NCBI GenBank assembly: GCA_030681645.1
Contig: JAUXRX010000056.1
Span: forward strand, 186,001 to 250,000
Source of the DNA: Archangium sp.
GTDB taxonomy: Bacteria > Myxococcota > Myxococcia > Myxococcales > Myxococcaceae
DNA: 64,000 nucleotides
Reading direction: 5' to 3'
The first letter of the stretch is position 1. Every line of letters starts with the position of its first letter. Below the pieces are notes generated by a model. That model saw only the letters and a program-made list of their open reading frames with translations. It did no database searches and was not told where the DNA came from. A program made the translations under genes and the position numbers. This document shows, piece by piece, positions 1 through 64,000 of this stretch.

Positions 1-474
1 CGCTTCACCGACGAGACGCGGCGCAAGCTGAAGGCCGCAGGGCTGGACGTGGCGAAGATGCCGCCGGCAATCCCGGTGGCCGAGATGACCCCCTTCATGG
101 AAATCATCGCCAGCACCGCCTGGCCCGACGCGCCGAAGACCGAGCAGCTCCGCCAGCTGGGGTTGTGCGCGATTCGGGGCTGGCAGAGCACGCTGCTCGG
201 CTCGGCAGCGACGGCGATGATTCGGCTCATCGGGCCGCACCGCGCGCTCACCCGGCTCGACCGCGCCTTCTCCACCACCAACAACTTCAACCGCGCGAAG
301 ACCGAGCTGCTCGGCGCAAAGGAAGCGCTGGTCACCATCAACGACGTGCAGCAGATGCCCACCTACTGGCAGGGCATCTTCGAAGCGGCGCTCGAGCTGC
401 TCGCGCTCGAGGGCACGGTGGCGATCGATCACCAGACGCCGCCCGAGGCGACCTTCCGGCTCACCTGGAAGTAG
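1..474 (+). CDS. DUF2378 (TIGR02265) family protein, 3' part
   Basis: The reading frame is open at the window edge, so the start lies upstream; 157 codons remain. The order of motifs (a PxAxP-type segment, then AWPDAPKTEQLRQLG, GWQSTLLG, GPHRALTRLDRAF, TNNFNRAK and a C-terminal TFRLTW strand) matches the Myxococcales-restricted paralogous family TIGR02265/DUF2378. The visible part holds no catalytic motif, signal peptide or membrane segment, and the family has no established function. Its last 14 bases overlap, tail to tail, the end of a small membrane-protein gene on the other strand. Confidence 0.8.
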   Translation, partial: RFTDETRRKLKAAGLDVAKMPPAIPVAEMTPFMEIIASTAWPDAPKTEQLRQLGLCAIRGWQSTLLGSAATAMIRLIGPHRALTRLDRAFSTTNNFNRAKTELLGAKEALVTINDVQQMPTYWQGIFEAALELLALEGTVAIDHQTPPEATFRLTWK

Positions 475-589
475 TCGAGTGGTGCTGCCCGCGGGTGAAG
501 AGCCAGGATGAGCCGATGAAGACGAGCGTGGTGATCACCCAGAAGGCCACCAGCCAACCGAGCTCTCGCGTGTGATGGAACCAGTCCAT
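461..589 (-). CDS. Small single-span membrane protein (42 aa)
   Basis: A short gene whose ATG follows a strong ribosome binding site, GGAGGTG, with about six bases between GGAGG and the start. The 42-residue product begins MDWFHHTRELGWLV, has one hydrophobic span at about residues 11-33, and ends with a polar tail rich in His, Ser and Thr. It belongs to no family I recognise. The ribosome site and clean membrane topology argue for a real gene. It converges on the DUF2378 gene with a 14-base overlap. Confidence 0.55.
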   Translation of the reverse strand: MDWFHHTRELGWLVAFWVITTLVFIGSSWLFTRGQHHSTTSR

Positions 590-626
590 GACGCACCTCC
601 AGTCAGGGCGCCTGTAACCACGCGGG

Positions 627-2123
627 TCAGTGATTGCGCTGCAGGGAATGGGGACGGACCTTCGACGGGTTCCGCCAGTCGGCGAGGCGGCTGAGCAACG
701 CGTCGTCTGCGTCACGGCGCGCGCGCTCGAGGAACCGGTCCCACACGTCTTCGCGCAGGTAGACCACCTCGGCGCTGAGCCGGACCGGTTGGGGCTCGAG
801 GCCCGCGGCGAGCTCTGCCCACTCGCCGTCGGTGATGTTCCAGGCGAGGCGCCAGGTGGTGGTGTGATCGATCTCCGGCTCGGGGCGCCACGCGAGCGAC
901 TCGTGGCCGGTCTCGTGGTCGTAGAGGAAGTTGAAGCCCTGGGGCGCGATCAGCAGCGCCGGCATCGGCCGGGGGATGCGGGCGATCAACGCGCGCCACT
1001 GCGCGTAGGGGGGTGTCACCTGCGGGTCGAAGCCGGTCCGCGCGAACAGGACTGCGAAGACGAGCACCAACTGTCTCCCCCCGGGGCGAAGCCGGTCCAG
1101 CGGAACGCCGGGCGAGCGCGGCTGGAGCGCAGCGAAAGATGCGCCGAGGCGAAGCGACCCGGGAAGCGGGGGAGAGGCCAAACCGAGAACGAAGAGTGGC
1201 AAGGCGAACACCGGCGCCATCAGCGCCAACCGGTACCCGACATCGAGTGAGTCGGTCCGCCACAGCGGAAAGAGACAGACCGTCAACGGCACCAGCAGCG
1301 CGCCGAGCTCGACTCTCCGTTCCCGTCGCCCGAAGAACGACCAGCACCCGAACGCCAGGGCCGGCCACGCGAGCAGCAGCTCGATCCGCTGGGGCCAGCT
1401 CGTCTCGCGCAGCGCGAAGTACGGCAGCGGCGGAGGCAGCCCGGGAGAGAACGTGAGCTGCGTCTGCACCCGCTCGAGATCCGCGGGATGAAGCAGGTTG
1501 GGCAGCGCCGCGCTGAGCGCGACGAAGACGAGCGCCAGCCCGGCCGCCGCGCCCAGCACGCGACGATCGCTCAGCGTCGAGGCGAGCATGCCGATCACCG
1601 CGCCGAGCCCGGCAGCGATGAGCAGCGCCGCTCCGAGCCGGTGCGCGACGGCGGCCAGCAACACGCCCAGCGCGAGCACGACGAAGTGCTGACCGCGCCG
1701 CCACGCCAGCACCAGCAGCAGCGGCGCCACCACGCCCAGGTTCTTCGCGAAGTCGCCGGCGAGGTGCGTGAGCGTGGGAGACGCCGCGGCCCAAAGCGCG
1801 AGCAACCACCCGCCGTGTTCCAGGGCGAGGCTTCGACCCAGCCGCCAGGCTGCCGGCACCACCAGCGCCGAGAGCAGGCACGCGCCGACCTTCACTGCGA
1901 CGACGGCCGAGGGAATCACGACGTGCAGCGCGGCGAGGAAGTACGTCACCCAGCTCGCGTCGGGCCAGTGCAGGCGGCCTTCGCTCACGAGGCGCTCGAC
2001 CTGCACCACGTACGAGTAGCCGTCCCAGCCCGTGGGCTCGTCGGTGGTGAGGAAGAGCTGCAGGCGCACGGCGAACGCCAGCAGCGTGAGCAGGAACAGC
2101 CGCAAGGCCGCGAGGTGTAGCAT
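627..2123 (-). CDS. Multi-span membrane protein, GT-C glycosyltransferase-like
   Basis: The 498-residue product has a first hydrophobic helix followed by an acidic loop (TTDEPTGWDGYSY), then about nine to eleven further hydrophobic segments up to about residue 330, and a soluble C-terminal part. A single first helix, an acidic loop and many following helices is the arrangement of GT-C enzymes that use lipid-linked sugars (PMT/ArnT type). That assignment is inference, since no family-specific motif is certain. I chose the start at 2123 because GAGGAGC lies just upstream and the hydrophobic segment follows directly; the longer frame runs into a repeat. It is divergent from the VanW gene. Confidence 0.6.
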   Translation of the reverse strand: MLHLAALRLFLLTLLAFAVRLQLFLTTDEPTGWDGYSYVVQVERLVSEGRLHWPDASWVTYFLAALHVVIPSAVVAVKVGACLLSALVVPAAWRLGRSLALEHGGWLLALWAAASPTLTHLAGDFAKNLGVVAPLLLVLAWRRGQHFVVLALGVLLAAVAHRLGAALLIAAGLGAVIGMLASTLSDRRVLGAAAGLALVFVALSAALPNLLHPADLERVQTQLTFSPGLPPPLPYFALRETSWPQRIELLLAWPALAFGCWSFFGRRERRVELGALLVPLTVCLFPLWRTDSLDVGYRLALMAPVFALPLFVLGLASPPLPGSLRLGASFAALQPRSPGVPLDRLRPGGRQLVLVFAVLFARTGFDPQVTPPYAQWRALIARIPRPMPALLIAPQGFNFLYDHETGHESLAWRPEPEIDHTTTWRLAWNITDGEWAELAAGLEPQPVRLSAEVVYLREDVWDRFLERARRDADDALLSRLADWRNPSKVRPHSLQRNH

Positions 2124-2130
2124 CAGTGCT

Positions 2131-2191
2131 CCTCGACTCCGCGCGGGGTGACCGGTGGGCTTTCCGTTCACCCGGGCGGAGTCGGGGCGCC
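2131..2191. repeat. Head-to-head copy of the TTCACCCCGAGCGGAGTCGAGG repeat
   Basis: An inverted copy (CCTCGACTCCGCGCGGGGTGA) and a direct copy (TTCACCCGGGCGGAGTCGGGG) face each other between two divergent genes and can form a hairpin. The same short repeat occurs near 17.5, 21.7 and 56.4 kb. The left copy also supplies the ribosome-site-like bases of the gene on its left. Confidence 0.6.
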
Positions 2192-2207
2192 GTACTACGG
2201 TGCGCCC

Positions 2208-2981
2208 GTGCTTCGCCGCGTCGTCCGCAAGGCCATCCCCGTTCCCGTGCGCGTCGCGCTGCTGCAGTGGCCGGCGATGCTCGCGCTGCTGAAGCTGGAG
2301 CGGCTCCCGGTGGACGTGCAGGCCCGCCCGCATGTGGTGACGAGCCGCGCCACGCCGCTGCGCCGCGAGCGGCTCACCTACGACGAGTCACTCCAGCGCG
2401 CGAAGGAACAGAACGTGGCCCGCGCGGTCGCGCTGCTCGACGGTCTCGTGCTCGCGCCCGGGGCGCTGTTCTCGTGGCATCGCCACATCGGCCCCCCGCT
2501 GCGGCTGCGCGGCTTCGCCCCCGGGCCCGAGCTGCACGACGAGCGCCTCGAGCCGGGTGACGGCGGCGGGCTGTGCCAGGTGACCAACCTGCTCTACTAC
2601 CTCGCCGTGCACGCCGGCCTCGAGGTGGTGGAGCGCCACCGCCACGCGCTCGATCTCTTCCCCGACGACTCGCGCACCGTGCCCTTCGGCTGCGGCGCCA
2701 CCGTGTTCTTCCCGAAGAAGGACCTGCGGTTTCTCAACACGAGCGGCGTCAGCCTTCAGCTGCGGCTGACCCTTCGCGATGGGGCGCTCCACGGCGCGCT
2801 GCACTCGACGACTGCCCTGCCCTTCAGGTGTGAGCTGGTCGAGCGCGATCACCGCTTCGAGCAGCGTGACGGCGCGGTGTTCAGGCACAACAGGCTCTTC
2901 CGGAAGTGGCACTTCGATGACGGCACGAGCCGCGAGGAGTGGCTGGCGGATCACGACGCGCGCGTCGCTTACCCCACCTGA
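2208..2981 (+). CDS. VanW family protein
   Basis: This 257-residue protein carries the VanW signature: a Gly-rich GDGGGLCQVTNLLYY segment, then HAGLEVVERHRHA, then a CGATVFF strand followed by KKDLRFLN. VanW proteins are associated with the cell envelope of many bacteria, with no agreed biochemical role; the name comes from vancomycin-resistance clusters, but nothing here implies resistance. I chose the GTG at 2208 because the longer frame from 2148 would translate the upstream repeat. Its end overlaps by 13 bases the convergent ParS-like gene. Confidence 0.8.
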   Translation: MLRRVVRKAIPVPVRVALLQWPAMLALLKLERLPVDVQARPHVVTSRATPLRRERLTYDESLQRAKEQNVARAVALLDGLVLAPGALFSWHRHIGPPLRLRGFAPGPELHDERLEPGDGGGLCQVTNLLYYLAVHAGLEVVERHRHALDLFPDDSRTVPFGCGATVFFPKKDLRFLNTSGVSLQLRLTLRDGALHGALHSTTALPFRCELVERDHRFEQRDGAVFRHNRLFRKWHFDDGTSREEWLADHDARVAYPT

Positions 2982-3181
2982 GGGAGCAGCGACTCGAGCT
3001 CAGCGAGCGCTCGCTCGAGCCCCTCGAGCGTGTCTGCCAGCTCATCGGGGATCGCACCGTCGAGCGCAGGCTGCGGCGTGCGCGCCCATTCCCGCGCCTT
3101 CGCTTCGTCGCCGAACACGCGCGTGCCCACGTGGATCAGCTTCGCGCGACGCAGACGCAACACCGGAACTGCGCAGTTCAT
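2969..3181 (-). CDS. Small MbcA/ParS/Xre antitoxin-like toxin-binding domain protein
   Basis: The 70-residue product contains VFGDEAKAREWARTPQPAL, then GAIPDELADTLEG and a Glu/Leu-rich last helix. That order matches the toxin-binding (DUF2384) domain at the C-terminus of MbcA/ParS antitoxins, whose partner is a RES-domain toxin. The N-terminal helix-turn-helix part of normal antitoxins is missing, and no RES toxin gene lies on either side. It may be a stand-alone adaptor or the remainder of a lost toxin-antitoxin pair. GGGAG lies 12-13 bases upstream of the ATG. Confidence 0.65.
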   Translation of the reverse strand: MNCAVPVLRLRRAKLIHVGTRVFGDEAKAREWARTPQPALDGAIPDELADTLEGLERALAELESLLPQVG

Positions 3182-3237
3182 GGAGACGATCTACTCCCGT
3201 CACTGAGTCCGCGCCGGCAGTCGGCTACGGTGCCCGC

Positions 3238-4239
3238 ATGGCCGTCAGGGCGTGGGTGTCGTGCGTATTGCTGGCGGCTGGGCTCGCTCACGCGGCGGAG
3301 CAGGCAGACGCGTCCGCAGGTCGCGGAGAGGTGCCCGTCGCCCCGGCGCCGTCTCCCCCATTCGCGGCCGGTTCCGTGGTGGGACCCTGGGCGTGGACGG
3401 AGCTCGGTGGCTTCCTCGGCGCCGGGACCTTCGTGGAACCCCGGCTCTACGGCCTGGCAGGCTTCTGGACGGACCTGTCCGCCGGCTGGGGCTTCGAAGC
3501 GGGGCGGGTGCACCTGCGGCCCTCGGCGCGCTTCAGCCTCGGGGTCGAAGCGACACTGCCAGACTCGGTGACGGGCAACCGGGTCTCCTTCACACCCCTC
3601 GCGCTGAGCCTCGCGGCCGCCAACCTGATTGATGAACCCCGCACGGGGCTCCGCCTCACGCCGGCCATCGGGCTCACGATTCCGACCTGGCTCGACGGCT
3701 CGACTCCGCTGACGACGGCGTCGTTCGCGCTCCAGCTGGAGCGGCGCTTCGGGCCCGTGGAGTTCGGTTTGAGATCGGAGCTCGGCAAGCCGATCTACGT
3801 GGCGCTCCAGCCGACGTCGGCGCCTCTCTCCTTCGGCGTCGCGCAGCCGAACGTGAACTGGTCCTGGGCGAACAGTCTCCAGGCGGAAGGGTGGATCACC
3901 GAGTCGCTCTCGCTCGGCTTGAGCTTCGGCTGGAACATGGCCTGGCGCTTCTCCGCGGCCCGCGAGGTGGACCCGTTCACGCCGGCCGGCGCGCCCGCGG
4001 CCGGCAGCGCGCGAACCGACCTCATGACGGGGCGCATCTTCGGCTCGTGGGCCTTCATGAAGCGCTTCGGCCTCAGCCTCGAGATGAACACCACCCAGCC
4101 GCCCCTCTCCGGCGACCGCTCGTCGGTCCGCTTTCCCTTTCTCTCGCTGGGCAACTGGGCGAACAACACCACCGTCCTCTTCCTGAGCGTCTGGTTCCGC
4201 ACCGACGCGACGCTCGCGCGAAATTGGATCGAGCGCTGA
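3238..4239 (+). CDS. Secreted, outer-membrane-type beta-rich protein
   Basis: A 333-residue protein with an N-terminal signal peptide (MAVRAWVSCVLLAAGLAHA) and an Ala/Pro linker. The rest is built of alternating hydrophobic strands with many Gly, Trp and Phe residues and ends in VLFLSVWFRTD. This pattern suits an outer-membrane beta-barrel, but no named porin or transporter family is recognisable. The start was placed at the ATG before the signal peptide; the longer frame covers non-coding sequence. It is followed 24 bases later by the discoidin-like gene in the same direction and may be cotranscribed. Confidence 0.6.
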   Translation: MAVRAWVSCVLLAAGLAHAAEQADASAGRGEVPVAPAPSPPFAAGSVVGPWAWTELGGFLGAGTFVEPRLYGLAGFWTDLSAGWGFEAGRVHLRPSARFSLGVEATLPDSVTGNRVSFTPLALSLAAANLIDEPRTGLRLTPAIGLTIPTWLDGSTPLTTASFALQLERRFGPVEFGLRSELGKPIYVALQPTSAPLSFGVAQPNVNWSWANSLQAEGWITESLSLGLSFGWNMAWRFSAAREVDPFTPAGAPAAGSARTDLMTGRIFGSWAFMKRFGLSLEMNTTQPPLSGDRSSVRFPFLSLGNWANNTTVLFLSVWFRTDATLARNWIER

Positions 4240-4263
4240 GCGCCGCGCTACAAGCACCGCTCC

Positions 4264-5625
4264 ATGCTCGACCTCCTCGCTGCCGCGCTGCTCTCGCAGG
4301 CTCCTGTCACCGTCCAGGCGCTGGTGCCCACGTCTGGCCTCAACGCCGAGGCGCTGCTCGACGGGAAGTCCGACACCGGCTGGACGCCCGAAGGCGACGC
4401 CGAGGGTGAAGGCGTGCTCTTCCGCTTCGAGGGCGAGGTCACCCTCACGAAGATCCAGGTCGAGAGCTGCGGCGGCAAGCGCACCGCGCTCACCCCCTTC
4501 GTCAACGGCAACCAGCTCAGCGCGGTGACGGTGCAGGGCAAGAAGACCCCGGTCGCCACCCTGAGCGCGCGCAAGGTGCGCTCGGTGTTCCTGCGCCTCG
4601 ATGAAGCGGGCTCGGCGTGTCTGAGCGAAGTTTCCTTCGAGGCCGACAAGCCGCTCAAGGTGCAGGCGCCCCGCGCGCTGGCGGCCACTGCGAAGGCGTC
4701 TTCGGTGCTCGCCCCCGCCGACGCGTACCACCCGGGCTATCTCTTCGACGGCCGCCTCGACTTCGGCTGGGTGGAAGGCGTCAAGGGCCCGGGCCTCGGC
4801 GAGTCGATGGCGCTCACCTTCGCCGCGCCCGTCACCGTCACCGCGATCGAGCTGTGGAACGGGTACCAGCGCTCGGATGACCACTTCAAGAAGAACGCCC
4901 GGGCGAAGAAGATCTCCATCGCCGTCGATGGGGCCGATCCGGTCGAGCTCGCGCTCAAGGACACACAGGGCAGCCAGAAGCTGGCGCTGCCGAAGCCGGT
5001 GAGCACGAAGTCGCTCACGCTCACCATCAAGGAAGCGTACCCGGGCACGAAGTACGACGACCTGGTGCTCAGCGAGCTGCGCGTGTGGGACGCCGAAGGC
5101 CCGCGCGCCATCACCACCGGCGATCTCGCCGAGCGCGCCGGCGCGCTCAAGACCGAGGTCGGGGCCGGCCCGCTCAAGGGCTTCGTGGACAAGACGCTGC
5201 GCGCGGTCTGCCAGGTGTCGGGCTACGAGCTCGAGGCGAAGTTCCGCACCAACCACAGCTTCGTCGTCTACCGCTCGGCCGACGAAGACACGGGCGCGGT
5301 GAAGGAGGTGCTCGACGGCACGTGGATCCTCAAGGACGGAAAGACCGTCGAGCTCTTCGGCCGCAGCCACCGCAACGAGAGCAGCAACGACCCCTACGCG
5401 AGCCCGGGCGGCAAGGAGACCACCTCCATCACCGGCGGCGCGCTCAAGGTGACCCGCGTGGCCGACCTGAAGAAGCCCGACTACGACACCCTGCTGGCGA
5501 AGTTCACCGAAGGCCCGCTCAAGTGGTCCTTCGACTGCGCGCAGGCGAAGAGCTTCGAGAAGCTGACGGCGGCCGGGGCCTTCGTGGTCGAAGGCCGCGC
5601 GGTCACGGCGATCCTGGTGCCCTGA
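4264..5625 (+). CDS. Secreted protein with discoidin-like (NADase-type glycan-binding) domain
   Basis: The 453-residue product has a short hydrophobic N-terminus. Residues of about 20-120 and 140-275 look like two galactose-binding/discoidin-type folds: each has a LLDGKSDTGW or LFDGRLDFGWVEG turn, and the second continues with GLGESMALTF and TAIELWNGYQ, as in NADase-type glycan-binding domains of myxobacterial proteins. The C-terminal 150 residues are an unassigned beta-rich domain. Binding of surface glycans is inferred from the fold only. The minus-strand lipoprotein gene ends two bases away. Confidence 0.65.
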   Translation: MLDLLAAALLSQAPVTVQALVPTSGLNAEALLDGKSDTGWTPEGDAEGEGVLFRFEGEVTLTKIQVESCGGKRTALTPFVNGNQLSAVTVQGKKTPVATLSARKVRSVFLRLDEAGSACLSEVSFEADKPLKVQAPRALAATAKASSVLAPADAYHPGYLFDGRLDFGWVEGVKGPGLGESMALTFAAPVTVTAIELWNGYQRSDDHFKKNARAKKISIAVDGADPVELALKDTQGSQKLALPKPVSTKSLTLTIKEAYPGTKYDDLVLSELRVWDAEGPRAITTGDLAERAGALKTEVGAGPLKGFVDKTLRAVCQVSGYELEAKFRTNHSFVVYRSADEDTGAVKEVLDGTWILKDGKTVELFGRSHRNESSNDPYASPGGKETTSITGGALKVTRVADLKKPDYDTLLAKFTEGPLKWSFDCAQAKSFEKLTAAGAFVVEGRAVTAILVP

Positions 5626-5626
5626 C

Positions 5627-6064
5627 TTACGTGCCGAAGCCCGCCAGCAGCTTCAGCAACCCGTCGAGCTCAGCGCCGCGCTGGATGATGAACGCCCGCT
5701 TGCCGGCCGGGCCGTCCCAGCTGATGGCGCCGGTGCCCTTGGCGCGATCGGGCGTGTGCTTCGACTGATCAGCCTCGAGCTTGCCGAGCAGGTCCCACAG
5801 CGCGACGAGGCGCGGGTCGTTCGGGGCGAGGTCTTCCGCGCGCGGCGGGCCTCCGCTGTAGAAACCAGTCGAGCTCTGCTCGGGCGTCACCGGCACGTAG
5901 GCGTACTGCACCCGCCCGTCGGCCCCGCGGGTGAAGCGATGGAAGTTCGCTGAGCCATCGGCGACGCCGATGGTGCTCCACGGTGCGTCGGTCATGGGAG
6001 CCTCGGTGGCGGGGGCGTGGGCACAGCCCAGCAGCACCACCGCCCCCACGGCCAGCCGAATCAC
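5627..6064 (-). CDS. Putative lipoprotein (145 aa)
   Basis: The N-terminus MIRLAVGAVVLLGCAHAP fits a lipoprotein signal with the modified Cys at residue 14. The mature part has VQYAYVPVTPEQSSTGF and a C-terminal helix-rich segment; no family is recognised. Its ATG overlaps the stop codon of the upstream desaturase gene (ATGA), so translation of the two is probably coupled. Confidence 0.6.
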   Translation of the reverse strand: MIRLAVGAVVLLGCAHAPATEAPMTDAPWSTIGVADGSANFHRFTRGADGRVQYAYVPVTPEQSSTGFYSGGPPRAEDLAPNDPRLVALWDLLGKLEADQSKHTPDRAKGTGAISWDGPAGKRAFIIQRGAELDGLLKLLAGFGT

Positions 6065-6888
6065 GCGGCCTGCTGGTGCGAAGGGTCAGCCGGGTGTTGC
6101 GCGAGCTCGGCCGCCAGCGCCGTGGCCGGGTTGAACAGGGTGGGGCGGTCGTGGTGCATCTTGTGGGCGTAGATGCCGCAGAAGAGCTTGTTGCCGAGGC
6201 GGTACCACGGGCCGGTGAGGTTGACCGGGTGCAGCTCCTCGAAGGTCTTCCCCGCCTCGCCGTTGTGCGTCGACCAGTTGAAGTGGATGACGAACAGCCC
6301 CGCGAGCGCGTTGCAGGGGATGAAGACGAGCACGAAGAAGGCGGGGCCCAGCAGCCAGAACCAGGTGGCGAGCAGCACCACGTTGGTGCCGTAGCTCATC
6401 CACGCGCGGCGGCGCTCGCGGCCGTGGTTCTCCGGGGTGTCGCCCCACACGTCGTAGTACTGCTGAAAGAGCTGCTTCTCGACGTGGACGATGGTGTGGA
6501 ACACCGTCTTCCAGAACGAGGGGAAGTTGGGGTGCGGATCCAGCACCCGGTCGTCCGAGTACTTGTGGTGCCGCATGTGCACGATGTCCCACGAGGCGAA
6601 GCGGACGATCACCAGGATGCCCAGCAGCTCGCCGGCGATGCGGTTGATCGCCCTGGGCAGGCTGCCGTGCGTGGCGTTGTGGATCAGCAGGTGCGCCCAG
6701 ATGAGGCAGAACAGCAGCACGGGGAACACCGGCGCGAACCACCACGACGGACCATCGATGAGCGGAGTGAAGCCCGTCAGCCAGAAGGTGAGCAGCACCG
6801 CGGCGCACACGACGAACCAGAAGCCGTCGTACATCAGGTAGAAGCGCGGGTTCTTCCGGAACTGGGCGATGGGATGCGCGGTCAACAC
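6061..6888 (-). CDS. Fatty acid desaturase/hydroxylase family protein
   Basis: The 275-residue membrane protein has the three histidine clusters of di-iron membrane desaturases: H66-L-L-I-H70 with H74, HMRHH at 104-108 and HKMHH at 242-246. Four or so hydrophobic segments lie around them. Members insert a double bond or hydroxyl into acyl chains, or act on carotenoids; the substrate cannot be told. It is divergent from a second desaturase gene, and a TTGA-N6-TCAA dyad lies between the two. It is probably cotranscribed with the downstream lipoprotein gene. Confidence 0.8.
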   Translation of the reverse strand: MLTAHPIAQFRKNPRFYLMYDGFWFVVCAAVLLTFWLTGFTPLIDGPSWWFAPVFPVLLFCLIWAHLLIHNATHGSLPRAINRIAGELLGILVIVRFASWDIVHMRHHKYSDDRVLDPHPNFPSFWKTVFHTIVHVEKQLFQQYYDVWGDTPENHGRERRRAWMSYGTNVVLLATWFWLLGPAFFVLVFIPCNALAGLFVIHFNWSTHNGEAGKTFEELHPVNLTGPWYRLGNKLFCGIYAHKMHHDRPTLFNPATALAAELAQHPADPSHQQAA

Positions 6889-6972
6889 GTGGTGCTACCC
6901 CCGAAGGATTAAACGGCGCAGTCTTCTACGCGCAAACCCGTAGCAGAGTCCATGGAGCCCCCCCACCCGGGC

Positions 6973-6986
6973 TTGACCTCGATCAA
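6973..6986. promoter_or_regulatory. CRP/FNR-like dyad between divergent desaturase genes
   Basis: TTGACCTCGATCAA differs from the FNR consensus TTGAT-N4-ATCAA at one base. It is flanked by an outer inverted repeat, CCACCCGG and CCGGGTGG. Its centre lies about 74 bases before the plus-strand start and about 91 before the minus-strand start, so it could serve both genes. Four similar dyads occur elsewhere in the window. Confidence 0.5.
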
Positions 6987-7053
6987 GCTCCCCACTTCCG
7001 GGTGGCGGGGGCGCTAGCCGCCCCAAACCCGGGTGGTGTAAACACCGCGCCCC

Positions 7054-7944
7054 GTGAGACTCAAGCATCCGAGCGACTGGCGACAGGTGTTCATCGTGAC
7101 TGTCTACCTGTCGCTGCTGACGGCGATGGTGCTGGTGCCCTGGTGCCGCAACGTGGGCTTCCTGGTGCTGGCCTGCATGTTCAGCTTCTACGTGCAGACG
7201 GTGACGCACAACGTGATGCACGCGGGCCTGTTCGAGAGCAAGGCGCTCAACCGCGTCTTCCGCCTGGTGTTGAGCTTCTGCGGCCTGTTCCCGGTGTCGT
7301 CGGTCATTCCTTCGCACAACCTGGTGCACCACCACTTCGACGACGACGGGCAGCCCGACTGGGCCTCGCCCGCGCACGCGCGCTTCTCGTGGAACCTGCT
7401 CAACCTGGCGCACTTCCCCAACATCATCGGCCCCATCACCTTCGCGGGGATCAACCGCTGGGCCTCGGTGAAGGGCCGCGCCGACTACCGACGCAGCTCG
7501 GCGCAGGAATCGGTCTTCGCCTTCGGCCTCACCGGCCTGCTGCTCGCGTACGACTTCTGGACGGTGCTGTTCTTCGTGCTGGTGCCGCAGCTCTGGGGCG
7601 CGCGCTGGTTCCTGCGGGTCAACCTGATCCAGCACGACGCGTGTGACATCGCGTCTGACGACAACCACTCGCGCAACTTCGGCGGGAAGCTCCTCAACTG
7701 GTTCTCGGTGAACGCCGGGTACCACACCGCGCACCACAACAAGCCCGGCCAGCACTGGACCGAGCTGCCCGCCAATCACGCAGCCGTGGTCGCGCCGAAG
7801 ATGAAGCCCGAGCTGATGCAGGCGAGCCTGCTGGTGTACCTGGCGCGCACGTACGTGTTCCGCCTCTCGCGGCCGGTCTTCGTCGAGCAGCCTGCCCCCG
7901 CGGCGCTGGTGGCGAAGGCGCAGGAGATGGGGGAAGCATGCTGA
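7054..7944 (+). CDS. Fatty acid desaturase family protein
   Basis: The 296-residue product has hydrophobic segments at about 14-30, 36-52, 66-84 and 155-180 and three histidine boxes: HNVMH at 52-56, HNLVHHH at 88-94 and HTAHH at 224-228, as expected for a di-iron membrane desaturase. It is a different subfamily from the divergent partner, to judge from the box spacing. It starts with GTG. The next gene begins before its stop codon, so the two form an operon. The substrate is not predictable from sequence alone. Confidence 0.8.
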   Translation: MRLKHPSDWRQVFIVTVYLSLLTAMVLVPWCRNVGFLVLACMFSFYVQTVTHNVMHAGLFESKALNRVFRLVLSFCGLFPVSSVIPSHNLVHHHFDDDGQPDWASPAHARFSWNLLNLAHFPNIIGPITFAGINRWASVKGRADYRRSSAQESVFAFGLTGLLLAYDFWTVLFFVLVPQLWGARWFLRVNLIQHDACDIASDDNHSRNFGGKLLNWFSVNAGYHTAHHNKPGQHWTELPANHAAVVAPKMKPELMQASLLVYLARTYVFRLSRPVFVEQPAPAALVAKAQEMGEAC

Positions 7945-8735
7945 CCCGCGAGCTGATGGGCATGGCGCTGCTGGGCCTGGCGTGGATCACCGCCGTGCTG
8001 GTCGCCCTCGACGCGCTCGTCGACGCGCGCGCGATGCTCAAGCGCCTGGCCGATTGGAAGACCTCGCTGGTGCAGGGCACGGTGGTCGCGCCCGAGCTGG
8101 CGGTGCACGAGGTCGAGCAGCGGGTGAAGCAGCTGGACGGTGACGAGCCGGGCCTGGTGTTCTTCGATCGCAAGCACGTGAGCACGGTGACCGGTGGCGC
8201 GGTGACGGTGGGCGGCGAGCAGCTCGAGGTGAGCGGCGCGCGTGACGCCGAGGTGTGGATCGACGCGGCCACCCGCATGGCGGCCGCCGCCTGCAGCTCT
8301 CCGGCGAGCTTCGACAGCCTGACCACCAGCGCCCAGGGTGCGGGCGGTGGGCTGCGCACGGTGCGCACGTCGCTGCGTTCGGGCGCGACGGTGTGGCTGT
8401 CGGGCACTCGGAGCGGAGCGAAGTTCGAGGCGAAGCTGGTCTCAGGGTTCGACCCGCGCACGTGGGCGAAGGGCCGGCTGCTGGGCATCACCGGGCTCAT
8501 CGCGCTCGACCTCACCTGGGTCGCGGCCGGGACCGTGGTGGCGCTGTGGCCTCCGGTGTTCGGCATCGTGAGCATCGCGGGCGCGCTGGTGCTGCTCGGG
8601 CACTTCCTCGGCATGACCGCGCTGGCCATGGCCATTCGCGAGAAGTCGCGCACGCCGGCGGTCGCGTTCCTTCGCGGCAGCTGGCACCGCAGCACGGCCG
8701 AGTCGACCACGCTCGCACCGGTCGCTGAGCGCTGA
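7938..8735 (+). CDS. Membrane protein of unknown function
   Basis: The 265-residue product has one N-terminal membrane span (about residues 7-25), a soluble beta-rich region of about 130 residues, and two C-terminal spans (about 175-195 and 200-222). I recognise no family. Its ATG lies seven bases before the desaturase stop, so it is translationally coupled to that gene and may belong to the same lipid-related function. That link is inferred from position only. Confidence 0.6.
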   Translation: MLTRELMGMALLGLAWITAVLVALDALVDARAMLKRLADWKTSLVQGTVVAPELAVHEVEQRVKQLDGDEPGLVFFDRKHVSTVTGGAVTVGGEQLEVSGARDAEVWIDAATRMAAAACSSPASFDSLTTSAQGAGGGLRTVRTSLRSGATVWLSGTRSGAKFEAKLVSGFDPRTWAKGRLLGITGLIALDLTWVAAGTVVALWPPVFGIVSIAGALVLLGHFLGMTALAMAIREKSRTPAVAFLRGSWHRSTAESTTLAPVAER

Positions 8736-8768
8736 CCCGGGCCATCGCCTGCTCCGCGGGGCTGCTCC

Positions 8769-8782
8769 TTGACGGAGATCAC
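8769..8782 (+). promoter_or_regulatory. CRP/FNR-like dyad upstream of the sugar dehydrogenase gene
   Basis: TTGACGGAGATCAC lies with its centre about 41 bases before the start of the haem-containing dehydrogenase gene. The same 14 bases occur, reversed, at 42934-42947 upstream of the DUF1592 gene, which also encodes a CxxCH protein. Confidence 0.45.
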
Positions 8783-8816
8783 GGCAATCGCGTGAGCGGG
8801 TAGAGTCGCGCGTTCC

Positions 8817-11060
8817 ATGCGCGCTCTCGCCATCAGTCTCTTCGCCGTGTCCCTGCTGGGCTGCCCGGCGGTCGTGGGGGAGTTCGACTCCGGGGTCGAC
8901 TCGGGCGTCGACGCCGGTCTCCCCGAGCTCGACGCCGGCCCCTTCGCCTACGACGCGCGCCCGGCGAACCCCACCTGTGTCGCGCCCGCGCCGCCGCCGG
9001 GGCTGTCCACCGTCACCACGCAGCGGGCGTTCCCCAACCTGTCCTTCGCCGCGCCGCTGGGCATGTTCCAGGCACCCGGCGAGCCCGGCCGCATCATCAT
9101 CATGGAGCGCGACGGCCGCCTGCAGGCCTTTCCCAACCGCGCCGACGCGGGCACCGCCGACGTGGTGGAGATCCTCGACATCAGCGCGCGCGTGAACACC
9201 GCCGGTGAAGGTGGCCTGCTCGGCCTCGCCTTCCACCCGCAGTGGGCGACGAAGAAAGAGGTGTTCCTCAGCTACACCGAGACGGGCACCGCGGGGCCGC
9301 TGCGGTCGATCATCTCGCGCTTCAAGAGCACCGACTCGGGCCTCACCTTCGACCCGGCGAGCGAAGAGAAGCTCTTGCAGCTCGACCAGCCGTACTCGAA
9401 CCACGACGGCGGCGGCATCGGCTTCGGGCCCGACGGCTTCCTCTACATCGGCTTCGGCGACGGCGGCTCGGGCGGAGATCCCCAGAACCGCTCGCAGCGC
9501 CTCAACACCAACCTCGGCAAGTTCCTGCGCATCGACGTCGACGTGCCGTTCATCGAGAAGTACCGCATTCCCGCCGACAACCCGTACGCGGCCGACGACA
9601 CGCCGTGCAACCGCACCACGCCCGCTGAAGAGCAGGCCGCCGGCGTGCGCTGCGCCGAGATCTACGCAGTGGGCCTGCGCAACCCCTGGCGGTGGAGCTT
9701 CGACACCGTGTCCGGCGAGCTCTGGGCCGGCGACGTGGGCCAGGGCGCGCGCGAAGAGGTCGATCGCATCGTGCGCGGCGGCAACTACGGCTGGAAGGTG
9801 CGGGAAGGCTTCATCTGCTACAGCCCGATGACCAACTGCCCGACGGCGGGCTTCATCGATCCCGTGGTCGACTATCCGCGCGGCGACGGCAACTCCATCA
9901 CCGGCGGCTTCGTGTACCGCGGCACGCGCATTCCCCAGCTGGTCGGGCGCTTCGTGTTCGGCGACTACGGCAGCGGGCGCATCTGGGCGCTCGAGCCCGA
10001 CGCGATGGGCGGCTTCACCTCGCGACTGCTGCGCGCGAGCTCGTTCTCCATCGCCAGCTTCGGGCAGACGCTCGACGGCGAGGTGTACGTGCTCGACATC
10101 GCCAGCGGGCAGATGCACCAGCTGGTGCCGATGGGCACGGTGCCGGTCGACACCTTCCCCCAGCGGCTCTCGCAGACCGGGTGCTTCGAGCCGGGCAACG
10201 TGAAGCAGCCGGTGGCGGCGATGATTCCGTACGACCTGAACTCGCCCTTCTGGAGCGACGGTGCGGTGAAGGAACGCCACTTCGCCATCCCCGACGGCGC
10301 GAAGATCACCTTGGGCGCCGATGGTGACTTCGACTTCCCCAACGGCACCGTGGTGTCGAAGACGTTCACGGTGGGCGGCAAGCGCGTCGAGACGCGGCTC
10401 TTCATGCGCCACGCCGACGGAACGTGGGCCGGGTACACGTACGAGTGGGACGACGCGGAGACCGACGCCACGCTGCTGCCGGCCGCCAAGTCGAAGCAGG
10501 TGGGCGGACAGACCTGGTACTACCCGAGCCGCGCGCAGTGCCTGCAGTGCCACACCGCCGTGTCGGGCCGCACCCTCGGGCCGGAGCTGGCGCAGCTCAA
10601 CCGGACCATCCGGTATCCGATCGGCGCCACGCGCAACCAGCTCACCGTGCTCGAGGGGCTCGGGTACCTCACCGCGCCGCTCGCGGGGCCGGCCGACACG
10701 CTCGCGAAGCTCGAGGTGCCGTCGGGCACGGGCGCGCTCGAGTCGAGGGCTCGCTCGTGGCTGCACTCGAACTGCGCCGGGTGTCATCGCGCGGGCGCGG
10801 GCCAGGGCCCGGCGGACTTCCGGTTCACTCGTACGTTCAAGGAGACCAGCACCTGCAACGTGATGCCGGACAACGGAGACCTGGGTATCAGCGGGGCGCG
10901 GCTCATCGTTCCGGGGAGCCCGATGACGAGCCTCGTGTCGCGGAGGATTCACGCGCTCGATGCGGCCCGCATGCCTCCGGTGGGGAGCCTGGTGGTGGAT
11001 ACCGCGGGCGCGGCGTTGATCGATGAGTGGATTACGTCGGTGACGAGCTGTCCTCCGTAG
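8817..11060 (+). CDS. PQQ-dependent sugar dehydrogenase-type lipoprotein with haem c motifs
   Basis: The 747-residue product starts with a lipoprotein signal (LLGC) and an Asp/Gly-rich linker. Residues of about 70-440 form a six-bladed propeller of the glucose/sorbosone dehydrogenase family, with GEGGLLGLAFHP, SNHDGGGIGFGPDG, YIGFGDGGSGGDP and GLRNPWRWSF. The C-terminal domain has two CxxCH haem attachment motifs, CLQCH at 575-579 and CAGCH at about 653-657. Such enzymes oxidise sugars or alcohols with PQQ and pass electrons to cytochrome c; here the haem domain is fused. Substrate and PQQ use are inferred. An FNR-like dyad lies upstream. Confidence 0.75.
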   Translation: MRALAISLFAVSLLGCPAVVGEFDSGVDSGVDAGLPELDAGPFAYDARPANPTCVAPAPPPGLSTVTTQRAFPNLSFAAPLGMFQAPGEPGRIIIMERDGRLQAFPNRADAGTADVVEILDISARVNTAGEGGLLGLAFHPQWATKKEVFLSYTETGTAGPLRSIISRFKSTDSGLTFDPASEEKLLQLDQPYSNHDGGGIGFGPDGFLYIGFGDGGSGGDPQNRSQRLNTNLGKFLRIDVDVPFIEKYRIPADNPYAADDTPCNRTTPAEEQAAGVRCAEIYAVGLRNPWRWSFDTVSGELWAGDVGQGAREEVDRIVRGGNYGWKVREGFICYSPMTNCPTAGFIDPVVDYPRGDGNSITGGFVYRGTRIPQLVGRFVFGDYGSGRIWALEPDAMGGFTSRLLRASSFSIASFGQTLDGEVYVLDIASGQMHQLVPMGTVPVDTFPQRLSQTGCFEPGNVKQPVAAMIPYDLNSPFWSDGAVKERHFAIPDGAKITLGADGDFDFPNGTVVSKTFTVGGKRVETRLFMRHADGTWAGYTYEWDDAETDATLLPAAKSKQVGGQTWYYPSRAQCLQCHTAVSGRTLGPELAQLNRTIRYPIGATRNQLTVLEGLGYLTAPLAGPADTLAKLEVPSGTGALESRARSWLHSNCAGCHRAGAGQGPADFRFTRTFKETSTCNVMPDNGDLGISGARLIVPGSPMTSLVSRRIHALDAARMPPVGSLVVDTAGAALIDEWITSVTSCPP

Positions 11061-11065
11061 CTTGT

Positions 11066-11110
11066 CTCCCTCTCCCTGCGAAGCGGGGAGAGGGTCGGGG
11101 TGAGGGGCGC
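11066..11110 (+). repeat. Hairpin repeat CTCCCTCTCC...GGGGAGAGGG...GGGGTGAGGGG
   Basis: A copy of a short dispersed repeat: CCCTCTCC and GGAGAGGG form a stem, followed by a GGGGTGAGGGG tail. It sits between two plus-strand genes and may act as a terminator for the dehydrogenase gene. Related copies are at 27886, 39387, 39443, 43887 and 43943. Confidence 0.65.
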
Positions 11111-11139
11111 TTCCTGCGACACACAAGAGAGGTTGGCCG

Positions 11140-11688
11140 ATGATCCGTGACTCGTTCTGCTCATTCTGCGGCACCGCGTTCCCCGCGCCGCTGAAGTACC
11201 CGCGCACGTGCGCGAAGTGCCAGGCGCAGATCTGGTCGAACCCCATTCCCGTGAGCGTGGTGCTGCTGCCGGTGCGTCACCCGAGCGGAGAGGGACTGCT
11301 CGTGGTGCGCCGGAGCATCGAGCCGAAGAAGGGCCTGCTCGCGCTCACGGGCGGGTTTCTCGAGGACCATGAGACCTGGCAAGAGGGCGGCGCGCGCGAG
11401 GTGCGAGAGGAGACGGGCGTGGTCATCGATCCTCCGACGATTTCTTCGTTCTGGTTCACCTCGACTGCTCCGAAGCCGAACCGGGTGTTGTTGTTCTCGG
11501 TGGCGCGGCCCATCGAGGCGTCGGTGATGCCGGCGTTCGTGCCTTCGAATGAGACTTCCGAGCGTGGGCTCGTGTTCGGTCCCGATGGCCTGGAGAGCCT
11601 CTTCGCGTTCGACCTCCACGTGGCCGCGATGCAGCGGTATTTCGCGGCTTCGGGTATCTCGGGGCCGAATCGCTACACTCAGGTGTGA
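11140..11688 (+). CDS. Nudix hydrolase with N-terminal zinc ribbon
   Basis: This 182-residue protein begins with four cysteines (C7, C10, C24, C27) that form a zinc ribbon, as in NudC-like and ADP-ribose-type Nudix enzymes. The Nudix box follows at about residues 71-94: GGFLEDHETWQEGGAREVREETGV keeps all the metal-binding Glu residues of GX5EX7REUXEEXGU. It should hydrolyse a nucleoside diphosphate linked to another group; the substrate is unknown. Its stop overlaps the GTG start of the zinc-finger gene (GTGA). Confidence 0.85.
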   Translation: MIRDSFCSFCGTAFPAPLKYPRTCAKCQAQIWSNPIPVSVVLLPVRHPSGEGLLVVRRSIEPKKGLLALTGGFLEDHETWQEGGAREVREETGVVIDPPTISSFWFTSTAPKPNRVLLFSVARPIEASVMPAFVPSNETSERGLVFGPDGLESLFAFDLHVAAMQRYFAASGISGPNRYTQV

Positions 11689-12215
11689 CTGACATGAAGA
11701 AACGCGACTGCCCTGACTGCCGCACCCGGCTCCAGCCCTTCTGGGTCCCCGCACGCCGGCTCGGTGACGAGGTGGAGCTGGATCGCTGCAGCGACTGCGG
11801 CGGCGTGTGGTTCGACGCAGGCGAGCTCTCCGACGCGAGCGGCAAGAGCGTCATCGCCACGAAGGTGAAGACCGACCGCGGCTGCCCCGCCTGCGGCGCG
11901 TGGCTGATGCAGGCCCAGCTCGCCGACGGCCCGGCGGTCGAGAACTGCCCCAGCTGCCGGGGCACCTTCCTCGAGGCGCGCGATCTCGACGCGCTGGCGA
12001 AGAAGTCTCCTTCGTCGCGGCGCCCGCCCAACGGCACCGGCTTCATCTGCGACGGCTGCGGCGCGCGAAAACCCTTCAGCGAGGGCCAGGCCACCCTCAC
12101 CGGCCTCGAGTGCCTCGACTGCATGAAGGACCGGCACCCGGAGCCTCCGACGGAAGCGCAGGTCGCCTCGCGGTCGGCGTTCGGCAAGTTCCTCGGCTGG
12201 CTGCGCGGCGAGTGA
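11685..12215 (+). CDS. TFIIB-type zinc-finger protein
   Basis: The 176-residue product has repeated CxxC pairs: CPDC near residue 9, CSDCGGVWFD, CPACGAW, CPSCRGTFL, CDGC and CLDC. The CxxCGGVWFD element is typical of the zf-TFIIB domain of small bacterial proteins of unknown role. It can start at GTG 11685, overlapping the Nudix stop, or at ATG 11694. The AraC-type regulator gene begins inside its stop codon, so the three genes form a tightly coupled run. Confidence 0.7.
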   Translation: MTDMKKRDCPDCRTRLQPFWVPARRLGDEVELDRCSDCGGVWFDAGELSDASGKSVIATKVKTDRGCPACGAWLMQAQLADGPAVENCPSCRGTFLEARDLDALAKKSPSSRRPPNGTGFICDGCGARKPFSEGQATLTGLECLDCMKDRHPEPPTEAQVASRSAFGKFLGWLRGE

Positions 12216-13015
12216 AGCTCGAGCCCGCCCCCAGCCTCGCCCGCTTCATGGAGGCGCCGGTGGGGCGCTTCTGGCCCGGTGACTCGTTCTTCTATTGGTG
12301 CGCCTCGCCCACGCTCTTCGGCTTCTCGTTGTGGGGCCGGCCCGGCGCGGGCGATCTCGAGCGGCTCTGCGCCGCGCTCCTCGTCGAGCTGGGGCCACAC
12401 GCCGAGCCGCACCTCTCGCTCGTCGACACGTCCCTGGTGGAAGAGGTCGACCCCGCCGCCTTCGAGGTGCTGCAGCGCTACGTGAAGCAGCACCAGCTGG
12501 CCTTGAGCAAGCGGGTGACGCGGCTCGCGCTGGTGCGCCCTTCAGGCCTGGTGGGCGCCGTGGTGGCCGGCTTCTACGCGGTGCTCGACTCGCCCTACCC
12601 CACGAAGGACTTCACCGAGCTGGGACCCGCCCTCGGATGGCTGGGCGTCGAGCCTTCCGCCGAAGCGACCATCCGCACGCGACGGGCCGAACTCTCAGGG
12701 GTCTCGCCGCTGATCGGCCAGCTGCGCAGCGTGCTCACGGCCATGGGCCCGAACAGCGCGGTGGATGACGTGGCGAAGCAGCTCTCGCTCTCCTCGCGCA
12801 CCCTGCAGCGCCGCCTGGGCGAGCTGGGCACGAGCTTTCAGAAGGAGCTGCTCACCCACCGCCTCCGCGCCGCGCAGGTCGCGTTGCAGGAGAGCGACCA
12901 GCCCATCACCACCATCTCGTTCGAAGCGGGCTTCTCGACGCCGCAGCACTTCAGCGCCGCGTTCCGGAAGTTCACGGGCGTGACGCCCACGGAGTTCCGC
13001 AAGAAGAAGACATGA
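12212..13015 (+). CDS. AraC family transcriptional regulator
   Basis: The 267-residue protein has an N-terminal region of about 150 residues that I cannot assign and a C-terminal AraC DNA-binding domain (about 175-265). Two helix-turn-helix units are visible: DDVAKQLSLSSRTLQRRLGE and ITTISFEAGFSTPQHFSAAF, followed by the family ending FTGVTPTEFRK. The GTG start overlaps the stop of the preceding zinc-finger gene. The ligand and targets are unknown; control of its own operon is possible but not shown. Confidence 0.8.
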   Translation: MKLEPAPSLARFMEAPVGRFWPGDSFFYWCASPTLFGFSLWGRPGAGDLERLCAALLVELGPHAEPHLSLVDTSLVEEVDPAAFEVLQRYVKQHQLALSKRVTRLALVRPSGLVGAVVAGFYAVLDSPYPTKDFTELGPALGWLGVEPSAEATIRTRRAELSGVSPLIGQLRSVLTAMGPNSAVDDVAKQLSLSSRTLQRRLGELGTSFQKELLTHRLRAAQVALQESDQPITTISFEAGFSTPQHFSAAFRKFTGVTPTEFRKKKT

Positions 13016-13018
13016 AAA

Positions 13019-13049
13019 CGCCGACGCAACCCTGAGGGCGGCGTCGGCG
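13019..13049. terminator. Hairpin between convergent AraC and pilin genes
   Basis: CGCCGACGC (13019-13027) pairs perfectly with GCGTCGGCG (13041-13049) around a 13-base loop. It lies four bases after the AraC stop and 23 before the end of the convergent pilin gene, so it may end transcription from both sides. There is no clear T-run. Confidence 0.55.
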
Positions 13050-13072
13050 GGCTGAAGCGAAAACCGCGGGTT

Positions 13073-13333
13073 TCAGTAACCCGAGTTTTCCTTCGCGAAG
13101 TCGGTGAGCTTCTTCTTCTCGAGCTTGCCCTGCGACTTGCTGGTGCGCTTCTCGACCTGGGTGTCGCCGGCGAGGGCGTCAGCCGACATGCCGAACAGCG
13201 CCTTGATGTTGTCGCCGAAGAGGGTGATCACGCCGATGGCGGCGATCGCGATGAGCGCGACGATGATGATGTACTCAGTCATGCCCTGACCGCGGGACTT
13301 CTTGAGGGCCATCTGCTTGTTGAGCTTCGCCAT
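13073..13333 (-). CDS. Flp-type pilin-like protein, orphan
   Basis: The 86-residue product starts MAKLNKQMALKKSRGQGMTE and continues with a hydrophobic stretch YIIIVALIAIAAIGVITLF. A Gly followed shortly by Glu and Tyr before a hydrophobic helix is the pattern of Flp/Tad pilins, in which a prepilin peptidase cuts before the helix. The C-terminal 40 residues are polar and Lys-rich. AAGGAG lies upstream of the ATG. No tad assembly, peptidase or other pilin gene is in the window, so export would rely on a distant system. Confidence 0.7.
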   Translation of the reverse strand: MAKLNKQMALKKSRGQGMTEYIIIVALIAIAAIGVITLFGDNIKALFGMSADALAGDTQVEKRTSKSQGKLEKKKLTDFAKENSGY

Positions 13334-13459
13334 GGTGTCACTCCTTGATGAGGTGCGCCGGGAGTGGCGCCGCTTGATAGAAGAAGTATCGCGGATGCCG
13401 GTTTTTCCCTCCATACGTCATCGGGAGGACCCCCCGGAATCGCCAGTGGTTTTGAAGGC

Positions 13460-13900
13460 TTAAGACCTCAACGAGGCCAACCAGCCGTCTGCATCGGGCA
13501 AATGTGCGGTTATTTCGACCTGGCCGGTGGCCTCGGGCGGTTGCTCAGTGACGAGGTGGAGCTTTCCCTCGAGCACCTCCACGGTGAGGGCGTTCCACGG
13601 GGGAGCGCCGACCCGGATGGTGAACGGCATGAGGAGCACCAGCCCCTTCTTCGTCAAGACCAGCTCGGCCTTGCGAATGGAGGTGGCGCTCGAGTGAGTC
13701 ACCTCCTTGCCGGAATAGCCGCGCAGCTTGAGGTGAGTGCGCACGAGCCCCGAGCGCCGCACGATGCCTTCTGGCTCGAGCTTCGCGAAGGCAGCCGCGT
13801 GCACCCTGCGCACGCCGTAGAGGATGAACTGGACCAGGGCGAACACGAACACTGCGGTCGCAGCCACACCCCCCAGCACAGCCATCGTCGGGTTCTCCAT
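13460..13900 (-). CDS. Membrane-anchored protein of unknown function
   Basis: The 146-residue protein has one N-terminal membrane span (about residues 8-29) and a soluble domain with repeated short beta strands, such as LVLTKKGLVLLMPFTIRVG. No family is recognised. It is divergent from the E2-like acyltransferase gene, and an FNR-like dyad lies about 36 bases upstream of its start. Confidence 0.55.
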   Translation of the reverse strand: MENPTMAVLGGVAATAVFVFALVQFILYGVRRVHAAAFAKLEPEGIVRRSGLVRTHLKLRGYSGKEVTHSSATSIRKAELVLTKKGLVLLMPFTIRVGAPPWNALTVEVLEGKLHLVTEQPPEATGQVEITAHLPDADGWLASLRS

Positions 13901-13929
13901 GGGGGGCAGTCAGCCACAGGACGAGCTGC

Positions 13930-13943
13930 TTGACGTGAATCAA
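13930..13943. promoter_or_regulatory. CRP/FNR-like dyad
   Basis: TTGACGTGAATCAA fits TTGAC-N4-ATCAA exactly and differs from the FNR consensus at one base. It lies between a membrane-protein gene on the minus strand and the E2-like gene on the plus strand. A weaker similar sequence, TTGACCCAGGTCAT, follows at 13985-13998. Confidence 0.5.
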
Positions 13944-13997
13944 ATGGCGCCAGGCCGACCGTCTTTGGCGGGCGGTCGAACGCCCTTGACCCAGGTC

Positions 13998-14849
13998 ATG
14001 CGCGACAACACCCACATGCCCGCCACCTTCCAGTCCCTGCCCGATGCCAGCAGCTTCCGCCGCACCGCCGCTTCGATGTGGAGCGCGCCGAAGGATCCGT
14101 CGATCCACGGCTCGATGGATGTCGACGCCACCCATGCGCTCGCCTTCCTCGAGGCGCATCGCGCGCGCACCGGAGAGAAGCTGACGATGACTCACCTCGT
14201 CTGCGCCGCCACGGCGCGCGCGCTGGCGAAGCACCCCGACCTCAACGCGAAGGTGCGCTTCGGCGGCCGGCTGGAGAAACGGTCCACGGTCGACCTCTTC
14301 GTCTCCGTCTCCACGGGCAACGGCAAGGACCTGTCGGGCGCGAAGATCGAGCGGGCTGATGCGCTCGACTGGAGCGGCTGGACCGAGGCCATCGGCGGCC
14401 GCGCGAAGCAGATCCGCGAGGGGAAGGACCCGGCCTTCGAGAAGAGCCGCAGCCTGTTCAAGGCGCTGCCGTTCTTCCTGCTGCGCCCGCTGCTGTGGCT
14501 GGTGGACGTGCTCACCAACGAGCTGCACCTGCACCTGCCCTCGCAGGGCATGCCGCGCGATCCGTTCGGCAGCGCGGTGATCACCAACGTCGGCATGTTC
14601 GGCATCGACACCGCGTTCGCGCCGTTCGTGCCGCTGGGCCGCTGCCCGATGCTGCTGCTCATCACCGAGGTGAAGGACCGGCCCTGGGTCGAGGAAGGCA
14701 AGCTGGTGGTCAAGCCGGTGCTGCGCCTGTGCGCCACGTTCGATCACCGCATCATCGACGGGTACGCGGCGGGCCTGCTGGCGAAGGAGATCCGCGCGCA
14801 GCTCGAGCAGCCCCTGCCCGCGCAGGCCGCAGCAGCGGAGGCGGCATGA
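13998..14849 (+). CDS. Stand-alone E2-like 2-oxoacid dehydrogenase acyltransferase domain protein
   Basis: The 283-residue product matches the catalytic domain of dihydrolipoyl acyltransferases: TMTHLVCAATARALAKHPDLN near the start, a GSAVITNVGMFGID strand, and DHRIIDGYAAG with the catalytic His at about residue 250. It lacks the lipoyl and E1/E3-binding domains, and no E1 or E3 gene is near. A hydrophobic segment (ALPFFLLRPLLWLVDVL) inside the domain suggests membrane contact. The acyl group and acceptor are unknown. Starts at 13944 and 14016 are also in frame. It is coupled by an ATGA overlap to the next gene. Confidence 0.7.
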   Translation: MRDNTHMPATFQSLPDASSFRRTAASMWSAPKDPSIHGSMDVDATHALAFLEAHRARTGEKLTMTHLVCAATARALAKHPDLNAKVRFGGRLEKRSTVDLFVSVSTGNGKDLSGAKIERADALDWSGWTEAIGGRAKQIREGKDPAFEKSRSLFKALPFFLLRPLLWLVDVLTNELHLHLPSQGMPRDPFGSAVITNVGMFGIDTAFAPFVPLGRCPMLLLITEVKDRPWVEEGKLVVKPVLRLCATFDHRIIDGYAAGLLAKEIRAQLEQPLPAQAAAAEAA

Positions 14850-16057
14850 GCTCGTTCGATTTCTTCATCGCGCTCGATGGAAATGGGCTCAACGGCTTCG
14901 AAGGCTTCGGCGGGGTGGCGAAGCTGAAGTGCGATCCCGAGGCGGGCGAGTTCGACATCAAGGTGAAGTTCTTCGACGGCTTCTCCGGTGGCCACGCCAC
15001 GCAGATCAACCCGTCGGGCACGGTGGGCTTCTTAGGGAACCTGTCGCAGACGCTGCTCTTCTACGATCCCCGCACGCTCGAGGAGACGAAGCGGTTCTCC
15101 ACCTTGCGCTTCTGCGCGCCCGACACGTTCTATTCGAGCCAGACGCACGTGCTGTGGCTCGACGACGCGCGCTTCATCACCGTGCTGGGGCCGGCGTTCT
15201 ACGAGTTTCACCTCGATGATCTCGCGCACCCGAAGCTGCTCGGCGCGCACGGCGTCACCGTGCCGCACGCGATCAAGCGCACGCCCTCGGGGCGGTACCT
15301 CTGCTACGGCGCGATGGACAAGGACGGGACTGGCTTCGCGAACCAGGCGGGCATCTTCGATCTGCAGACGAAGACGGCGCGGGTGGTGAAGCTGCCGGCG
15401 ACGGTGTGGCACCTGGGCATGCACCCCACGAAGGACGTGTTCTACGCGCCCACACAACGCTGCGCCCCGCAGGACGCGAGCTTCGTCGAGTACACGATCG
15501 CGCACTTCAAGAACTACCTGTTCGAGATCGACGCGGTGGAAGGCATCGTCACCCGGCACCTGAGCATTCCGAAGGACCTGCCCGGCGCGCTCACGTCAGA
15601 CGTGGTCGTGACGCAGGACGAGGTGCTCTACAACGCGTGCGCGAGCGGCGCGATCGTGCGGGTGGCGCTCGACAAGTTCTCAGACGTGAAGTGGGTGGAC
15701 GAGCGGCCCAGCGGGCTCGATTCGCTGCGCACGCTCAGGACCGCGTGGTCGAACATCCTCGAGAGCGCGAGCCGGGCGAACATTCCGGGGCAGCCGCATG
15801 TGCTGCTCAAGGCGCTGCGGGCGACGCGCTTCTCCACGCTCGACGGGAGCTACGGGCTGCAGCGCTCACCCGATGGGCAGTGGCTGCTCTCGGCGCATCG
15901 CGGGCTGAACGAGGTGCGCGTGTACCGGTATCCGTCGCTCGAGCTGCACAAGCGCATCCGGTTCCCCTCGATCCGCGAGTACTTCCCGCAGCACTTCGGG
16001 GTGCTCGACGATCCGCGCCTGGGCTTCCATCACACGGCGCTCCTCGCGCGGCACTGA
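14846..16057 (+). CDS. Beta-propeller-like protein of unknown function
   Basis: The 403-residue protein has repeated blade-like segments with the pattern hydrophobic strand, turn, hydrophobic strand, for example GHATQINPSGTVGFLG, VPHAIKRTPSGRYLCYG, VWHLGMHPTKDVFY and LQRSPDGQWLLSAHRG, as in seven-bladed YVTN/WD-like propellers. It has no signal peptide and no catalytic motif I can name. The ATG overlaps the stop of the E2-like gene, so the two proteins are probably made together. Confidence 0.6.
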   Translation: MSSFDFFIALDGNGLNGFEGFGGVAKLKCDPEAGEFDIKVKFFDGFSGGHATQINPSGTVGFLGNLSQTLLFYDPRTLEETKRFSTLRFCAPDTFYSSQTHVLWLDDARFITVLGPAFYEFHLDDLAHPKLLGAHGVTVPHAIKRTPSGRYLCYGAMDKDGTGFANQAGIFDLQTKTARVVKLPATVWHLGMHPTKDVFYAPTQRCAPQDASFVEYTIAHFKNYLFEIDAVEGIVTRHLSIPKDLPGALTSDVVVTQDEVLYNACASGAIVRVALDKFSDVKWVDERPSGLDSLRTLRTAWSNILESASRANIPGQPHVLLKALRATRFSTLDGSYGLQRSPDGQWLLSAHRGLNEVRVYRYPSLELHKRIRFPSIREYFPQHFGVLDDPRLGFHHTALLARH

Positions 16058-16076
16058 ACGGGCGCGCAAGTCGAAC

Positions 16077-16133
16077 TTTCGGAGATCTCGGAGACGAGAG
16101 GGTTGCGGGTCCGTGGGGCCGAGATCTCAGAAA
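16077..16133. terminator. Hairpin with 15-base arms downstream of the propeller gene
   Basis: TTTCGGAGATCTCGG (16077-16091) and CCGAGATCTCAGAAA (16119-16133) are inverted with one mismatch, separated by 27 bases. It lies 20 bases after the stop codon. A terminator is likely; an operator is an alternative, since each arm contains the palindrome GAGATCTC. Confidence 0.5.
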
Positions 16134-16210
16134 TCCGAGGGCTCGGCGCCCGCAAACACCTGCGAAGACACCAGCGCTGATCGGAATACAGGATGCAGAG
16201 TGAGGACCTC

Positions 16211-17392
16211 ATGCGTCTGATCTCCGCCTCCTTCCTCGCGCTCCTGTTGGCTGGCTGCTTCTCCCCCGTGGTGGAGCCGGATGGTGGAATCGGCGGCGGT
16301 GGCGGCACTCTGGGCGGCGGCAGCGGTGGCGGGTCGGGCGGAGGCACCACAGGTGGCGGAACTGGAGGTGGCGGCGCGACTGGCGGCGGACTCGGCGGGG
16401 GCACGGGCGGCGGCGCGGTCGGTGGTGGCGCAGGTGGCGGTTCGCCCGCGGGCTGTCGCAGCGACAACGACTGCCGCGCCGGCGAGGTTTGTTACATCTG
16501 CAACTCCGGCACGCCCGGCGTCTGCGACACCGGCTGCAACCCTGCCCACGCGTGCCCGTCCGGCCAGAGCTGCGTCGCGCTCAACGTCACCTGCTTCGCC
16601 TGCCCCTGCATCGACACCGAGTGCCGCGGCCCGACGTGCATCGATGACGACCGTGACGGCTACGTGTTCGGCGCAGGCTGCAGCGGGATCCCCGGCGGTG
16701 ACTGCGCCCCGAACGATCCGACGGTGAACCCCGGCGCGGGCGAGCGCTGCAACAACGGCAAAGACGACGACTGCGACGGGTTCGTCGACACCGCTGACTC
16801 CGACTGCGGGCCGCTCACGTGCACCGGCGCGCCGTCGTGCCTCACCTCGTGGAACTGCGGCCTGGGCACGAACATGTGCGAGCTGGGCTGCTGCCAGAGC
16901 TGCCCGATCTTCGCGCCGCCGCTGTGCCCGCCCAACCAGTGCCCGCTGCCGCCGACGATCGATCCGAACAGCGGCTGCACCGGCACCCCGGGTTGCTACA
17001 CCTGCTCGGGCACCGCCTGCCCCGCGGTCTACGCGCCGGTCTGCGGCACCACGAGCGATCGCTTCCTCGACCCGCGTACGTTCGGAAACTCGTGCGAGGC
17101 CGGCGTGGCGAACGCGACCGTCATCCACCAGGGCGCGTGCCTCACGGGTGAAGGGCTCAACTGCGGCTCCCTGGGAGTGACGCAGGGCTGCGGGCCCGGC
17201 ACCGAGCTGTACTGCCGCGACGCGTGCCCGGAGTGCGACGCCGATCTGCGGCGCTGCACGAAGAAGGGCGTGTGCATCACCGACCTCGACTGCCCGGCGG
17301 GCCTGCCTCCGTCGCCGCCGATCACGTGCGGCAATGGCACGCAGAGCCGCGAGCGGTGCGTCAACCACGCGTGCGTGCAGCGCTGTCCTTGA
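16211..17392 (+). CDS. Cys-rich lipoprotein with Gly linker and MopE-type metal-binding motif
   Basis: The 393-residue product has a lipoprotein signal (MRLISASFLALLLAGC), then a long Gly/Ser/Thr linker (about residues 22-80). A Cys-rich region follows. It includes DDDRDGYVFGAGC, GGDCAPNDPTVNPGAGERC and NGKDDDCDGFVD, which resemble the putative metal-binding motif found in MopE-like secreted proteins. The segment YAPVCGTTSDRFL...FGNSCEA resembles a Kazal-type inhibitor fold. A surface-exposed lipoprotein is likely; metal binding is inferred. I chose the second in-frame ATG, which follows GAGGA and starts the signal peptide. Confidence 0.65.
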   Translation: MRLISASFLALLLAGCFSPVVEPDGGIGGGGGTLGGGSGGGSGGGTTGGGTGGGGATGGGLGGGTGGGAVGGGAGGGSPAGCRSDNDCRAGEVCYICNSGTPGVCDTGCNPAHACPSGQSCVALNVTCFACPCIDTECRGPTCIDDDRDGYVFGAGCSGIPGGDCAPNDPTVNPGAGERCNNGKDDDCDGFVDTADSDCGPLTCTGAPSCLTSWNCGLGTNMCELGCCQSCPIFAPPLCPPNQCPLPPTIDPNSGCTGTPGCYTCSGTACPAVYAPVCGTTSDRFLDPRTFGNSCEAGVANATVIHQGACLTGEGLNCGSLGVTQGCGPGTELYCRDACPECDADLRRCTKKGVCITDLDCPAGLPPSPPITCGNGTQSRERCVNHACVQRCP

Positions 17393-17421
17393 GGCTCGTC
17401 GCGTCGGCCCCGGAGTCGACG

Positions 17422-17502
17422 GCCTCGAGAGGCGTGGTGCCACGCGGATCTGCGCCCTGCTCGTCGCGCGCTTGCCCCTCGGCTTCAGGCAAGGACGCGA
17501 AG
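17422..17502 (+). repeat. Element of the EAEGQARD repeat family, left part only (copy A)
   Basis: Starting at GGCCTCGAG, about 75 bases match copy B at 25929, including an identical 41-base run from TGCTCGTCGCGCGCTTGCCC onward. The central palindrome and right end of copy B are absent; a TTCACCCCGAG-type repeat follows instead. It lies between two convergent genes. Confidence 0.65.
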
Positions 17503-17524
17503 GGATGCGACCCTGAATCTACCA

Positions 17525-17553
17525 GCGCCCCTCGACTCGGCTCGGCGTGAGCG
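17525..17553 (-). repeat. Copy of the TTCACCCCGAGCGGAGTCGAGG repeat, inverted
   Basis: GCGCCCCTCGACTCGGCTCGGC is the reverse form of the short repeat seen at 2164, 21714, 21764 and 56427. It sits directly after copy A of the longer element. Confidence 0.5.
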
Positions 17554-17569
17554 TCCGCCCCCGGGGCCA

Positions 17570-18313
17570 TCAGGGTGATTCGACGAGGTACACCTTCACG
17601 ACCCGGCGCTGGGGCGCGTCGGGGTCGCGCTGCCAGGTCGAGCCCGGGCCCCACTCCGCGCCGACGACCGCTTCGGGCTTCGGGAAGCCGTCCTTGACCA
17701 ACCGGACCAGCAGGACGTTGGTGACTCGAGAACGCGCGAGGCTGCAGTCGACCACCTCGGGAGCGCCGAGCGCGGATTCCGCGTCGAACTCAGACGGGCC
17801 GAACTTCTTCTCGGCCAGCGGCTTCTTGATGACGTTGAAGAGGCGTGAGGTGCAGCGGCTCCCGGCCGCGGGCGTCGTGGGTTCGACGGCCGGGGCAGGA
17901 GCAGGCTGCGAAGGCTCGACCGCAGGCGCCACAGGCTCCGCCTGAACGAGAGGAGGCTGCGCCTCGACGCCAGGAGCCGCAGGCTGCACCGGAACAGGCG
18001 CTGCTGCGCCCAACAGGCGCCCAGCCGCGCAGTACACCGCGGTGCCGTCGCGGCCCTTCCCTGCGCGGCGGACGTCGTGAAGCACCGCTTCACTTCCCGG
18101 AGTCAGGCCCGAGGAGTCAACCAGCCTCACCACCACCGGCGTCTGCGAGTCGGCGACCGCGTGGACGAAGACGTTCCCGCGCTGGCAGGTGTTTCCTGGC
18201 TCGCCGAAATAAGGGTAGCTGAATCGAAGGGAGACGACCTTCACCGCGAGGGTGGTGGATGCGTCTGCGGCGGGGGCGGACGCGAGGACCAGGGCGAGCG
18301 CGTGGACAATCAT
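17570..18313 (-). CDS. Secreted protein with Pro/Ala-rich linker
   Basis: The 247-residue product starts with a signal peptide (MIVHALALVLASAPAADA). A first domain contains RFSYPYFGEPGNTCQRGN and two further cysteines; a Pro/Ala/Glu-rich linker of about 60 residues follows, with repeats of the type QAEPVAPAVEPSQPAP; a C-terminal domain of about 90 residues ends the protein. No family is recognised. A start 34 bases upstream (18347) is also in frame but lengthens the signal peptide unusually. Confidence 0.55.
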   Translation of the reverse strand: MIVHALALVLASAPAADASTTLAVKVVSLRFSYPYFGEPGNTCQRGNVFVHAVADSQTPVVVRLVDSSGLTPGSEAVLHDVRRAGKGRDGTAVYCAAGRLLGAAAPVPVQPAAPGVEAQPPLVQAEPVAPAVEPSQPAPAPAVEPTTPAAGSRCTSRLFNVIKKPLAEKKFGPSEFDAESALGAPEVVDCSLARSRVTNVLLVRLVKDGFPKPEAVVGAEWGPGSTWQRDPDAPQRRVVKVYLVESP

Positions 18314-18433
18314 GGCTGCCGGTAGAACCCCCGTCCGCCCGTCCATGCGCAATCTCGCTCGAGGCCGAAAGCCAATGAGATCCTCCGGGCTTAGGCGCCC
18401 AGAGCGCCCAACTCGGGCAGTATGGTTCGCGTG

Positions 18434-19477
18434 ATGCGCGTTCTCTGGTTGGGGGTGGTGGTGGCGATCGGCTGCGGCCGCACCGAGGTGGTGAGCTGGA
18501 CGCCCACCCTCGCGCGACCCGACGGAGGGACAGACGCCGGAGTGGCCGTGGACGGCGGCCGCCCCGACGCTGGCGTGGATGGTGGTGTACCGCCGGACGG
18601 AGGGCAACCCGACGCGGGCATCAAGCCCTGCATCGACGGGCGCTTCACCCTGAACCCGGCGGAGCCCGTGGTGATGCTGGTGATCGATCGCTCGGGCTCG
18701 ATGATCGACTTCTTCCCGGGCGGGGCGACGTCGAAGTGGAACGCGCTGCGCGACGCGCTGAACCGGACGTTGCCGGCGGTGGACGACGTCATGCAACTGG
18801 GCGTCGTGTTCTTTCCCATCGATGGCGCCGACGTCTGCGAGGTGCCGGCCATCACGGCCCTGCAGCCGGGGCGTGGCCACGCGAGCATCATCTTGAACTC
18901 CATCAGCAACATCGAGCCCGGGGGCTCGACGCCGACGTCGGCCGCGCTGCGGGTCGCCTTCGACGTGTTGCAGACGCGGCGCACGGGGAACACGGCCCGC
19001 GGCATGGTGCTGGCGACGGACGGCGAGCCGACGTGCTCGAGCCTCGCGGAACCGGTCGAGGACCTCCGGAGAGCCCTGGACGGCGGGGTGCCCACCTGGG
19101 TCGTCGGCATCGAGTCAGTCAGCCGGCCCGAGCTCACCTTCGCGCTCGATGCCATGGCTCGCGCCGGAGGCCGCCCGCGCGTCGACGCGGGCACCACGTA
19201 CTTTCCGGCGACCTCGGCCGATGGCCTGGTGCAGGCCTTCGCGGCCATCCGCGACCAGGTGGCGGCGTGCTCCTTCCTCACCGACTCGGTGCCCGACCTC
19301 GATGGCGGCATCTCGGTGACGTACGGCGGGGCGGTGGTTCCGCACGACCCGAGCGGCACGTCGGGCTGGCTGTGGACAGACCGGAACAACGGCGAGCTGG
19401 TACTTCGGGGCGACGCCTGTGCGCGCGCCATCTCGATGCCGCGGCCGTTGGAGGTGGTGGTGACCTGCACTCACTGA
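18434..19477 (+). CDS. vWA-domain lipoprotein
   Basis: The 347-residue product has a lipoprotein signal ending at Cys (VVVAIGCG), an Asp/Gly-rich linker, and a von Willebrand factor A domain from about residue 70 to 270. The metal site DRSGSM and the later GGSTPTSAAL and ATDGEPTC segments are all present. Such domains bind other proteins or cell-surface partners. The C-terminal 70 residues are unassigned. The gene converges on, and overlaps by seven bases, another vWA-like lipoprotein gene. Confidence 0.75.
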   Translation: MRVLWLGVVVAIGCGRTEVVSWTPTLARPDGGTDAGVAVDGGRPDAGVDGGVPPDGGQPDAGIKPCIDGRFTLNPAEPVVMLVIDRSGSMIDFFPGGATSKWNALRDALNRTLPAVDDVMQLGVVFFPIDGADVCEVPAITALQPGRGHASIILNSISNIEPGGSTPTSAALRVAFDVLQTRRTGNTARGMVLATDGEPTCSSLAEPVEDLRRALDGGVPTWVVGIESVSRPELTFALDAMARAGGRPRVDAGTTYFPATSADGLVQAFAAIRDQVAACSFLTDSVPDLDGGISVTYGGAVVPHDPSGTSGWLWTDRNNGELVLRGDACARAISMPRPLEVVVTCTH

Positions 19478-21606
19478 CAGAGGTTGGGCGTGTACCGGAA
19501 GGTGATCACCGAACCGGGAGGCGGCGGCACCTCGAAGCGCACGTTGTTCGGGGGCTCGTAGCTCCACACCGTCTGGCCGAGCGCGTCCACCGCAGGCGTG
19601 GTGACGCCATTGAGGAGCACCTCGAGCTGTCCGTCCCACGGGGAGAAGGACAGAGAGAAGACGCGCCTTCCGCCGCCGCAGTGCGTGGCGGTGAGCTGAA
19701 ACTCGGCCGACCAGGTCGGAGAGCAGATGTCCGCGCTGACGCCGCTGCTGGCCGCGACCAACCCGGCGTGGACACCGTCGTCGGGCGCCTCGACCGCACA
19801 CACGGCGCTGAACGGGCCCACCACGCTCCAGGAGAAGCGGGGCTGGAGCGCGGCGACCGTGCTCAGCGCGCTCGCCACGTTCGGTGTCTGCTCGAGCGCG
19901 TCGGTCACGCACAACACGCTCAGCCCAGCCGTCGGACGCAGGAGCCCGGGATTGCCGCTCAGCAGCGAGGCAGCCGGTCCGGCGCAGGCCTCCTCTTCCG
20001 AGCCGAAGGGCAGCGCGTCGAACGCAGCCAGCGCGCGATCGACGTCACCGGCCGTCGCGCTCGAGAACACGTTCGTGCCCGCGTCGTCGCTGAGCAGCGC
20101 CGCGCCCCCATCGGCCCCATCTGCCGTGGCGAACGCGAACTGCAGGTCGAGGCACGAGGGGTCGACTTGATTGAGCACGCGCCACAGGTTCTCCCGCACC
20201 GCTGCCCGCTTCGGCCCGAACGAAGGTGAGCTGTCGACGAGCACCAGCAGGTCTGCCTTCGGCAAGACCGGCACCTGGTACGTGTCCTCGGTCACAGCCG
20301 CACCCTGCCCGCGGCCCTGCAGCGCGACCGCCTGCAGCAGCGAGCGGCCTCCTTCCGTGGCAGACACCAGCAACGCCCCCTGGCTCGACCCCGGCGTGGC
20401 CGGTCTGAACTTCACGCGCAACACGCGGTGACCGCCAGGCTCGACCTCACCCAGCGACGTGCTGGTGAGCACGAACTCGGGCGCACTGACGGTGGCCCCG
20501 GTCACCTGCAAAGACGCGGAGCAGACGTTGTAGAGCACCACGCTGCGATCGCTCGAGTTGCAGTTCGACGTCACGGTGCCGAAGTCGACCGTCGTCGGCG
20601 ACACCACCAGGCATTCGCTCGGGGGAACGTCGAAGGAGAACGGCACCTCCACCGCCACCCCTCCCGCGAAGCGAAGGCGCGCCGTCCCCCACGCGCGGGA
20701 GATCGCCGGCGTCACCCGCAACCAGTGCCGGGCGCGCGCCCCGGGCTCGAGGCGCGCAGGGGCGGGATCGAAGAACCCGGCCCCTCCAACGGGCATCACC
20801 TCGACCGAGCGATCCCGGAAGAAGCAGGTGGAAGTGCCGCGGTTGCGCAGCTCGATCGCCACCGCGCCCTGGAGGGAAGAGACGCTCGCGGGCGCTTCCA
20901 GCTCGCAGGGCGCGTGCGCCTCGACGCGCGCTACCACGTCCACCACGCGCTCGGGGGAGAGCGGGTCGTCCGACCGCAGCGTCAACTTCCACACCCGCTG
21001 GCCCGCCTGCGTCGGCATCACCACCAGCGGAAGCACGACCGTGTCGCCGGGCGCGAGCGGCGCAGGCGCGACCCACGGCTGGCAGGCGCCTGCGACGAGC
21101 GCGCCGACGCAGACCTCGGCGCTATCGACGAGCGGCGACTGGAGCTGCAGGGCCGTGCCGCGCGTGCCGCTGTTGGTCAGGGTGAGCTGCGCGGGGAAGG
21201 CGTCAGGCGCGCCGATGATCAACGGAAGCGAGCCGAGGTTGAGCAGCTCGTGCGAGACGCCCAGCTGCGCGCCCACGCCGATGCCGGTGAGGGCCACGCG
21301 GGTCTCCGCGGCGCCGCCGCTGATCAACAAGGTGCCGTGCCGGGGGCCGAGCGCCGTCGGAGTGAAGGTCACGGTGATGGCGCCTTCGCCTCCGGGCTCC
21401 AGGCGCGCTGCCGCGGGGCTCACCGCGAAGTCGCCCGCTTCGATTCGCAGCTCGAGGGACACGGCGCCGCTTCCCGAGTGGGTGAGCGTCAGCGTGCTCG
21501 AGGCGGGCTGGCCCGCGGGGACTTCTCCGAAGTCATGGTCCCCGGGCGCGACCACGCCGCCGGTGCAGGCGAGCGCGGCGAGGCAGAGGAACATCCAGGC
21601 TCTCAT
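19471..21606 (-). CDS. Lipoprotein with ASH/choice-of-anchor D repeats and a vWA-like domain
   Basis: The 711-residue product has a lipoprotein signal (LCLAALAC). At least three Ig-like repeats of the ASH/HYDIN 'choice-of-anchor D' kind follow, recognised by HDFGEVPAGQPASSTLTLT, GAITVTFTPTALGPRHGTL and VDFGTVTSNC...VKFRPATPGSSQGAL. The last 250 residues look like a vWA domain with DLLVLVDSSPSF. A large surface protein for binding is likely. The start was chosen at the ATG of the signal peptide; the frame continues eight codons upstream. Confidence 0.7.
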   Translation of the reverse strand: MRAWMFLCLAALACTGGVVAPGDHDFGEVPAGQPASSTLTLTHSGSGAVSLELRIEAGDFAVSPAAARLEPGGEGAITVTFTPTALGPRHGTLLISGGAAETRVALTGIGVGAQLGVSHELLNLGSLPLIIGAPDAFPAQLTLTNSGTRGTALQLQSPLVDSAEVCVGALVAGACQPWVAPAPLAPGDTVVLPLVVMPTQAGQRVWKLTLRSDDPLSPERVVDVVARVEAHAPCELEAPASVSSLQGAVAIELRNRGTSTCFFRDRSVEVMPVGGAGFFDPAPARLEPGARARHWLRVTPAISRAWGTARLRFAGGVAVEVPFSFDVPPSECLVVSPTTVDFGTVTSNCNSSDRSVVLYNVCSASLQVTGATVSAPEFVLTSTSLGEVEPGGHRVLRVKFRPATPGSSQGALLVSATEGGRSLLQAVALQGRGQGAAVTEDTYQVPVLPKADLLVLVDSSPSFGPKRAAVRENLWRVLNQVDPSCLDLQFAFATADGADGGAALLSDDAGTNVFSSATAGDVDRALAAFDALPFGSEEEACAGPAASLLSGNPGLLRPTAGLSVLCVTDALEQTPNVASALSTVAALQPRFSWSVVGPFSAVCAVEAPDDGVHAGLVAASSGVSADICSPTWSAEFQLTATHCGGGRRVFSLSFSPWDGQLEVLLNGVTTPAVDALGQTVWSYEPPNNVRFEVPPPPGSVITFRYTPNLCQ

Positions 21607-21683
21607 GGCGGGGACCCTACTCCCCTTCACCGCGGCAACCCGTCACCCAGTCCTTCGGCGAGGCGGCCGGCCTTATGCACCCC

Positions 21684-21792
21684 CGTTCATCCCGAGAGGG
21701 TCGAGCTCATCACCGTTCACCCCGGGCGGAGGCGAGGGGCGTCTTCCTGTGCGCCCGGGAGCCCATCCCTCGACTCCGCTCGGGATGAACGG
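21684..21792. repeat. Cluster of three TTCACCCCGAGCGGAGTCGAGG repeats, two head-to-head
   Basis: A partial direct copy (21684-21706), a direct copy (21714-21741) and an inverted copy (21764-21792, CCCTCGACTCCGCTCGGGATGAAC) lie within about 110 bases. The last two can form a long hairpin. The rest of the 317-base gap up to 21924 holds only a possible 25-codon frame (from 21833, MRSALLVVVGLGAE), too short to support. Confidence 0.6.
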
Positions 21793-21923
21793 TGGCAACC
21801 CTTCGCGCGGCGAGGTGGCATCATGCGCGCCCATGCGAAGCGCCCTGCTCGTCGTCGTCGGCCTCGGCGCCGAGATTCCCCTCACCTTCAACTGCGTCCG
21901 CGCGCCGTAAGAAACGAGAGTCC

Positions 21924-22238
21924 ATGGGAACCTTCCTCAATCCGTATTCCGTCCTCCAGGTGTTCATCGCCGGCACCCTCGGCTTCCTGGTCGCGCCTCA
22001 CCTCTCGCTCGTCTCGAAGGTGGGCGGCCGGGCGATGCGGTTCGCGGCCTGGGCGCTCGCGCTCGGCGTCGCGCTCGACTTCTTCGCGCCGATGCTGATG
22101 AGCCAGCTCGACCGCCTCGACCTGCCCTTCGAGCCGTGGCGCATCATCCCCCCCGTGATCGGCACGGTCTTCTGGGGCTGCCTCGCCTGGTCGGTGCTCG
22201 GCGTCATCCAGAGCGCGCCGCCGAAGGGGCTCCAGTGA
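21924..22238 (+). CDS. Small multi-span membrane protein
   Basis: The 104-residue product has three hydrophobic segments (about residues 8-25, 38-57 and 75-95). It is not assigned to a family. Its stop overlaps the GTG start of the next membrane-protein gene (GTGA), so the two are likely one transcription and translation unit and their products may work together. Confidence 0.6.
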   Translation: MGTFLNPYSVLQVFIAGTLGFLVAPHLSLVSKVGGRAMRFAAWALALGVALDFFAPMLMSQLDRLDLPFEPWRIIPPVIGTVFWGCLAWSVLGVIQSAPPKGLQ

Positions 22239-23002
22239 TCGAGAACATCCTGCGCTTCCTCCCGCTCGCCGGCGCCGCGGCCATCATCCTGCTCGCGCAG
22301 ACCCAGGTGCGCGAACGCTCGGAGAAGGCCTCGCTCGCGCTCAGCATCGGCGCCGGCCTCGAGGCCGCCTTCCTGCTCGCGCGATACTTCATCCAGTCGG
22401 AGCTGCTCTGGGCTGCTGGCCCGCTGGTGCAGGTCGCCTCGGTCGGCGCCGTCGTGTTCGGGCTCATCACCCTCGTCGACGAGCTCAACCCGAAGCGCCC
22501 CGGCGCCATGCCTCCCCTCCTGGCGGGCCACAAGGAAGCAGCGCCCAACCTCTTCCTCCGCTACTTCTTCGGCTTCTTCGGGCTGGTGGCCGTGCTCAGC
22601 ACCGGCCTGCGCGGCGGGGGAATGATCGGCGCCGCCGTGTCACTGGTGGCGATCGGCGCCACCCTGGCCGGCTCGGTGTGGGTCGAACGCCAGGGCCCGC
22701 TGGGCCGCTGGGTGCTGGAGCGTCGGCCCGAGCTGGTGGTGTGGAGCTACGTGCACTCGCTGCGCGTGGTGAACCGCAAGACCGGCAGCAGCACCACTCA
22801 CTGGAGCGCCCAGCTCGGCCTCTCCACCGGCGCGCTCGTGCCGCTCCCGGCGATGGGCGAGCAGCAGGCGCAGGCGCTGGTGATGGCGGTGATGGAACGC
22901 TGCCCCGGCGTGGTGCTCGGCTTCTCCCCGGAGAACGTGGCGAAGTTCAAGTCGACCCCCGAGGCGATGCGAGGGGCCTCGGCGCTGAGCGCGGTCCGGT
23001 GA
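22235..23002 (+). CDS. Membrane protein with C-terminal soluble domain
   Basis: The 255-residue product has five or so hydrophobic segments in the first 155 residues and a soluble C-terminal part of about 90 residues containing VVWSYVHSLRVVNRKTGS and LVMAVMERCPGVVLGFS. No family is recognised. It begins at a GTG inside the stop codon of the preceding gene and ends four bases before the convergent lipoprotein gene. Confidence 0.6.
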   Translation: MIENILRFLPLAGAAAIILLAQTQVRERSEKASLALSIGAGLEAAFLLARYFIQSELLWAAGPLVQVASVGAVVFGLITLVDELNPKRPGAMPPLLAGHKEAAPNLFLRYFFGFFGLVAVLSTGLRGGGMIGAAVSLVAIGATLAGSVWVERQGPLGRWVLERRPELVVWSYVHSLRVVNRKTGSSTTHWSAQLGLSTGALVPLPAMGEQQAQALVMAVMERCPGVVLGFSPENVAKFKSTPEAMRGASALSAVR

Positions 23003-23005
23003 AGC

Positions 23006-23938
23006 TCAGAGGTCGTGGTACGAGATCAGCGTCACCAGCGCCGTGCGCAGCGGGTCTTCGACCCCTTCGCTGGCGCTGGCCGTGTCGAGCCGCGCGCTGC
23101 CGTCGAAGCGCACCAGGAACACCAGGTTCTTGTCGACCGTGAGGAACGGGTCAGGCTGTTTGACCTTCGCGATGATCTCCTGGCCCGTCTCCTCGAAGGT
23201 GTCGGTCACCCGCTGCTCGAACTGGCCCGACACCGAGCTGCCACCCTGCGAGTAGCTGCCAGACGCCGAGCCCGAGCCCAGCACGCCGTTCGAGCGCCAC
23301 GCCGCCGTGCCCGCGCCCGACGAAGAGGACACCGAGCCCGAGCCTTGCCCGTTGCTGAGCACCATCGCCGCCTCGCTCGAGAGCGCCTGCTCGAGCAACA
23401 CCAGCTCGGTCTTTCCCTTCTTCTCCTTTGCCTCGGAGATCTTCGCCACGAAGACGAGGTAGCGGCCCTTGAACGCGCCCGACTGCTTGAGCGCCGAGGC
23501 CAGATCGAACACCGGAATGCGCTTCTGCTGGAGGATCTCGAGATCCACCCGCAGGTGCCCACCGCGGCTGGCGAGGATCTGCGCGATCAACGCCGGCGCT
23601 TCGGGCCGGGCCCGCAGCTCTTCGTCCCAGTGATCGACCAGCGACTCGAGCTGGGTGAAGCCGCCCTTCGAGATGCAGGCCACCACGTACGTCCACGCCA
23701 CCTCGCGGCCGTTGTGCACCTTGAGCTCGTTGGCGTTCCGCTCGCAGTCGATGTCGCGGCGAAACTGCCGGGCCCAGTCCTTCGGGGAGCCGAGCGCCGC
23801 GCGCGCCTGGGCCGCGTCGACCGGCTGCACGGTGGCGGGGGCGAAGGCCTCGGAGGCGGACATCTTCGGCGGCGGCGGGGTGGTGACGCACCCGGCGCAG
23901 GCAACGACGGCACAGGCGACTGAAAGGGAACGGAGCAC
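23006..23938 (-). CDS. Lipoprotein (310 aa) with Ser/Gly-rich insert
   Basis: The N-terminus MLRSLSVACAVVACAGCVTT is a lipoprotein signal with Cys at 17. The mature protein has an alpha-helical first half, a Ser/Gly-rich stretch at about residues 205-240 and a last part that repeats acidic and hydrophobic residues (LVFLVRFDGSARLDT). It has no recognised family. It follows the next gene on the same strand after 16 bases, so the two may be cotranscribed. Confidence 0.6.
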   Translation of the reverse strand: MLRSLSVACAVVACAGCVTTPPPPKMSASEAFAPATVQPVDAAQARAALGSPKDWARQFRRDIDCERNANELKVHNGREVAWTYVVACISKGGFTQLESLVDHWDEELRARPEAPALIAQILASRGGHLRVDLEILQQKRIPVFDLASALKQSGAFKGRYLVFVAKISEAKEKKGKTELVLLEQALSSEAAMVLSNGQGSGSVSSSSGAGTAAWRSNGVLGSGSASGSYSQGGSSVSGQFEQRVTDTFEETGQEIIAKVKQPDPFLTVDKNLVFLVRFDGSARLDTASASEGVEDPLRTALVTLISYHDL

Positions 23939-23954
23939 GGGAGAGGCCTCGCAG

Positions 23955-24482
23955 CTACAGCGCGTTGGTCGGATAACGGGACTTCGCCGGCGTGGGCTCC
24001 GGCGCTTCCTTCGGAGGGATGGGCACGTCGGCCGTCTGCAGCGCCGTGGCGAGCGCCTCGTAGCAGCTGCCCGCCCGGTTGGAGAACCGGCCCTCGGAGT
24101 CGAGCAGCACCTCGGCCCCTTCGAGCGAACACACCGCCGAGGCGCGCGTGGTGCCGTCGAGGCACACCTTCATGCGGCGGGCGCGCTCCTTCTCGTCTTC
24201 GAGCGTGGGCGTGAGCCGCTCGGTGCACATGCCCTTGCCCAGGCTCTTCGCCAGCTCGACGTTGTCCTTCGCCTGCTTCTTGCGCGCGGCGTCGGTCTCC
24301 ATCACCGCGGGCCGGCCATCGAAGAGGCACTTGCTGGAGTGCCGCAGCGTCAGCGTCGAGCACGCCTGGCTCGACGGCGTGGCATCGACGGCCGCGGGCG
24401 TGTCGAGCGGCGTCGGCTTCGCACCTCCCAGGAATCGGTCGGGCTCGGCGCTCAACAGCATCACGATGGTCAGCGTCAACAT
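23955..24482 (-). CDS. Secreted protein of unknown function
   Basis: The 175-residue product has a short hydrophobic N-terminus (MLTLTIVMLLSAEP) that could be a signal peptide and six cysteines spread over the mature part, so disulfides outside the cytoplasm are plausible. I placed the start at the ATG with GAGAGG about nine bases before it; a GTG three codons earlier is also in frame. It is upstream of, and probably cotranscribed with, the 310-residue lipoprotein gene. Confidence 0.5.
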   Translation of the reverse strand: MLTLTIVMLLSAEPDRFLGGAKPTPLDTPAAVDATPSSQACSTLTLRHSSKCLFDGRPAVMETDAARKKQAKDNVELAKSLGKGMCTERLTPTLEDEKERARRMKVCLDGTTRASAVCSLEGAEVLLDSEGRFSNRAGSCYEALATALQTADVPIPPKEAPEPTPAKSRYPTNAL

Positions 24483-24663
24483 CGGGGCCACCTCTCAGAC
24501 GGGACTGGAGCACTCTACACTCGGCTCAGGCCTTGATCCGGCGCCGTGTGAGGGCAGTGCAGAAGGCTGCACACTCCTGTGAAGCGGGGTGCCGGTGACC
24601 CGCGGCGAAGCCTTCGAATTCGTGGACGGAACGCTGGGCGTGGGAGGTGCAAACAGGCCCTGC

Positions 24664-25530
24664 ATGCCCCTCTTCAATCGCCCCGACGGAACCCCCGCAA
24701 CCGACGTCGCCCCCTTTCGCCGCATGATGCCGTTCCTCATGCAGACGCGGACCGAGTCGGCCGTGTACTTCGAGCAGGACCTCGACCTGACGAAGACCCA
24801 GGCCTTCATCGACGCGTTCAACGCCACGCACGAGCGCCGCATCACCGTCTTCCACCTGTTCACCTGGGCGATCGCGAACGTGCTCCACCAGCGCCCGCGC
24901 ATGAACCGCTTCGTGGTGGGCAGCCGCGTGTACCAGCGCGACGGCGTGTGGCTCTCGTACTCGGCGAAGAAGGCGCTGGCCGACGGCTCGCCCATCGTCG
25001 TCATCAAGCGCAAGTTCGACCCGAACATGACCTTCGAGCAGACCGTCGACTTCATGCACGGTGACCTGAAGGAGGGCCGGAGCGACAAGAAGAGCCACAT
25101 GGACAAGGAGCTCTCGCTCTTCCTCAAGCTCCCCGCGTTCCTGCTCCGCTTCGGCGTAGGCGTGGTGCGCTGGCTCGACTCGGTCAACCTGTTGCCGGGC
25201 GGCTTCATTCACCCCGACCCCATGTACGCGAGCATGTTCATCGCCAACCTCGGCAGCGTGAAGCTCGAGTCGGCGTTCCACCACCTCTACGAGTACGGCA
25301 ACATTCCGCTCTTCGCGGCGCTCGGCCGCGCCAGGCTGGTGCCGGTGGTCGACGAGGCGACCGGCGCCGTCACCAGCCGCAAGGTCTGCTCGGTGAAGTA
25401 CACGTTCGACGAGCGCATCGAAGACGGCCTGTACTGCGCGCACTCGCTCGAGCTGCTGCGCAAGATGGTCGAGAACCCCGAGGCGTTCATGGCGTCACAG
25501 GCGCAGGGCGAGCTGGCCCGCGCGGCCTGA
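24664..25530 (+). CDS. E2-like acyltransferase-fold protein without catalytic His
   Basis: The 288-residue protein has the fold signature of 2-oxoacid dehydrogenase acyltransferase catalytic domains: RRITVFHLFTWAIANVLHQR, then YASMFIANLGSVKLESAFHH, then YTFDERIEDGLYCAHSLELL. In active enzymes the last motif reads DHRxxDG; here the His is replaced by Glu (E250) while the Asp-Gly is kept. No lipoyl domain is present, and a hydrophobic segment (KLPAFLLRFGVGVVRWL) lies in the middle. It is the second such protein in the window. A GTG at 24589 is a less likely start. Confidence 0.65.
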   Translation: MPLFNRPDGTPATDVAPFRRMMPFLMQTRTESAVYFEQDLDLTKTQAFIDAFNATHERRITVFHLFTWAIANVLHQRPRMNRFVVGSRVYQRDGVWLSYSAKKALADGSPIVVIKRKFDPNMTFEQTVDFMHGDLKEGRSDKKSHMDKELSLFLKLPAFLLRFGVGVVRWLDSVNLLPGGFIHPDPMYASMFIANLGSVKLESAFHHLYEYGNIPLFAALGRARLVPVVDEATGAVTSRKVCSVKYTFDERIEDGLYCAHSLELLRKMVENPEAFMASQAQGELARAA

Positions 25531-25673
25531 AGACGACGCGAGGCTCCGCACCTCGGGGTGCGCAGGTGCGCTCGTGTTCGAAGGCGGCGCGGCAGGGCTG
25601 CCCGACACGGCGATCATCGGGTGCCGGGAGTCGGCGGTGGGTGGGGGGCCGTCGACTCCGGCACGCCCGGTAT

Positions 25674-25925
25674 TCACGGGCAGGCAGGCAGGCCCGCGTC
25701 AGCCGACTGGGGGATGGTGAACGTCGTCACCGTGGTCGCAGTGACCACGTAGCTGCCCGCGGGCAGCGCGGGGATGCTGCAAAGGACCGTCGTCGGCGCC
25801 TGGGGTGCGCGGGCGCCATTGCCGCCGGCCGCCGCCACGCACGACATGCCGTCGACGACGAGGTCGATCTGGCCTCCGTCGATGGTGACCCGGCACGCTC
25901 CGCCCTGCACGAAGGTGGTGCCCTA
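25674..25925 (-). pseudogene. 3' remnant of a secreted-protein gene
   Basis: On the minus strand, 78 codons read as a normal protein C-terminus, with CRVTIDGGQIDLVVDGMSC and CSIPALPAGSYVVTATTVTT before a stop. Upstream the frame runs into TAG at 25923-25925, and the repeat element begins at once (25929). No signal peptide or start with a ribosome site is visible. The element's insertion probably removed the front of the gene. The stretch 25531-25673 holds nothing I can support. Confidence 0.45.
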
Positions 25926-25928
25926 TTT

Positions 25929-26206
25929 CGGCCTCGAGGTGCGCGGTGATGGAGGGTTCAGTGCCGTGCTCGTCGCGCGCTTGCCCCTCGGCTTCAGGCA
26001 AGGACGCGAAGCTGAACCGCCCGAGAGGTGCCCCGGCCGCGTCGCTTTTCAAAGCGCGTAATGGACCATTACCGCGCGGTAATGGTCCATTACGTCTCCG
26101 GGAGAGCGAGGCCCCACCTCTTCACCTGCGGATCCTCGCCCGAAGCTGAGGGGCAAGCGCGCGACGTGCACGGCGGAGATCGTTCCTCACCACGCCCCTG
26201 CAGGCC
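25929..26206. repeat. Complete element of the EAEGQARD repeat family (copy B), MITE-like
   Basis: An element of about 278 bp with long imperfect inverted ends: GGCCTCGAGGTGCGCGGTG...CGTCGCGCGCTTGCCCCTC at the left and the reverse of GGCCTGCAGGGGCGTGGTG...CGTCGCGCGCTTGCCCCTC at the right. The middle (26058-26095) is a perfect 38-base palindrome. It encodes no transposase, so it could only move with a partner's help. On the strand read outward it spells EAEGQARD in one frame. It sits between a gene remnant and the end of the quinone oxidoreductase gene. Confidence 0.7.
26058..26095. repeat. Perfect 38-base palindrome at the centre of copy B
   Basis: CGTAATGGACCATTACCGC is followed at once by its exact reverse complement. 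Each arm is itself nearly palindromic (TAATGG-A-CCATTA), so it can fold as one long hairpin or two small ones. It is clearly AT-richer than its surroundings. Confidence 0.85.
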
Positions 26207-26238
26207 GCTGTCGACGACATCGACCCCGGATCCTCCGA

Positions 26239-27240
26239 TCAACCCTCGCGCACCGAGAGCACGACCTTGCCGCGCGCGCGACCCGTCTCGAGATAGCGAT
26301 GGGCTTCGGCGGCCTCCGAGAGGGGGAACACCCGGTCGATGACCGGCTTGAGCGCGCCGGTGTCGACCAGCCGCATCACCTCGCCCAGCGTCTTCCCGCT
26401 GGGGCGGCGCGTCACCAGCGACACCGACACGCCCCGCGTCACGCGCGCGCGGAGCATGGTGGCGCCCATCCACCCACCGAAGGCGACCAGCCCGAGCGCC
26501 GAGCCGTAGCGCTCGGTGAAGTCGGGGAGCCCCGGCGTGATGCAGGCGATCCGCCCGCCCCGCTTCACCGTGGCGATGGCCCCCTGGAGCGCCTCGCCTC
26601 CGAGTGAATCGAGCACCGCGTCGCAGCCCCGCGCCACCTCGCGCCAGTCCTGCGCGCGGTAGTCGATGACCACGTCGGCGCCGAGGCTCTTCACCAGCGC
26701 GACGTTCGCCGCGCTGCAGGTGGCGAGCACCTCGGCGCCCAGGTGCCTGGCCAGCTGAATCGCCACCGAGCCCACCCCGCCCGCGCCTGCCTGAATCAGC
26801 ACCCGCTGGCCCCGCTGCACCCGCATGGCCGCGAGCGCGTCCCACGCGGTGAGCGCGACGAGCGGCAACGACGCGGCCTCGACGTGGGTGAGCGACTTCG
26901 GCTTGAGCGCGACCTCGTCGGCGCGGATGACGACCTCCTCCGCGTAGCAGCCCATGCGGCGATGGCTGGGCGAGGCGACGACCTGATCGCCCGGCGCGAA
27001 CGCGGTCACCTTCGCGCCCACCTCGAGCACCTCGCCCGACACGTCCATGCCCAGCGTCCACGGCAGGGTGAGCCACACCACCGCGCGCTGCCCGCCTGCG
27101 CGGATCTTGTAGTCGGCGGGGTTCACGGCCGCGGCGTGCACCGCCACGCGCACGTCATGAGGACCCGGCGTGGGCGCAGGCACGAGCTCGAGCTGCAGCA
27201 CCTCGGGCCCTCCGTAGGCGTGCATTCGCACCGCGCGCAT
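26239..27240 (-). CDS. NADP-dependent zinc-free alcohol/quinone oxidoreductase (MDR family)
   Basis: The 333-residue protein follows the quinone oxidoreductase family throughout: MHAYGGPEVLQL at the start, AAAVNPADYKIRAG, GMDVSGEVLEVG, GDQVVA, and the nucleotide-binding AGAGGVGSVAIQLARHLGAE. It lacks the structural and catalytic zinc cysteines. It probably reduces a quinone or an activated double bond with NADPH. Its start codon overlaps by one base the stop of the TVP38-type gene (TGATG), so the two are cotranscribed. Confidence 0.85.
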   Translation of the reverse strand: MRAVRMHAYGGPEVLQLELVPAPTPGPHDVRVAVHAAAVNPADYKIRAGGQRAVVWLTLPWTLGMDVSGEVLEVGAKVTAFAPGDQVVASPSHRRMGCYAEEVVIRADEVALKPKSLTHVEAASLPLVALTAWDALAAMRVQRGQRVLIQAGAGGVGSVAIQLARHLGAEVLATCSAANVALVKSLGADVVIDYRAQDWREVARGCDAVLDSLGGEALQGAIATVKRGGRIACITPGLPDFTERYGSALGLVAFGGWMGATMLRARVTRGVSVSLVTRRPSGKTLGEVMRLVDTGALKPVIDRVFPLSEAAEAHRYLETGRARGKVVLSVREG

Positions 27241-27806
27241 CAGCCCAGCGACCTGACGAGCGCGAGCGCGCCTTCAGAGAGGAAGACGACCAGGGCCACC
27301 GGCACCACCAGGCCAATCGCGCTGCCGATGAGGTGGTGCCGTTGCCCCACGGGCGAGAGCGCCAGCGCGTAGTTGAGCGGCGGCGTGAGCATCATCAGCG
27401 CGCGCAGCGAGGCGATGGTGAGCACGGGGCGCCGCTCGAGGCCGGCGAGCACGCGCACCGCGGGAGGCCAGGTGATCGCGCCCAGCGGCTTGCCACCCAC
27501 CGCGCGCACCAGCAGGAACACCAGCGTCGCCGCGATGAGCGAGCCGACGTACGCGTTCGCGAACCCCAGCAAGGGGCCCCACGCCGCGCGCGCCACGAGG
27601 ATGAAGACGAAACCCGGCACCTGGAGCAGCTGGCCCACGGTGAAGGTGACGAAGAAGAGCGCAAGGCCCCACCAGCCGGCCGCGGCCACGCCGGCCTGGA
27701 GCTTCTCCGTGGTGAACGCCTCGCGCACCGTGGGCATGCTCCCGAGCACGATGAGCCCCGCCAGCAGGAACACCAGCGCGACGATGCGGAGCCAGCGGGT
27801 CTTCAT
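27240..27806 (-). CDS. TVP38/TMEM64-type (VTT domain) membrane protein
   Basis: The 188-residue membrane protein has about five hydrophobic segments. FTVGQLLQVPGFVFILVARA and WGPLLGFANAYVGSLIAATL fit the G-x-P and FGxxxG-type motifs of the VTT (SNARE-associated/DedA-like) domain. Family members are thought to move lipids or maintain membrane potential. It is upstream in the same operon as the quinone oxidoreductase. Confidence 0.75.
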   Translation of the reverse strand: MKTRWLRIVALVFLLAGLIVLGSMPTVREAFTTEKLQAGVAAAGWWGLALFFVTFTVGQLLQVPGFVFILVARAAWGPLLGFANAYVGSLIAATLVFLLVRAVGGKPLGAITWPPAVRVLAGLERRPVLTIASLRALMMLTPPLNYALALSPVGQRHHLIGSAIGLVVPVALVVFLSEGALALVRSLG

Positions 27807-27885
27807 GCGCGACGCTCCATAATCGCAGCGAGGGCCGCGCGCCCGCCAGGGAGTGGGTCCCTATCGTGCTCACGGTTTCGTCTGG

Positions 27886-27929
27886 CTCCCTCTCCCTGCG
27901 CAGCGGGGAGAGGGCTGGGGTGAGGGGCC
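27886..27929 (+). repeat. Hairpin repeat, CTCCCTCTCC family
   Basis: CTCCCTCTCCCTGCGCAGCGGGGAGAGGG followed by GGGGTGAGGGGC, almost the same as the copy at 11066. Here it lies between two divergent genes, so it is not simply a terminator. Confidence 0.65.
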
Positions 27930-27955
27930 GATCGCCGATCGTCTAGAGTCGCCGG

Positions 27956-28483
27956 GTGACGCCCCGCTTCGCCCGCATCTTGCTCGCCCTTCTGCTCGTG
28001 GGCATCTACGGCACGCTGTCCGTCGCGCGACGCATCACCGAGACCATCCGCGAGGCGGGGCTGTTGCGCGCGTCGGTGGCCACCGCCTTCGGCCTGGCGG
28101 CGCTGGCGCTGCTCATCTTCCTCCCCCGCAACCCGGCGCTGCGCAGGCCACGCACGATCCTCACCACGCTCGCCGTGGCCCTCGTCTACGCGGCGGTGGT
28201 CTTCCCCATGAGCAGCCCCGAGGAGAAGCTCCACTTCCTCGAGTACGGCGCGGTCGGCGTGCTCGCGTTCTTCTCCGCGCCCATGGCGTGGACGGCCACA
28301 CGCCGCTTCGGCTTCGCCGCCTTCTTCACGCTCGCCGCGGGGTGGACCGACGAGGGCATCCAGGCGCTGCTACCCAACCGCTACTACGACCTGCGCGACG
28401 TCGGCTTCAACGCGCTCGCCGGGGTGATGGCGCTGGGGGCGGTCGCGTTGATTCGCGGGCGGGAGAGAACCGGCCCCGGGTAA
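27956..28483 (+). CDS. VanZ-like family membrane protein
   Basis: The 175-residue protein has four hydrophobic segments and the VanZ-like signature: PEEKLHFLEYGAVG in the third segment and WTDEGIQALLPNRYYDLRDV, then GFNALAG, in the fourth. VanZ-like proteins are membrane proteins of unclear function. The GTG start follows CGGG. Only nine bases separate it from the next gene. Confidence 0.8.
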   Translation: MTPRFARILLALLLVGIYGTLSVARRITETIREAGLLRASVATAFGLAALALLIFLPRNPALRRPRTILTTLAVALVYAAVVFPMSSPEEKLHFLEYGAVGVLAFFSAPMAWTATRRFGFAAFFTLAAGWTDEGIQALLPNRYYDLRDVGFNALAGVMALGAVALIRGRERTGPG

Positions 28484-28492
28484 GCTCGCGCC

Positions 28493-28894
28493 ATGGAGAT
28501 CGTCGCCGCCCTCTCGACTCAGCTCAAGCTCGAGGAGAACACCGCCGCGGGCCTCGCTGGAGCCCTGCTCCAGCTGATCGAAGACCTGGTGCTCGAGCGC
28601 GTCGACTACGGCGCCGCCGGTCGAATGCGCAAGGCCGTGCCCGAGCTCGGTGAATGGCGAGGCTCGGCGCCCACCATCGCGCCCGGCATGTTCAGCCTCA
28701 GTGCGCTCCCGGCGTCCCCCGGGCCCGGGGACGAAGGCGAGTTCGCCTCGGTGCTCACCCGCTTCGGCGCCGATGCGAGCGCAGGGCCGATGGTGGCCGG
28801 GCTGCTCTCTCAGTTCCTCGCCACGCGACTCGACTCGAAGCTCTTCGCCTCGGTGGTCGGGGCCGTGCCGATGCTCAGCAGATCCCCCGGGTGA
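28493..28894 (+). CDS. DUF2780-like protein
   Basis: The 133-residue product has an N-terminal helical region (LSTQLKLEENTAAGLAGALL...MRKAVPELGEW) and a second half, AGPMVAGLLSQFLATRLDS, that resemble the DUF2780/VcgC-type pattern; no signal peptide is seen. The match is weak. Its stop overlaps a GTG in frame with the PilT-like gene, so the two are coupled. It may be an accessory protein of that ATPase. Confidence 0.5.
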   Translation: MEIVAALSTQLKLEENTAAGLAGALLQLIEDLVLERVDYGAAGRMRKAVPELGEWRGSAPTIAPGMFSLSALPASPGPGDEGEFASVLTRFGADASAGPMVAGLLSQFLATRLDSKLFASVVGAVPMLSRSPG

Positions 28895-28896
28895 AC

Positions 28897-29973
28897 ATGG
28901 ACGCAGCGACGATGAACAAGGTGCTCGAATACGCGGTCCGCAACGGCGCGTCTGACGTGCACTTCCGCCCCGGCGAGACCCCCACCTTCCGGGTCTCGGG
29001 CCAGCTGCGCCCGCTCAAGGGCGACAAGCTCACCCCCGCAGGAACGCGGCAGCTCGCCCTCAACCTCATCGCGGATCCGGTGACGCAGGCGGGCATCGAC
29101 CAGGTGCAGGAATACGACACGTCCTACTCGGTGCCGGGGCTGAGCCGGTTTCGGGTGAACATCTACAAGCAGCGCAGTGCGTTTGCCGTGGTGCTGCGGA
29201 CCATCGCCAACGAGGTGCCCACCATCGAGGGCCTGCGGCTGCCGCCGGTGATTCGCACCATCGCCGAGAGCGAACGCGGGCTGGTGCTGGTCACGGGCGC
29301 CACCGGTTCGGGGAAGACGACGACGCTGGCGGCGATGATCAACCACATCAACCAGACCCAGGCGGTGCACATCCTCACCGTGGAGGACCCCATCGAGTTC
29401 CTGCACAAGAGCCTGCGGGCATCGGTCTCGCAGCGCGAGGTGGGCATCGACACGCAGGACTTCAGCGTGGCCCTGCGGTCGGCCCTGCGCCAGGACCCCG
29501 ACATCATCTTCGTGGGCGAGTTGCGCGACCACGAGACCGTCGACATCGCGCTGAAGGCCGCGGAGACCGGCCACCTGGTGCTGGCGACGGTGCACACGAC
29601 CGACGCGGTGAAGACCGTGGGGCGCATGCTCTCGTTCTTCCCGGGTGACGAGCAGGCCGCCGTGCGGGTGCGCCTGGCCGAGACGCTCAGGGCCACCATC
29701 TCGCAGCGGCTCCTGCCCCGGGCCGACGGCAAGGGCATGGCGCTGGCGATGGAGATCATGGTCAGCACCAAGAGCATCGAGGAATACATCCTCGACTCGG
29801 ACCGCACCGGCCAGCTCAAGGACGTGATCGAGAAGGGCAAGACGACGTACGGCATGCAGTCGTTCGACCAACACCTCAGCGAGCTCTACCGGATGGGCCT
29901 GGTGAAGCTCGAGGTCGCCCGGGGCGCCGCCTCGAACCCCGCGGACTTCGAGCGCGCGCTCAACTTCGAGTAG
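28897..29973 (+). CDS. Type IV pilus retraction ATPase (PilT family)
   Basis: The 358-residue protein has the PilT layout: an N-terminal PAS-like domain starting with ASDVHFRPGETP, Walker A GATGSGKT (134-141), Asp box ILTVEDPIEF, a Walker B region PDIIFVGELRD, and the His box TGHLVLATVHTTDA. It hydrolyses ATP to disassemble the pilus. In place of the AIRNLIRE C-terminal motif of classical PilT it has MQSFDQHLSELYRMG. Other pil genes are not in the window, so it may be a second paralogue. Start is at ATG 28897; GTG at 28891 is an alternative. Confidence 0.85.
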   Translation: MDAATMNKVLEYAVRNGASDVHFRPGETPTFRVSGQLRPLKGDKLTPAGTRQLALNLIADPVTQAGIDQVQEYDTSYSVPGLSRFRVNIYKQRSAFAVVLRTIANEVPTIEGLRLPPVIRTIAESERGLVLVTGATGSGKTTTLAAMINHINQTQAVHILTVEDPIEFLHKSLRASVSQREVGIDTQDFSVALRSALRQDPDIIFVGELRDHETVDIALKAAETGHLVLATVHTTDAVKTVGRMLSFFPGDEQAAVRVRLAETLRATISQRLLPRADGKGMALAMEIMVSTKSIEEYILDSDRTGQLKDVIEKGKTTYGMQSFDQHLSELYRMGLVKLEVARGAASNPADFERALNFE

Positions 29974-30057
29974 CTCGGGTGTCAGCGGCAGGTCGTAGAG
30001 ATCAGGCGGCCGCTGAGCGCGAAGTGCCGGCCCTTCGCGGCCCTCGCGGAGTCCGGC

Positions 30058-32688
30058 TCACCTGCCGCGGAGAAAGGCGCGCACCGCGTCCACCTGCTCC
30101 GCCGCGCCCTCGCCCAGCGGCAGCAGCAGCGCGAGCGACCTGTTCGCCTCGGCCGTCACCTCCGCCGCGGGCCGCTTCGCCGCGCGCATCGCCCGCGCGT
30201 GGAGGAAGCGCGTCTGCCCCTCGTCGATCGGCTCGCAGGTCTGCCGGGAACACACCGCCGCGGCGCGATCCGTCGTCTCCACCGCCTCGGCCACCCGGCC
30301 CAGCTCGAGCAACACCTCCCCGTGCCCCGCCAGCGCGATGGCGAGGTCTGCCGACGCGGTCCTGGCCCAGACCTCCTCGGCCTGGGTGAAGGAGCCCAGC
30401 GCCGCCTCCAGCCTGCCCAGCCGCCGTTGCCCCTCGGCCAGGTTGAGCGCCGCGGTCCCGATGCGAGGGTTGTCCGCGCCCAGCGTCTTGCGATACCCGG
30501 CCAGCGCCCGCTCGAAGAGGGGCACCGCGCGCTCGTAGTCCTCGGCGATGCCCAGCGCGGCGCCATACGAGTTGAGCGCCTGGAACGTGTCGGGGTGCTC
30601 TTCGCCCAGCGCGGCTGACAGCAGCCGCCACGCCTCCTCGAGCCTGGGCAGGGCGTCGGCCACCCGGTGCTGGTGGAGCTGCGCGTTGCCGAGGTTCGAC
30701 AACGCCCGCGCGCGCAGGGGGTGGGTGGCGCCGCGCTGCGCGCGCACCAGCGCCTCGGCTGCAGCGAACCAGCGCTCGGCCTCGGGCAGCTGGCCCTTGC
30801 GCGCCGCGATGACGCCCCGCACCGAGGCGAAGCGCTCCTCCAGCCGGGTGTCGTGCAGCATCGCCGCGAGCGCCTCGCCCTGCGCCACCCACCGCTCGCC
30901 CTCCTCCGCCTGGTTGCGCAGGTAGCCGGCCAGGAACCCCAGCTCGGCGAAGCTCGCCGCGCCGAGCATGGCGTCGCCGGCGCGCTGAGCGTGGAGCGCC
31001 GCGGCGAAGAAGCCGGCCTGGGCGTCGTCGAGCTTCCCCGCCTCCTCGAGGGAGCGGGCCCGCTCGAACTCGAGGGCCGCCACGGCCGGGGCGCTCACCA
31101 CGCCGCCGTCGAGCCCGCCTTCCGCCACCGCGCCCGCCGCTTCGAACTTGCCGGCCTCGAAGAGGGCGCGCGCCTGGGCCACCACGGCCTGGTCCACCAC
31201 GCAGCGCTCGCAGGGCCCCGCATCGGCGCCGTAGCGCGCCAGCGCCGCCGGCTGGCTGCAGGCCGGGGCGCCGGCGAGCCGCTCGACGACCTTCACCGCG
31301 CTGCGCACCCCTTCCGCCCCCGAGGTCTCCAACACGCGCACGGTGGCGTCGAGCTCGGACCAGCGCTCGTCGAGGCACTGGAGCTGCGCCTGGAAGAAGG
31401 GCGTCGCCCCGCGGCCCATCACCGCCTCGCACGCCTCCGCGCGCTGGGGACGCCACGCTTCAGCCCGCGCCCCCAGCGCCGCCTCGACCAGGGTGAAGGC
31501 GTTGCCGGCGTACGAGAGGCTGGTGGCGTCGAAGGCCTTCTTCAGCTCTGCCCGGCGCGCCGGGCCCCACGTCTCGAGGTGCCGGGCCTCGGCCAGCGAG
31601 CACGCCGGGTGCCGCCGGACCTGCGCGCCAGACCAGACGGAGAGCGCACCCAGGCCCAGGACCGCGGTGACGGCCACCCCGCGCCAGAGGGCCCGCGAGC
31701 GCGACGTCGTCGCCTCGAGCGCGTCGGACAGCGCCGTCATCGAAGGGAAGCGCGCGTGGGGATCTGCCGAGAGCCCGCGCAGCACCACGCGCCGCACCGC
31801 CTGCGGCACCTCGCCCGGAAAGGCCCGGGGCTTGCCCGTGCGCAGCTGGCGTACCAGCTCTCCCACCGTGCGGCCTTCGAAGGGGCGCTGGCCCGTCAAC
31901 GCCTCGAAGAGCGCGGCGCAGAAGCTGAACTGGTCGGACGCGAAGGTGGCGGGGGCGCCGTCGAGCTGATCAGCCGCCATGTACGCGGGCGTGCCCAGCA
32001 GCACGTCGCTGCGGGTGATCGTCACCTCGCTCCCGGGAGGCGGAGGGCCCAGCGTGCCGCTGGTGGCCGCCAGGCCGAAGTCGGTGACCTGGGCCCGGCC
32101 GTCGGCGCGCACCAGCACGTTGTCGGGCTTGAAGTCGCGATGCACCACCCCGGCGTCGTGGGCCGCCGCCAGCCCGCGCGCGGCCTGGCCGTAGAGCGCC
32201 AGCACCTCTCTCCAGCCCAGCGCCCGGGCCGCGAGCCAGGCGCGCGCCGAGCCGCCGGCGACGAACTCGAGGGCCATGAAGAGCTGCCCTTCCCAGGCGC
32301 CGACGTCGAAGACCGTCACCACGTTGGGGTGCGAGAGGCGGGCGAGCGTCTGGGCTTCGCGGGCCAGCCGGGCGCGGTGCTCCTCGCTGTTGGAAGTGGG
32401 CCGCAGCACCTTGAGCGCCACCCGCCGCTCGAGCTGCGGGTCCCACGCCGAGAAGACCTGGCCCATCGCGCCCGCCCCCACCCGCTCGATCACCAGGTAG
32501 CGCCCCAGCGCGGTACCCGTCGTCACGGGAGGAGGGCGCGCCCGGGGACCGCTGGTCCGCAGCGTCTCGGCGAGCGCGCGCCGGCACTGCGCGCAGCCGT
32601 CGACGTGGGCTTCGGCGGCCTCGAGCACTTCACCGGCGAGCTGACCGGTGGAGAACTCGAAGAGCCCGTTGTCGTCGAGGCAGGGCAT
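30058..32688 (-). CDS. Ser/Thr protein kinase with zinc-finger N-terminus and TPR-type C-terminus
   Basis: The 876-residue protein begins with H28-x3-C32-x2-C35, the zinc-binding pattern of anti-sigma factors. The kinase domain (about 60-325) has GAGAMG (71-76), ALKVL with Lys93, HRDFKPDN (183-190) and DFG (203-205). The usual APE motif reads AAD. One membrane span follows (about 335-353). The last 450 residues are TPR-like helices outside the membrane. It lies nine bases after a Cys-rich lipoprotein gene and is divergent from a sigma-factor gene. Confidence 0.85.
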   Translation of the reverse strand: MPCLDDNGLFEFSTGQLAGEVLEAAEAHVDGCAQCRRALAETLRTSGPRARPPPVTTGTALGRYLVIERVGAGAMGQVFSAWDPQLERRVALKVLRPTSNSEEHRARLAREAQTLARLSHPNVVTVFDVGAWEGQLFMALEFVAGGSARAWLAARALGWREVLALYGQAARGLAAAHDAGVVHRDFKPDNVLVRADGRAQVTDFGLAATSGTLGPPPPGSEVTITRSDVLLGTPAYMAADQLDGAPATFASDQFSFCAALFEALTGQRPFEGRTVGELVRQLRTGKPRAFPGEVPQAVRRVVLRGLSADPHARFPSMTALSDALEATTSRSRALWRGVAVTAVLGLGALSVWSGAQVRRHPACSLAEARHLETWGPARRAELKKAFDATSLSYAGNAFTLVEAALGARAEAWRPQRAEACEAVMGRGATPFFQAQLQCLDERWSELDATVRVLETSGAEGVRSAVKVVERLAGAPACSQPAALARYGADAGPCERCVVDQAVVAQARALFEAGKFEAAGAVAEGGLDGGVVSAPAVAALEFERARSLEEAGKLDDAQAGFFAAALHAQRAGDAMLGAASFAELGFLAGYLRNQAEEGERWVAQGEALAAMLHDTRLEERFASVRGVIAARKGQLPEAERWFAAAEALVRAQRGATHPLRARALSNLGNAQLHQHRVADALPRLEEAWRLLSAALGEEHPDTFQALNSYGAALGIAEDYERAVPLFERALAGYRKTLGADNPRIGTAALNLAEGQRRLGRLEAALGSFTQAEEVWARTASADLAIALAGHGEVLLELGRVAEAVETTDRAAAVCSRQTCEPIDEGQTRFLHARAMRAAKRPAAEVTAEANRSLALLLPLGEGAAEQVDAVRAFLRGR

Positions 32689-32697
32689 CGGGGAACC

Positions 32698-33351
32698 TTA
32701 CTGCCGAACGCACTGCTCCAGCGCGTTGTTGCAGGTGAAGCCCGTCGGGCAGTCGGCGTTGTAAGTGCACGGCAGCCCGCCGCAGCTCGCCGAGCCCTTG
32801 AAGCAGTGCCGGGTCTTGTCGTTGCAAGAAAACCCCGAGGGGCAATCGGAGTTGTAGAGGCACGCGCCGAGGTAGCAGTCGACGTTGGCCACCGCGAGGC
32901 GGCAGTACGAGCCGAAGCCGTACTCGTCGCGGCACAGGGTGCTGGCGATGGCCGGCTCGCCGAAGGCGGTGCACACCCAGTCGCTGGGTTGGGTCCGGCC
33001 CAGGCAGTCGGTCTCGGCCTCCCACTTCACCTGGCACAGCGCGGTCTGGGTGCGCGAGATGGCGTCGACGCACTGCTGCTGGGTGGCAAACCACTGGCCG
33101 CAGCTGGCCAGCCGGGTCTTCTCGCAGAACACCGCGACCCGCTGGGCCTCGCTCAGGCCGCCGCCACCGCCGGTCGCCCCGCCGCCGCCCCCGGTGACGC
33201 CTCCTCCACCTCCTCCACCCCCGCCGGTGGCGCCGCCGCCCCCGCCGGTGAAGAGGGAACCGCCGCCACCCCCGGTGGGGTTGGACGGGGTGGTGGGACC
33301 GCAGGCAGCGAGCGTGGCGATGACGACGGCGCAGGTGACGACGCGAGACAT
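32698..33351 (-). CDS. Cys-rich lipoprotein with Gly linker
   Basis: The 217-residue product has a lipoprotein signal (VIATLAACG) and a long Gly-rich linker of about 40 residues. The mature part has many Cys residues and repeats of CPxGFxCNxxxxxC type, such as CPSGFSCNDKTRHC and CPTGFTCNNALEQC. It is typical of myxobacterial surface lipoproteins. GAGGAGCC precedes the ATG. It is probably cotranscribed with the kinase gene, so it may be part of the same sensing system. Confidence 0.65.
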   Translation of the reverse strand: MSRVVTCAVVIATLAACGPTTPSNPTGGGGGSLFTGGGGGATGGGGGGGGGVTGGGGGATGGGGGLSEAQRVAVFCEKTRLASCGQWFATQQQCVDAISRTQTALCQVKWEAETDCLGRTQPSDWVCTAFGEPAIASTLCRDEYGFGSYCRLAVANVDCYLGACLYNSDCPSGFSCNDKTRHCFKGSASCGGLPCTYNADCPTGFTCNNALEQCVRQ

Positions 33352-33370
33352 GGTGGCTCCTCGGGAAAAG

Positions 33371-33387
33371 GGGTGCCTGATGCACCC
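33371..33387. repeat. Short inverted repeat upstream of the lipoprotein-kinase operon
   Basis: GGGTGC (33371-33376) and GCACCC (33382-33387) flank five bases, about 20-36 bases before the operon start. It may be an operator or a 5' leader hairpin. Confidence 0.3.
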
Positions 33388-33469
33388 GCAATTCGAGGAG
33401 CGGCCAGCGCCGCGCAGGTCTCACACTTTTTTTTCTCCGCCCGGCAAAGCCCCGGGCTAACCCGGGGGG

Positions 33470-34246
33470 GTGAGCTCCGTGCTCGACAGCGCGTGGTCAC
33501 TGGGCGAGCAGCTCGGCTTCAGGCGCGAGGCGTTCGACGCGGCCCTGGCGCCGCGGCTCTCGGCCGGAGTCGACGCGGAAGGGCTGGTGCTCGCGGCGGG
33601 GTGCCTGGCGGGGCTGCCGGCGGCGCTGGCGGTGCTCGACCGCGAGGTGCTGCCCGGCGTCAGGGCGACCCTGCTGCGCCGGGCCGAGGCGGCGATGGTG
33701 GACGACGTGCTGCAGCAGACGCGGCTCAAGTTGCTGCTGGGCGCGTCACCGGGGCTGGCGCAGTACGCGGGGCGCGGACCGCTGCAGGCCTTCGTGCGCA
33801 CCGTGGCGGTGCGCCTGCTCAACCTCGAGGTCGCGGCCAGGCCCGCCGGGTCCCAGGAGGCGCTGGAGACGCTGGCCGACGCCGCAGAGCTGGACGGCGG
33901 GCTGCTGCGGGCCGATCAACAGCAGCACTTCAAGGACGCCTTCCGGGTCGCCGCGGCGGCCCTCACGCCGCGGCAGCGCTCGCTGCTGCGGCTCAACCTG
34001 GTCGACGGCCTGTCGATCGACGAGATCGCCCCCGTGTACGGTGCGCACCGCAGCTCGGCGGCCCGGTGGCTGGCCGACGCGAAGGAGGCGCTGGCGAAGG
34101 AGACGCGGCGGCAGCTCGCGTCGCGGCTTCAGCTGGAAGGGGAGGCCCTGGAGAGCCTGCTGCGCTCGGTGCAGCACCGCTTCGACCTGAGCCTCCAGAG
34201 CGCGCTGCGCGAAGTGTCAGTGGGAGGGAGTAAAGGGGTCCCATGA
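33470..34246 (+). CDS. Sigma-70 family factor, Myxococcales gmx1-type
   Basis: The 258-residue protein resembles the Myxococcales-restricted sigma-70 family 1 (TIGR03001). A region-2-like segment is VDDVLQQTRLKLLLG with GLAQYAGRGPLQAFVRTVAVRLLN, and region 4 is LTPRQRSLLRLNLVDGLSIDEIAPVYGAHRSSAARWL. It directs RNA polymerase to unknown promoters. The GTG follows GGGGGGG. It is divergent from the lipoprotein-kinase operon and overlaps the next gene by four bases (ATGA). Confidence 0.8.
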   Translation: MSSVLDSAWSLGEQLGFRREAFDAALAPRLSAGVDAEGLVLAAGCLAGLPAALAVLDREVLPGVRATLLRRAEAAMVDDVLQQTRLKLLLGASPGLAQYAGRGPLQAFVRTVAVRLLNLEVAARPAGSQEALETLADAAELDGGLLRADQQQHFKDAFRVAAAALTPRQRSLLRLNLVDGLSIDEIAPVYGAHRSSAARWLADAKEALAKETRRQLASRLQLEGEALESLLRSVQHRFDLSLQSALREVSVGGSKGVP

Positions 34247-34719
34247 CCAACGACGCGACCGAGATCATGGAGCCGACGCTGTGGCGGAAGAACGGGTGGA
34301 CCGCCCGCGTCATCAAGAACGAAGACGACGACGGCTGGGCGGTGGAGATCCGGAAGGACGGCATCCCCGAGCCGGCGTTGATCAGCCCGTGGGTGATGGG
34401 GCGCGACAAGAAGAACCCCAAGCCCTTCGACGGGCCCGCGTTCGCCACGTTCGTGAAGACCGCGTCCGAGGTGCTCGACCGCTCGGCGCGGCAACGCGAC
34501 GCCACGCTCAAGAAGCGGCTCGCCATCGCGTGGGAAGGCCGCTGGTACGACGTGGTGCTCGAGCTCGTGCCCGAGGAGTACGAGCCGTACGCCGAGCTGT
34601 CCGCGGTCGACGACGCCGGTCAGCAGGTGGCGAAGCACCGCGTGGCCGCGAACTTCAAGTTCAACCGCGACGTGGCCAACGAGTGGGTGCGCGGCGGCTT
34701 CACGGCGCCCCCAGGCTGA
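34243..34719 (+). CDS. Unassigned 158-aa protein, cotranscribed with the sigma factor
   Basis: The product is acidic at both ends and rich in Trp and charged residues (EPTLWRKNGWTARVIKN, RLAIAWEGRWYDVVLELV). I recognise no family, signal or membrane segment. Its ATG overlaps the sigma stop, so it may modulate that factor; this is inferred from position only. Its last 224 bases have a near-identical second copy from 35381, see there. Confidence 0.65.
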   Translation: MTNDATEIMEPTLWRKNGWTARVIKNEDDDGWAVEIRKDGIPEPALISPWVMGRDKKNPKPFDGPAFATFVKTASEVLDRSARQRDATLKKRLAIAWEGRWYDVVLELVPEEYEPYAELSAVDDAGQQVAKHRVAANFKFNRDVANEWVRGGFTAPPG

Positions 34720-34733
34720 GCTCCGCCAGCACC
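34496..34733 (+). repeat. 238-base direct repeat, copy 1
   Basis: These bases match 35381-35618 at a constant offset of 885 with seven mismatches (about 97% identity). They cover the last 74 codons of the sigma-linked gene plus the first 14 bases after it, which in copy 2 form the end of the exonuclease-family gene. Confidence 0.9.
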
Positions 34734-34746
34734 TCGCCCAGATGGA

Positions 34747-34878
34747 GTCGACGCGCGGGTGGCGAAGTGGAAGGGCGAAGGCGCGCTCGACCTCGCACCG
34801 CTGCACGAGTTCGGCTCGGCGAAGACGGGCGAGCCACGTGGCATCCTCGAGATCGCCTCAAAAGGCGAAAGGCCTCTT
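34747..34878 (+). other. Possible coding remnant after the first repeat copy
   Basis: In the frame from 34747 about 40 codons read smoothly (VAKWKGEGALDLAPLHEFGS, then a Thr-Gly-Glu segment) with the codon bias of the region, but there is no start and no complete gene. It lies in the inserted stretch between the two repeats and may be the tail of a foreign gene. I cannot name it. Confidence 0.25.
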
Positions 34879-35263
34879 AGTAGTAGATGCGCATCCACGT
34901 CGCGACCACGGCCCCCTCCTTGACGGCGACGAAGCACAGATCAGCGTCGTAGTCCCAGTACCCTGAGTAGGGTTCCCCGAGTTGAACCAGCTCGACGTTC
35001 TGGAACGCGGGCTCGGAGCACTGCTGAAGGTCTTCCCCGGTGCACCAGCCATAGCGCCTGGCGCAGCACAGGTGCTGTCGCACAGGGCCGTTGGGCGCCG
35101 AGACCGAAGAGAGCCCAAACTGGAACTCACCATCGGGAAAGAACTCCTCCCGCGGCAGCCCAAAAGCGGCCTGTCCGAGCTGCAGCGTGGCGCACTGCTT
35201 TCGCCCGGTGGGACCGCAGCCCAGCGCCACCAACGCCAGCATCAGCAGCAAAGTCCATCTCAT
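34877..35263 (-). CDS. Small lipoprotein in inserted segment
   Basis: The 128-residue product starts with a lipoprotein signal (MRWTLLLMLALVALGCG) and has seven further cysteines, including CC and CxxxEDLQQC-like spacing. It has no recognised family. The gene lies entirely between the two copies of the 238-base repeat, so it came with an insertion, and codon use does not clearly set it apart. Confidence 0.55.
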   Translation of the reverse strand: MRWTLLLMLALVALGCGPTGRKQCATLQLGQAAFGLPREEFFPDGEFQFGLSSVSAPNGPVRQHLCCARRYGWCTGEDLQQCSEPAFQNVELVQLGEPYSGYWDYDADLCFVAVKEGAVVATWMRIYY

Positions 35264-35380
35264 GGCGGCCCCCCAAGCACGGCTCGCGCCAGCGCAAAGT
35301 CCTGAATCCGCAGGCGCTGGAGCAGAGACGCACCAGCGAGGTATGACATCAAGAGGCACCAGCCCGTCGCGAACACACCA

Positions 35381-35604
35381 GCGACGCCACGCTCAAGAAG
35401 CGGCTTGCCATCGCGTGGGAAGGCCGCTGGTACGACGTGGTGCTCGAGCTCGTGCCCGAGGAATACGAGCCGTACGCCGAGCTGTCTGCGGTCGACGACG
35501 CCGGTCAGCAGGTGGCGAAGCACCGGGTGGCCGCGAACTTCAAGTTCAACCGCGACGTCGCCAACGAGTGGGTGCGCGGCGGCTTCACGGCGCCGCCAGG
35601 CTGA
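35381..35604 (+). pseudogene. Duplicated 3' end of the sigma-linked gene
   Basis: This is the second copy of the last 74 codons of the gene at 34243-34719, without its start or first half. All six base differences inside the coding part are in third codon positions and none changes the amino acid. A small frame continues upstream but the joined sequence is unrelated. The copy overlaps the end of the convergent exonuclease-family gene. Confidence 0.75.
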
Positions 35605-36355
35605 GCTCGGCCAGCACCGGGAGGTGATCGCTCGCCTGCCCGGTGAGCGTGTCGCACGACTGCACGGTGAACTGCTTGCTCGCCCAGATGTAGTCGATGC
35701 GCGTGATGGGCAAGGCGGAGTTCCAGGTCTTGGCGAGGCCGCCTCCCTTCACGTCGCAGGAGTCCTGCAGGGACTTCGTGAACACCTCGTACGGGGGGCT
35801 CCCGGAGTCGTCGTTCATGTCACCCATCACCAGCACCGGCAGGTCGCTCGCCGTGGCCAGCGCGTACGCCGTCTTTGCCTCGGCCAGGCGCGCGGCGTCG
35901 CAGGCGTCGGTCTCCTTCTTGTCGCGGAAGGGGAAGGTCACGGTGAAGTGCACCACGATCACGTGCACGTCGCCTGAAGGCGTGCGCACCACCGCGTCGA
36001 GCTGCGAGAGCCGGCTGCCCTTCACCTTCACGGCCTTCGCCTTGATGATCGGGTGCTTCGAGAGCAGCGCCACGCCGAACTCGCCGCCCTGCCAGGGGAA
36101 GAACGGCGCGTAGAACACGTTCATGCCCAGCGCCTTTGCGAGCTTCGCGGGTTGGTTTGCCTTGCCCGAGCGCCTGGTGAGCCGGTCGACCTCCTGCAGG
36201 CCGATGAGGTCCGCCTTCGAAGCGGTGAGCGTGTCGATGATGCCCTTGAGGCCGCGATCGCCCGCGAGGATGTTGTACGTGACGACGCGCAGGCGCGGCG
36301 GTTCGACCGCGGGAGCGTGGCCCAGCGTCAGCGCGACGAGCAGGAGTGCGTGCAT
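35585..36355 (-). CDS. Endonuclease/exonuclease/phosphatase family protein, secreted
   Basis: The 256-residue protein has a short signal peptide (MHALLLVALTLGHA) and the DNase I-like fold motifs TYNILAG, LIGLQEVD, GVALLSKHP, VIVVHFTV, LVMGDMND and the final SDHLPV, with the metal-binding Glu and catalytic His kept. Substrates may be phospholipids, nucleic acids or sugar phosphates. Its last 12 codons fall in the 238-base repeat, and a similar end sequence also follows copy 1. Confidence 0.8.
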   Translation of the reverse strand: MHALLLVALTLGHAPAVEPPRLRVVTYNILAGDRGLKGIIDTLTASKADLIGLQEVDRLTRRSGKANQPAKLAKALGMNVFYAPFFPWQGGEFGVALLSKHPIIKAKAVKVKGSRLSQLDAVVRTPSGDVHVIVVHFTVTFPFRDKKETDACDAARLAEAKTAYALATASDLPVLVMGDMNDDSGSPPYEVFTKSLQDSCDVKGGGLAKTWNSALPITRIDYIWASKQFTVQSCDTLTGQASDHLPVLAELSLAAP

Positions 36356-36428
36356 CGCGGCCCGTCGTGCAAAACGCCGACCAGACCCGGTTGTGCGATG
36401 GGATGACTCGGACTAGGGGCGAGGCAAC

Positions 36429-37856
36429 ATGAGCGAGAAGACCCCGCAAGGCGCCGCTACTCCCACGTCGAGTGATCCGTCGAGCGCCGCCGAGAATGCA
36501 GCGGTCGTTCACCAGCGCATCGATTCGCTCAACGCTGGCCTCGAGAGCCTCAAGCACAAGACGGGCACGACGAACTTCTTCGAGGAGCTCACCTGGCGGC
36601 GAATGCTGCACGACTCGATGCCGGGCACCGACAAGCTGCTGAACACCGAGAAGGTGCGCGGCTACATCGGGTTCGACCCGACCGCCGATTCGCTCGGCGT
36701 GGGCAACCTGGTGCAGGTGATGACGCTGCTGCACTTCCAGCGCGCGGGGCACACGCCGATCGTCCTCGTGGGCGGCGCGACGGGCATGGTGGGCGATCCG
36801 TCAGGCAAGTCGGAAGAGCGCAACCTGCTCGACGCGGACTCGCTGCAGCAGAACCTCGCAGGGCAGAGGAAGCAGCTCGAGCGCCTCCTCGACTTCAGCG
36901 GCAGCAACGCCGCCGAGCTGGTGAACAATTACGACTGGTTCAAGGACATCTCGTTCCTCGACTTCATCCGCGACGCGGGCAAGCACCTCTCCGTCAACTA
37001 CATGATGGCGAAGGACTCGGTGAAGAAGCGCATCAGCGGCGCCGATCACGAGGGCATGAGCTTCACCGAGTTCACGTACCAGCTGATCCAGGGCTACGAC
37101 TTCTTCCACCTGTGGAAGCACCAGGGCGTGAAGCTGCAGATGGGCGGGTCGGACCAGTGGGGCAACATCACCACGGGCACCGAGCTCATCCGCCGCAAGG
37201 CCGCGGGGGATGCGTATGCGCTCACCACGCAGCTGATCCAGAAGGCCGACGGCACCAAGTTCGGCAAGACCGAGAAGGGCAACCTCTGGCTCGACCCGAA
37301 GCGCACCTCGCCGTACGAGTTCTACCAGTTCTGGCTCAACGCCTCGGACGAGGACGTGAAGCGCTACATGCGCATCTTCACCCTGCTCGATCGCGAGACG
37401 GTCGAGGGCATGGAGAAGGAGCACGACGCCGCGCCGCAGAACCGCCTGCTCCAGAAGACGCTCGCGAAAGACATCACCACCCGCGTGCACGGGCAGGACG
37501 AGCTCGACTTCGCGCTCTCGGCCACCGAGCTCCTCTTCGGCAAGGGCACGATCGATCAGCTCAAGTCGCTCACCGAGGAGCGCTTCGTCAGCGTCTTCGT
37601 CGGCGCGGGCGTACCGGTCGCTGAGCTGCCCCGGGAGGCGTTGACGGCGGGCGTGAACGTCGTCGACCTGTTCTCGCGGCTCATCGAGTCGAAGTCGGAG
37701 GTGCACCGCCAGCTCAAGGGGAACTCCCTCTCGCTCAACAAGGAGAAGGTGACTGACGGCAAGCTCACCATCGGCGCGGACAAGCTGATCAACGGCCGCT
37801 ACCTGCTCCTGCAGAAGGGCAAGAAGGACTACTGCCTGGTGAAGGTGGTCGGCTGA
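36429..37856 (+). CDS. tyrS: Tyrosyl-tRNA synthetase with N-terminal extension
   Basis: The 475-residue enzyme charges tRNA-Tyr. It has GFDPTADSL at 81-89, the VGGATGMVGDPSGKSEER segment, YQLIQGYDF and QMGGSDQWGNITTG for Tyr recognition, KFGKTEKG as the KMSKS-type loop and a C-terminal S4-like domain. Two things are odd: about 45 extra polar residues at the start, and the HIGH motif reads GVGN (90-93), where most relatives have a His first. The next gene starts two bases after the stop codon. Confidence 0.9.
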   Translation: MSEKTPQGAATPTSSDPSSAAENAAVVHQRIDSLNAGLESLKHKTGTTNFFEELTWRRMLHDSMPGTDKLLNTEKVRGYIGFDPTADSLGVGNLVQVMTLLHFQRAGHTPIVLVGGATGMVGDPSGKSEERNLLDADSLQQNLAGQRKQLERLLDFSGSNAAELVNNYDWFKDISFLDFIRDAGKHLSVNYMMAKDSVKKRISGADHEGMSFTEFTYQLIQGYDFFHLWKHQGVKLQMGGSDQWGNITTGTELIRRKAAGDAYALTTQLIQKADGTKFGKTEKGNLWLDPKRTSPYEFYQFWLNASDEDVKRYMRIFTLLDRETVEGMEKEHDAAPQNRLLQKTLAKDITTRVHGQDELDFALSATELLFGKGTIDQLKSLTEERFVSVFVGAGVPVAELPREALTAGVNVVDLFSRLIESKSEVHRQLKGNSLSLNKEKVTDGKLTIGADKLINGRYLLLQKGKKDYCLVKVVG

Positions 37857-37858
37857 GC

Positions 37859-39379
37859 GTGGGCAAGGCGCTGCGAGCGGTCTTCGGGCTGTTCGCCTTC
37901 GCGATCGTCGGCGTGATCGCGATGCTCGCGCTCGCGAAGCACAACCTCGAGACCGCGCGCTTCACGCAGGACGTGGTGGTGACCGTCGCGACGCGCGGCT
38001 TCAACCTGGGCAGCGCCGAGCACGACGTCACCGAACAACTCGAGCACGCCCTCTCCCAGGTGGAGGGCGTCGAGTCGATTCGCAGCACCACCACGTCGGA
38101 CGTCGTGATCATCTCGGTGCGCGCGGCCGGCGTCGGCATGGACGCCACTCCGCCGGTGATGCTGATCCAGGAAGCCGTCCGCGCCGCTGCGCCCCGCCTC
38201 CCGTCCGACCTCGACGTGCCGGTCGTGCAGCTCGTCGAGTTGGATCCGCCCACGCGGCACTTCATCGCCAGCTCCGACTCGCTGTCACGCCTCGACCTCT
38301 CGCGCTGGCTCGACGAGGTGCTGCGCCGCCGGGTCGAGGTGCAGCAGGGCGTTCGCGCGGTGAAGCTGTGTGGCGCGCTGCGCCCCGAGCTGAAGGTGAC
38401 GCTCGATCCGGCGCGGCTGAGCGCCCTTGGAATCCGCGCCGACGAGGTGGTGAACGCGCTGCAGCGCTCGTCACTCGAGCTCCCTGGAGGTCATCTGATC
38501 GCAGGCGGAGCGACGCTGCAGGTGCGGACCACGAGCCCCACCATGGAAGCGCTCCAGGCCCTCGAGCTGAAGCCCCAGGTGCGGCTGAGCGACGTCGCGA
38601 CACTCGAGGTCAGCGGAGTTCCAGATGGCTGCCTCTCCGCGAGCGACGTGCTCGTCTCGGTGCCGATGTTCGCCGCCACGGGAGAGCTGAAGCTGACCGA
38701 CCATCCCGCGGTGAAGCTCAGGCCGTTCACGCCGGTGCGCACCGCCACGTACCTGGGCGCGCCCGGCTCGCCGGTCGAAGAGACGCTGCGTGCACTCTCT
38801 CGCGCGCATCCCGGCGCGATGATCACTTCGGAAGACGGGCGCTTCACCGTGATGTTCCCCGAGCCGTCGCCGCTCAAAGACCTTCCCGGCATCGCGCTGC
38901 GTTCACTCGACGAGCCTCATTCGGTGGTGCGGGTGAGCGGACCGGACTTCGAACAGCTCACGAAGCTCGGCGCGGCTGTTCGCGACACGCTCGCGAAGGA
39001 GAACCCGAAGTGGCTCGGCGTGGTGTGGCCGATGCTCGCTCCGGAGCGCGTCATCAGCGCGCAGCCCGGCGTGAAGGACGTGGCCCAGACGCTGCGCCTC
39101 GCCATCACCGGCGTCGAGACCGGGCGGATGGAGGATGGGACTCGCGTGCGGGTGCGCGCGGGCTCGTCGATCGAAGACGCGGTGTTGCCTGATGGCCGTC
39201 CGTTGGGCAGCGCCGTACAGATCTCGGAAGTGCTCGCTCCCGCGGCGATGCTCCGGGTGAACCGTCAGCGCGTCGTGGAGCTGGAAGTCGGGCTCGAGCC
39301 CGCGGCGATCTCCCAGGCACTGAAGGGTCTGCCCTTGCCCCCGGGCTATGCGGTGTCGGTGACGCAGACTGAGAACTGA
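37859..39379 (+). CDS. RND (AcrB-type) porter-domain protein without the membrane transporter domain
   Basis: The 506-residue protein has one N-terminal membrane span (about 5-24), then sequence like the periplasmic porter domains of AcrB-type efflux pumps. The first half shows EHDVTEQLEHALSQVEGVES, then RPELKVTLDPARLSALGIRA and VRLSDVATLEVSG; the second repeats the plan with VVRVSGPDFEQLTKLGAAVR and ALLRVNRQRVVELEV-like strands. The eleven other helices and proton-relay residues of RND pumps are missing. It starts with GTG just after tyrS and has no nearby adaptor or outer-membrane channel gene. Confidence 0.7.
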   Translation: MGKALRAVFGLFAFAIVGVIAMLALAKHNLETARFTQDVVVTVATRGFNLGSAEHDVTEQLEHALSQVEGVESIRSTTTSDVVIISVRAAGVGMDATPPVMLIQEAVRAAAPRLPSDLDVPVVQLVELDPPTRHFIASSDSLSRLDLSRWLDEVLRRRVEVQQGVRAVKLCGALRPELKVTLDPARLSALGIRADEVVNALQRSSLELPGGHLIAGGATLQVRTTSPTMEALQALELKPQVRLSDVATLEVSGVPDGCLSASDVLVSVPMFAATGELKLTDHPAVKLRPFTPVRTATYLGAPGSPVEETLRALSRAHPGAMITSEDGRFTVMFPEPSPLKDLPGIALRSLDEPHSVVRVSGPDFEQLTKLGAAVRDTLAKENPKWLGVVWPMLAPERVISAQPGVKDVAQTLRLAITGVETGRMEDGTRVRVRAGSSIEDAVLPDGRPLGSAVQISEVLAPAAMLRVNRQRVVELEVGLEPAAISQALKGLPLPPGYAVSVTQTEN

Positions 39380-39386
39380 ACGTCGT

Positions 39387-39493
39387 CTCCCTCTCCTTGC
39401 GAAGCGGGGAGAGGGCCGGGGGTGAGGGGCCGAACGATGAAAGCGCCCCTCACCCGGCCTGCGGCCGACCTCTCCCCGCCGCGCAGGGAGAGG
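39387..39493. repeat. Head-to-head pair of CTCCCTCTCC hairpin repeats
   Basis: A direct copy (39387-39431) faces an inverted one (39443-39493, GCCCCTCACCCGGCCTGCGG...CTCCCCGCCGCGCAGGGAGAGG). Together they make a large inverted repeat between two convergent genes and probably a strong bidirectional terminator. Confidence 0.7.
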
Positions 39494-39544
39494 TTTCAGA
39501 ACAGCCCCCCGCCTCGTCGATCGACCGGAGCGCCTCCGCCGCGT

Positions 39545-40867
39545 CTAGGTCAGGAGGCCTGGCAGCCCGCCGGTACCGGCGTCGAGATCGCCGAAGCGGG
39601 TGATGTCGGGCAGCCCCATGAACTGGGCGATCGACACCAGCAGGCGGTGGTGGAACGCGCCGCCCGCGTTCAGCAGGCGGCCCGAGCGCACGCCCTTCGC
39701 GCCGCCGCCCGCGACGACGAACGGCACGTTGTCGAAGTTGTGCGCGCCGGTCGCGACCTCGGTGCCCCAGACCACGAGCGTGTTGTCGAGCATGGTGCCG
39801 CTGCCTTCGCGAACGGCGGCGAGCTTGTCGAGCAGCACCGCGAACTTCTGCGCGTACCAGGTGCAGATCTGAATGCGGGTGGCGCGCGGCCCCGGCGAGC
39901 CCTCGTCGTGGCTCAGGTTGTCGTGGTGCGCGCCCTGGTAGCCCAGCCAGGGGTACGGCACGTTGTCGTGGCCGTTCGAGAACTGGAGGCTGGCGACGCG
40001 CGTCAGGTCGCACGCGAACGCAGCGGCGACGAGCGAGGCCTGCTGGTCGAAGAGCTCGGGCCGGTTGGCCACGGCCCCCGAGTCGAGGGCCGCGGGCATC
40101 GAGCCGCGCTGACACGCCCCCACCGTGTTCTGCGCGAGCTGACGCTCGAGGTCGCGCAGCGCGGTGAGGTGCGCCTCGAGCTTCGAGCGGTCGTGCGCCC
40201 CGGCCCGGCGAATCAGCGCGTCGACCTCGGCCTTGTTCACGTCGATCATGCTCTGCTTCTCGAAGCGAATCTTCTCGAGCCGCGCGGCGTCGGCGTTGAG
40301 GCCCGCGAACAGCGAGGCGTAGACGGCCCGCGGGTCGGTCTGCGGGTTCAGCGCGGTGCGCGCGCCTGAGTAGATGGTGCGGAACGCCGCCTGGCTGATG
40401 CTGGTCTGCACCCCGAGCTCGAGCGAGCGATAGGTCGTGCCCGCGTTGAGCCGGTTGGCGATGACCTGATCGATCGACGGCCCGGTGCTCCAGACACCGA
40501 CCGGCACGTTGCCACCGGCGACGACGGTCTCGATGTCGTTGACGCGAGCACCGGTCCACAGCGTGGACATGCCGATCGGGTGCGGAGCGAGCGCGCAGTT
40601 GGGGTGGTACTCGCCGTTGATTCGCAGGCCGTCGATCACGACGAGCTTCGACTTGTGCGCGGCCAGCGGCTGCAGAATCGGGCTCAGCGTGAAGTTGGTG
40701 TCGGAGCCGCCAGGCTTCCACTGGTCGTAGATGGTGCCGTGCGGGGTGAAGAAGAGCAGCAGGCGCTTCGGCATCGACGGCACCTGCCCGTACGCGTCGA
40801 GGAGCGGAACGAGCGGGCTCGCGAGCAGTGCGCCAGTCGCTGCCTTGAGCAGGTCGCGCCGGTTCAC
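39545..40867 (-). CDS. DUF1552 family protein with twin-arginine signal
   Basis: The 440-residue product starts VNRRDLLKAATGALLASP, a twin-arginine export signal. The rest follows DUF1552: RLLLFFTPHGTIYDQWKPG, SKLVVIDGLR, HPIGMSTLWTG, GNVPVGVWSTGPSIDQVIA and the late NTLVVWGTEVATGAHNFDNVP, with several conserved His and Asp residues. DUF1552 genes almost always follow a DUF1592 gene, as here, and the two proteins probably act together outside the cytoplasm. The role is unknown. The GTG start overlaps the stop of the upstream gene. Confidence 0.8.
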   Translation of the reverse strand: MNRRDLLKAATGALLASPLVPLLDAYGQVPSMPKRLLLFFTPHGTIYDQWKPGGSDTNFTLSPILQPLAAHKSKLVVIDGLRINGEYHPNCALAPHPIGMSTLWTGARVNDIETVVAGGNVPVGVWSTGPSIDQVIANRLNAGTTYRSLELGVQTSISQAAFRTIYSGARTALNPQTDPRAVYASLFAGLNADAARLEKIRFEKQSMIDVNKAEVDALIRRAGAHDRSKLEAHLTALRDLERQLAQNTVGACQRGSMPAALDSGAVANRPELFDQQASLVAAAFACDLTRVASLQFSNGHDNVPYPWLGYQGAHHDNLSHDEGSPGPRATRIQICTWYAQKFAVLLDKLAAVREGSGTMLDNTLVVWGTEVATGAHNFDNVPFVVAGGGAKGVRSGRLLNAGGAFHHRLLVSIAQFMGLPDITRFGDLDAGTGGLPGLLT

Positions 40868-42861
40868 GGCCCACCTCCGGTCCACAGCTTCGTCCCGTTG
40901 GGCGCGATGATGTGCAGCTTGCCTCCCGGCTCGAAGTACAGCTGCGCGCCGGGGTTTCCGTTCGTCATGGTGTTGAACCTCGCGACCCTGCCTGAGTCAT
41001 AGACCACCAGGTTGCCGTCGTTCTGCATGGCGGTGAACCCCGGCGCGGTGCCCGCGGTGCCGCTGCTCCACACCGGCCCGCTGGAGTTGCGGTACAGCAC
41101 CAGGTTGCCGTCGAGCTGGTAGACCAGCCGATGCGTGCCGTCGCTCGTCGGCACCGAGCGATCCGGTTGGAGCTGGGCGCCCGCAGCGAGCAGCAGCGTC
41201 GGCGTCATCGTGGCGGAACCTCCGCCAGTGCCCGCGCCTCCACCCGTGCCCGCGCCTCCGCCAGTGCCCGCCCCTCCGCCAGTACCCGAGCCGCCGCCCG
41301 TGCCGGCCGGGATGGTGGTGTCCTTGAACGCAAACGCGCGGCTGAGGGCGATGCCGCGAACCAGCGTGGGGATGTCGCCGTCGGCCCTGGTGAAGGCGTT
41401 CGCCAGCTCGAGCACCTCGCAGTTGTCGCGCGGCTGCTCCGAGCGGCCCAGCGCGAAGCGCACCCAGTGCTTCGAGTAGCACTGCTGCACCTCCTTCGCG
41501 CCGGCGAGGCGGGTGGTGAGCTCACGCGCGCCGTCGAAGGCGCCGTCGGACGCCGCGGTGCCGGTGAGCACGCCCGAGGCGTCGACCGGCAGGCCGTTGT
41601 CCTGCGTCTGCCATTCGCCCAACGGGCCGTAGTGCTCGAAGCCGAAGCCGACGTCGTTGATGAACTGGTGGCAGCCCGCGCAGCCCGTGCTCTGCGAGGT
41701 GACGCGCGTCACGCGGTGCCTGGTGGTCTCCTGACCCATCGCAGGAGGAACCATGGTCGGTGCGTTGGGCGGCGGGTCAGGCAGGTCCTGGCACATCACG
41801 TTGCGGCGGATCAGGACTCCGCGGCGCACCGGTGAGGTCGTGTCGGGGTTCGCCAGACCGGCGAGCACCGCGGGCTGCGTGAGAATGCCTGAGCGCTGGG
41901 CGGGGTCGTGCATCACCTGCTGGCCCTGCTCATTCACCGAGTACGCGGCGGTGAGCAGCGTCTTGAGCTTGCCGTCGCCGTGCCGCACCACGTAGTCCGC
42001 GAAGCGGGCGGTCTCTCCCGCCATCGAACGCCACGCCGCCGCGTTGAACGACGGGTAGAGCGTGGGCGACTTGTTGGGGACCACCTCTGCGTTGATGCCG
42101 AGCAACTGGAGGTGGAACTGGCCGATCGCCGACCGCGCTCTGTCGTCGGCCAGAAGCCGGTCGACCTGGGCCTCGATGCCGGCCGGAGTGGCCAGGCCCC
42201 CGCTCTGGGCGGCGGCGAGCAACTGGGCGTCAGGACCGCTGTTCCAGACGAAGAACGCGAGCCGCGCCGCGAGGTCTTCTTCGAAGTGGTACAGGAAATT
42301 CGGTGACTGCAGCATCGTGCGTGTCACGAACTCGAGGCCATCGTCGAACGTGCCGCGCGCGCGGTGGGCGGCGTAGAGGGCGCGGTAGCGATCGCGCTCC
42401 TCGACGGTGAGCGGGCGGCGAAAGGCGCGGTGACCGAACTGATCGATGAAGCGCTCCGCGCACGAAGTCTCGCCAAGCGCCTGCGTGTCGCACGGGTCGA
42501 CGGCGGCGCGCACGCGCGCGATGTCGGCGGTGAGCGCCTCGGCCGAGACCCCGTACTGCTCGAGCATGCTCCACGAAACACTCCCGGAGACGTTGCTGAG
42601 GAAGAGGCCGGTCTTCTCGTCGGGAGGCAGCCGGTCGCCGCTGACCTGCGTGGCGCCCAGCAGATCGCGCGTCAGGTTGTCGTACTCGCTGCGCGTGAGG
42701 CGGCGCAGCGGCATCGGGTCGCCGCCCGTGCCGGGCACGCACGGCGGGTCGGCAATCTGGTTCGAACCCCCGCCGCCGCCCCCGGGGGGCTGGGGCCCTT
42801 CGAGCCGGCCTTCGCAGGCCAGCAAGAAGACGAGACATCCGAGGACGGCGAGGCGCTGCAT
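40864..42861 (-). CDS. DUF1592-type cytochrome-like lipoprotein fused to a bulb-type lectin
   Basis: The 665-residue product has a lipoprotein signal (LVFLLAC), then the DUF1587/DUF1592/DUF1588/DUF1585 series: PLRRLTRSEYDNLTRDLLG, FRRPLTVEERDRYRALY, RRGVLIRRNVMCQDLPDPP, and CAGCH in GCAGCHQFINDVGFGFEHYG, a haem c-type motif. A linker of GTGGGAGTGGG repeats follows. The last 110 residues carry YQLDGNLVLY and MQNDGNLVVY, the mannose-binding motif of bulb-type lectins. The fusion suggests a surface-anchored, sugar-binding redox protein. It is the first gene of the pair with DUF1552. Confidence 0.8.
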   Translation of the reverse strand: MQRLAVLGCLVFLLACEGRLEGPQPPGGGGGGSNQIADPPCVPGTGGDPMPLRRLTRSEYDNLTRDLLGATQVSGDRLPPDEKTGLFLSNVSGSVSWSMLEQYGVSAEALTADIARVRAAVDPCDTQALGETSCAERFIDQFGHRAFRRPLTVEERDRYRALYAAHRARGTFDDGLEFVTRTMLQSPNFLYHFEEDLAARLAFFVWNSGPDAQLLAAAQSGGLATPAGIEAQVDRLLADDRARSAIGQFHLQLLGINAEVVPNKSPTLYPSFNAAAWRSMAGETARFADYVVRHGDGKLKTLLTAAYSVNEQGQQVMHDPAQRSGILTQPAVLAGLANPDTTSPVRRGVLIRRNVMCQDLPDPPPNAPTMVPPAMGQETTRHRVTRVTSQSTGCAGCHQFINDVGFGFEHYGPLGEWQTQDNGLPVDASGVLTGTAASDGAFDGARELTTRLAGAKEVQQCYSKHWVRFALGRSEQPRDNCEVLELANAFTRADGDIPTLVRGIALSRAFAFKDTTIPAGTGGGSGTGGGAGTGGGAGTGGGAGTGGGSATMTPTLLLAAGAQLQPDRSVPTSDGTHRLVYQLDGNLVLYRNSSGPVWSSGTAGTAPGFTAMQNDGNLVVYDSGRVARFNTMTNGNPGAQLYFEPGGKLHIIAPNGTKLWTGGGP

Positions 42862-42933
42862 TGACTTGCCAGTCAGCACGCGGCGCGCCACGCGGACGGG
42901 GCAGTCGTTTGGATGAGTTGACGTGCCGCCAGC

Positions 42934-42947
42934 GTGATCTCCGTCAA
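42934..42947 (-). promoter_or_regulatory. CRP/FNR-like dyad upstream of the DUF1592 gene
   Basis: On the minus strand it reads TTGACGGAGATCAC, identical to the site at 8769-8782. Its centre lies about 80 bases before the start at 42861. Confidence 0.45.
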
Positions 42948-43015
42948 CACGGAGAGACAGTCGGACGGACGCGGATGCACCAGTCACACCCAACGAAGTT
43001 TACGTTCGGCTGGCT

Positions 43016-43214
43016 TCAGTCGATCTCGACGTAGACCTCGGGCGACCGGCCCGGCTTGAAGCGCACCTCGGTGTAGAGCTGGAAGAGCGACCCCGTGTAC
43101 GTCGTCGTTCCGCTCGCCACCGACTTCTCCCAACCCGCTGCCGTCGGTGACCAGGCCGCCACCTCGGCGTCGATCTGCGTGCGCACCGCCGCCGCGTCTG
43201 CAGGCGGACCAGCT
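43016..43214 (-). pseudogene. 3' fragment of an unassigned gene
   Basis: Some 60 codons on the minus strand end in a normal way with TTTYTGSLFQLYTEVRFKPG and a stop. No start codon with a ribosome site precedes them; upstream the frame loses protein character at about 43214. It may be the left end of a lost gene. The gap around it (42862-43297) also holds the FNR-like dyad and nothing else I can support. Confidence 0.35.
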
Positions 43215-43297
43215 CTCCGACTCCGACGCGCACTCGAGTGGGCATTCGCGAAGCGGACTCGCCCCGGCGGCGGCTGTGCTTCAATGCGCGCTTGATC

Positions 43298-43717
43298 ATG
43301 ACGACCCGAACCGCCCTGCTCTTCGCCGTCACCCTGCTCGCCCTCACGTCCTGCCGCGGCCCCAAGGGCTCGCCCGAGGGCAGCGTGAAGTCGTTCTTCA
43401 ACGCCGCCGTCGCAGAGGACTTCCAGGCGATGGCCGACACGCTCGCCGTCGAGTCGCGGCAGAAGCTCGGCTCGTCCCCCGCCGGCCGCCTCAGCGCCAT
43501 GTTCGGCGGCTGGAAGGACGTCGACCTCACCATCGACGACTACAACGAAGACGCGAACGGCAAGAGCGCCACCGTGCGCTTCACCTGCGTCGCCTCGCAG
43601 ATCGAGAACTACAAGCTGCTCCAGTTCGACTGCAGCGACACCGTCGCCCTCGTGAAGGAAGACGATGGCAAGTGGCACATCATCCTGGCGATGGGGAAGA
43701 CGCTGCGCCCGATGTGA
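43298..43717 (+). CDS. Small lipoprotein, DUF4878-like
   Basis: The 139-residue product has a lipoprotein signal (LLFAVTLLALTSC) and a mature domain of mixed helix and strand that starts PEGSVKSFFNAAVAEDFQAM and ends DGKWHIILAMGKTLRPM, the plan of DUF4878/NTF2-like lipoproteins. No partner gene is adjacent. It is followed by a remnant and repeats. Confidence 0.6.
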   Translation: MTTRTALLFAVTLLALTSCRGPKGSPEGSVKSFFNAAVAEDFQAMADTLAVESRQKLGSSPAGRLSAMFGGWKDVDLTIDDYNEDANGKSATVRFTCVASQIENYKLLQFDCSDTVALVKEDDGKWHIILAMGKTLRPM

Positions 43718-43755
43718 GCTCGACGCGCTTCGCCACCTACGGCAGCGCGACGCCC

Positions 43756-43893
43756 CGTCAACGCCATCACGCGCATGCGCTCGACGCCGGTGAGCACGAA
43801 GGCGCTCCAGAGGTAGTCGAGCACCTAGACCCCGACGAAGAGCACCCATAGCGGCAGCTTCGGCGCGCGGGTCTCGAGCAGCAGCTCGGGGAG
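43756..43893 (-). pseudogene. Remnant of a membrane hydrolase-type gene with in-frame TAG
   Basis: On the minus strand the segment reads ELLLETRAPKLPLWVLFVGV, then a stop, then VLDYLWSAFVLTGVERMRV. This resembles the N-terminal part of membrane-bound metal-dependent hydrolases (DUF457 group), where the stop position usually carries Gln, so CAG to TAG is the simplest change. Both ends of the gene are missing; the upstream side is cut by a hairpin repeat at 43887. Confidence 0.5.
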
Positions 43894-43985
43894 AGGTTTC
43901 CCCCCAGGCCGGGTGAGGGGCGCTCTCGGTCGATCGGCCTCGGCCCCTCACCCCGGCCCTGTCCCCGCTGCGCAGGGAGAGGGAG
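43887..43985. repeat. Second head-to-head pair of CTCCCTCTCC hairpin repeats
   Basis: CGGGGAGAGGTTTCCCCCC...CGGGTGAGGGGC (43887-43921) faces GGCCCCTCACCCCGGCCC...GCGCAGGGAGAGGGA (43942-43984). The first copy abuts a gene remnant and the second the kinase gene's upstream region. Confidence 0.65.
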
Positions 43986-44017
43986 CCCGCTGGTGAACGG
44001 TGTAGCCTCCGCGCGTC

Positions 44018-45814
44018 TTGGACCCCACCCTCTCGGGCGACGCGCAGACCCTCGTGCGGAGCCCCCACTCCACCGTCACGCCCCGCTCGGACTCCCGCAG
44101 CGGCGCCACCATCCTCGAGCTGCTGCAGAAGCTCGCCCGCCCCCCGCCGCCCATCGAAGAGGAAGCCGTGCTCGGGCAGGGCGGCATGGGCGTGGTGCGC
44201 CTCGCCACCCAGCTTCCCCTCGGCCGCAAGGTGGCGGTGAAGCGGCTGCAGCCCAGTCACGCCACCCGCCAGGACATCGAGGCGCTGCTCTCGGAGGCCT
44301 GGCTCTCCGGGTCCCTCGAACATCCCAACATCGTGCCCGTGCACGAGCTCGGCCTCGACGCCGACGGCCTGCCGGTGCTGGTGATGAAGCGCATCGAGGG
44401 GCTGAGCTGGTCCACGCTGATGCGCGACGCCGACGCGCTCGCCGCCCACGCGCCGGGCCGCCCCGCGCTCGAGGCGAACCTGCGCATCTTGATGCAGGTC
44501 TGCAACGCGCTCCACTACGCCCACGCCCGCGGCGTGGTGCACCGCGACGTGAAGCCCGACAACGTGATGGTGGGCAGCTTCGGCGAGGTCTACCTCGTCG
44601 ACTGGGGCATCGCGGTGGCGCCCGGCCCTTCGCCGCAGCTCGCCGGCACGCCGGTGTACATGGCGCCCGAGATGCTCGGCGGCGAGCAGGCCGTCATCTC
44701 CGCGCGCACCGACGTCTACCTGCTCGGCGCGGTGCTCTGCGAGCTGCTCACCGGCCGCCCTCCGCACGACGTCGACGCCTCGACCGCCGAGAAGCTGGCC
44801 GCGAGCGTGCTCGCCTCGTCGCCCCACTTCCCCGCCGACGCGCCCGTGGAGCTCGCCGCCCTCGCCCGCCTCTGCATGAGCCCCACCCCCGCGCATCGGC
44901 CCGAGAGCGCGCTGGCCGTGCGCGTGGCGCTGGAAGACTTCCTGGCGCACGCAGGGTCGCTCGAGCTCACCGCGCAGGCCGAGCGCCGCCTCGCCGAGCT
45001 GCAGGCGTTGCTCACCTCGGGAGAGCCTGACTCGCGCCGGGTGTTCGACCTCTTCTCCGAGTGCCGCTTCGGCTTTCAGCAGGCGCTGCGGGGCTGGGCG
45101 CACAACGCTCGCGCGCGCCACGGGCTCGACGGCGCTGTGAAGGCGATGGTGCGCTACCAGCTCACCGCGGGCTCGGCGCGCACCGCCCAGTCGCTGCTGA
45201 GCGAGCTGGTGTCGCCCGACGCAGCGCTGCTGGCCGAGGTGGACGCGGCCGTCGCGGCCGAGAACGCAGAGCGCGCGCGGCTCGAGGCCCTGGAGAGGAG
45301 CCTCGACCCCCGCACGGGCGGCAGGCAACGCATGCTGGTCGCCCTGGGCATCAGCGTGCTCTGGGTGCTGGCGCCCCTGCTGGGGAAGCCTGCGGTGGTG
45401 CGCTGGCCCGGGTACGAGATGCTGCTGTCGGCGGCCGTGTCGGGCGTGAGCTTGCCGGTGCTGCTGTTCGCGGCATGGAAGTGGAGGGCGGCGAGCACGC
45501 CCCTCAACGCCCAGTTGGTGAAGCTCTTCGTGTTCGCGATGTCGGCGCAGACGGCGACGTTGATCGTGTTCCACTTCGGGGTCGGCGACCTCGGCCCCGT
45601 CACCGTGCCGCTCCTCGAGGGGTACTGGGCCCTGCTGGGGGGCATCGTGGCGGTCACGCTCCTCCCCGGGGCCTGGCTGGCGTCGGTGGGCTACCTCTTC
45701 ATGGCCATCGTCTCGGCGCGCTCCCCCGAGTGGCGCAACGAGACCATCGCGATCGGAAACGGCATCCTGGTGCTCAACGTCGCGGTGCTGCTCAAGCGGC
45801 AGTACGCGGCATGA
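44018..45814 (+). CDS. Ser/Thr protein kinase with C-terminal membrane domain
   Basis: The 598-residue protein has a kinase domain at about 45-310: GQGGMG (53-58), AVKRL with Lys75, HRDVKPDN from His175, and DWG in place of DFG at about 195, which is common in related kinases. GTPVYMAPE follows. After a helical linker, about five membrane spans occupy residues 430-598. It starts with TTG, the only start near the conserved region. The next gene begins at the stop codon (ATGA). Confidence 0.8.
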   Translation: MDPTLSGDAQTLVRSPHSTVTPRSDSRSGATILELLQKLARPPPPIEEEAVLGQGGMGVVRLATQLPLGRKVAVKRLQPSHATRQDIEALLSEAWLSGSLEHPNIVPVHELGLDADGLPVLVMKRIEGLSWSTLMRDADALAAHAPGRPALEANLRILMQVCNALHYAHARGVVHRDVKPDNVMVGSFGEVYLVDWGIAVAPGPSPQLAGTPVYMAPEMLGGEQAVISARTDVYLLGAVLCELLTGRPPHDVDASTAEKLAASVLASSPHFPADAPVELAALARLCMSPTPAHRPESALAVRVALEDFLAHAGSLELTAQAERRLAELQALLTSGEPDSRRVFDLFSECRFGFQQALRGWAHNARARHGLDGAVKAMVRYQLTAGSARTAQSLLSELVSPDAALLAEVDAAVAAENAERARLEALERSLDPRTGGRQRMLVALGISVLWVLAPLLGKPAVVRWPGYEMLLSAAVSGVSLPVLLFAAWKWRAASTPLNAQLVKLFVFAMSAQTATLIVFHFGVGDLGPVTVPLLEGYWALLGGIVAVTLLPGAWLASVGYLFMAIVSARSPEWRNETIAIGNGILVLNVAVLLKRQYAA

Positions 45815-46560
45815 GCGGCCTCTGGCGCGCAGGCGAGCAGGTCCTCGTGCAGCAGGGCCAGGCGTTCGTGTTGCTGGACCCCGATGGCACCCTCGCAGGG
45901 CGGTTCGAGCCGAGGACGTCGAGCGACGAGGACGATCTCTGGTGCACGGATCATCGCGTGGAAGGCGACCGGCTGGTCGAGCGCACCATCATCCAGCGCT
46001 ACGGCGGAGAGGATCGCCTGTACGAGGAGAAGGTCGCCGTCGCCGGGCTGCGCGCCGTCGATGACGCGGAGACACGGCGCTTCACCGAGGCAGCGCTGGG
46101 TGCCGACGCGGCCGCACAGCAGGCGGCGCAACGCGAGCGGGAACGGGAAGCTGATGCGCGCGTCACGGCGATCGACGGCGCGCTCGGCGAGCTCGGGCTC
46201 GGTCCTGACGCGGCGCGGGCGCAACGGGAGCTGGCGGGGCGCGTTCGCCGGTGGAACGACCAGCGGGCCGCTTCACTGCTTCGCACCCTCGTGCTGCTCT
46301 CCCGGGCGCGGCCGGGCCCAGCCGTGATCGCCGCGTTCACTCGCGCATGCCTGCTCGCGTGCTTCCTGGATGACGTGCCCGCGCTGCCGGCCGGTGGAGT
46401 CCAATCGCCCAACCCCGCGCTCCGGGCGGCGGTCTCGGCCCACGCTGACGCGTTGGAAGGCGACGCCGAGGGCCAGGAACTGGCTGACGCTCCCCGCAAC
46501 GCGAGCGCGTTTCGCCGCGCTGCCGAGGCGCTCCGCGTCGCGGCGAAGTTGCTGGCGTGA
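45811..46560 (+). CDS. Unassigned protein cotranscribed with the kinase
   Basis: The 249-residue protein has an N-terminal beta-rich part (VLVQQGQAFVLLDPDGTLAG), a charged helical middle of the type AAQQAAQREREREADARVTA that may be a coiled coil, and an Ala-rich C-terminus. No family, signal or membrane segment is seen. Its ATG overlaps the kinase stop, so it may be a substrate or partner; that is inferred from position. Confidence 0.55.
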   Translation: MSGLWRAGEQVLVQQGQAFVLLDPDGTLAGRFEPRTSSDEDDLWCTDHRVEGDRLVERTIIQRYGGEDRLYEEKVAVAGLRAVDDAETRRFTEAALGADAAAQQAAQREREREADARVTAIDGALGELGLGPDAARAQRELAGRVRRWNDQRAASLLRTLVLLSRARPGPAVIAAFTRACLLACFLDDVPALPAGGVQSPNPALRAAVSAHADALEGDAEGQELADAPRNASAFRRAAEALRVAAKLLA

Positions 46561-46591
46561 CGCCCTGGGCGAGCAGGCTGAACGGCCCGCC

Positions 46592-46930
46592 TCAGTCGCG
46601 CGCTGTCGAGGCGCCCGCCTCGAGCACCGCGACGCGATAGACCACCACCTGCGGATTGCCCGAGGGCAGCCGCTCGAGGCCCAGCGCCCGGCCATCGAGC
46701 GCGGAGACGGGAGGACCACTGCCGGGCCCGAACACGCCACCCACCAGGCGCTGGCGGAGATCCACCGGCGCTTCGCGCGGAATGAAGAACAACACCAGCG
46801 CCGCCGCGACCGCCATCACCAGCGCCGGCCAGAGCACGCGATTCACCCGCCGTGACGCCAACTTTCCCCGCAGCCTGGTCAGCCCGTGCGGCGGCGGCTC
46901 GAGCACCTCGAAGACGTCGCCGCGCTTCAT
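46592..46930 (-). CDS. Small membrane protein downstream of the ECF sigma gene
   Basis: The 112-residue product has a short basic N-terminal part, one membrane span (about 33-50) and a C-terminal domain of about 55 residues outside. It has no zinc-finger motif, but its place after an ECF sigma gene and an ATGA overlap with it suggest an anti-sigma role. I recognise no family. Confidence 0.55.
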   Translation of the reverse strand: MKRGDVFEVLEPPPHGLTRLRGKLASRRVNRVLWPALVMAVAAALVLFFIPREAPVDLRQRLVGGVFGPGSGPPVSALDGRALGLERLPSGNPQVVVYRVAVLEAGASTARD

Positions 46931-47466
46931 GACGTCACCTCGAGCGCGCCCAGCGACTTCTCGAGCGCCGCCATCGCCAGCGAGCGCCGCGAGCTCACCG
47001 TGCCCGCCGGAATGTGGAGCGTGTCGGCGATCTGCTGCGTCGACAACCCCGACAGCTCGCACAGCACCACCACGCTGCGCAGCTTCTCAGGCAGCGCCTC
47101 GATCGCCTTGCGCACCGTGGCCCGCCGCTCCTGCACCTCGAGCGACGCGTGCGGGTTCGCCCGGGGATCCACCTCGTGCCCAGCGGACTCGAGCGAGAAG
47201 AAGCGGCGCAGCTTGCGGCCCCGCAACCGGTTGGCCGCGAGGTTGAGCGCCGAGCGGAACACCAGCGGCTCGACGGTCTCGAGCACCACGCGGCGTCTTG
47301 CGCCCCACACCTTCATGAAGGCCTCCTGCGTCACGTCGCGCGCCTCCTCGGTGTTCCACAACCAGCGATACACCACGTTGAAGACGGGCTTCTCCAGGCG
47401 CGTGTAGAGCGCTTCGAACTCGCGAGTGCCGAGGTGCGCTGACTCGTCATCGCCCCGCGCCGTCAT
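46927..47466 (-). CDS. ECF-type RNA polymerase sigma factor
   Basis: The 179-residue protein has region 2 (LYTRLEKPVFNVVYRWLW, then TEEARDVTQEAFMKVW) and region 4 (ALPEKLRSVVVLCELSGLST, then QIADTLHIPAGTVSSR) of ECF sigma factors. Its start lies 20 bases inside the end of the upstream lipoprotein gene, and its stop overlaps the downstream small membrane-protein gene, so all three are one operon. Target promoters are unknown. Confidence 0.85.
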   Translation of the reverse strand: MTARGDDESAHLGTREFEALYTRLEKPVFNVVYRWLWNTEEARDVTQEAFMKVWGARRRVVLETVEPLVFRSALNLAANRLRGRKLRRFFSLESAGHEVDPRANPHASLEVQERRATVRKAIEALPEKLRSVVVLCELSGLSTQQIADTLHIPAGTVSSRRSLAMAALEKSLGALEVTS

Positions 47467-48187
47467 TCGGGGCCGCGCGCATGAGGAAGTAGACGGCGCG
47501 GCCGCTGTCGGTCTGATCCCGCGTGGGCGCGCCCGACGAGGCCAGCACCACGATCTGCCCGGGCTCGAGACGCACTCGCGTCTCCATCTTCTGCGCCATG
47601 CGCTCGAGCGTGATGTCGGCGGTGAGCTGCCCTTCGACCACGCTGGTGAACTGGCGCACGTTCGTGTCGCGGCCCTGGAGCTGGCCGCGCTCGCCGTTGA
47701 GCGAGCCCAGCTGCAGCTTCTCCACCAGGGTGAAGGACATGGGGCCGTCGTTCTTCTCCAGCTCGGCCAGCGCAGGGGCGACCTCCGCAAGGCCCGGCGC
47801 GAGCGGAACCTCGCTCTTTCCCGGGGTGCCCACCACCACCCAGTAGCTCAGGCGCACCGTGCCCGGCTCCTTGAGGGGGTTGGCCGTCACCGAGGCCACC
47901 AGCGTCTTCACGCCCTCATGCACGCTCTCGGGCGCCAGCACGATCAGCCGGCCGTCGGGCCCCACGTCTGCCCGGCCGACGTACTTGTTGGAGTCCTTCC
48001 CCTCGGAGCCGAACCAGAGCAGCTCCCTGAGCACGCTGCGCAGCCGCTGGGCCGCGCCGTTGGGCACCTCGTAGCTGCGCAGCACCAGGTTCGAGGGCAC
48101 GCCGCCGGGCTGGGCCGGCACGGTGGACCCGCGGGGATCGCAGGAAGAGAACAACGACACGGCGAGCAACGCGAGGGCACGGGTCAT
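47447..48187 (-). CDS. Lipoprotein with secretin N-domain-like region
   Basis: The 246-residue product has a lipoprotein signal (LLAVSLFSSC). The mature start NLVLRSYEVPNGAAQRLRSV resembles the short N-domains of secretins, and GTVRLSYWVVVGTP with LERMAQKMETRVRLEPG continues in a similar beta style, yet the pore-forming secretin domain is missing. It is the first gene of an operon with an ECF sigma factor and a small membrane protein, so it may be the sensor part of that system. Confidence 0.55.
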   Translation of the reverse strand: MTRALALLAVSLFSSCDPRGSTVPAQPGGVPSNLVLRSYEVPNGAAQRLRSVLRELLWFGSEGKDSNKYVGRADVGPDGRLIVLAPESVHEGVKTLVASVTANPLKEPGTVRLSYWVVVGTPGKSEVPLAPGLAEVAPALAELEKNDGPMSFTLVEKLQLGSLNGERGQLQGRDTNVRQFTSVVEGQLTADITLERMAQKMETRVRLEPGQIVVLASSGAPTRDQTDSGRAVYFLMRAAPNDGAGR

Positions 48188-48328
48188 GGTGTTTCCATTT
48201 CGAAGAACAGCGAGTGTGTCCCGTCCTACCCGCGGCCCCGGGACTTCTTCAGTGCGGGCTTCAAATTCCTCGAACCGCCTGTCTTTTCAGAAGGTAGCGT
48301 CACCCCTTCAAACTCCTCCGGAGGCCCC

Positions 48329-49228
48329 ATGCGTCGACTTTCCGCCCTCATTTCCGCCCTGCTCTCACTCTCCGCGTTCGCCCAGGCCGCGAAGGCGCCG
48401 CCGCCGGCCCCGGTGCAGACCGCCGTGCTGGTGGGCGTGGTGGCCGCGGTGAATGACGAGGTGGCGAAGAAGCAGGCCGATGCGCTGGCGAGCTTCGTGG
48501 CCGTGGCCATCAAGGAGACCACCCTGCCGCGCGTGTTCGCCGACCAGGAAGCGCTCGCCATCGCGCTGGGCAAGGGGGACATCGACATCGCGCTGATGGG
48601 CCCGCTCGGCTACCTGCGCCTCGACCCGAAGGCGAAGACCCAGCTGCTCGTGCGCATGGTGCGCAAGGGCAAGGGCACCTACCGCTCGGTGCTCTTCGCG
48701 CCGCCCTCGAGCAAGCTCACCTCCCTGGAGCTGCTCAAGAAATCGAAGACGCCGCTCAAGGTGGCGTGGGTCGAGACCTCGAGCGCGACGGGCTACGTGA
48801 TCGCCAAGGCCACCCTGCTGCAGGCGGGCATCAACCCGGCCCAGGCCTTCGAGGTGCAGGACTTCCTCGGCTCGCACGACGCGGTCTGCAACGCGGTGAT
48901 GGAAGGCAAGTACGACGTGGGCGCCACCTTCAGCGACGGCGCACCGAACGCCTCCAAGGTGACCGGCTGCGTGGGCGCGCTCGGCAAGAGGGTCGACACC
49001 CTCAAGGTGGTGGCGATGTCGAGCGAGGTGCCCAACGACGTGCTGGTGAGCGCGCCGAAGTTCCCGCAGGGCAAGGTCGACGCCATCGTCGCCGCCGCCA
49101 AGGCCGCCAGCACCACCGCCGAGGGGAAGAAGACGCTGCAGGCGGCGCTGCTGGCTGAGGGCGTGGCCGACGTGAAGGACGAAGACTTCGCCCCGATTCG
49201 CAAGGCCCTCGACGCGTTCGTGCCCTGA
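48329..49228 (+). CDS. PhnD-like periplasmic binding protein, orphan
   Basis: The 299-residue protein has a signal peptide (MRRLSALISALLSLSAFAQA) and the plan of PhnD-type phosphate/phosphonate-binding proteins: KGDIDIALMGPLGYLRL, then KVAWVETSSATGYVIAKATL, then GSHDAVCNAVMEGKYDVGAT. No ABC permease or ATPase gene lies near, so it may deliver a ligand to a distant transporter or act as a sensor. GGAGG precedes the ATG. It is divergent from the ECF sigma operon. Confidence 0.75.
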   Translation: MRRLSALISALLSLSAFAQAAKAPPPAPVQTAVLVGVVAAVNDEVAKKQADALASFVAVAIKETTLPRVFADQEALAIALGKGDIDIALMGPLGYLRLDPKAKTQLLVRMVRKGKGTYRSVLFAPPSSKLTSLELLKKSKTPLKVAWVETSSATGYVIAKATLLQAGINPAQAFEVQDFLGSHDAVCNAVMEGKYDVGATFSDGAPNASKVTGCVGALGKRVDTLKVVAMSSEVPNDVLVSAPKFPQGKVDAIVAAAKAASTTAEGKKTLQAALLAEGVADVKDEDFAPIRKALDAFVP

Positions 49229-49252
49229 GCTTGGTAGTAGGTTCGCCGACCC

Positions 49253-50077
49253 ATGAAAACGCGCCCCGCAGCCGCCCCCGCGATTCCGCCCACCGCGAAG
49301 CCGACCAACCCGGTTGCGCCTGGTGGGGCGAGTCCCGCCACGGCTGTGCCAGCGCGCACCGAGGCCTTCCAGGCAGGCACCACCTCTTCACGCGCCGCGG
49401 ACCTCGAGGGCGCCTCGCACGGCTACACCTCACCCACGAAGGTGGAGTGCCCCTTCAGCGCCGACGAGAAGAAGGTGCTGTCTCAGAAGATCCCCTGCCC
49501 CGCCCTGGCCGGCATGTTCAACGCCGGCATGTTGAAGGTCGAGAAGGACGGCACGGTGAAGATCCCCGACCTCGAGCGCGCGCTCAGCCAGCTGGGACCC
49601 AGCGCCGTCACCCGCAAGGTGCTCACCAACGGGGCCGACAACACCGACGACGTGAAGGGCTCGTTCAACCTCTTCAAGCTCAACGGGTCCAACCTCGATC
49701 ACACCGGCAGCAGCGGCATCCGCCAGGACGGCGTTCACCCCGAGCGCTTCGAGCTGCTGATGTCCTTCAGCAAGGACGGCCAGCGGCTCACCGCGAAGGA
49801 CCTCGCCGACGCCGGCGAGCAGTTCGCGAAGGAAGATCCCGGCCTGCGCGGGCGCGTCACCCAGCTGGCCGAGATGACCATCGTGCTCGAGGTCTTCGGG
49901 CAGCGCGCCGCCGACGGCACCCGGTTCTTCACCCGCGAAGACGCCAGGCAGCTCTTCGTGGACGGCTGCATTCCTTCCAGCTGGCAGCCGCCTGCGCTGC
50001 CAGGGAAGGTCGGAATCGTCGACGTGCTCGGCGGCACGGCGCTGAGCCTGTTCCGCCAGCTCTTCAACGGCCGCTGA
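49253..50077 (+). CDS. Possible haem-thiolate peroxidase/peroxygenase-family protein
   Basis: The 274-residue protein starts with about 60 Pro/Ala-rich residues and no clear signal peptide. CPFSADEKKVLSQKIPCPAL follows; Pro-Cys-Pro at 81-83 with MFNAG soon after is the pattern of the haem-binding Cys in chloroperoxidase/UPO enzymes (PCPALN..ANHG). A later DHTGSSGIRQDG (149-160) resembles their EHDxSxxRxD motif, and VFGQRAADGTRFFTREDARQ with FVDGCIPSSW resembles the family's end. Haem binding and activity are inferred; the fungal EHD Glu is Asp here. Confidence 0.5.
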   Translation: MKTRPAAAPAIPPTAKPTNPVAPGGASPATAVPARTEAFQAGTTSSRAADLEGASHGYTSPTKVECPFSADEKKVLSQKIPCPALAGMFNAGMLKVEKDGTVKIPDLERALSQLGPSAVTRKVLTNGADNTDDVKGSFNLFKLNGSNLDHTGSSGIRQDGVHPERFELLMSFSKDGQRLTAKDLADAGEQFAKEDPGLRGRVTQLAEMTIVLEVFGQRAADGTRFFTREDARQLFVDGCIPSSWQPPALPGKVGIVDVLGGTALSLFRQLFNGR

Positions 50078-50080
50078 GCC

Positions 50081-51472
50081 TCAGGGGCAGGCGACCGAGA
50101 CCAGGCTCTCCACGTAGGTGTTGGCGCGCGTGCCGCTGAACGACGCGAGGCAGGCCGGCGCCGAGAAGCTGCGCGAGGGCACGCGCGCGTCGTCCACCGA
50201 GAGCTCGAGCTGCCCCTCGATGATGCGCGCGAAGGGCGCGTCGGACGACGTGGTGCGGTTGGTGAAGAACTCCACCGAGGGCGTCTTGCCCGGGGCGAGG
50301 AAGCTCGCCACGTAGGTCGCGTTCTGGTGCTCGGGCGCGACGGTGTACGTCGGGCTGGCGAGCACGCCCAGGCCCACGTGCGCGTTGACCTGCAGGCCGG
50401 GGGTGAAGTTCAGCTTGAAGCCCGCGGCGGTCGGCTCCCAGGTGGCGGACACCGTGCGGCCCTGGTCCTTGTTGAAGTCGATGGAGAAGAGCAGGTCGGT
50501 GCCCGACTTGAGGGTCGAGGTGGCGCTGCCCAGGCCGGCGCCTTCCAGCCGCGCGGTCTTGCCGTCCTCGAACACCAGCGTGAAGCCCGCACCCGAGAGG
50601 AAGACGTCGAGCGGCCGGGTGCTGGTGGGGTCGGAGGTGAACAGGTCACGCAACAGGCCGGCGTAGCGGACCTCGCCGTAGCCGTACTGGAAGGTGGCGC
50701 GCTTCGCCGGACCCTCGAGGTGCAGCGACGCCAGCGGGTTCTTCGCGCCGATGGTGGCGGTGCGGGCGACGCCGTCGCTGCCGGTCATCTCGTAGGTCAC
50801 GGGCGAGAGCACCGCGGTCGAGAGGGTGAAGTCGGCCTTCGCGTGCTTCGTGAGCCGCATCTCGACCTTGCCCTTCGCGTTGAAGGCATAGGTGACGGTC
50901 ATGCCCGACTGCGCCTGCTGCAGCGCACTCACCGCGGCCATGGCCCGGGCCAGGTCGACCACCACGGCGATGCTCACGCCCTTGCGGATCTCGAGCACGA
51001 ACAGCTCGTCGTGGCTCGCGCCCACCAGCAGCGCCAGGTCGAGATCGCCCGAGGCCTTGATGGAGAGCTGCTGCCGGTCCACGGAGTCCGCGCAGGCCGG
51101 GTCGAGCGCGCCGTTGTCATCGGTGCAGACGTCGACGCCGCGCACCTGGAAGGTGAGCGCACCGCCGCTCTTGTCGGTGATGTTCGACTCGGCGAAGACG
51201 CGGTCGACGCGCTTCTTGAGGCTGTCGATCGAGGTGTCGAGCGACGAGACGGCCGGCACCCGCGCCGACGTGGAGCGCGCCTCGGCGGTCACGCCCAGCG
51301 CCAACAGGCTCGAGTCGAGTGTCGCCCAGTCGTTGGAGCCTTCGGCGGTGGTCCAGGCCTCGCGCACCAGCGACTGCACGTCGGTGGCGGTGCGCTCGGC
51401 GATGACCTTCGGGTCAGGGGCACAGGCGAACGAAAACAACACCAGGGCTGACAGCAGGGCTCGTTGGGTCAT
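50081..51472 (-). CDS. Large lipoprotein of unknown function
   Basis: The 463-residue product has a lipoprotein signal (LVLFSFAC). The first 130 residues are mostly helical; the rest is rich in beta strands. Four cysteines occur, two near DVCTDDNGALDPACAD. No family is recognised. It ends three bases from the convergent peroxygenase-like gene. An upstream stretch of about 155 bases (51473-51627) holds a TGACC/GGTCA inverted repeat and no gene. Confidence 0.6.
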   Translation of the reverse strand: MTQRALLSALVLFSFACAPDPKVIAERTATDVQSLVREAWTTAEGSNDWATLDSSLLALGVTAEARSTSARVPAVSSLDTSIDSLKKRVDRVFAESNITDKSGGALTFQVRGVDVCTDDNGALDPACADSVDRQQLSIKASGDLDLALLVGASHDELFVLEIRKGVSIAVVVDLARAMAAVSALQQAQSGMTVTYAFNAKGKVEMRLTKHAKADFTLSTAVLSPVTYEMTGSDGVARTATIGAKNPLASLHLEGPAKRATFQYGYGEVRYAGLLRDLFTSDPTSTRPLDVFLSGAGFTLVFEDGKTARLEGAGLGSATSTLKSGTDLLFSIDFNKDQGRTVSATWEPTAAGFKLNFTPGLQVNAHVGLGVLASPTYTVAPEHQNATYVASFLAPGKTPSVEFFTNRTTSSDAPFARIIEGQLELSVDDARVPSRSFSAPACLASFSGTRANTYVESLVSVACP

Positions 51473-51627
51473 GGCTCTCCAGAGAGGTTGGGACGCTTTG
51501 GTTCCGCGGCTTCGGGAATTGACCAGCGCTCCCCCGGTCAGCACGCCTCGTACCAACGCAAGCCCCCCGAATTCAGGGCGTGCGACAGCCGGACTCCACT
51601 CGCACTGTGCCAACGCTGACATGCCCG

Positions 51628-52683
51628 TCAGCGCTGGGTGGCCGACCGCAGGGCCGCCGCGAGCTCGGTGGCGTTGGCCGCCTGGAAGAACGACGCGGCG
51701 CACAGCTTGGTGAGCGTGTCGCAACTGCCCGCGTTGCCTCCGCACTCGGCGTCGGCGCCCGTCGGACAATGGCGGGTGAAACCGCCCTCGCGGGCCATCG
51801 CGTCGAGCAGGGCGGTGCCCTCCCCGGAGGCGAGATCGGCGCCGAAGCCCACCACCACGGTGCGAATGCCCTTCGCCCGCAGGTTCTTCACCTGCAGCAC
51901 CGCGCCGTCCCGGTCGAGGCAGCCCTTCGCGCAGAGGGTGTTCGTGCAGGTCGACGTGGTGCAGCTGCAGGAGGTGATCTGGGCAGCGCTGCAGGTGTTC
52001 GAGCACGAGCACAGTTGGTTCGCGTTCGCGTCGTCGCAGTTCGGCAACCCGTCGGTGACCAGCACCACCACGTCGTCACGGAAGTCGTTCGCGTCGACGA
52101 GGCCCGCGTACGAGCCGAGGAAGGCCAGCGAGGCGGCGGTCGGCGTGCCTCCGAGGGGCGTGAGCGCCTGAATGCGGGCGTTGACCTGCTGGGCGGTGGC
52201 GGTGAGCGCCGCCTCGGACCCCTCGTCGGTGGACGTCGCCGGGGGGAACGTCACGTCGACGTCGATGGCGGGCCTGCACAACGTGTCCGTGGGAAAGACG
52301 GTCACGCCCAACCGGGCGACCGCGCCCGAGGCCTGGAGGAACGTCGCCATCGCGCTCTTGAGCTCGCTGATACGGGTGGGGCACGTCGCGGGGCAGGGGT
52401 TGCTCGACGTACCGCACCCTGCCGGGCACGCCGCGCCCGCGGGGTTCGTCGGCTGCAACATCGACCCCGAGACGTCGACCAGCAGCATCACGTTCGGCTT
52501 GAGGTTCGCGCACTCGCACGCCCCGTAGCCCGTGCCCAGGCCGTTGCACGTCTGCCTTCCGGCGCACCCGTCGGGGCCCGGACACGCCGCGACGGATTTC
52601 CCGGCGACGCACACCGTCGTCAGGCCCGAGCAGGAAGTGAGCAGCGCACAGCTGAGGGCGGAAACGAAGAGCAGGGAGCGCAT
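51628..52683 (-). CDS. vWA-domain lipoprotein, Cys-rich
   Basis: The 351-residue product has a lipoprotein signal (LSCALLTSC), a short Cys-rich start, and a vWA domain with the metal site DVSGSM at about residue 79, then LGGTPTAASLAFLG and VVVLVTDGLPNC. A Cys-rich insert with about twelve cysteines (QLCSCSNTCSAAQITSCSCT) lies late in the domain. A surface binding role is likely. It is divergent from the DUF4388 gene. GCTGAC/GTCAGC arms at 51615-51632 overlap the stop codon and may be a terminator. Confidence 0.75.
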   Translation of the reverse strand: MRSLLFVSALSCALLTSCSGLTTVCVAGKSVAACPGPDGCAGRQTCNGLGTGYGACECANLKPNVMLLVDVSGSMLQPTNPAGAACPAGCGTSSNPCPATCPTRISELKSAMATFLQASGAVARLGVTVFPTDTLCRPAIDVDVTFPPATSTDEGSEAALTATAQQVNARIQALTPLGGTPTAASLAFLGSYAGLVDANDFRDDVVVLVTDGLPNCDDANANQLCSCSNTCSAAQITSCSCTTSTCTNTLCAKGCLDRDGAVLQVKNLRAKGIRTVVVGFGADLASGEGTALLDAMAREGGFTRHCPTGADAECGGNAGSCDTLTKLCAASFFQAANATELAAALRSATQR

Positions 52684-52760
52684 GGGTCCTGAGTGACACA
52701 GATCCACAGCTGAGTTGCCACTTCTTCGGGGCGGTCCGGGAAGGCAGGTACAGTGAGGCC

Positions 52761-54260
52761 GTGTTCCCTTCCCGTCGGGAGGTGCTGCGCGCGAAGTCGG
52801 GTTCTCTCGCGCAGACGCCGCTGCCCCTGCTGCTTCACGCGCTGCTCACCGAAGAACGCTCGGCCACGCTCGAGCTGAAGCTGCGCAACCTGGAAAAGCG
52901 GGTGCACTTCGACGCAGGCGCGCTGGTGGGCTGCGAATCGAACCTGCTGCACGAGACGCTGGGCAAGGGCCTGGTGGCGAAGGGCAAGCTCACCGAGGCG
53001 CAGCTTCACGGGCTGCTCTCCGAGAGCGCCGCCACGGGCAAGTCGGTGCAGGCGCTGCTGCTCGAGCGCCAGCTCGTCTCGGGCTCCGAGCTGTTCAAGC
53101 TGCTGCAGGCGAACCTGGGCCACACCCTGCTCGACGCGTTCCGCTGGGCCGACGCGCAGTGGAAGGTGCTTCCGCTGGAAGACGTGGACACGCCCATTCG
53201 CATGAACACGGCGCAGCTCGTGTACACGGGCGCCGCGCAGCTCCCGCCTGAGACCGTGGCGAGGCACTTCGCGCTGGGCGACGAGCAGACGCTGGCGTTG
53301 ATCAGCAACCCCCAGGAAGAGATCAAGCTCTCGGCGCGCGACACCCGGCTCATCGCCGCCCTGCGGAAACGCGCCACGGTGGGCGCGCTGTGCAGCCTGC
53401 CCGGGCTCACCCGCGACGAGACGCTGCGCAAGCTCTACGCGCTGTGCGTGCTGGAGCTGGCGGACCTCGCGGAGGCCGTCGACGCACGCCCGAAGAAGGA
53501 GGAGCCCGCCCCGGTGGTGGAGGCCGCCCCGCCCGTGGTCGCCGTGGGCGTGCCGTTCGGCGACGAAGACGAGGCGACGATGAACCTGCTGGCCAGCGAG
53601 TTCGTCTCGTTCCGCGGCAAGGACGCGTTCGACGTGCTGGGCGTTCGCGTCGAGACCCAGGGCGCGGCGTTGCAGAAGGCGTTCCTGCAGAAGTGCGAGG
53701 CGCTCTCGCCCACCCGCTTTCGCGGCGCCGACGCGCGGGGCAAGGCCGAGATCCTGCTCATGGTCTACGCGCGTGCGTTCGGCGCGTTGAGCGAGCCCGA
53801 GCAGCACGCCCTGCACCGGAAACGAAGGGAGACGCTGGCCGAGCAGAAGCGCCAGGGCCCGAAGCAGAAGGCCGCGGCCGAGCACTTCAAGATCCGCACG
53901 GAGCTGCTCGACGCGAGCTCGCAGTTCGACGAGGGCCGCAGGCGCCTCGAGGCGGGCCAGGTGAAGTCGGCGGTGGAACACTTCGAGTACGCCGCCGACA
54001 TCGAGCCCAGCGGGCGCACCCTGGCGTGGCTGGCATTGGCCCGGTTCCGCCTTCACCCCGACTACGCGGCGGAGACGTCGCTGGCCCTGCTCGCCGACGC
54101 CTGCGCCCGCGAGCCGGGTTGTGAAGAGGCGTGGGCCTTCCGCGCGGACCTCGCGCTCTCGCTGAGCCGTCGTGAGGAAGCGGTCGATGCGTACCGCAGG
54201 GCCAGCAAGCTCAACCCCGGGCAGAAGCGCTACGCCCAGGCGCTCACCGGGCTCCGGTGA
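52761..54260 (+). CDS. DUF4388 protein with J-like and TPR domains
   Basis: The 499-residue protein begins with a DUF4388-type (PATAN-like) domain: PLPLLLHALLTEERSATLEL followed by KRVHFDAGALVGCESNLL. A middle part resembles a J domain (KDAFDVLGVRVETQGAALQK...ILLMVYARAFGALSEPE) but lacks the HPD triad, so it should not stimulate DnaK. The last 110 residues are TPR-like helices. No membrane segment is seen. DUF4388 proteins are common in myxobacterial signalling. It starts with GTG. Confidence 0.7.
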   Translation: MFPSRREVLRAKSGSLAQTPLPLLLHALLTEERSATLELKLRNLEKRVHFDAGALVGCESNLLHETLGKGLVAKGKLTEAQLHGLLSESAATGKSVQALLLERQLVSGSELFKLLQANLGHTLLDAFRWADAQWKVLPLEDVDTPIRMNTAQLVYTGAAQLPPETVARHFALGDEQTLALISNPQEEIKLSARDTRLIAALRKRATVGALCSLPGLTRDETLRKLYALCVLELADLAEAVDARPKKEEPAPVVEAAPPVVAVGVPFGDEDEATMNLLASEFVSFRGKDAFDVLGVRVETQGAALQKAFLQKCEALSPTRFRGADARGKAEILLMVYARAFGALSEPEQHALHRKRRETLAEQKRQGPKQKAAAEHFKIRTELLDASSQFDEGRRRLEAGQVKSAVEHFEYAADIEPSGRTLAWLALARFRLHPDYAAETSLALLADACAREPGCEEAWAFRADLALSLSRREEAVDAYRRASKLNPGQKRYAQALTGLR

Positions 54261-54326
54261 GCGAGCGAGCGGTCCGCGTCGAGCAGTCCCTGGATGTCGA
54301 TGGAGTTGGTGCGAGCGACGGTACCC

Positions 54327-55703
54327 TCAGGTCTCCCGCTGAAGCTGCGGCCCGGAGAACCGCATCACGATTCGCGAGTTCTCCTCGAACATCGATTTGC
54401 GCAAGACGATCTCGACCGCGTCGACCAGCCCGCGCAGCTCTCCCATGTTCAACGAGGGGTCGCTCAATCGAACGAGCTTGATGCGACGCTTGCGAAAGGC
54501 CTCGCCGACCCCGTCCATCAACTCCGGCATGTCGACGATCTCGAGGTTCGGAAAGGTCCGAGCCTCGAGCGTGGCCTGCACCGTGTCGAGGTCCGCAAAG
54601 GTGAACCCCAGCTCGCGCACGGAGGGCAGGCGGCGCTTCAGCTCGGCAGTGTCCTCTGAGCGCGCGATGAGCCGTCGCAACACCGGGAAGGCGTGCGCGC
54701 CGAAGAAGCGCTTCGCGTGAGCTCCGGAGGTCGAGTCGAGCTCGAGCGCCTCGAGCGTGTTCCAGGCTGGGTTTGCGAGGTGATCGTCTGACGAGTTGCA
54801 CTCGCGCGCCTGGGCGATGAAACCGCGGCGATACACGAGGCCCTGCTTCCTGATTGATGACTCGAGGGCGCCCAGCCACGCGCGGCCGTGGTTCTTGAGC
54901 AGCGCCTGTTCACGAGCCGTCGGCTTCGCGCCGTCGGCCCGCTGGCATTGCAGGCTGATGAACTCCCCGCGCGGATCATTCCGGCTGATCAGCAGGTCGG
55001 CGTAGACGATGCGGGGACCGATGTCCGCCGGGTCGGCGTAGATCGCGGCCAGGAGCTTCTCGGCATCGACTGAGGACGGCTTTCGAACTGGAGGGCGATG
55101 GGTGAGCCGCTCTTGCACCCACGGGACCTCGGGCCAGGGATTGCGCTTCCGCACGCGCGCGGCTGCGTCGCGAAGAAGATCGAGGTTCTCGCGCTCCTTT
55201 CGAACGGAGCGGCGGTGCCTTTCCTGGATCTCCGACCATTGGACGATGTCTGCGACGAGGCGTGGGTCGCCGCTCCTCTCGAGCGCGAGCACGAGGTCAC
55301 CGTAGAACGCCCCCTCGGTGCCCGCGAACGGCGGCTTGAGAATCATCGAGTGAACGGCACTCGCGACGCGCGGATCGTGGGGGTGTTGACGGGCGAGCTC
55401 GACCAGGAACACGTACGAACCCGGCCGCGTGCTGGTCGCGCGAACGATGGCGGTGATGAGCGGCCCCACGTCGAGCGGCCCACAATTCTTCAGCCGTGCC
55501 TCGATGGCCTTGCTCACGCTTCGGGTCGACACGTCGACCGGTGGCAGCGTCCCTTCGAGCGTCGCGGAGAGCTGCTCGATGTGCGTGGCGAGCGCCGGCG
55601 CGCGCGTGAGCCTCCAGAGTTCGAGGAAGAGCGGCAGCGCGGCCTGAAGTTCACCGGCACGTTCGAGGTCCAGCGCTTCCGTGAGTCGCAGCTCGAGAGC
55701 CAT
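54327..55703 (-). CDS. TIGR02996 repeat-companion domain protein
   Basis: The 458-residue protein has an N-terminal helical region of about 200 residues, then the TIGR02996 domain (KLLAAIYADPADIGPRIVYA, then DPRGEFISLQCQ), then leucine-rich-repeat-like strands such as NTLEALELDSTSGAHAK and PNLEIVDMPELMDG. This is the usual order in the family. Its function is unknown; a protein-binding role fits. The ATG at 55703 precedes a regular reading frame and there is no signal peptide. Confidence 0.75.
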   Translation of the reverse strand: MALELRLTEALDLERAGELQAALPLFLELWRLTRAPALATHIEQLSATLEGTLPPVDVSTRSVSKAIEARLKNCGPLDVGPLITAIVRATSTRPGSYVFLVELARQHPHDPRVASAVHSMILKPPFAGTEGAFYGDLVLALERSGDPRLVADIVQWSEIQERHRRSVRKERENLDLLRDAAARVRKRNPWPEVPWVQERLTHRPPVRKPSSVDAEKLLAAIYADPADIGPRIVYADLLISRNDPRGEFISLQCQRADGAKPTAREQALLKNHGRAWLGALESSIRKQGLVYRRGFIAQARECNSSDDHLANPAWNTLEALELDSTSGAHAKRFFGAHAFPVLRRLIARSEDTAELKRRLPSVRELGFTFADLDTVQATLEARTFPNLEIVDMPELMDGVGEAFRKRRIKLVRLSDPSLNMGELRGLVDAVEIVLRKSMFEENSRIVMRFSGPQLQRET

Positions 55704-55826
55704 GATGAATCATTCACGACCGGTACCTCCCACGCACGCTTTGCGGAGGAGACCCCCGCGCGCCACAGCAACCGCTCGCAGTTGCCGCGGCATGAACGTT
55801 GAAGAATTGGGGTTCGGAGGTCTCCC

Positions 55827-56138
55827 ATGGCAACGAAGGCGGAGCTGTTCAGAGCGGCATCGCAGCGCACCCGGCACGAAGCCCCGAAGGTGAAGAAGCA
55901 GCCGCGCCGCAGCATCATCGACCCGCTGCACACCGACACGCGCAACGTGACCAAGCGGGCCGACAAGGAGAAGGGCATGGCGTTGGAAGACTCGATGTCG
56001 GGTCGCCCGTCCCGCAAGTCCACCCGTCCGTCCGCCCATCACGGGAGGGCAGACACGGCCATCATTCGGGCCGTTCGGGCGAAGCACCAGAGCGCGAAGT
56101 CCCGCGCGCAACGCTCGCTGGTGGCCCGGAAGAAGTAA
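55827..56138 (+). CDS. Small basic protein
   Basis: The 103-residue product is rich in Lys, Arg, Ala and Ser, with an estimated strong positive charge and no hydrophobic core; it may be largely disordered and bind nucleic acid. No family is recognised. GGAGGT lies seven bases before the ATG. It is followed 36 bases later by the 80-residue gene, which may be cotranscribed. Confidence 0.6.
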   Translation: MATKAELFRAASQRTRHEAPKVKKQPRRSIIDPLHTDTRNVTKRADKEKGMALEDSMSGRPSRKSTRPSAHHGRADTAIIRAVRAKHQSAKSRAQRSLVARKK

Positions 56139-56174
56139 CGCAGGTTCTGCGCGCAGGCGCAGAGAGGAGCAGTC

Positions 56175-56417
56175 ATGAACACCCAGAAGCCCGATCTCAA
56201 AGAGGACCTGAAGGTCTTCACGCACGATGTCCGGGCCCTGCGCGACGAGGTGCGGCTCAAGCTGCACCTGGCCAGCATGGACCTGAAGCAGGAATGGGAG
56301 AACCTCGAGCCTCAGCTCGATCGCGCCCTCAACAGCGCCGCCATCGTGTCAGGCGAGGTGGTGGCCGACCTGAAGAAGCGGCTGCAGGAGTTCAAGAAGC
56401 GCCTCGGCCCGAACTGA
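56175..56417 (+). CDS. Small helical protein (80 aa), coiled-coil-like
   Basis: The product is almost entirely charged and helical: EDLKVFTHDVRALRDEVRLK, then DLKQEWENLEPQLDRAL, with no Cys and one short hydrophobic patch. It could form a coiled coil. AGAGGAG precedes the ATG. It pairs with the basic protein upstream; opposite charges suggest they could bind, but that is conjecture. Confidence 0.65.
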   Translation: MNTQKPDLKEDLKVFTHDVRALRDEVRLKLHLASMDLKQEWENLEPQLDRALNSAAIVSGEVVADLKKRLQEFKKRLGPN

Positions 56418-56426
56418 GCGTCAACC

Positions 56427-56456
56427 GTTCACCCCGAGCGGAGTCGAGGGGCGCCG
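56427..56456 (+). repeat. Copy of the TTCACCCCGAGCGGAGTCGAGG repeat
   Basis: CGTTCACCCCGAGCGGAGTC followed by GAGGGGCG is the best copy of this short repeat in the window, placed between two convergent genes right after the 80-residue gene and next to the end of the methyltransferase-fold gene. Confidence 0.6.
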
Positions 56457-56457
56457 T

Positions 56458-57090
56458 TCAGACGTCCCCGATGAAGACCAGCGAGTCTCCGTCACCCACG
56501 TATTGAACCGAGGCGGTGAAGCCGACCTCGGCCAGGCGCTTGTTGAAGCCGGGGTGCGTACCCGCTGACAGCACCGCGAGCCGGCCGCCGGTCCTGAGCG
56601 ACGCCCGCACCGAGGACAGGCCGCCGATGCTGTAGAGGCTCATGTCGTCGTCGATGTCGACGGCGAAGGGGCCGTTGTCGATGTCGAGCAGGATGACGTC
56701 GTAGTGCTTGCGGTTCTTGCTGAGCACCCGCTGCACGTCACCCACCTCGACCGTGACGCGGGGGTCGTCGAGCGCGTGGCCGTTGAGCGAGGCGAGCGTG
56801 CCGCGGTTCCATTCCACCACCGCCTTCGAGGGCTCGTTGACCGTCACCCGGGTGAGGTCGGGGGCGATGTCGAGAGCGGCGCGCAGGGTGAAGCCGAAGC
56901 CCAGGCCACCGATGAGCAGCCGGGGGGTGCTGGTGTCGATGCGGGCACAGCCGATGCGCGCGAGGTCGGGCTCGGCGCCGTGCTGGCGGCTGCTCATGAT
57001 GATCTTCCCCTCGGAGAGGACCATGTACTCGCGCTCCCGCTGTCGCAGCGTGAACTTCCCGTCGGTGGCCAGCGTCTTCCACGGCTTCAT
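56458..57090 (-). CDS. Spermidine synthase-like methyltransferase-fold protein
   Basis: The 210-residue protein has a Rossmann-type SAM-binding plan: LLIGGLGFGFTLRAALDIAP (motif I), VTVNEPSKAVVEWNRGTLAS (motif II with acidic residue), VEVGDVQRVL and YDVILLDIDNGPFAV, all as in spermidine synthase-like proteins. It lacks the polyamine-binding N-terminal strands of true spermidine synthases. The acceptor substrate is unknown. The first ATG (57090) after the upstream frame was chosen. Confidence 0.7.
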   Translation of the reverse strand: MKPWKTLATDGKFTLRQREREYMVLSEGKIIMSSRQHGAEPDLARIGCARIDTSTPRLLIGGLGFGFTLRAALDIAPDLTRVTVNEPSKAVVEWNRGTLASLNGHALDDPRVTVEVGDVQRVLSKNRKHYDVILLDIDNGPFAVDIDDDMSLYSIGGLSSVRASLRTGGRLAVLSAGTHPGFNKRLAEVGFTASVQYVGDGDSLVFIGDV

Positions 57091-57136
57091 GAGACCCACG
57101 GATGGCACAGTTTTCCGGGCTACGCTCGTAACTCGA

Positions 57137-57595
57137 ATGAGCGCCCGCGCCGTCCTCGTGTCCGCCGCCCTGTCGAGCCTCGCCGTTCACGCAGGTCCGC
57201 CGAAGCCGGTGGTGGAGCTCGCCGCCGCCATCGACGGCGCGAAGCGCACCGACGGCAAGAAGGAATGCTCGTTCACGGTGGAGAAGACCGAGTGCGCCAT
57301 GCCGGTGCGCGTGAGCTGCGCCACGCCGCTGATGAAGTACTCGTACGTGATGACGCTGCCGCTCTCGAAGCTCGACCCGAAGAAGTCGGTGTACCAGGCG
57401 AACGCCGGCGGCTTCGCGGGCGCGCACGGCCTCGAGCTGACCGCGACGGGCGGGCTGATCGAGACCGTCACCGACGACGGGCAGAAGACGAGCGGCGACG
57501 TGGTGGTGCTGGCGTTCGGCAGCTCGCCCGACGACGAGAAGCGCGCGAAGAAGTTCCTCGCGACGATCGCCGCGGCGAAGAAGGCCTGCAGGTGA
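57137..57595 (+). CDS. Secreted protein (152 aa) of unknown function
   Basis: The product has a signal peptide (MSARAVLVSAALSSLAVHAG). The mature part has three cysteines and is mostly beta with a helical end (DDEKRAKKFLATIAAAKKAC). No family is recognised. It is divergent from the methyltransferase-fold gene and starts 46 bases from it. Confidence 0.55.
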   Translation: MSARAVLVSAALSSLAVHAGPPKPVVELAAAIDGAKRTDGKKECSFTVEKTECAMPVRVSCATPLMKYSYVMTLPLSKLDPKKSVYQANAGGFAGAHGLELTATGGLIETVTDDGQKTSGDVVVLAFGSSPDDEKRAKKFLATIAAAKKACR

Positions 57596-57621
57596 CGCCC
57601 CCTCGACTGCGCACGGACGGC

Positions 57622-57635
57622 TTGAACCTGATCAA
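57622..57635 (+). promoter_or_regulatory. CRP/FNR-like dyad upstream of a membrane-protein gene
   Basis: TTGAACCTGATCAA keeps both TTGA/TCAA half-sites of the FNR consensus, with one change inside. Its centre is about 84 bases before the GTG at 57713. An ACCTGC/GCAGGT inverted repeat follows at 57639-57660. Confidence 0.45.
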
Positions 57636-57712
57636 GCCCACCTGCGCCCACAGGCAGGTCGGGGGGAGCCCCTCGTTGCTGAGGGAGCGCAGGAACGGAT
57701 ATTTCTACCCAG

Positions 57713-58264
57713 GTGAGGCGAGTCGTCTGCGCGGTCGTGTTGCTGTCCTTCCCCGTCCTCGCGGCTGAGCCGGCGGCCCTTCCCGTCGAGATCCGCGCCG
57801 CACCCACGCCGGCAAGCACCGCGCGCTTCGCGCTGTCAGTCACTGCCGCGAGCCTGGTGTCGATCGGCAGCTCGGTGCTGGGGGGCGTGGTGGCCTTGAG
57901 CGTGCCCAACTTCTGCACCGCGCAGTTCGGCGCGCCGCGCCCCATGTGCGGCGTGGGCGGGCTGGCGCTGGCTGGCGCCACGCAGTTGCTGGTCTCGTTG
58001 ATCGTCATCCCCGAGCTGTTCCGCATCAACGGCAACGACCCCGCGTCCATCCGCGCGGCGTGGTGGCGGTGGGCGCGCATTCCCGCGGCGCTGCTGGCCG
58101 TGAGCGCGCTGGTGTTCCTCGCGGGCTCCGTCTCCGAGCAGAACCGCTACGGCAGCGGCCAGGTCACCATGCTCGGCGGCCTCGGCGGCGCGGCGCTCTC
58201 GGGCATCACCGTCGACGTGATGGGCATCATCGGCGCGGTCCGCGCGGCGCGGGTGACGCGATGA
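57713..58264 (+). CDS. Membrane protein with signal peptide
   Basis: The 183-residue protein starts with a signal-like segment (MRRVVCAVVLLSFPVLA) and has four hydrophobic spans at about 42-62, 80-103, 122-140 and 153-177. No family is recognised. It starts with GTG and its stop overlaps the ATG of the phosphatase gene, so the two are coupled and may form one unit. Confidence 0.55.
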   Translation: MRRVVCAVVLLSFPVLAAEPAALPVEIRAAPTPASTARFALSVTAASLVSIGSSVLGGVVALSVPNFCTAQFGAPRPMCGVGGLALAGATQLLVSLIVIPELFRINGNDPASIRAAWWRWARIPAALLAVSALVFLAGSVSEQNRYGSGQVTMLGGLGGAALSGITVDVMGIIGAVRAARVTR

Positions 58265-59529
58265 GGGCGCTCCGTCGCCGCACCGTGCTGGCTGGCCTCG
58301 CCAGCGCGTTCGCCGCCGCGGGCTGCGCGCCGTTCGCCTCAAAGCCCTCCTTCCCGCTGGGCGTGGCCGCCGGAGACGCGCTCCCCGACGGCGCGCTCTT
58401 GTGGACTCACTTCACCGGCGATGACGCCCTCGACGTGGTGGTGTGGCCCGAGGCCGGGGACGCACTGACCCCGCTGCGCCGCGCGGCGCCCGACGAAGAC
58501 GGCTTCACGGTGGTCGAGGTGAACGGCCTCGACCCGGGCACCTGGTACCTCTTCCGCTTCGAGTCGGCCGACGGCCAGGTGAGCCCCAATGGCCGCTTCC
58601 GCACCGCGCTCGCGCCCGACGCCCTCGAGGTGATCACCATCGGCGCCACCTCGTGCATCAAGCACGGCCACAAGTACGACACGCTCGCTCGCGCCTCGGA
58701 GCGCACCGACCTCGACGCCTTCGTCTTCCTCGGCGACGCGGTCTACACCGACGGTGCTTCCACGCTCTCTGACTTCCGCCGCAAGTGGGCCGACGGCCTG
58801 GGCGGCCCCGAGTACGTGGCGCTGCGCGGCTCGACCTCGATGATCACCCAGTGGGACGACCACGAGGTGCGCAATAACTGGGAAGGCGACAAGGTCGACG
58901 AGAAGCTGCTCACCGCCGCGCGCCGCGCCTTCCTCGAGCACCAGCCCATTCGGCAGGACCCGGATCGCCCGCTGCGGTTCTGGAGGCAGCTCACCTGGGG
59001 CCGCACCGCCGAGCTGTTCATCCTCGACGCCCGCAGCGAGCGCGATCGGGCGCAAGGCCAGTACCTCTCGCCCGAGCAGCTGGAGTGGTTGATCTCGAGC
59101 GTCACCAACAGCCCCGCCGCCTTCAAGCTCATCCTCAACACCGTGCCCATCGGAGCGTTCGACTCGCCCTTCTTCGCGCCGTTCAACGAAGACAACTGGC
59201 AGGGCTTCCCCGCGCAGCGTGAAGAGCTGCTGCGGGGCCTCGAGGCCTCGGGCGCGACCGGCGTCATCTTCGTCTCGGGCGACTTCCACTTCGCCTGCTT
59301 CGGCCGCGTGGCGAAGGACGGGCCCGGCTCCACGCTGTTTGAGGCGTTGGTGGGCCCGGGCGCGAACGGGCCCAACCCGCTGCCCGCGTACCCCAGCGGC
59401 GATCCGTGGGAGTTCTCGAGCGCGGTGAACAACTACACCAGCTTCGAGCTCGACCCCTTCACGAAGAAGGCCACCATCCGCTACCACGCGGGCGACGGGC
59501 GCATCATCTTCGAGCGAGTCGTCGGTTAG
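58261..59529 (+). CDS. PhoD-like alkaline phosphatase/phosphodiesterase, Tat-exported
   Basis: The 422-residue protein has a twin-arginine-like, lipoprotein-type signal (MRALRRRTVLAGLASAFAAAGC). The PhoD metal-binding residues are kept: a GDAVYTDGAST loop, WDDHEVRNNWEG, LDARSERD and SGDFHFACF. Such enzymes split phosphate esters or teichoic-acid-like chains and use Ca and Fe; the substrate is not known here. It is coupled to the membrane-protein gene upstream. Confidence 0.8.
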   Translation: MRALRRRTVLAGLASAFAAAGCAPFASKPSFPLGVAAGDALPDGALLWTHFTGDDALDVVVWPEAGDALTPLRRAAPDEDGFTVVEVNGLDPGTWYLFRFESADGQVSPNGRFRTALAPDALEVITIGATSCIKHGHKYDTLARASERTDLDAFVFLGDAVYTDGASTLSDFRRKWADGLGGPEYVALRGSTSMITQWDDHEVRNNWEGDKVDEKLLTAARRAFLEHQPIRQDPDRPLRFWRQLTWGRTAELFILDARSERDRAQGQYLSPEQLEWLISSVTNSPAAFKLILNTVPIGAFDSPFFAPFNEDNWQGFPAQREELLRGLEASGATGVIFVSGDFHFACFGRVAKDGPGSTLFEALVGPGANGPNPLPAYPSGDPWEFSSAVNNYTSFELDPFTKKATIRYHAGDGRIIFERVVG

Positions 59530-59549
59530 GCGCGGAGTAGGGTCCGCGC

Positions 59550-60926
59550 ATGATCAAGCGACTGCTGGGCTGTGGACTGCTGGCTGTGCTCTCGGCGTGT
59601 GGCCCGAAGGAATGCAAGCTCGACGACGCGACGAGCTGCCCGGCTGACCAGACCTGCGAGCAGGTGCAGGGCAAGAAGCCCGCGTGCTACGCGCCGGTGA
59701 CGCTCGAGGGCAAGGTGTACGACCTCTCGAGCAGCGCCGGCATCGAAGGCGCGCTGGTGCTGGCGGCCGACGAGAACGGTTCCCCCGCGGGCCCGGCGGT
59801 GACCACCGCGAAAGACGGCACGTACACGCTGCGTGTCCCCTCGACGCGCACCGACGACAAGGGCACCTTCACCTCGCGCAAGGTGCTGCTGCGCAGCCAG
59901 GCGAAGAACTTCGTCCCCTTCCCTTCGGGCGCGCGCGTCTCGCTGCCCATCGACACCTCGGCGGCGGCGCGCACCGAAGACACCAAACCCTTCGTGCTGA
60001 AGTCGCCGCAGACCGACCTCGGCCTCACCCCCGTGCCGGCCAACCAGCAGAACCTGCCCACGGTGAGCGGCACGGTCGAGATGAGCGCCGAGCAGAAGGC
60101 GGTGCTGCTGGTGCTCGAGAGCGGCGGCCGCACCGCGCTCGCCTCGGCTGACGGAAAGTTCACCTTCTTCAACGTGCCCTCGGGCGGGTTCAAGCTGTCC
60201 GCGTACTCGAGCGGGGCGAACTACACGGTGCTCGACGTGAACGTGGCGACCGCCGACGTCACCGGGCTCGAGGTGAAGAAGTCCACCACGTCCCCCGCGA
60301 GCTTGAGCGGCAGCGTGCAGCTGGTGGCAGGCGCGAACAACGCCGGCACCAGCGTGGTGCTGGTGGTCGAGAGCACCTTCATCGAGACCCTCGGCCGCGG
60401 AGAGGTGCCGCCCGGGTTGCGCGCACCCGAGGGCGGCGTGGCCCCGAACGTCACCGGAAGCTGGACCATCAGCGGCATCCCCGACGGGAAGTACGTGGTG
60501 CTCGCCGCCTTCGAAAACGACGGCAACGTGCGCGATCCCGACCCGGGCATCTCGGGCACGCAGATTCAACACATCACCGTGGCCGGCGGCGTGCTGTCGC
60601 CGGCGGTGAGCCCCGCCTTCAAGGTGACCGCCGCCGTCGACCTCGTCAGCCCCGGCCGCGAGGGCGTCGAGCCGACCTCTGCCACGCCCACCTTCACCTG
60701 GGGCGTGCACTCAAACGCCGACGGCTACGAGCTCAAGGTGTTCGACGCGCTGGGCGTGGAGCTCTGGCAGGCGCAGATTGGCGACAAGGCCATCGTGACC
60801 GCGCTCTACGCCGGCCCGGCGCTCACCGCGGGCCAGTTTTACCAGTGGCGCGTGACGGCGATGCGGCGCGGCGCGCCCACCAGCCAGACCGAAGAGCTGC
60901 GCGGGCTGTTCAGCGTTCGGCCCTGA
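59550..60926 (+). CDS. Lipoprotein with carboxypeptidase-regulatory-like and Ig-like repeats
   Basis: The 458-residue product has a lipoprotein signal (GCGLLAVLSAC). Three to four beta-sandwich repeats follow, of the carboxypeptidase regulatory-like type: LEGKVYDLSSSAGIEGALVL, LPTVSGTVEMSAEQKAVLLV, SLSGSVQLVAGANN; the last 90 residues (SATPTFTWGVHSNADGYELK) resemble fibronectin type III. It is a surface-bound, probably adhesive or structural protein. It follows the phosphatase gene after 20 bases. Confidence 0.65.
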   Translation: MIKRLLGCGLLAVLSACGPKECKLDDATSCPADQTCEQVQGKKPACYAPVTLEGKVYDLSSSAGIEGALVLAADENGSPAGPAVTTAKDGTYTLRVPSTRTDDKGTFTSRKVLLRSQAKNFVPFPSGARVSLPIDTSAAARTEDTKPFVLKSPQTDLGLTPVPANQQNLPTVSGTVEMSAEQKAVLLVLESGGRTALASADGKFTFFNVPSGGFKLSAYSSGANYTVLDVNVATADVTGLEVKKSTTSPASLSGSVQLVAGANNAGTSVVLVVESTFIETLGRGEVPPGLRAPEGGVAPNVTGSWTISGIPDGKYVVLAAFENDGNVRDPDPGISGTQIQHITVAGGVLSPAVSPAFKVTAAVDLVSPGREGVEPTSATPTFTWGVHSNADGYELKVFDALGVELWQAQIGDKAIVTALYAGPALTAGQFYQWRVTAMRRGAPTSQTEELRGLFSVRP

Positions 60927-61001
60927 GGCGAGGGGACGTTCCGGACGAAGGCGCGCTGCGGCCGACATCGCGGTGCTCGTCCAGGTGCTCCGGGCCCAAC
61001 C

Positions 61002-61226
61002 GGCCTCGAGGTGCGGGGTCAGGCAGCTGTTCGCGCGGTGCTCGAAGCGCGCTTGCCTCTCTCTTTGGGCAAAGATCTTCAGCTGGCAAGCCCGGGCCCT
61101 GTCGATCTCCCAGGGCCGTACTCCGGGTGTACGGCGCCGTACACCCGGATGACAAGTCCAGGAGACCCCGCCCCCACCTCGTCACCTGAGCGTTCTCGCC
61201 GCGAACCGAGGGCCCGTTCGAGTCGA
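61002..61226. repeat. Third element of the EAEGQARD repeat family (copy C)
   Basis: The left end GGCCTCGAGGTGCGGGGTCA and GTGCTCGAAGCGCGCTTGCC matches copy B; the stretch after the core (CCCCACCTC-TCACCTG) matches too, while the right end is degenerate. At its centre (61127-61154) is a perfect 28-base palindrome, TCCGGGTGTACGGC plus its complement, of different sequence from that of copy B. It lies between convergent genes. The rest of 60927-61367 holds no gene I can support. Confidence 0.55.
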
Positions 61227-61367
61227 CTCCGGAGCAGATCCACAAACGCTGCGTCCCTGAAGGCTTCTTCGCCGACGGAAGAACGTGCGCTCGTCGCGTT
61301 GGAGACAGAGCAGTTCGACGAGCCTGACGACGAGCACACACAGCGATCTCTTCCGTCACCGAGCGCC

Positions 61368-61532
61368 TCACTTCTTCGGCGGCTGGCCCTTCGACTTCTT
61401 CTCGGACAGCTCGACCATCTTGCGGAAGGCGAGCCAGAGCACCACCACCAGGATGCCCATCACCACCATGCCCAGGTTCTCCTTCGAGGCGTCGAAGGCG
61501 AACTGCGAAGAAGTATCGGCGGCGAGCAACAT
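61368..61532 (-). CDS. Small single-span membrane protein (54 aa)
   Basis: The 54-residue product ([20 protein letters not shown] at the start) has one hydrophobic span, [16 protein letters not shown], then a Lys-rich tail (KSKGQPPKK). Positive residues after the span suggest that the C-terminus is in the cytoplasm. GAGGAGC lies 16-20 bases before the ATG, farther than usual. No family is recognised. It is divergent from argG. Confidence 0.5.
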
Positions 61533-61597
61533 GCTTTTGGTTTAGCGCTCCTCACGAGGCTTGCAAGCGGGCCGCAGAAGTTCCATCTACCGCGCTC

Positions 61598-62926
61598 ATG
61601 AGCCGCATCTACCGACAGCTTCCCCCGAAGAGCACCCGAATCGGCCTCGCCTTCTCTGGCGGCCTCGACACGCGCGCCGCCGTGGCCTGGATGACGAAGA
61701 AGGGCATGGACGTTCACGCGTACACCGCCGACCTCGCCCAGCCCGACGAGAAGGACGTCAACGACATCCCCCCCATCGCGCTCAAGCACGGCGCAAAAGT
61801 GGCGCGGCTGATCGACACCCGCGACTCGCTCGCGCGCGAGGGGCTCACCGCCATCCAGTGCGGCGCGTTTCACCTGCACGTGGGCGGCAAGAAGTACTTC
61901 AACACCACCCCGCTGGGCCGCGCGGTCACCGGCACCGCCATCGTGCGCGCGATGAAGCAGGACGACGTGCACGTCTTCGGCGACGGCAGCACGCACCGCG
62001 GCAACGACATTCAGCGCTTCTACCGCTACGGCATTCTCGTCGACCCCGAGCTGCGCATCTACAAGCCCTGGCTCGACGCGCAGTTCGTGTCCGAGCTCGG
62101 CGGCCGCAAGGAGATGTCGGAGTTCCTCATCGCCGAGGGCCTCCCGTACAGCATGTCGACCGAGAAGGCCTACAGCACCGACTCGAACATGCTCGGCGCC
62201 ACCCACGAGGCGAAGGACCTCGAGCACCTCGACAAGTCGATGAAGGTGGTCAACCCCATCATGGGCGTCGCGCACTGGAAGCCCGAGACGAAGATCGACA
62301 CCGAGACGCTCACCGTCACCTGGGAACACGGCGTGCCCGTGGCCCTCAACGGCAAGCGCTACGACTCACTGGTCGAGCTCTTCCTCGCCGCCAACACCAT
62401 CGGCGGCCGCCACGGCTTCGGCATGAGCGATCAGATCGAGAACCGCGTCATCGACGCCAAGAGCCGCGGCATCTACGAGGCGCCCGCGATGGCGCTGCTC
62501 CACCTCACCTACGAGCGCATTCTCTCGGCGGTGCACAACGAGAACACCACCGACCTCTACTGCACCCTGGGGCGCCGCCTGGGCCGGTTGCTCTACGAGG
62601 GCCGCTGGTACGACCCGGAGTCCATGCTGCTCAAGGAATCGCTGGTGCGCTGGGTGTCGACGGCCATCACCGGCGAGGTGACGCTCGAGCTGCGCCGCGG
62701 CGACGACATCACCATCATGAAGACCGAGGCGGCCCAGTCGGCCTACGCCCCCGAGAAGCTCTCGATGGAAAAGACCGTCGGGGCCTTTTCGCCCGAAGAC
62801 CGCATCGGCGCCCTCGAGCTCCAGAACCTCAGCATCGCGGACAACCGCTCGTTGTTGCTGCACTACGCGCAGGCCCTGGCGCTGCCCATGGGCAACGAGG
62901 CCCTCAAGGGGTTGCTGGAAGAGTAG
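61598..62926 (+). CDS. argG: Argininosuccinate synthase, type II
   Basis: The 442-residue enzyme joins citrulline and aspartate in arginine synthesis with ATP. It has the PPi-loop AFSGGLDT (18-25), [18 protein letters not shown] and [19 protein letters not shown], which mark the longer type II (E. coli-like) form. The length is normal. The start was placed at the first ATG with the conserved N-terminus. No other arg gene lies in the window. Confidence 0.93.
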
Positions 62927-63030
62927 GCACACAGTCACCCACGTTGGAGCTCGCCGATTCCGGCAGCTGATCACTTGTCGCCGGTGGAGTAGGTTTCGAC
63001 CCCTTCGGTGACGTCGTTGGGGGACTCAAC

Positions 63031-64000
<970 letters not shown>

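Follow-up and report, generated by a model that had tools for sequence, protein, structure and literature searches.

Sequence and profile analysis of a candidate haem-thiolate peroxygenase gene of the bacterial UPO type in Archangium

Peroxygenases, which work with H2O2 alone and dispense with NAD(P)H and partner proteins, are in demand for C-H oxidation. The fungal enzymes are hard to produce, and there is a use for bacterial members that can be expressed in E. coli. A bacterial UPO family (BUPOs) was recognised only in 2026, when it was found by structure search (Lopez-Tavera et al., June 2026; PMC13394420). BUPOs are described as having a PCP motif with the haem-ligating Cys, an acid-base Glu with a His (or Lys/Arg), and a chloroperoxidase-like helical fold; disordered N-termini are common in clade III, which includes an active enzyme from Archangium gephyra, AgeBUPO (UniProt A0A2W5V8F7) (PMC13394420). 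The roles of the corresponding fungal residues, the haem Cys, the His and the acid-base Glu, have been described as well (PMC13394420, PMC9137552). In the fungal MroUPO, the ligands of Mg2+ are the Glu of E-H-D, the backbone carbonyl of the His and a Ser at position +4 from the Glu; the Asp of E-H-D is not among them (PMC9137552). The Mg-site residues seem to be completely absent from the bacterial proteins, and negligible Mg was measured in three BUPOs (PMC13394420). In their CO-reduced form, BUPOs show a Soret shift to about 440 nm.

Here, we analysed a gene within a 64,000-nucleotide stretch of Archangium DNA (the window), which belongs to a 10.2 Mb Myxococcota assembly that is 98.9% complete.

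The gene and its predicted active site

The reading frame starts with ATG and was read from the window as a protein of 274 aa, with the following features.

49253..50077, + strand: predicted bacterial haem-thiolate peroxidase/peroxygenase (BUPO type), 274 aa (ORF, profiles)
49253..49432, + strand: N-terminal region, residues 1-60, rich in Ala/Pro/Thr and probably disordered (hydropathy, composition, pLDDT)
49493..49501, + strand: P81-C82-P83, with C82 as the predicted proximal haem-thiolate ligand (alignment with the fungal PCP Cys)
49697..49711, + strand: D149-H150-T151-G152-S153, with H150 as the predicted charge-stabilising His and D149/S153 as possible Mg2+ ligands (alignment, E-H-x-x-S spacing)
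49871..49873, + strand: E207, predicted distal acid-base glutamate (alignment with Glu180 of HspUPO and Glu162 of CviUPO)
49955..49984, + strand: F235-VDGCIPSSW244, where the catalytic domain ends (alignment with fungal LFE-x-ERLP)

The segment 49253-50077 is a real gene, because its third-position GC is 0.90, its orthologs in Archangiaceae/Myxococcaceae assemblies are full-length and 68-76% identical to the window protein, and dS exceeds dN (dN 0.10-0.22 and dS 0.41-0.72 over ten ortholog pairs, with a pairwise dN/dS of about 0.14-0.4). An equivalent Met-Lys start is possible in all orthologs and, by sequence comparison, the core of the protein is under purifying selection. As the initial annotation had stated, the protein lacks a signal peptide: Ala, Pro and Thr are abundant in residues 1-65, which have no hydrophobic stretch and a highest 15-residue mean hydropathy of 0.58. 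The pLDDT of residues 1-64 is below 50 in the AlphaFold2 model. We infer a cytoplasmic location with a disordered N-terminal tail.

The motifs that the same annotation had listed are present in the translation, one of them in a modified form. PCP is P81-C82-P83, MFNAG is M88-FNAG92, and FVDGCIPSSW is F235-VDGCIPSSW244, whose C239 is replaced by Q/K/R in orthologs. DHTGS..R.D is found as D149-HTGSSGIRQD159, in which the S-x-x-R-x-D part is S154-G-I-R157-Q-D159, so that three residues, and not two as had been written, separate the Arg from S153; the final Asp, D159, occurs in the window protein and is Asn in several orthologs, so it is unconserved.

In the alignment with fungal UPOs, C82 falls on the haem-ligating PCP Cys, which is kept in all alignable members, and H150 falls on the His of E-H-D (His110 in HspUPO). 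E207 falls on the acid-base Glu and is invariant among the alignable members. P81-C82-P83 thus provides the PCP of the BUPO description, with haem ligation predicted, and E207 with H150 its acid-base pair. The comparison with bacterial homologues that had been suggested for this gene agrees with these assignments, in that of 26 alignable Myxococcota members 25 keep Cys, His and Glu together and one, L035, is without the His, and the equivalents of C82, H150 and E207 are jointly conserved in all 12 type A members. This joint conservation and the purifying selection on the core argue against a loss of catalysis, by which the protein would be a haem-binding or structural relative of the enzymes such as a sensor, a haem store or a pseudo-enzyme. 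Such a loss would be compatible with the low similarity to characterised enzymes, the N-terminal disorder and the lack of a peroxide-making neighbour gene, and we consider it improbable.

Relationship to Peroxidase_2 and the fungal UPOs

The search with PF01328 (Peroxidase_2) proposed in the initial annotation returned a match that is the sole Pfam match of the single protein and covers residues 81-247 of the protein and almost all of the profile (E 0.0051), although its 17.8 bits fall below the curated cut-off of 26.9 bits. The single sequence gave no matches in NCBIfam or the PDB, and a PF01328 search of the window's own genome gave no match, which reflects only the weak score of the profile there. 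The family as a whole is more readily recognised: PF01328 matches 11 of 12 aligned members, with a best E of 1.4e-8, and the curated cut-off is exceeded by family members in 3 of 189 Myxococcota genomes. When a profile of the 12 members was searched against the PDB, the top matches were all fungal UPOs (9tm7, E 8.9e-6; 7o1r, HspUPO, 1.1e-5; 9wa6, 3.5e-4), and the profile-profile comparison of the 12-row family with six fungal UPO chains gave a probability of 96.5.

The window's subfamily alone (12 sequences, distant ones included) gave a probability of 92.6 and a score of 53.4 against the fungal UPOs, while 100 column-shuffled controls scored at most 18.8. Since the real score is so far above the shuffle maximum, the motif order shared with the fungal UPOs is, at the level of profiles, not due to chance. 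The five closest orthologs alone gave a weak result (hhalign probability 32, score 32.2, with shuffled controls reaching 24.9; best E against the PDB only 0.26), and the claim of UPO homology therefore rests on the wider family. Through the family and its profiles, homology to the haem-thiolate peroxidases is well supported, and with the catalytic trio in register the initial reading of the gene as a candidate haem-thiolate peroxygenase with the motif order of the fungal chloroperoxidase/UPO enzymes holds.

AlphaFold2 was run twice, on the full length and on the core, with an alignment of five close orthologs. With a mean pLDDT of 53.5 (full length) and 62.9 (core), both models are of low confidence, and they contain no ligand. 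The top PDB match of both is the UPO 7zcl and other UPOs recur among the matches, with weak scores (Foldseek probability 0.51 at best, TM about 0.3). These model matches agree with the sequence result and are not independent proof of the fold. The poor models and the below-threshold scores of the single sequence would be compatible with an all-helical protein unrelated to UPOs in which PCP and the DH motif occur by chance; against this stand the profile-profile score far above the shuffles, the three catalytic residues in register and the relatives that pass the PF01328 cut-off, which make such a coincidence highly improbable.

We therefore favour a bacterial UPO: 49253-50077 very probably encodes a stand-alone, signal-peptide-less haem-thiolate peroxidase/peroxygenase with the family-I (short UPO/chloroperoxidase) fold. 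Such an enzyme would bind haem b with C82 as the axial thiolate. E207, with help from H150, would deprotonate H2O2 and drive the heterolytic cleavage of its O-O bond, giving Compound I, which may oxygenate (two-electron) or oxidise (one-electron) small hydrophobic or aromatic substrates.

Family tree and gene neighbourhood

Members of the family occur in 18 of 195 Myxococcota genomes. A tblastn search of plasmids gave no match, and the family profile found no relative in IMG/VR. In the core-domain tree, the window protein falls in a well-supported clade with Archangiaceae proteins and two proteins of a different Myxococcota family. The sister subfamily, type B, forms another supported clade, which holds a second gene of the window's genome (G000:C61:41005). 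The type B C-termini (L008, L009, L010, L011, L012, L021) have a conserved '..A(A/N/S)CPH(M/L)....P.....VVNAHTP' pattern, with a further Cys-Pro motif that lies beyond the catalytic domain, and an M-x-x-I-x-P...AGW pattern is common to the N-termini of several type B proteins.

Two relatives of the window's genome (L042:1279-2385 and L044:1135-2226) form a third, longer branch with a T-C-P motif, an insert between His and Glu and a spacing of 116; a TetR-like ORF, recognised by eye, lies just upstream of L042. The distant Myxococcota member at L035:1300-2214 keeps the Cys and the Glu, lacks the acid-base His and ends in 'KCPFGHG'.

The two neighbourhoods in the window's genome are organised differently.

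48329-49228, + strand: stand-alone gene for a PhnD-like phosphonate-binding protein (PF12974), whose end lies 24 nt ahead of the peroxygenase gene
L045:4578-6004 = G000:C61:40577-42003: type B two-gene unit in the window's genome, DcrB/PF08786-like gene and sister peroxygenase gene

Apart from one weak DUF4388 similarity, no neighbour of the window gene recurs in the orthologous loci examined, and no conserved neighbour in these loci points to a substrate or to a source of H2O2. The PhnD-like gene was considered as a functional partner and rejected, because its adjacency is not kept and the orthologous loci share no adjoining gene.

The type B gene lies in a conserved two-gene unit with a DcrB-like gene of about 140 aa, which is directly upstream on the same strand in all ten type B-like loci examined (L019-L024, L027, L029, L036 and L045, with L024 unplaced in the tree). 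Five of the DcrB-like genes were tested and match PF08786 below the cut-off (E 1.4e-5 to 5.5e-3), a family that includes type VI secretion Eag chaperones. The idea that the DcrB-like gene encodes a type VI chaperone that serves a secreted enzyme is unsupported in this organism, because neither of the two core T6SS genes looked for, PF05936 and PF05943, turned up in the 98.9%-complete genome.

The possible metal site and comparison with known systems

The initial annotation had pointed to an Asp in place of the Glu of EHD. D149 is indeed an Asp; the Glu that it replaces is the fungal Mg2+ ligand and not the acid-base Glu, which is E207. D149-H150-x-x-S153 retains the spacing of the fungal E-H-x-x-S, and D-H-x-x-S is found in each of the nine proteins of the core subfamily clade and in L031, while the sister subfamily has K/P/M-H-x-x-D. 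With D149 and S153 present, the window protein deviates from the BUPOs, all of which are said to lack the Mg-site residues. That absence is an observation on the set of proteins in the paper and not a definition of the family, and it is therefore no bar to BUPO membership. It is possible, if doubtful, that the window's D-H-x-G-S subfamily (Archangiaceae and a few other Myxococcota families) still builds a fungal-type Mg2+-haem-propionate site with Asp for Glu. If it does, this subfamily would be a missing link between two groups, the fungal UPOs with their Mg and the BUPOs that have so far been measured as Mg-free, and the published view of a complete absence of the site from bacteria (PMC13394420) would have an exception.

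The short (family I) fungal UPOs HspUPO (7o1r), CviUPO (7zcl) and MroUPO (7zbp) share with the window protein the PCP Cys, the His of E-H-D, the acid-base Glu, their order and the overall domain length. The window protein differs from them in having only about 20% identity in the aligned regions, no secretion signal or hydrophobic N-terminus, D-H-T in place of the E-H-D / E-G-D of the secreted enzymes (E-to-D at the metal ligand and T for the Asp of EHD), and a His-to-Glu spacing of 57 residues versus 70-72. The chloroperoxidase of Caldariomyces (Leptoxyphium) fumago (1cpo) is likewise a haem-thiolate enzyme with an E-H-D-type His and a catalytic Glu; it is secreted, processed and Mn-binding, and no direct profile match to it was obtained. 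A chloroperoxidase-type enzyme would have the same fold and haem-thiolate site and would mainly perform halide oxidation (halogenation) or plain one-electron peroxidation, not oxygen insertion. The E-H-D/Glu pattern is common to chloroperoxidase and the short UPOs (PMC6417270) and sequence cannot tell the two apart, whereas the published BUPOs, including the one from Archangium, act as peroxygenases on naphthalene and further substrates, and we regard a chloroperoxidase-type function as rather unlikely. For the favoured bacterial UPO, haem binding, H2O2 use and peroxygenase activity would be expected by analogy, because other BUPOs are active, including the clade III Archangium enzyme.

Enzymes of the fungal kind had been called rare in bacteria; BUPOs are now a published bacterial family with an active Archangium enzyme (PMC13394420). 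Since that family was published in June 2026, the window gene is best filed as a new member of it. By its published description, AgeBUPO resembles the window protein in coming from Archangium and in having the PCP motif, the His/Glu acid-base pair and a disordered N-terminus; it may belong to the window's D-H-x-G-S subfamily or to the sister K/P-H-x-x-D subfamily. Through the window gene the family gains a subfamily set apart at the metal site, and a second copy, of different organisation, is present in the same genome. The gene thus bears on haem anchoring without Mg2+ and on the bacterial use of UPOs. Compared with the published BUPO picture, two features may be additions: the retention of D-H-x-x-S in the window's subfamily and the constant position of the sister subfamily behind a DcrB-like gene.
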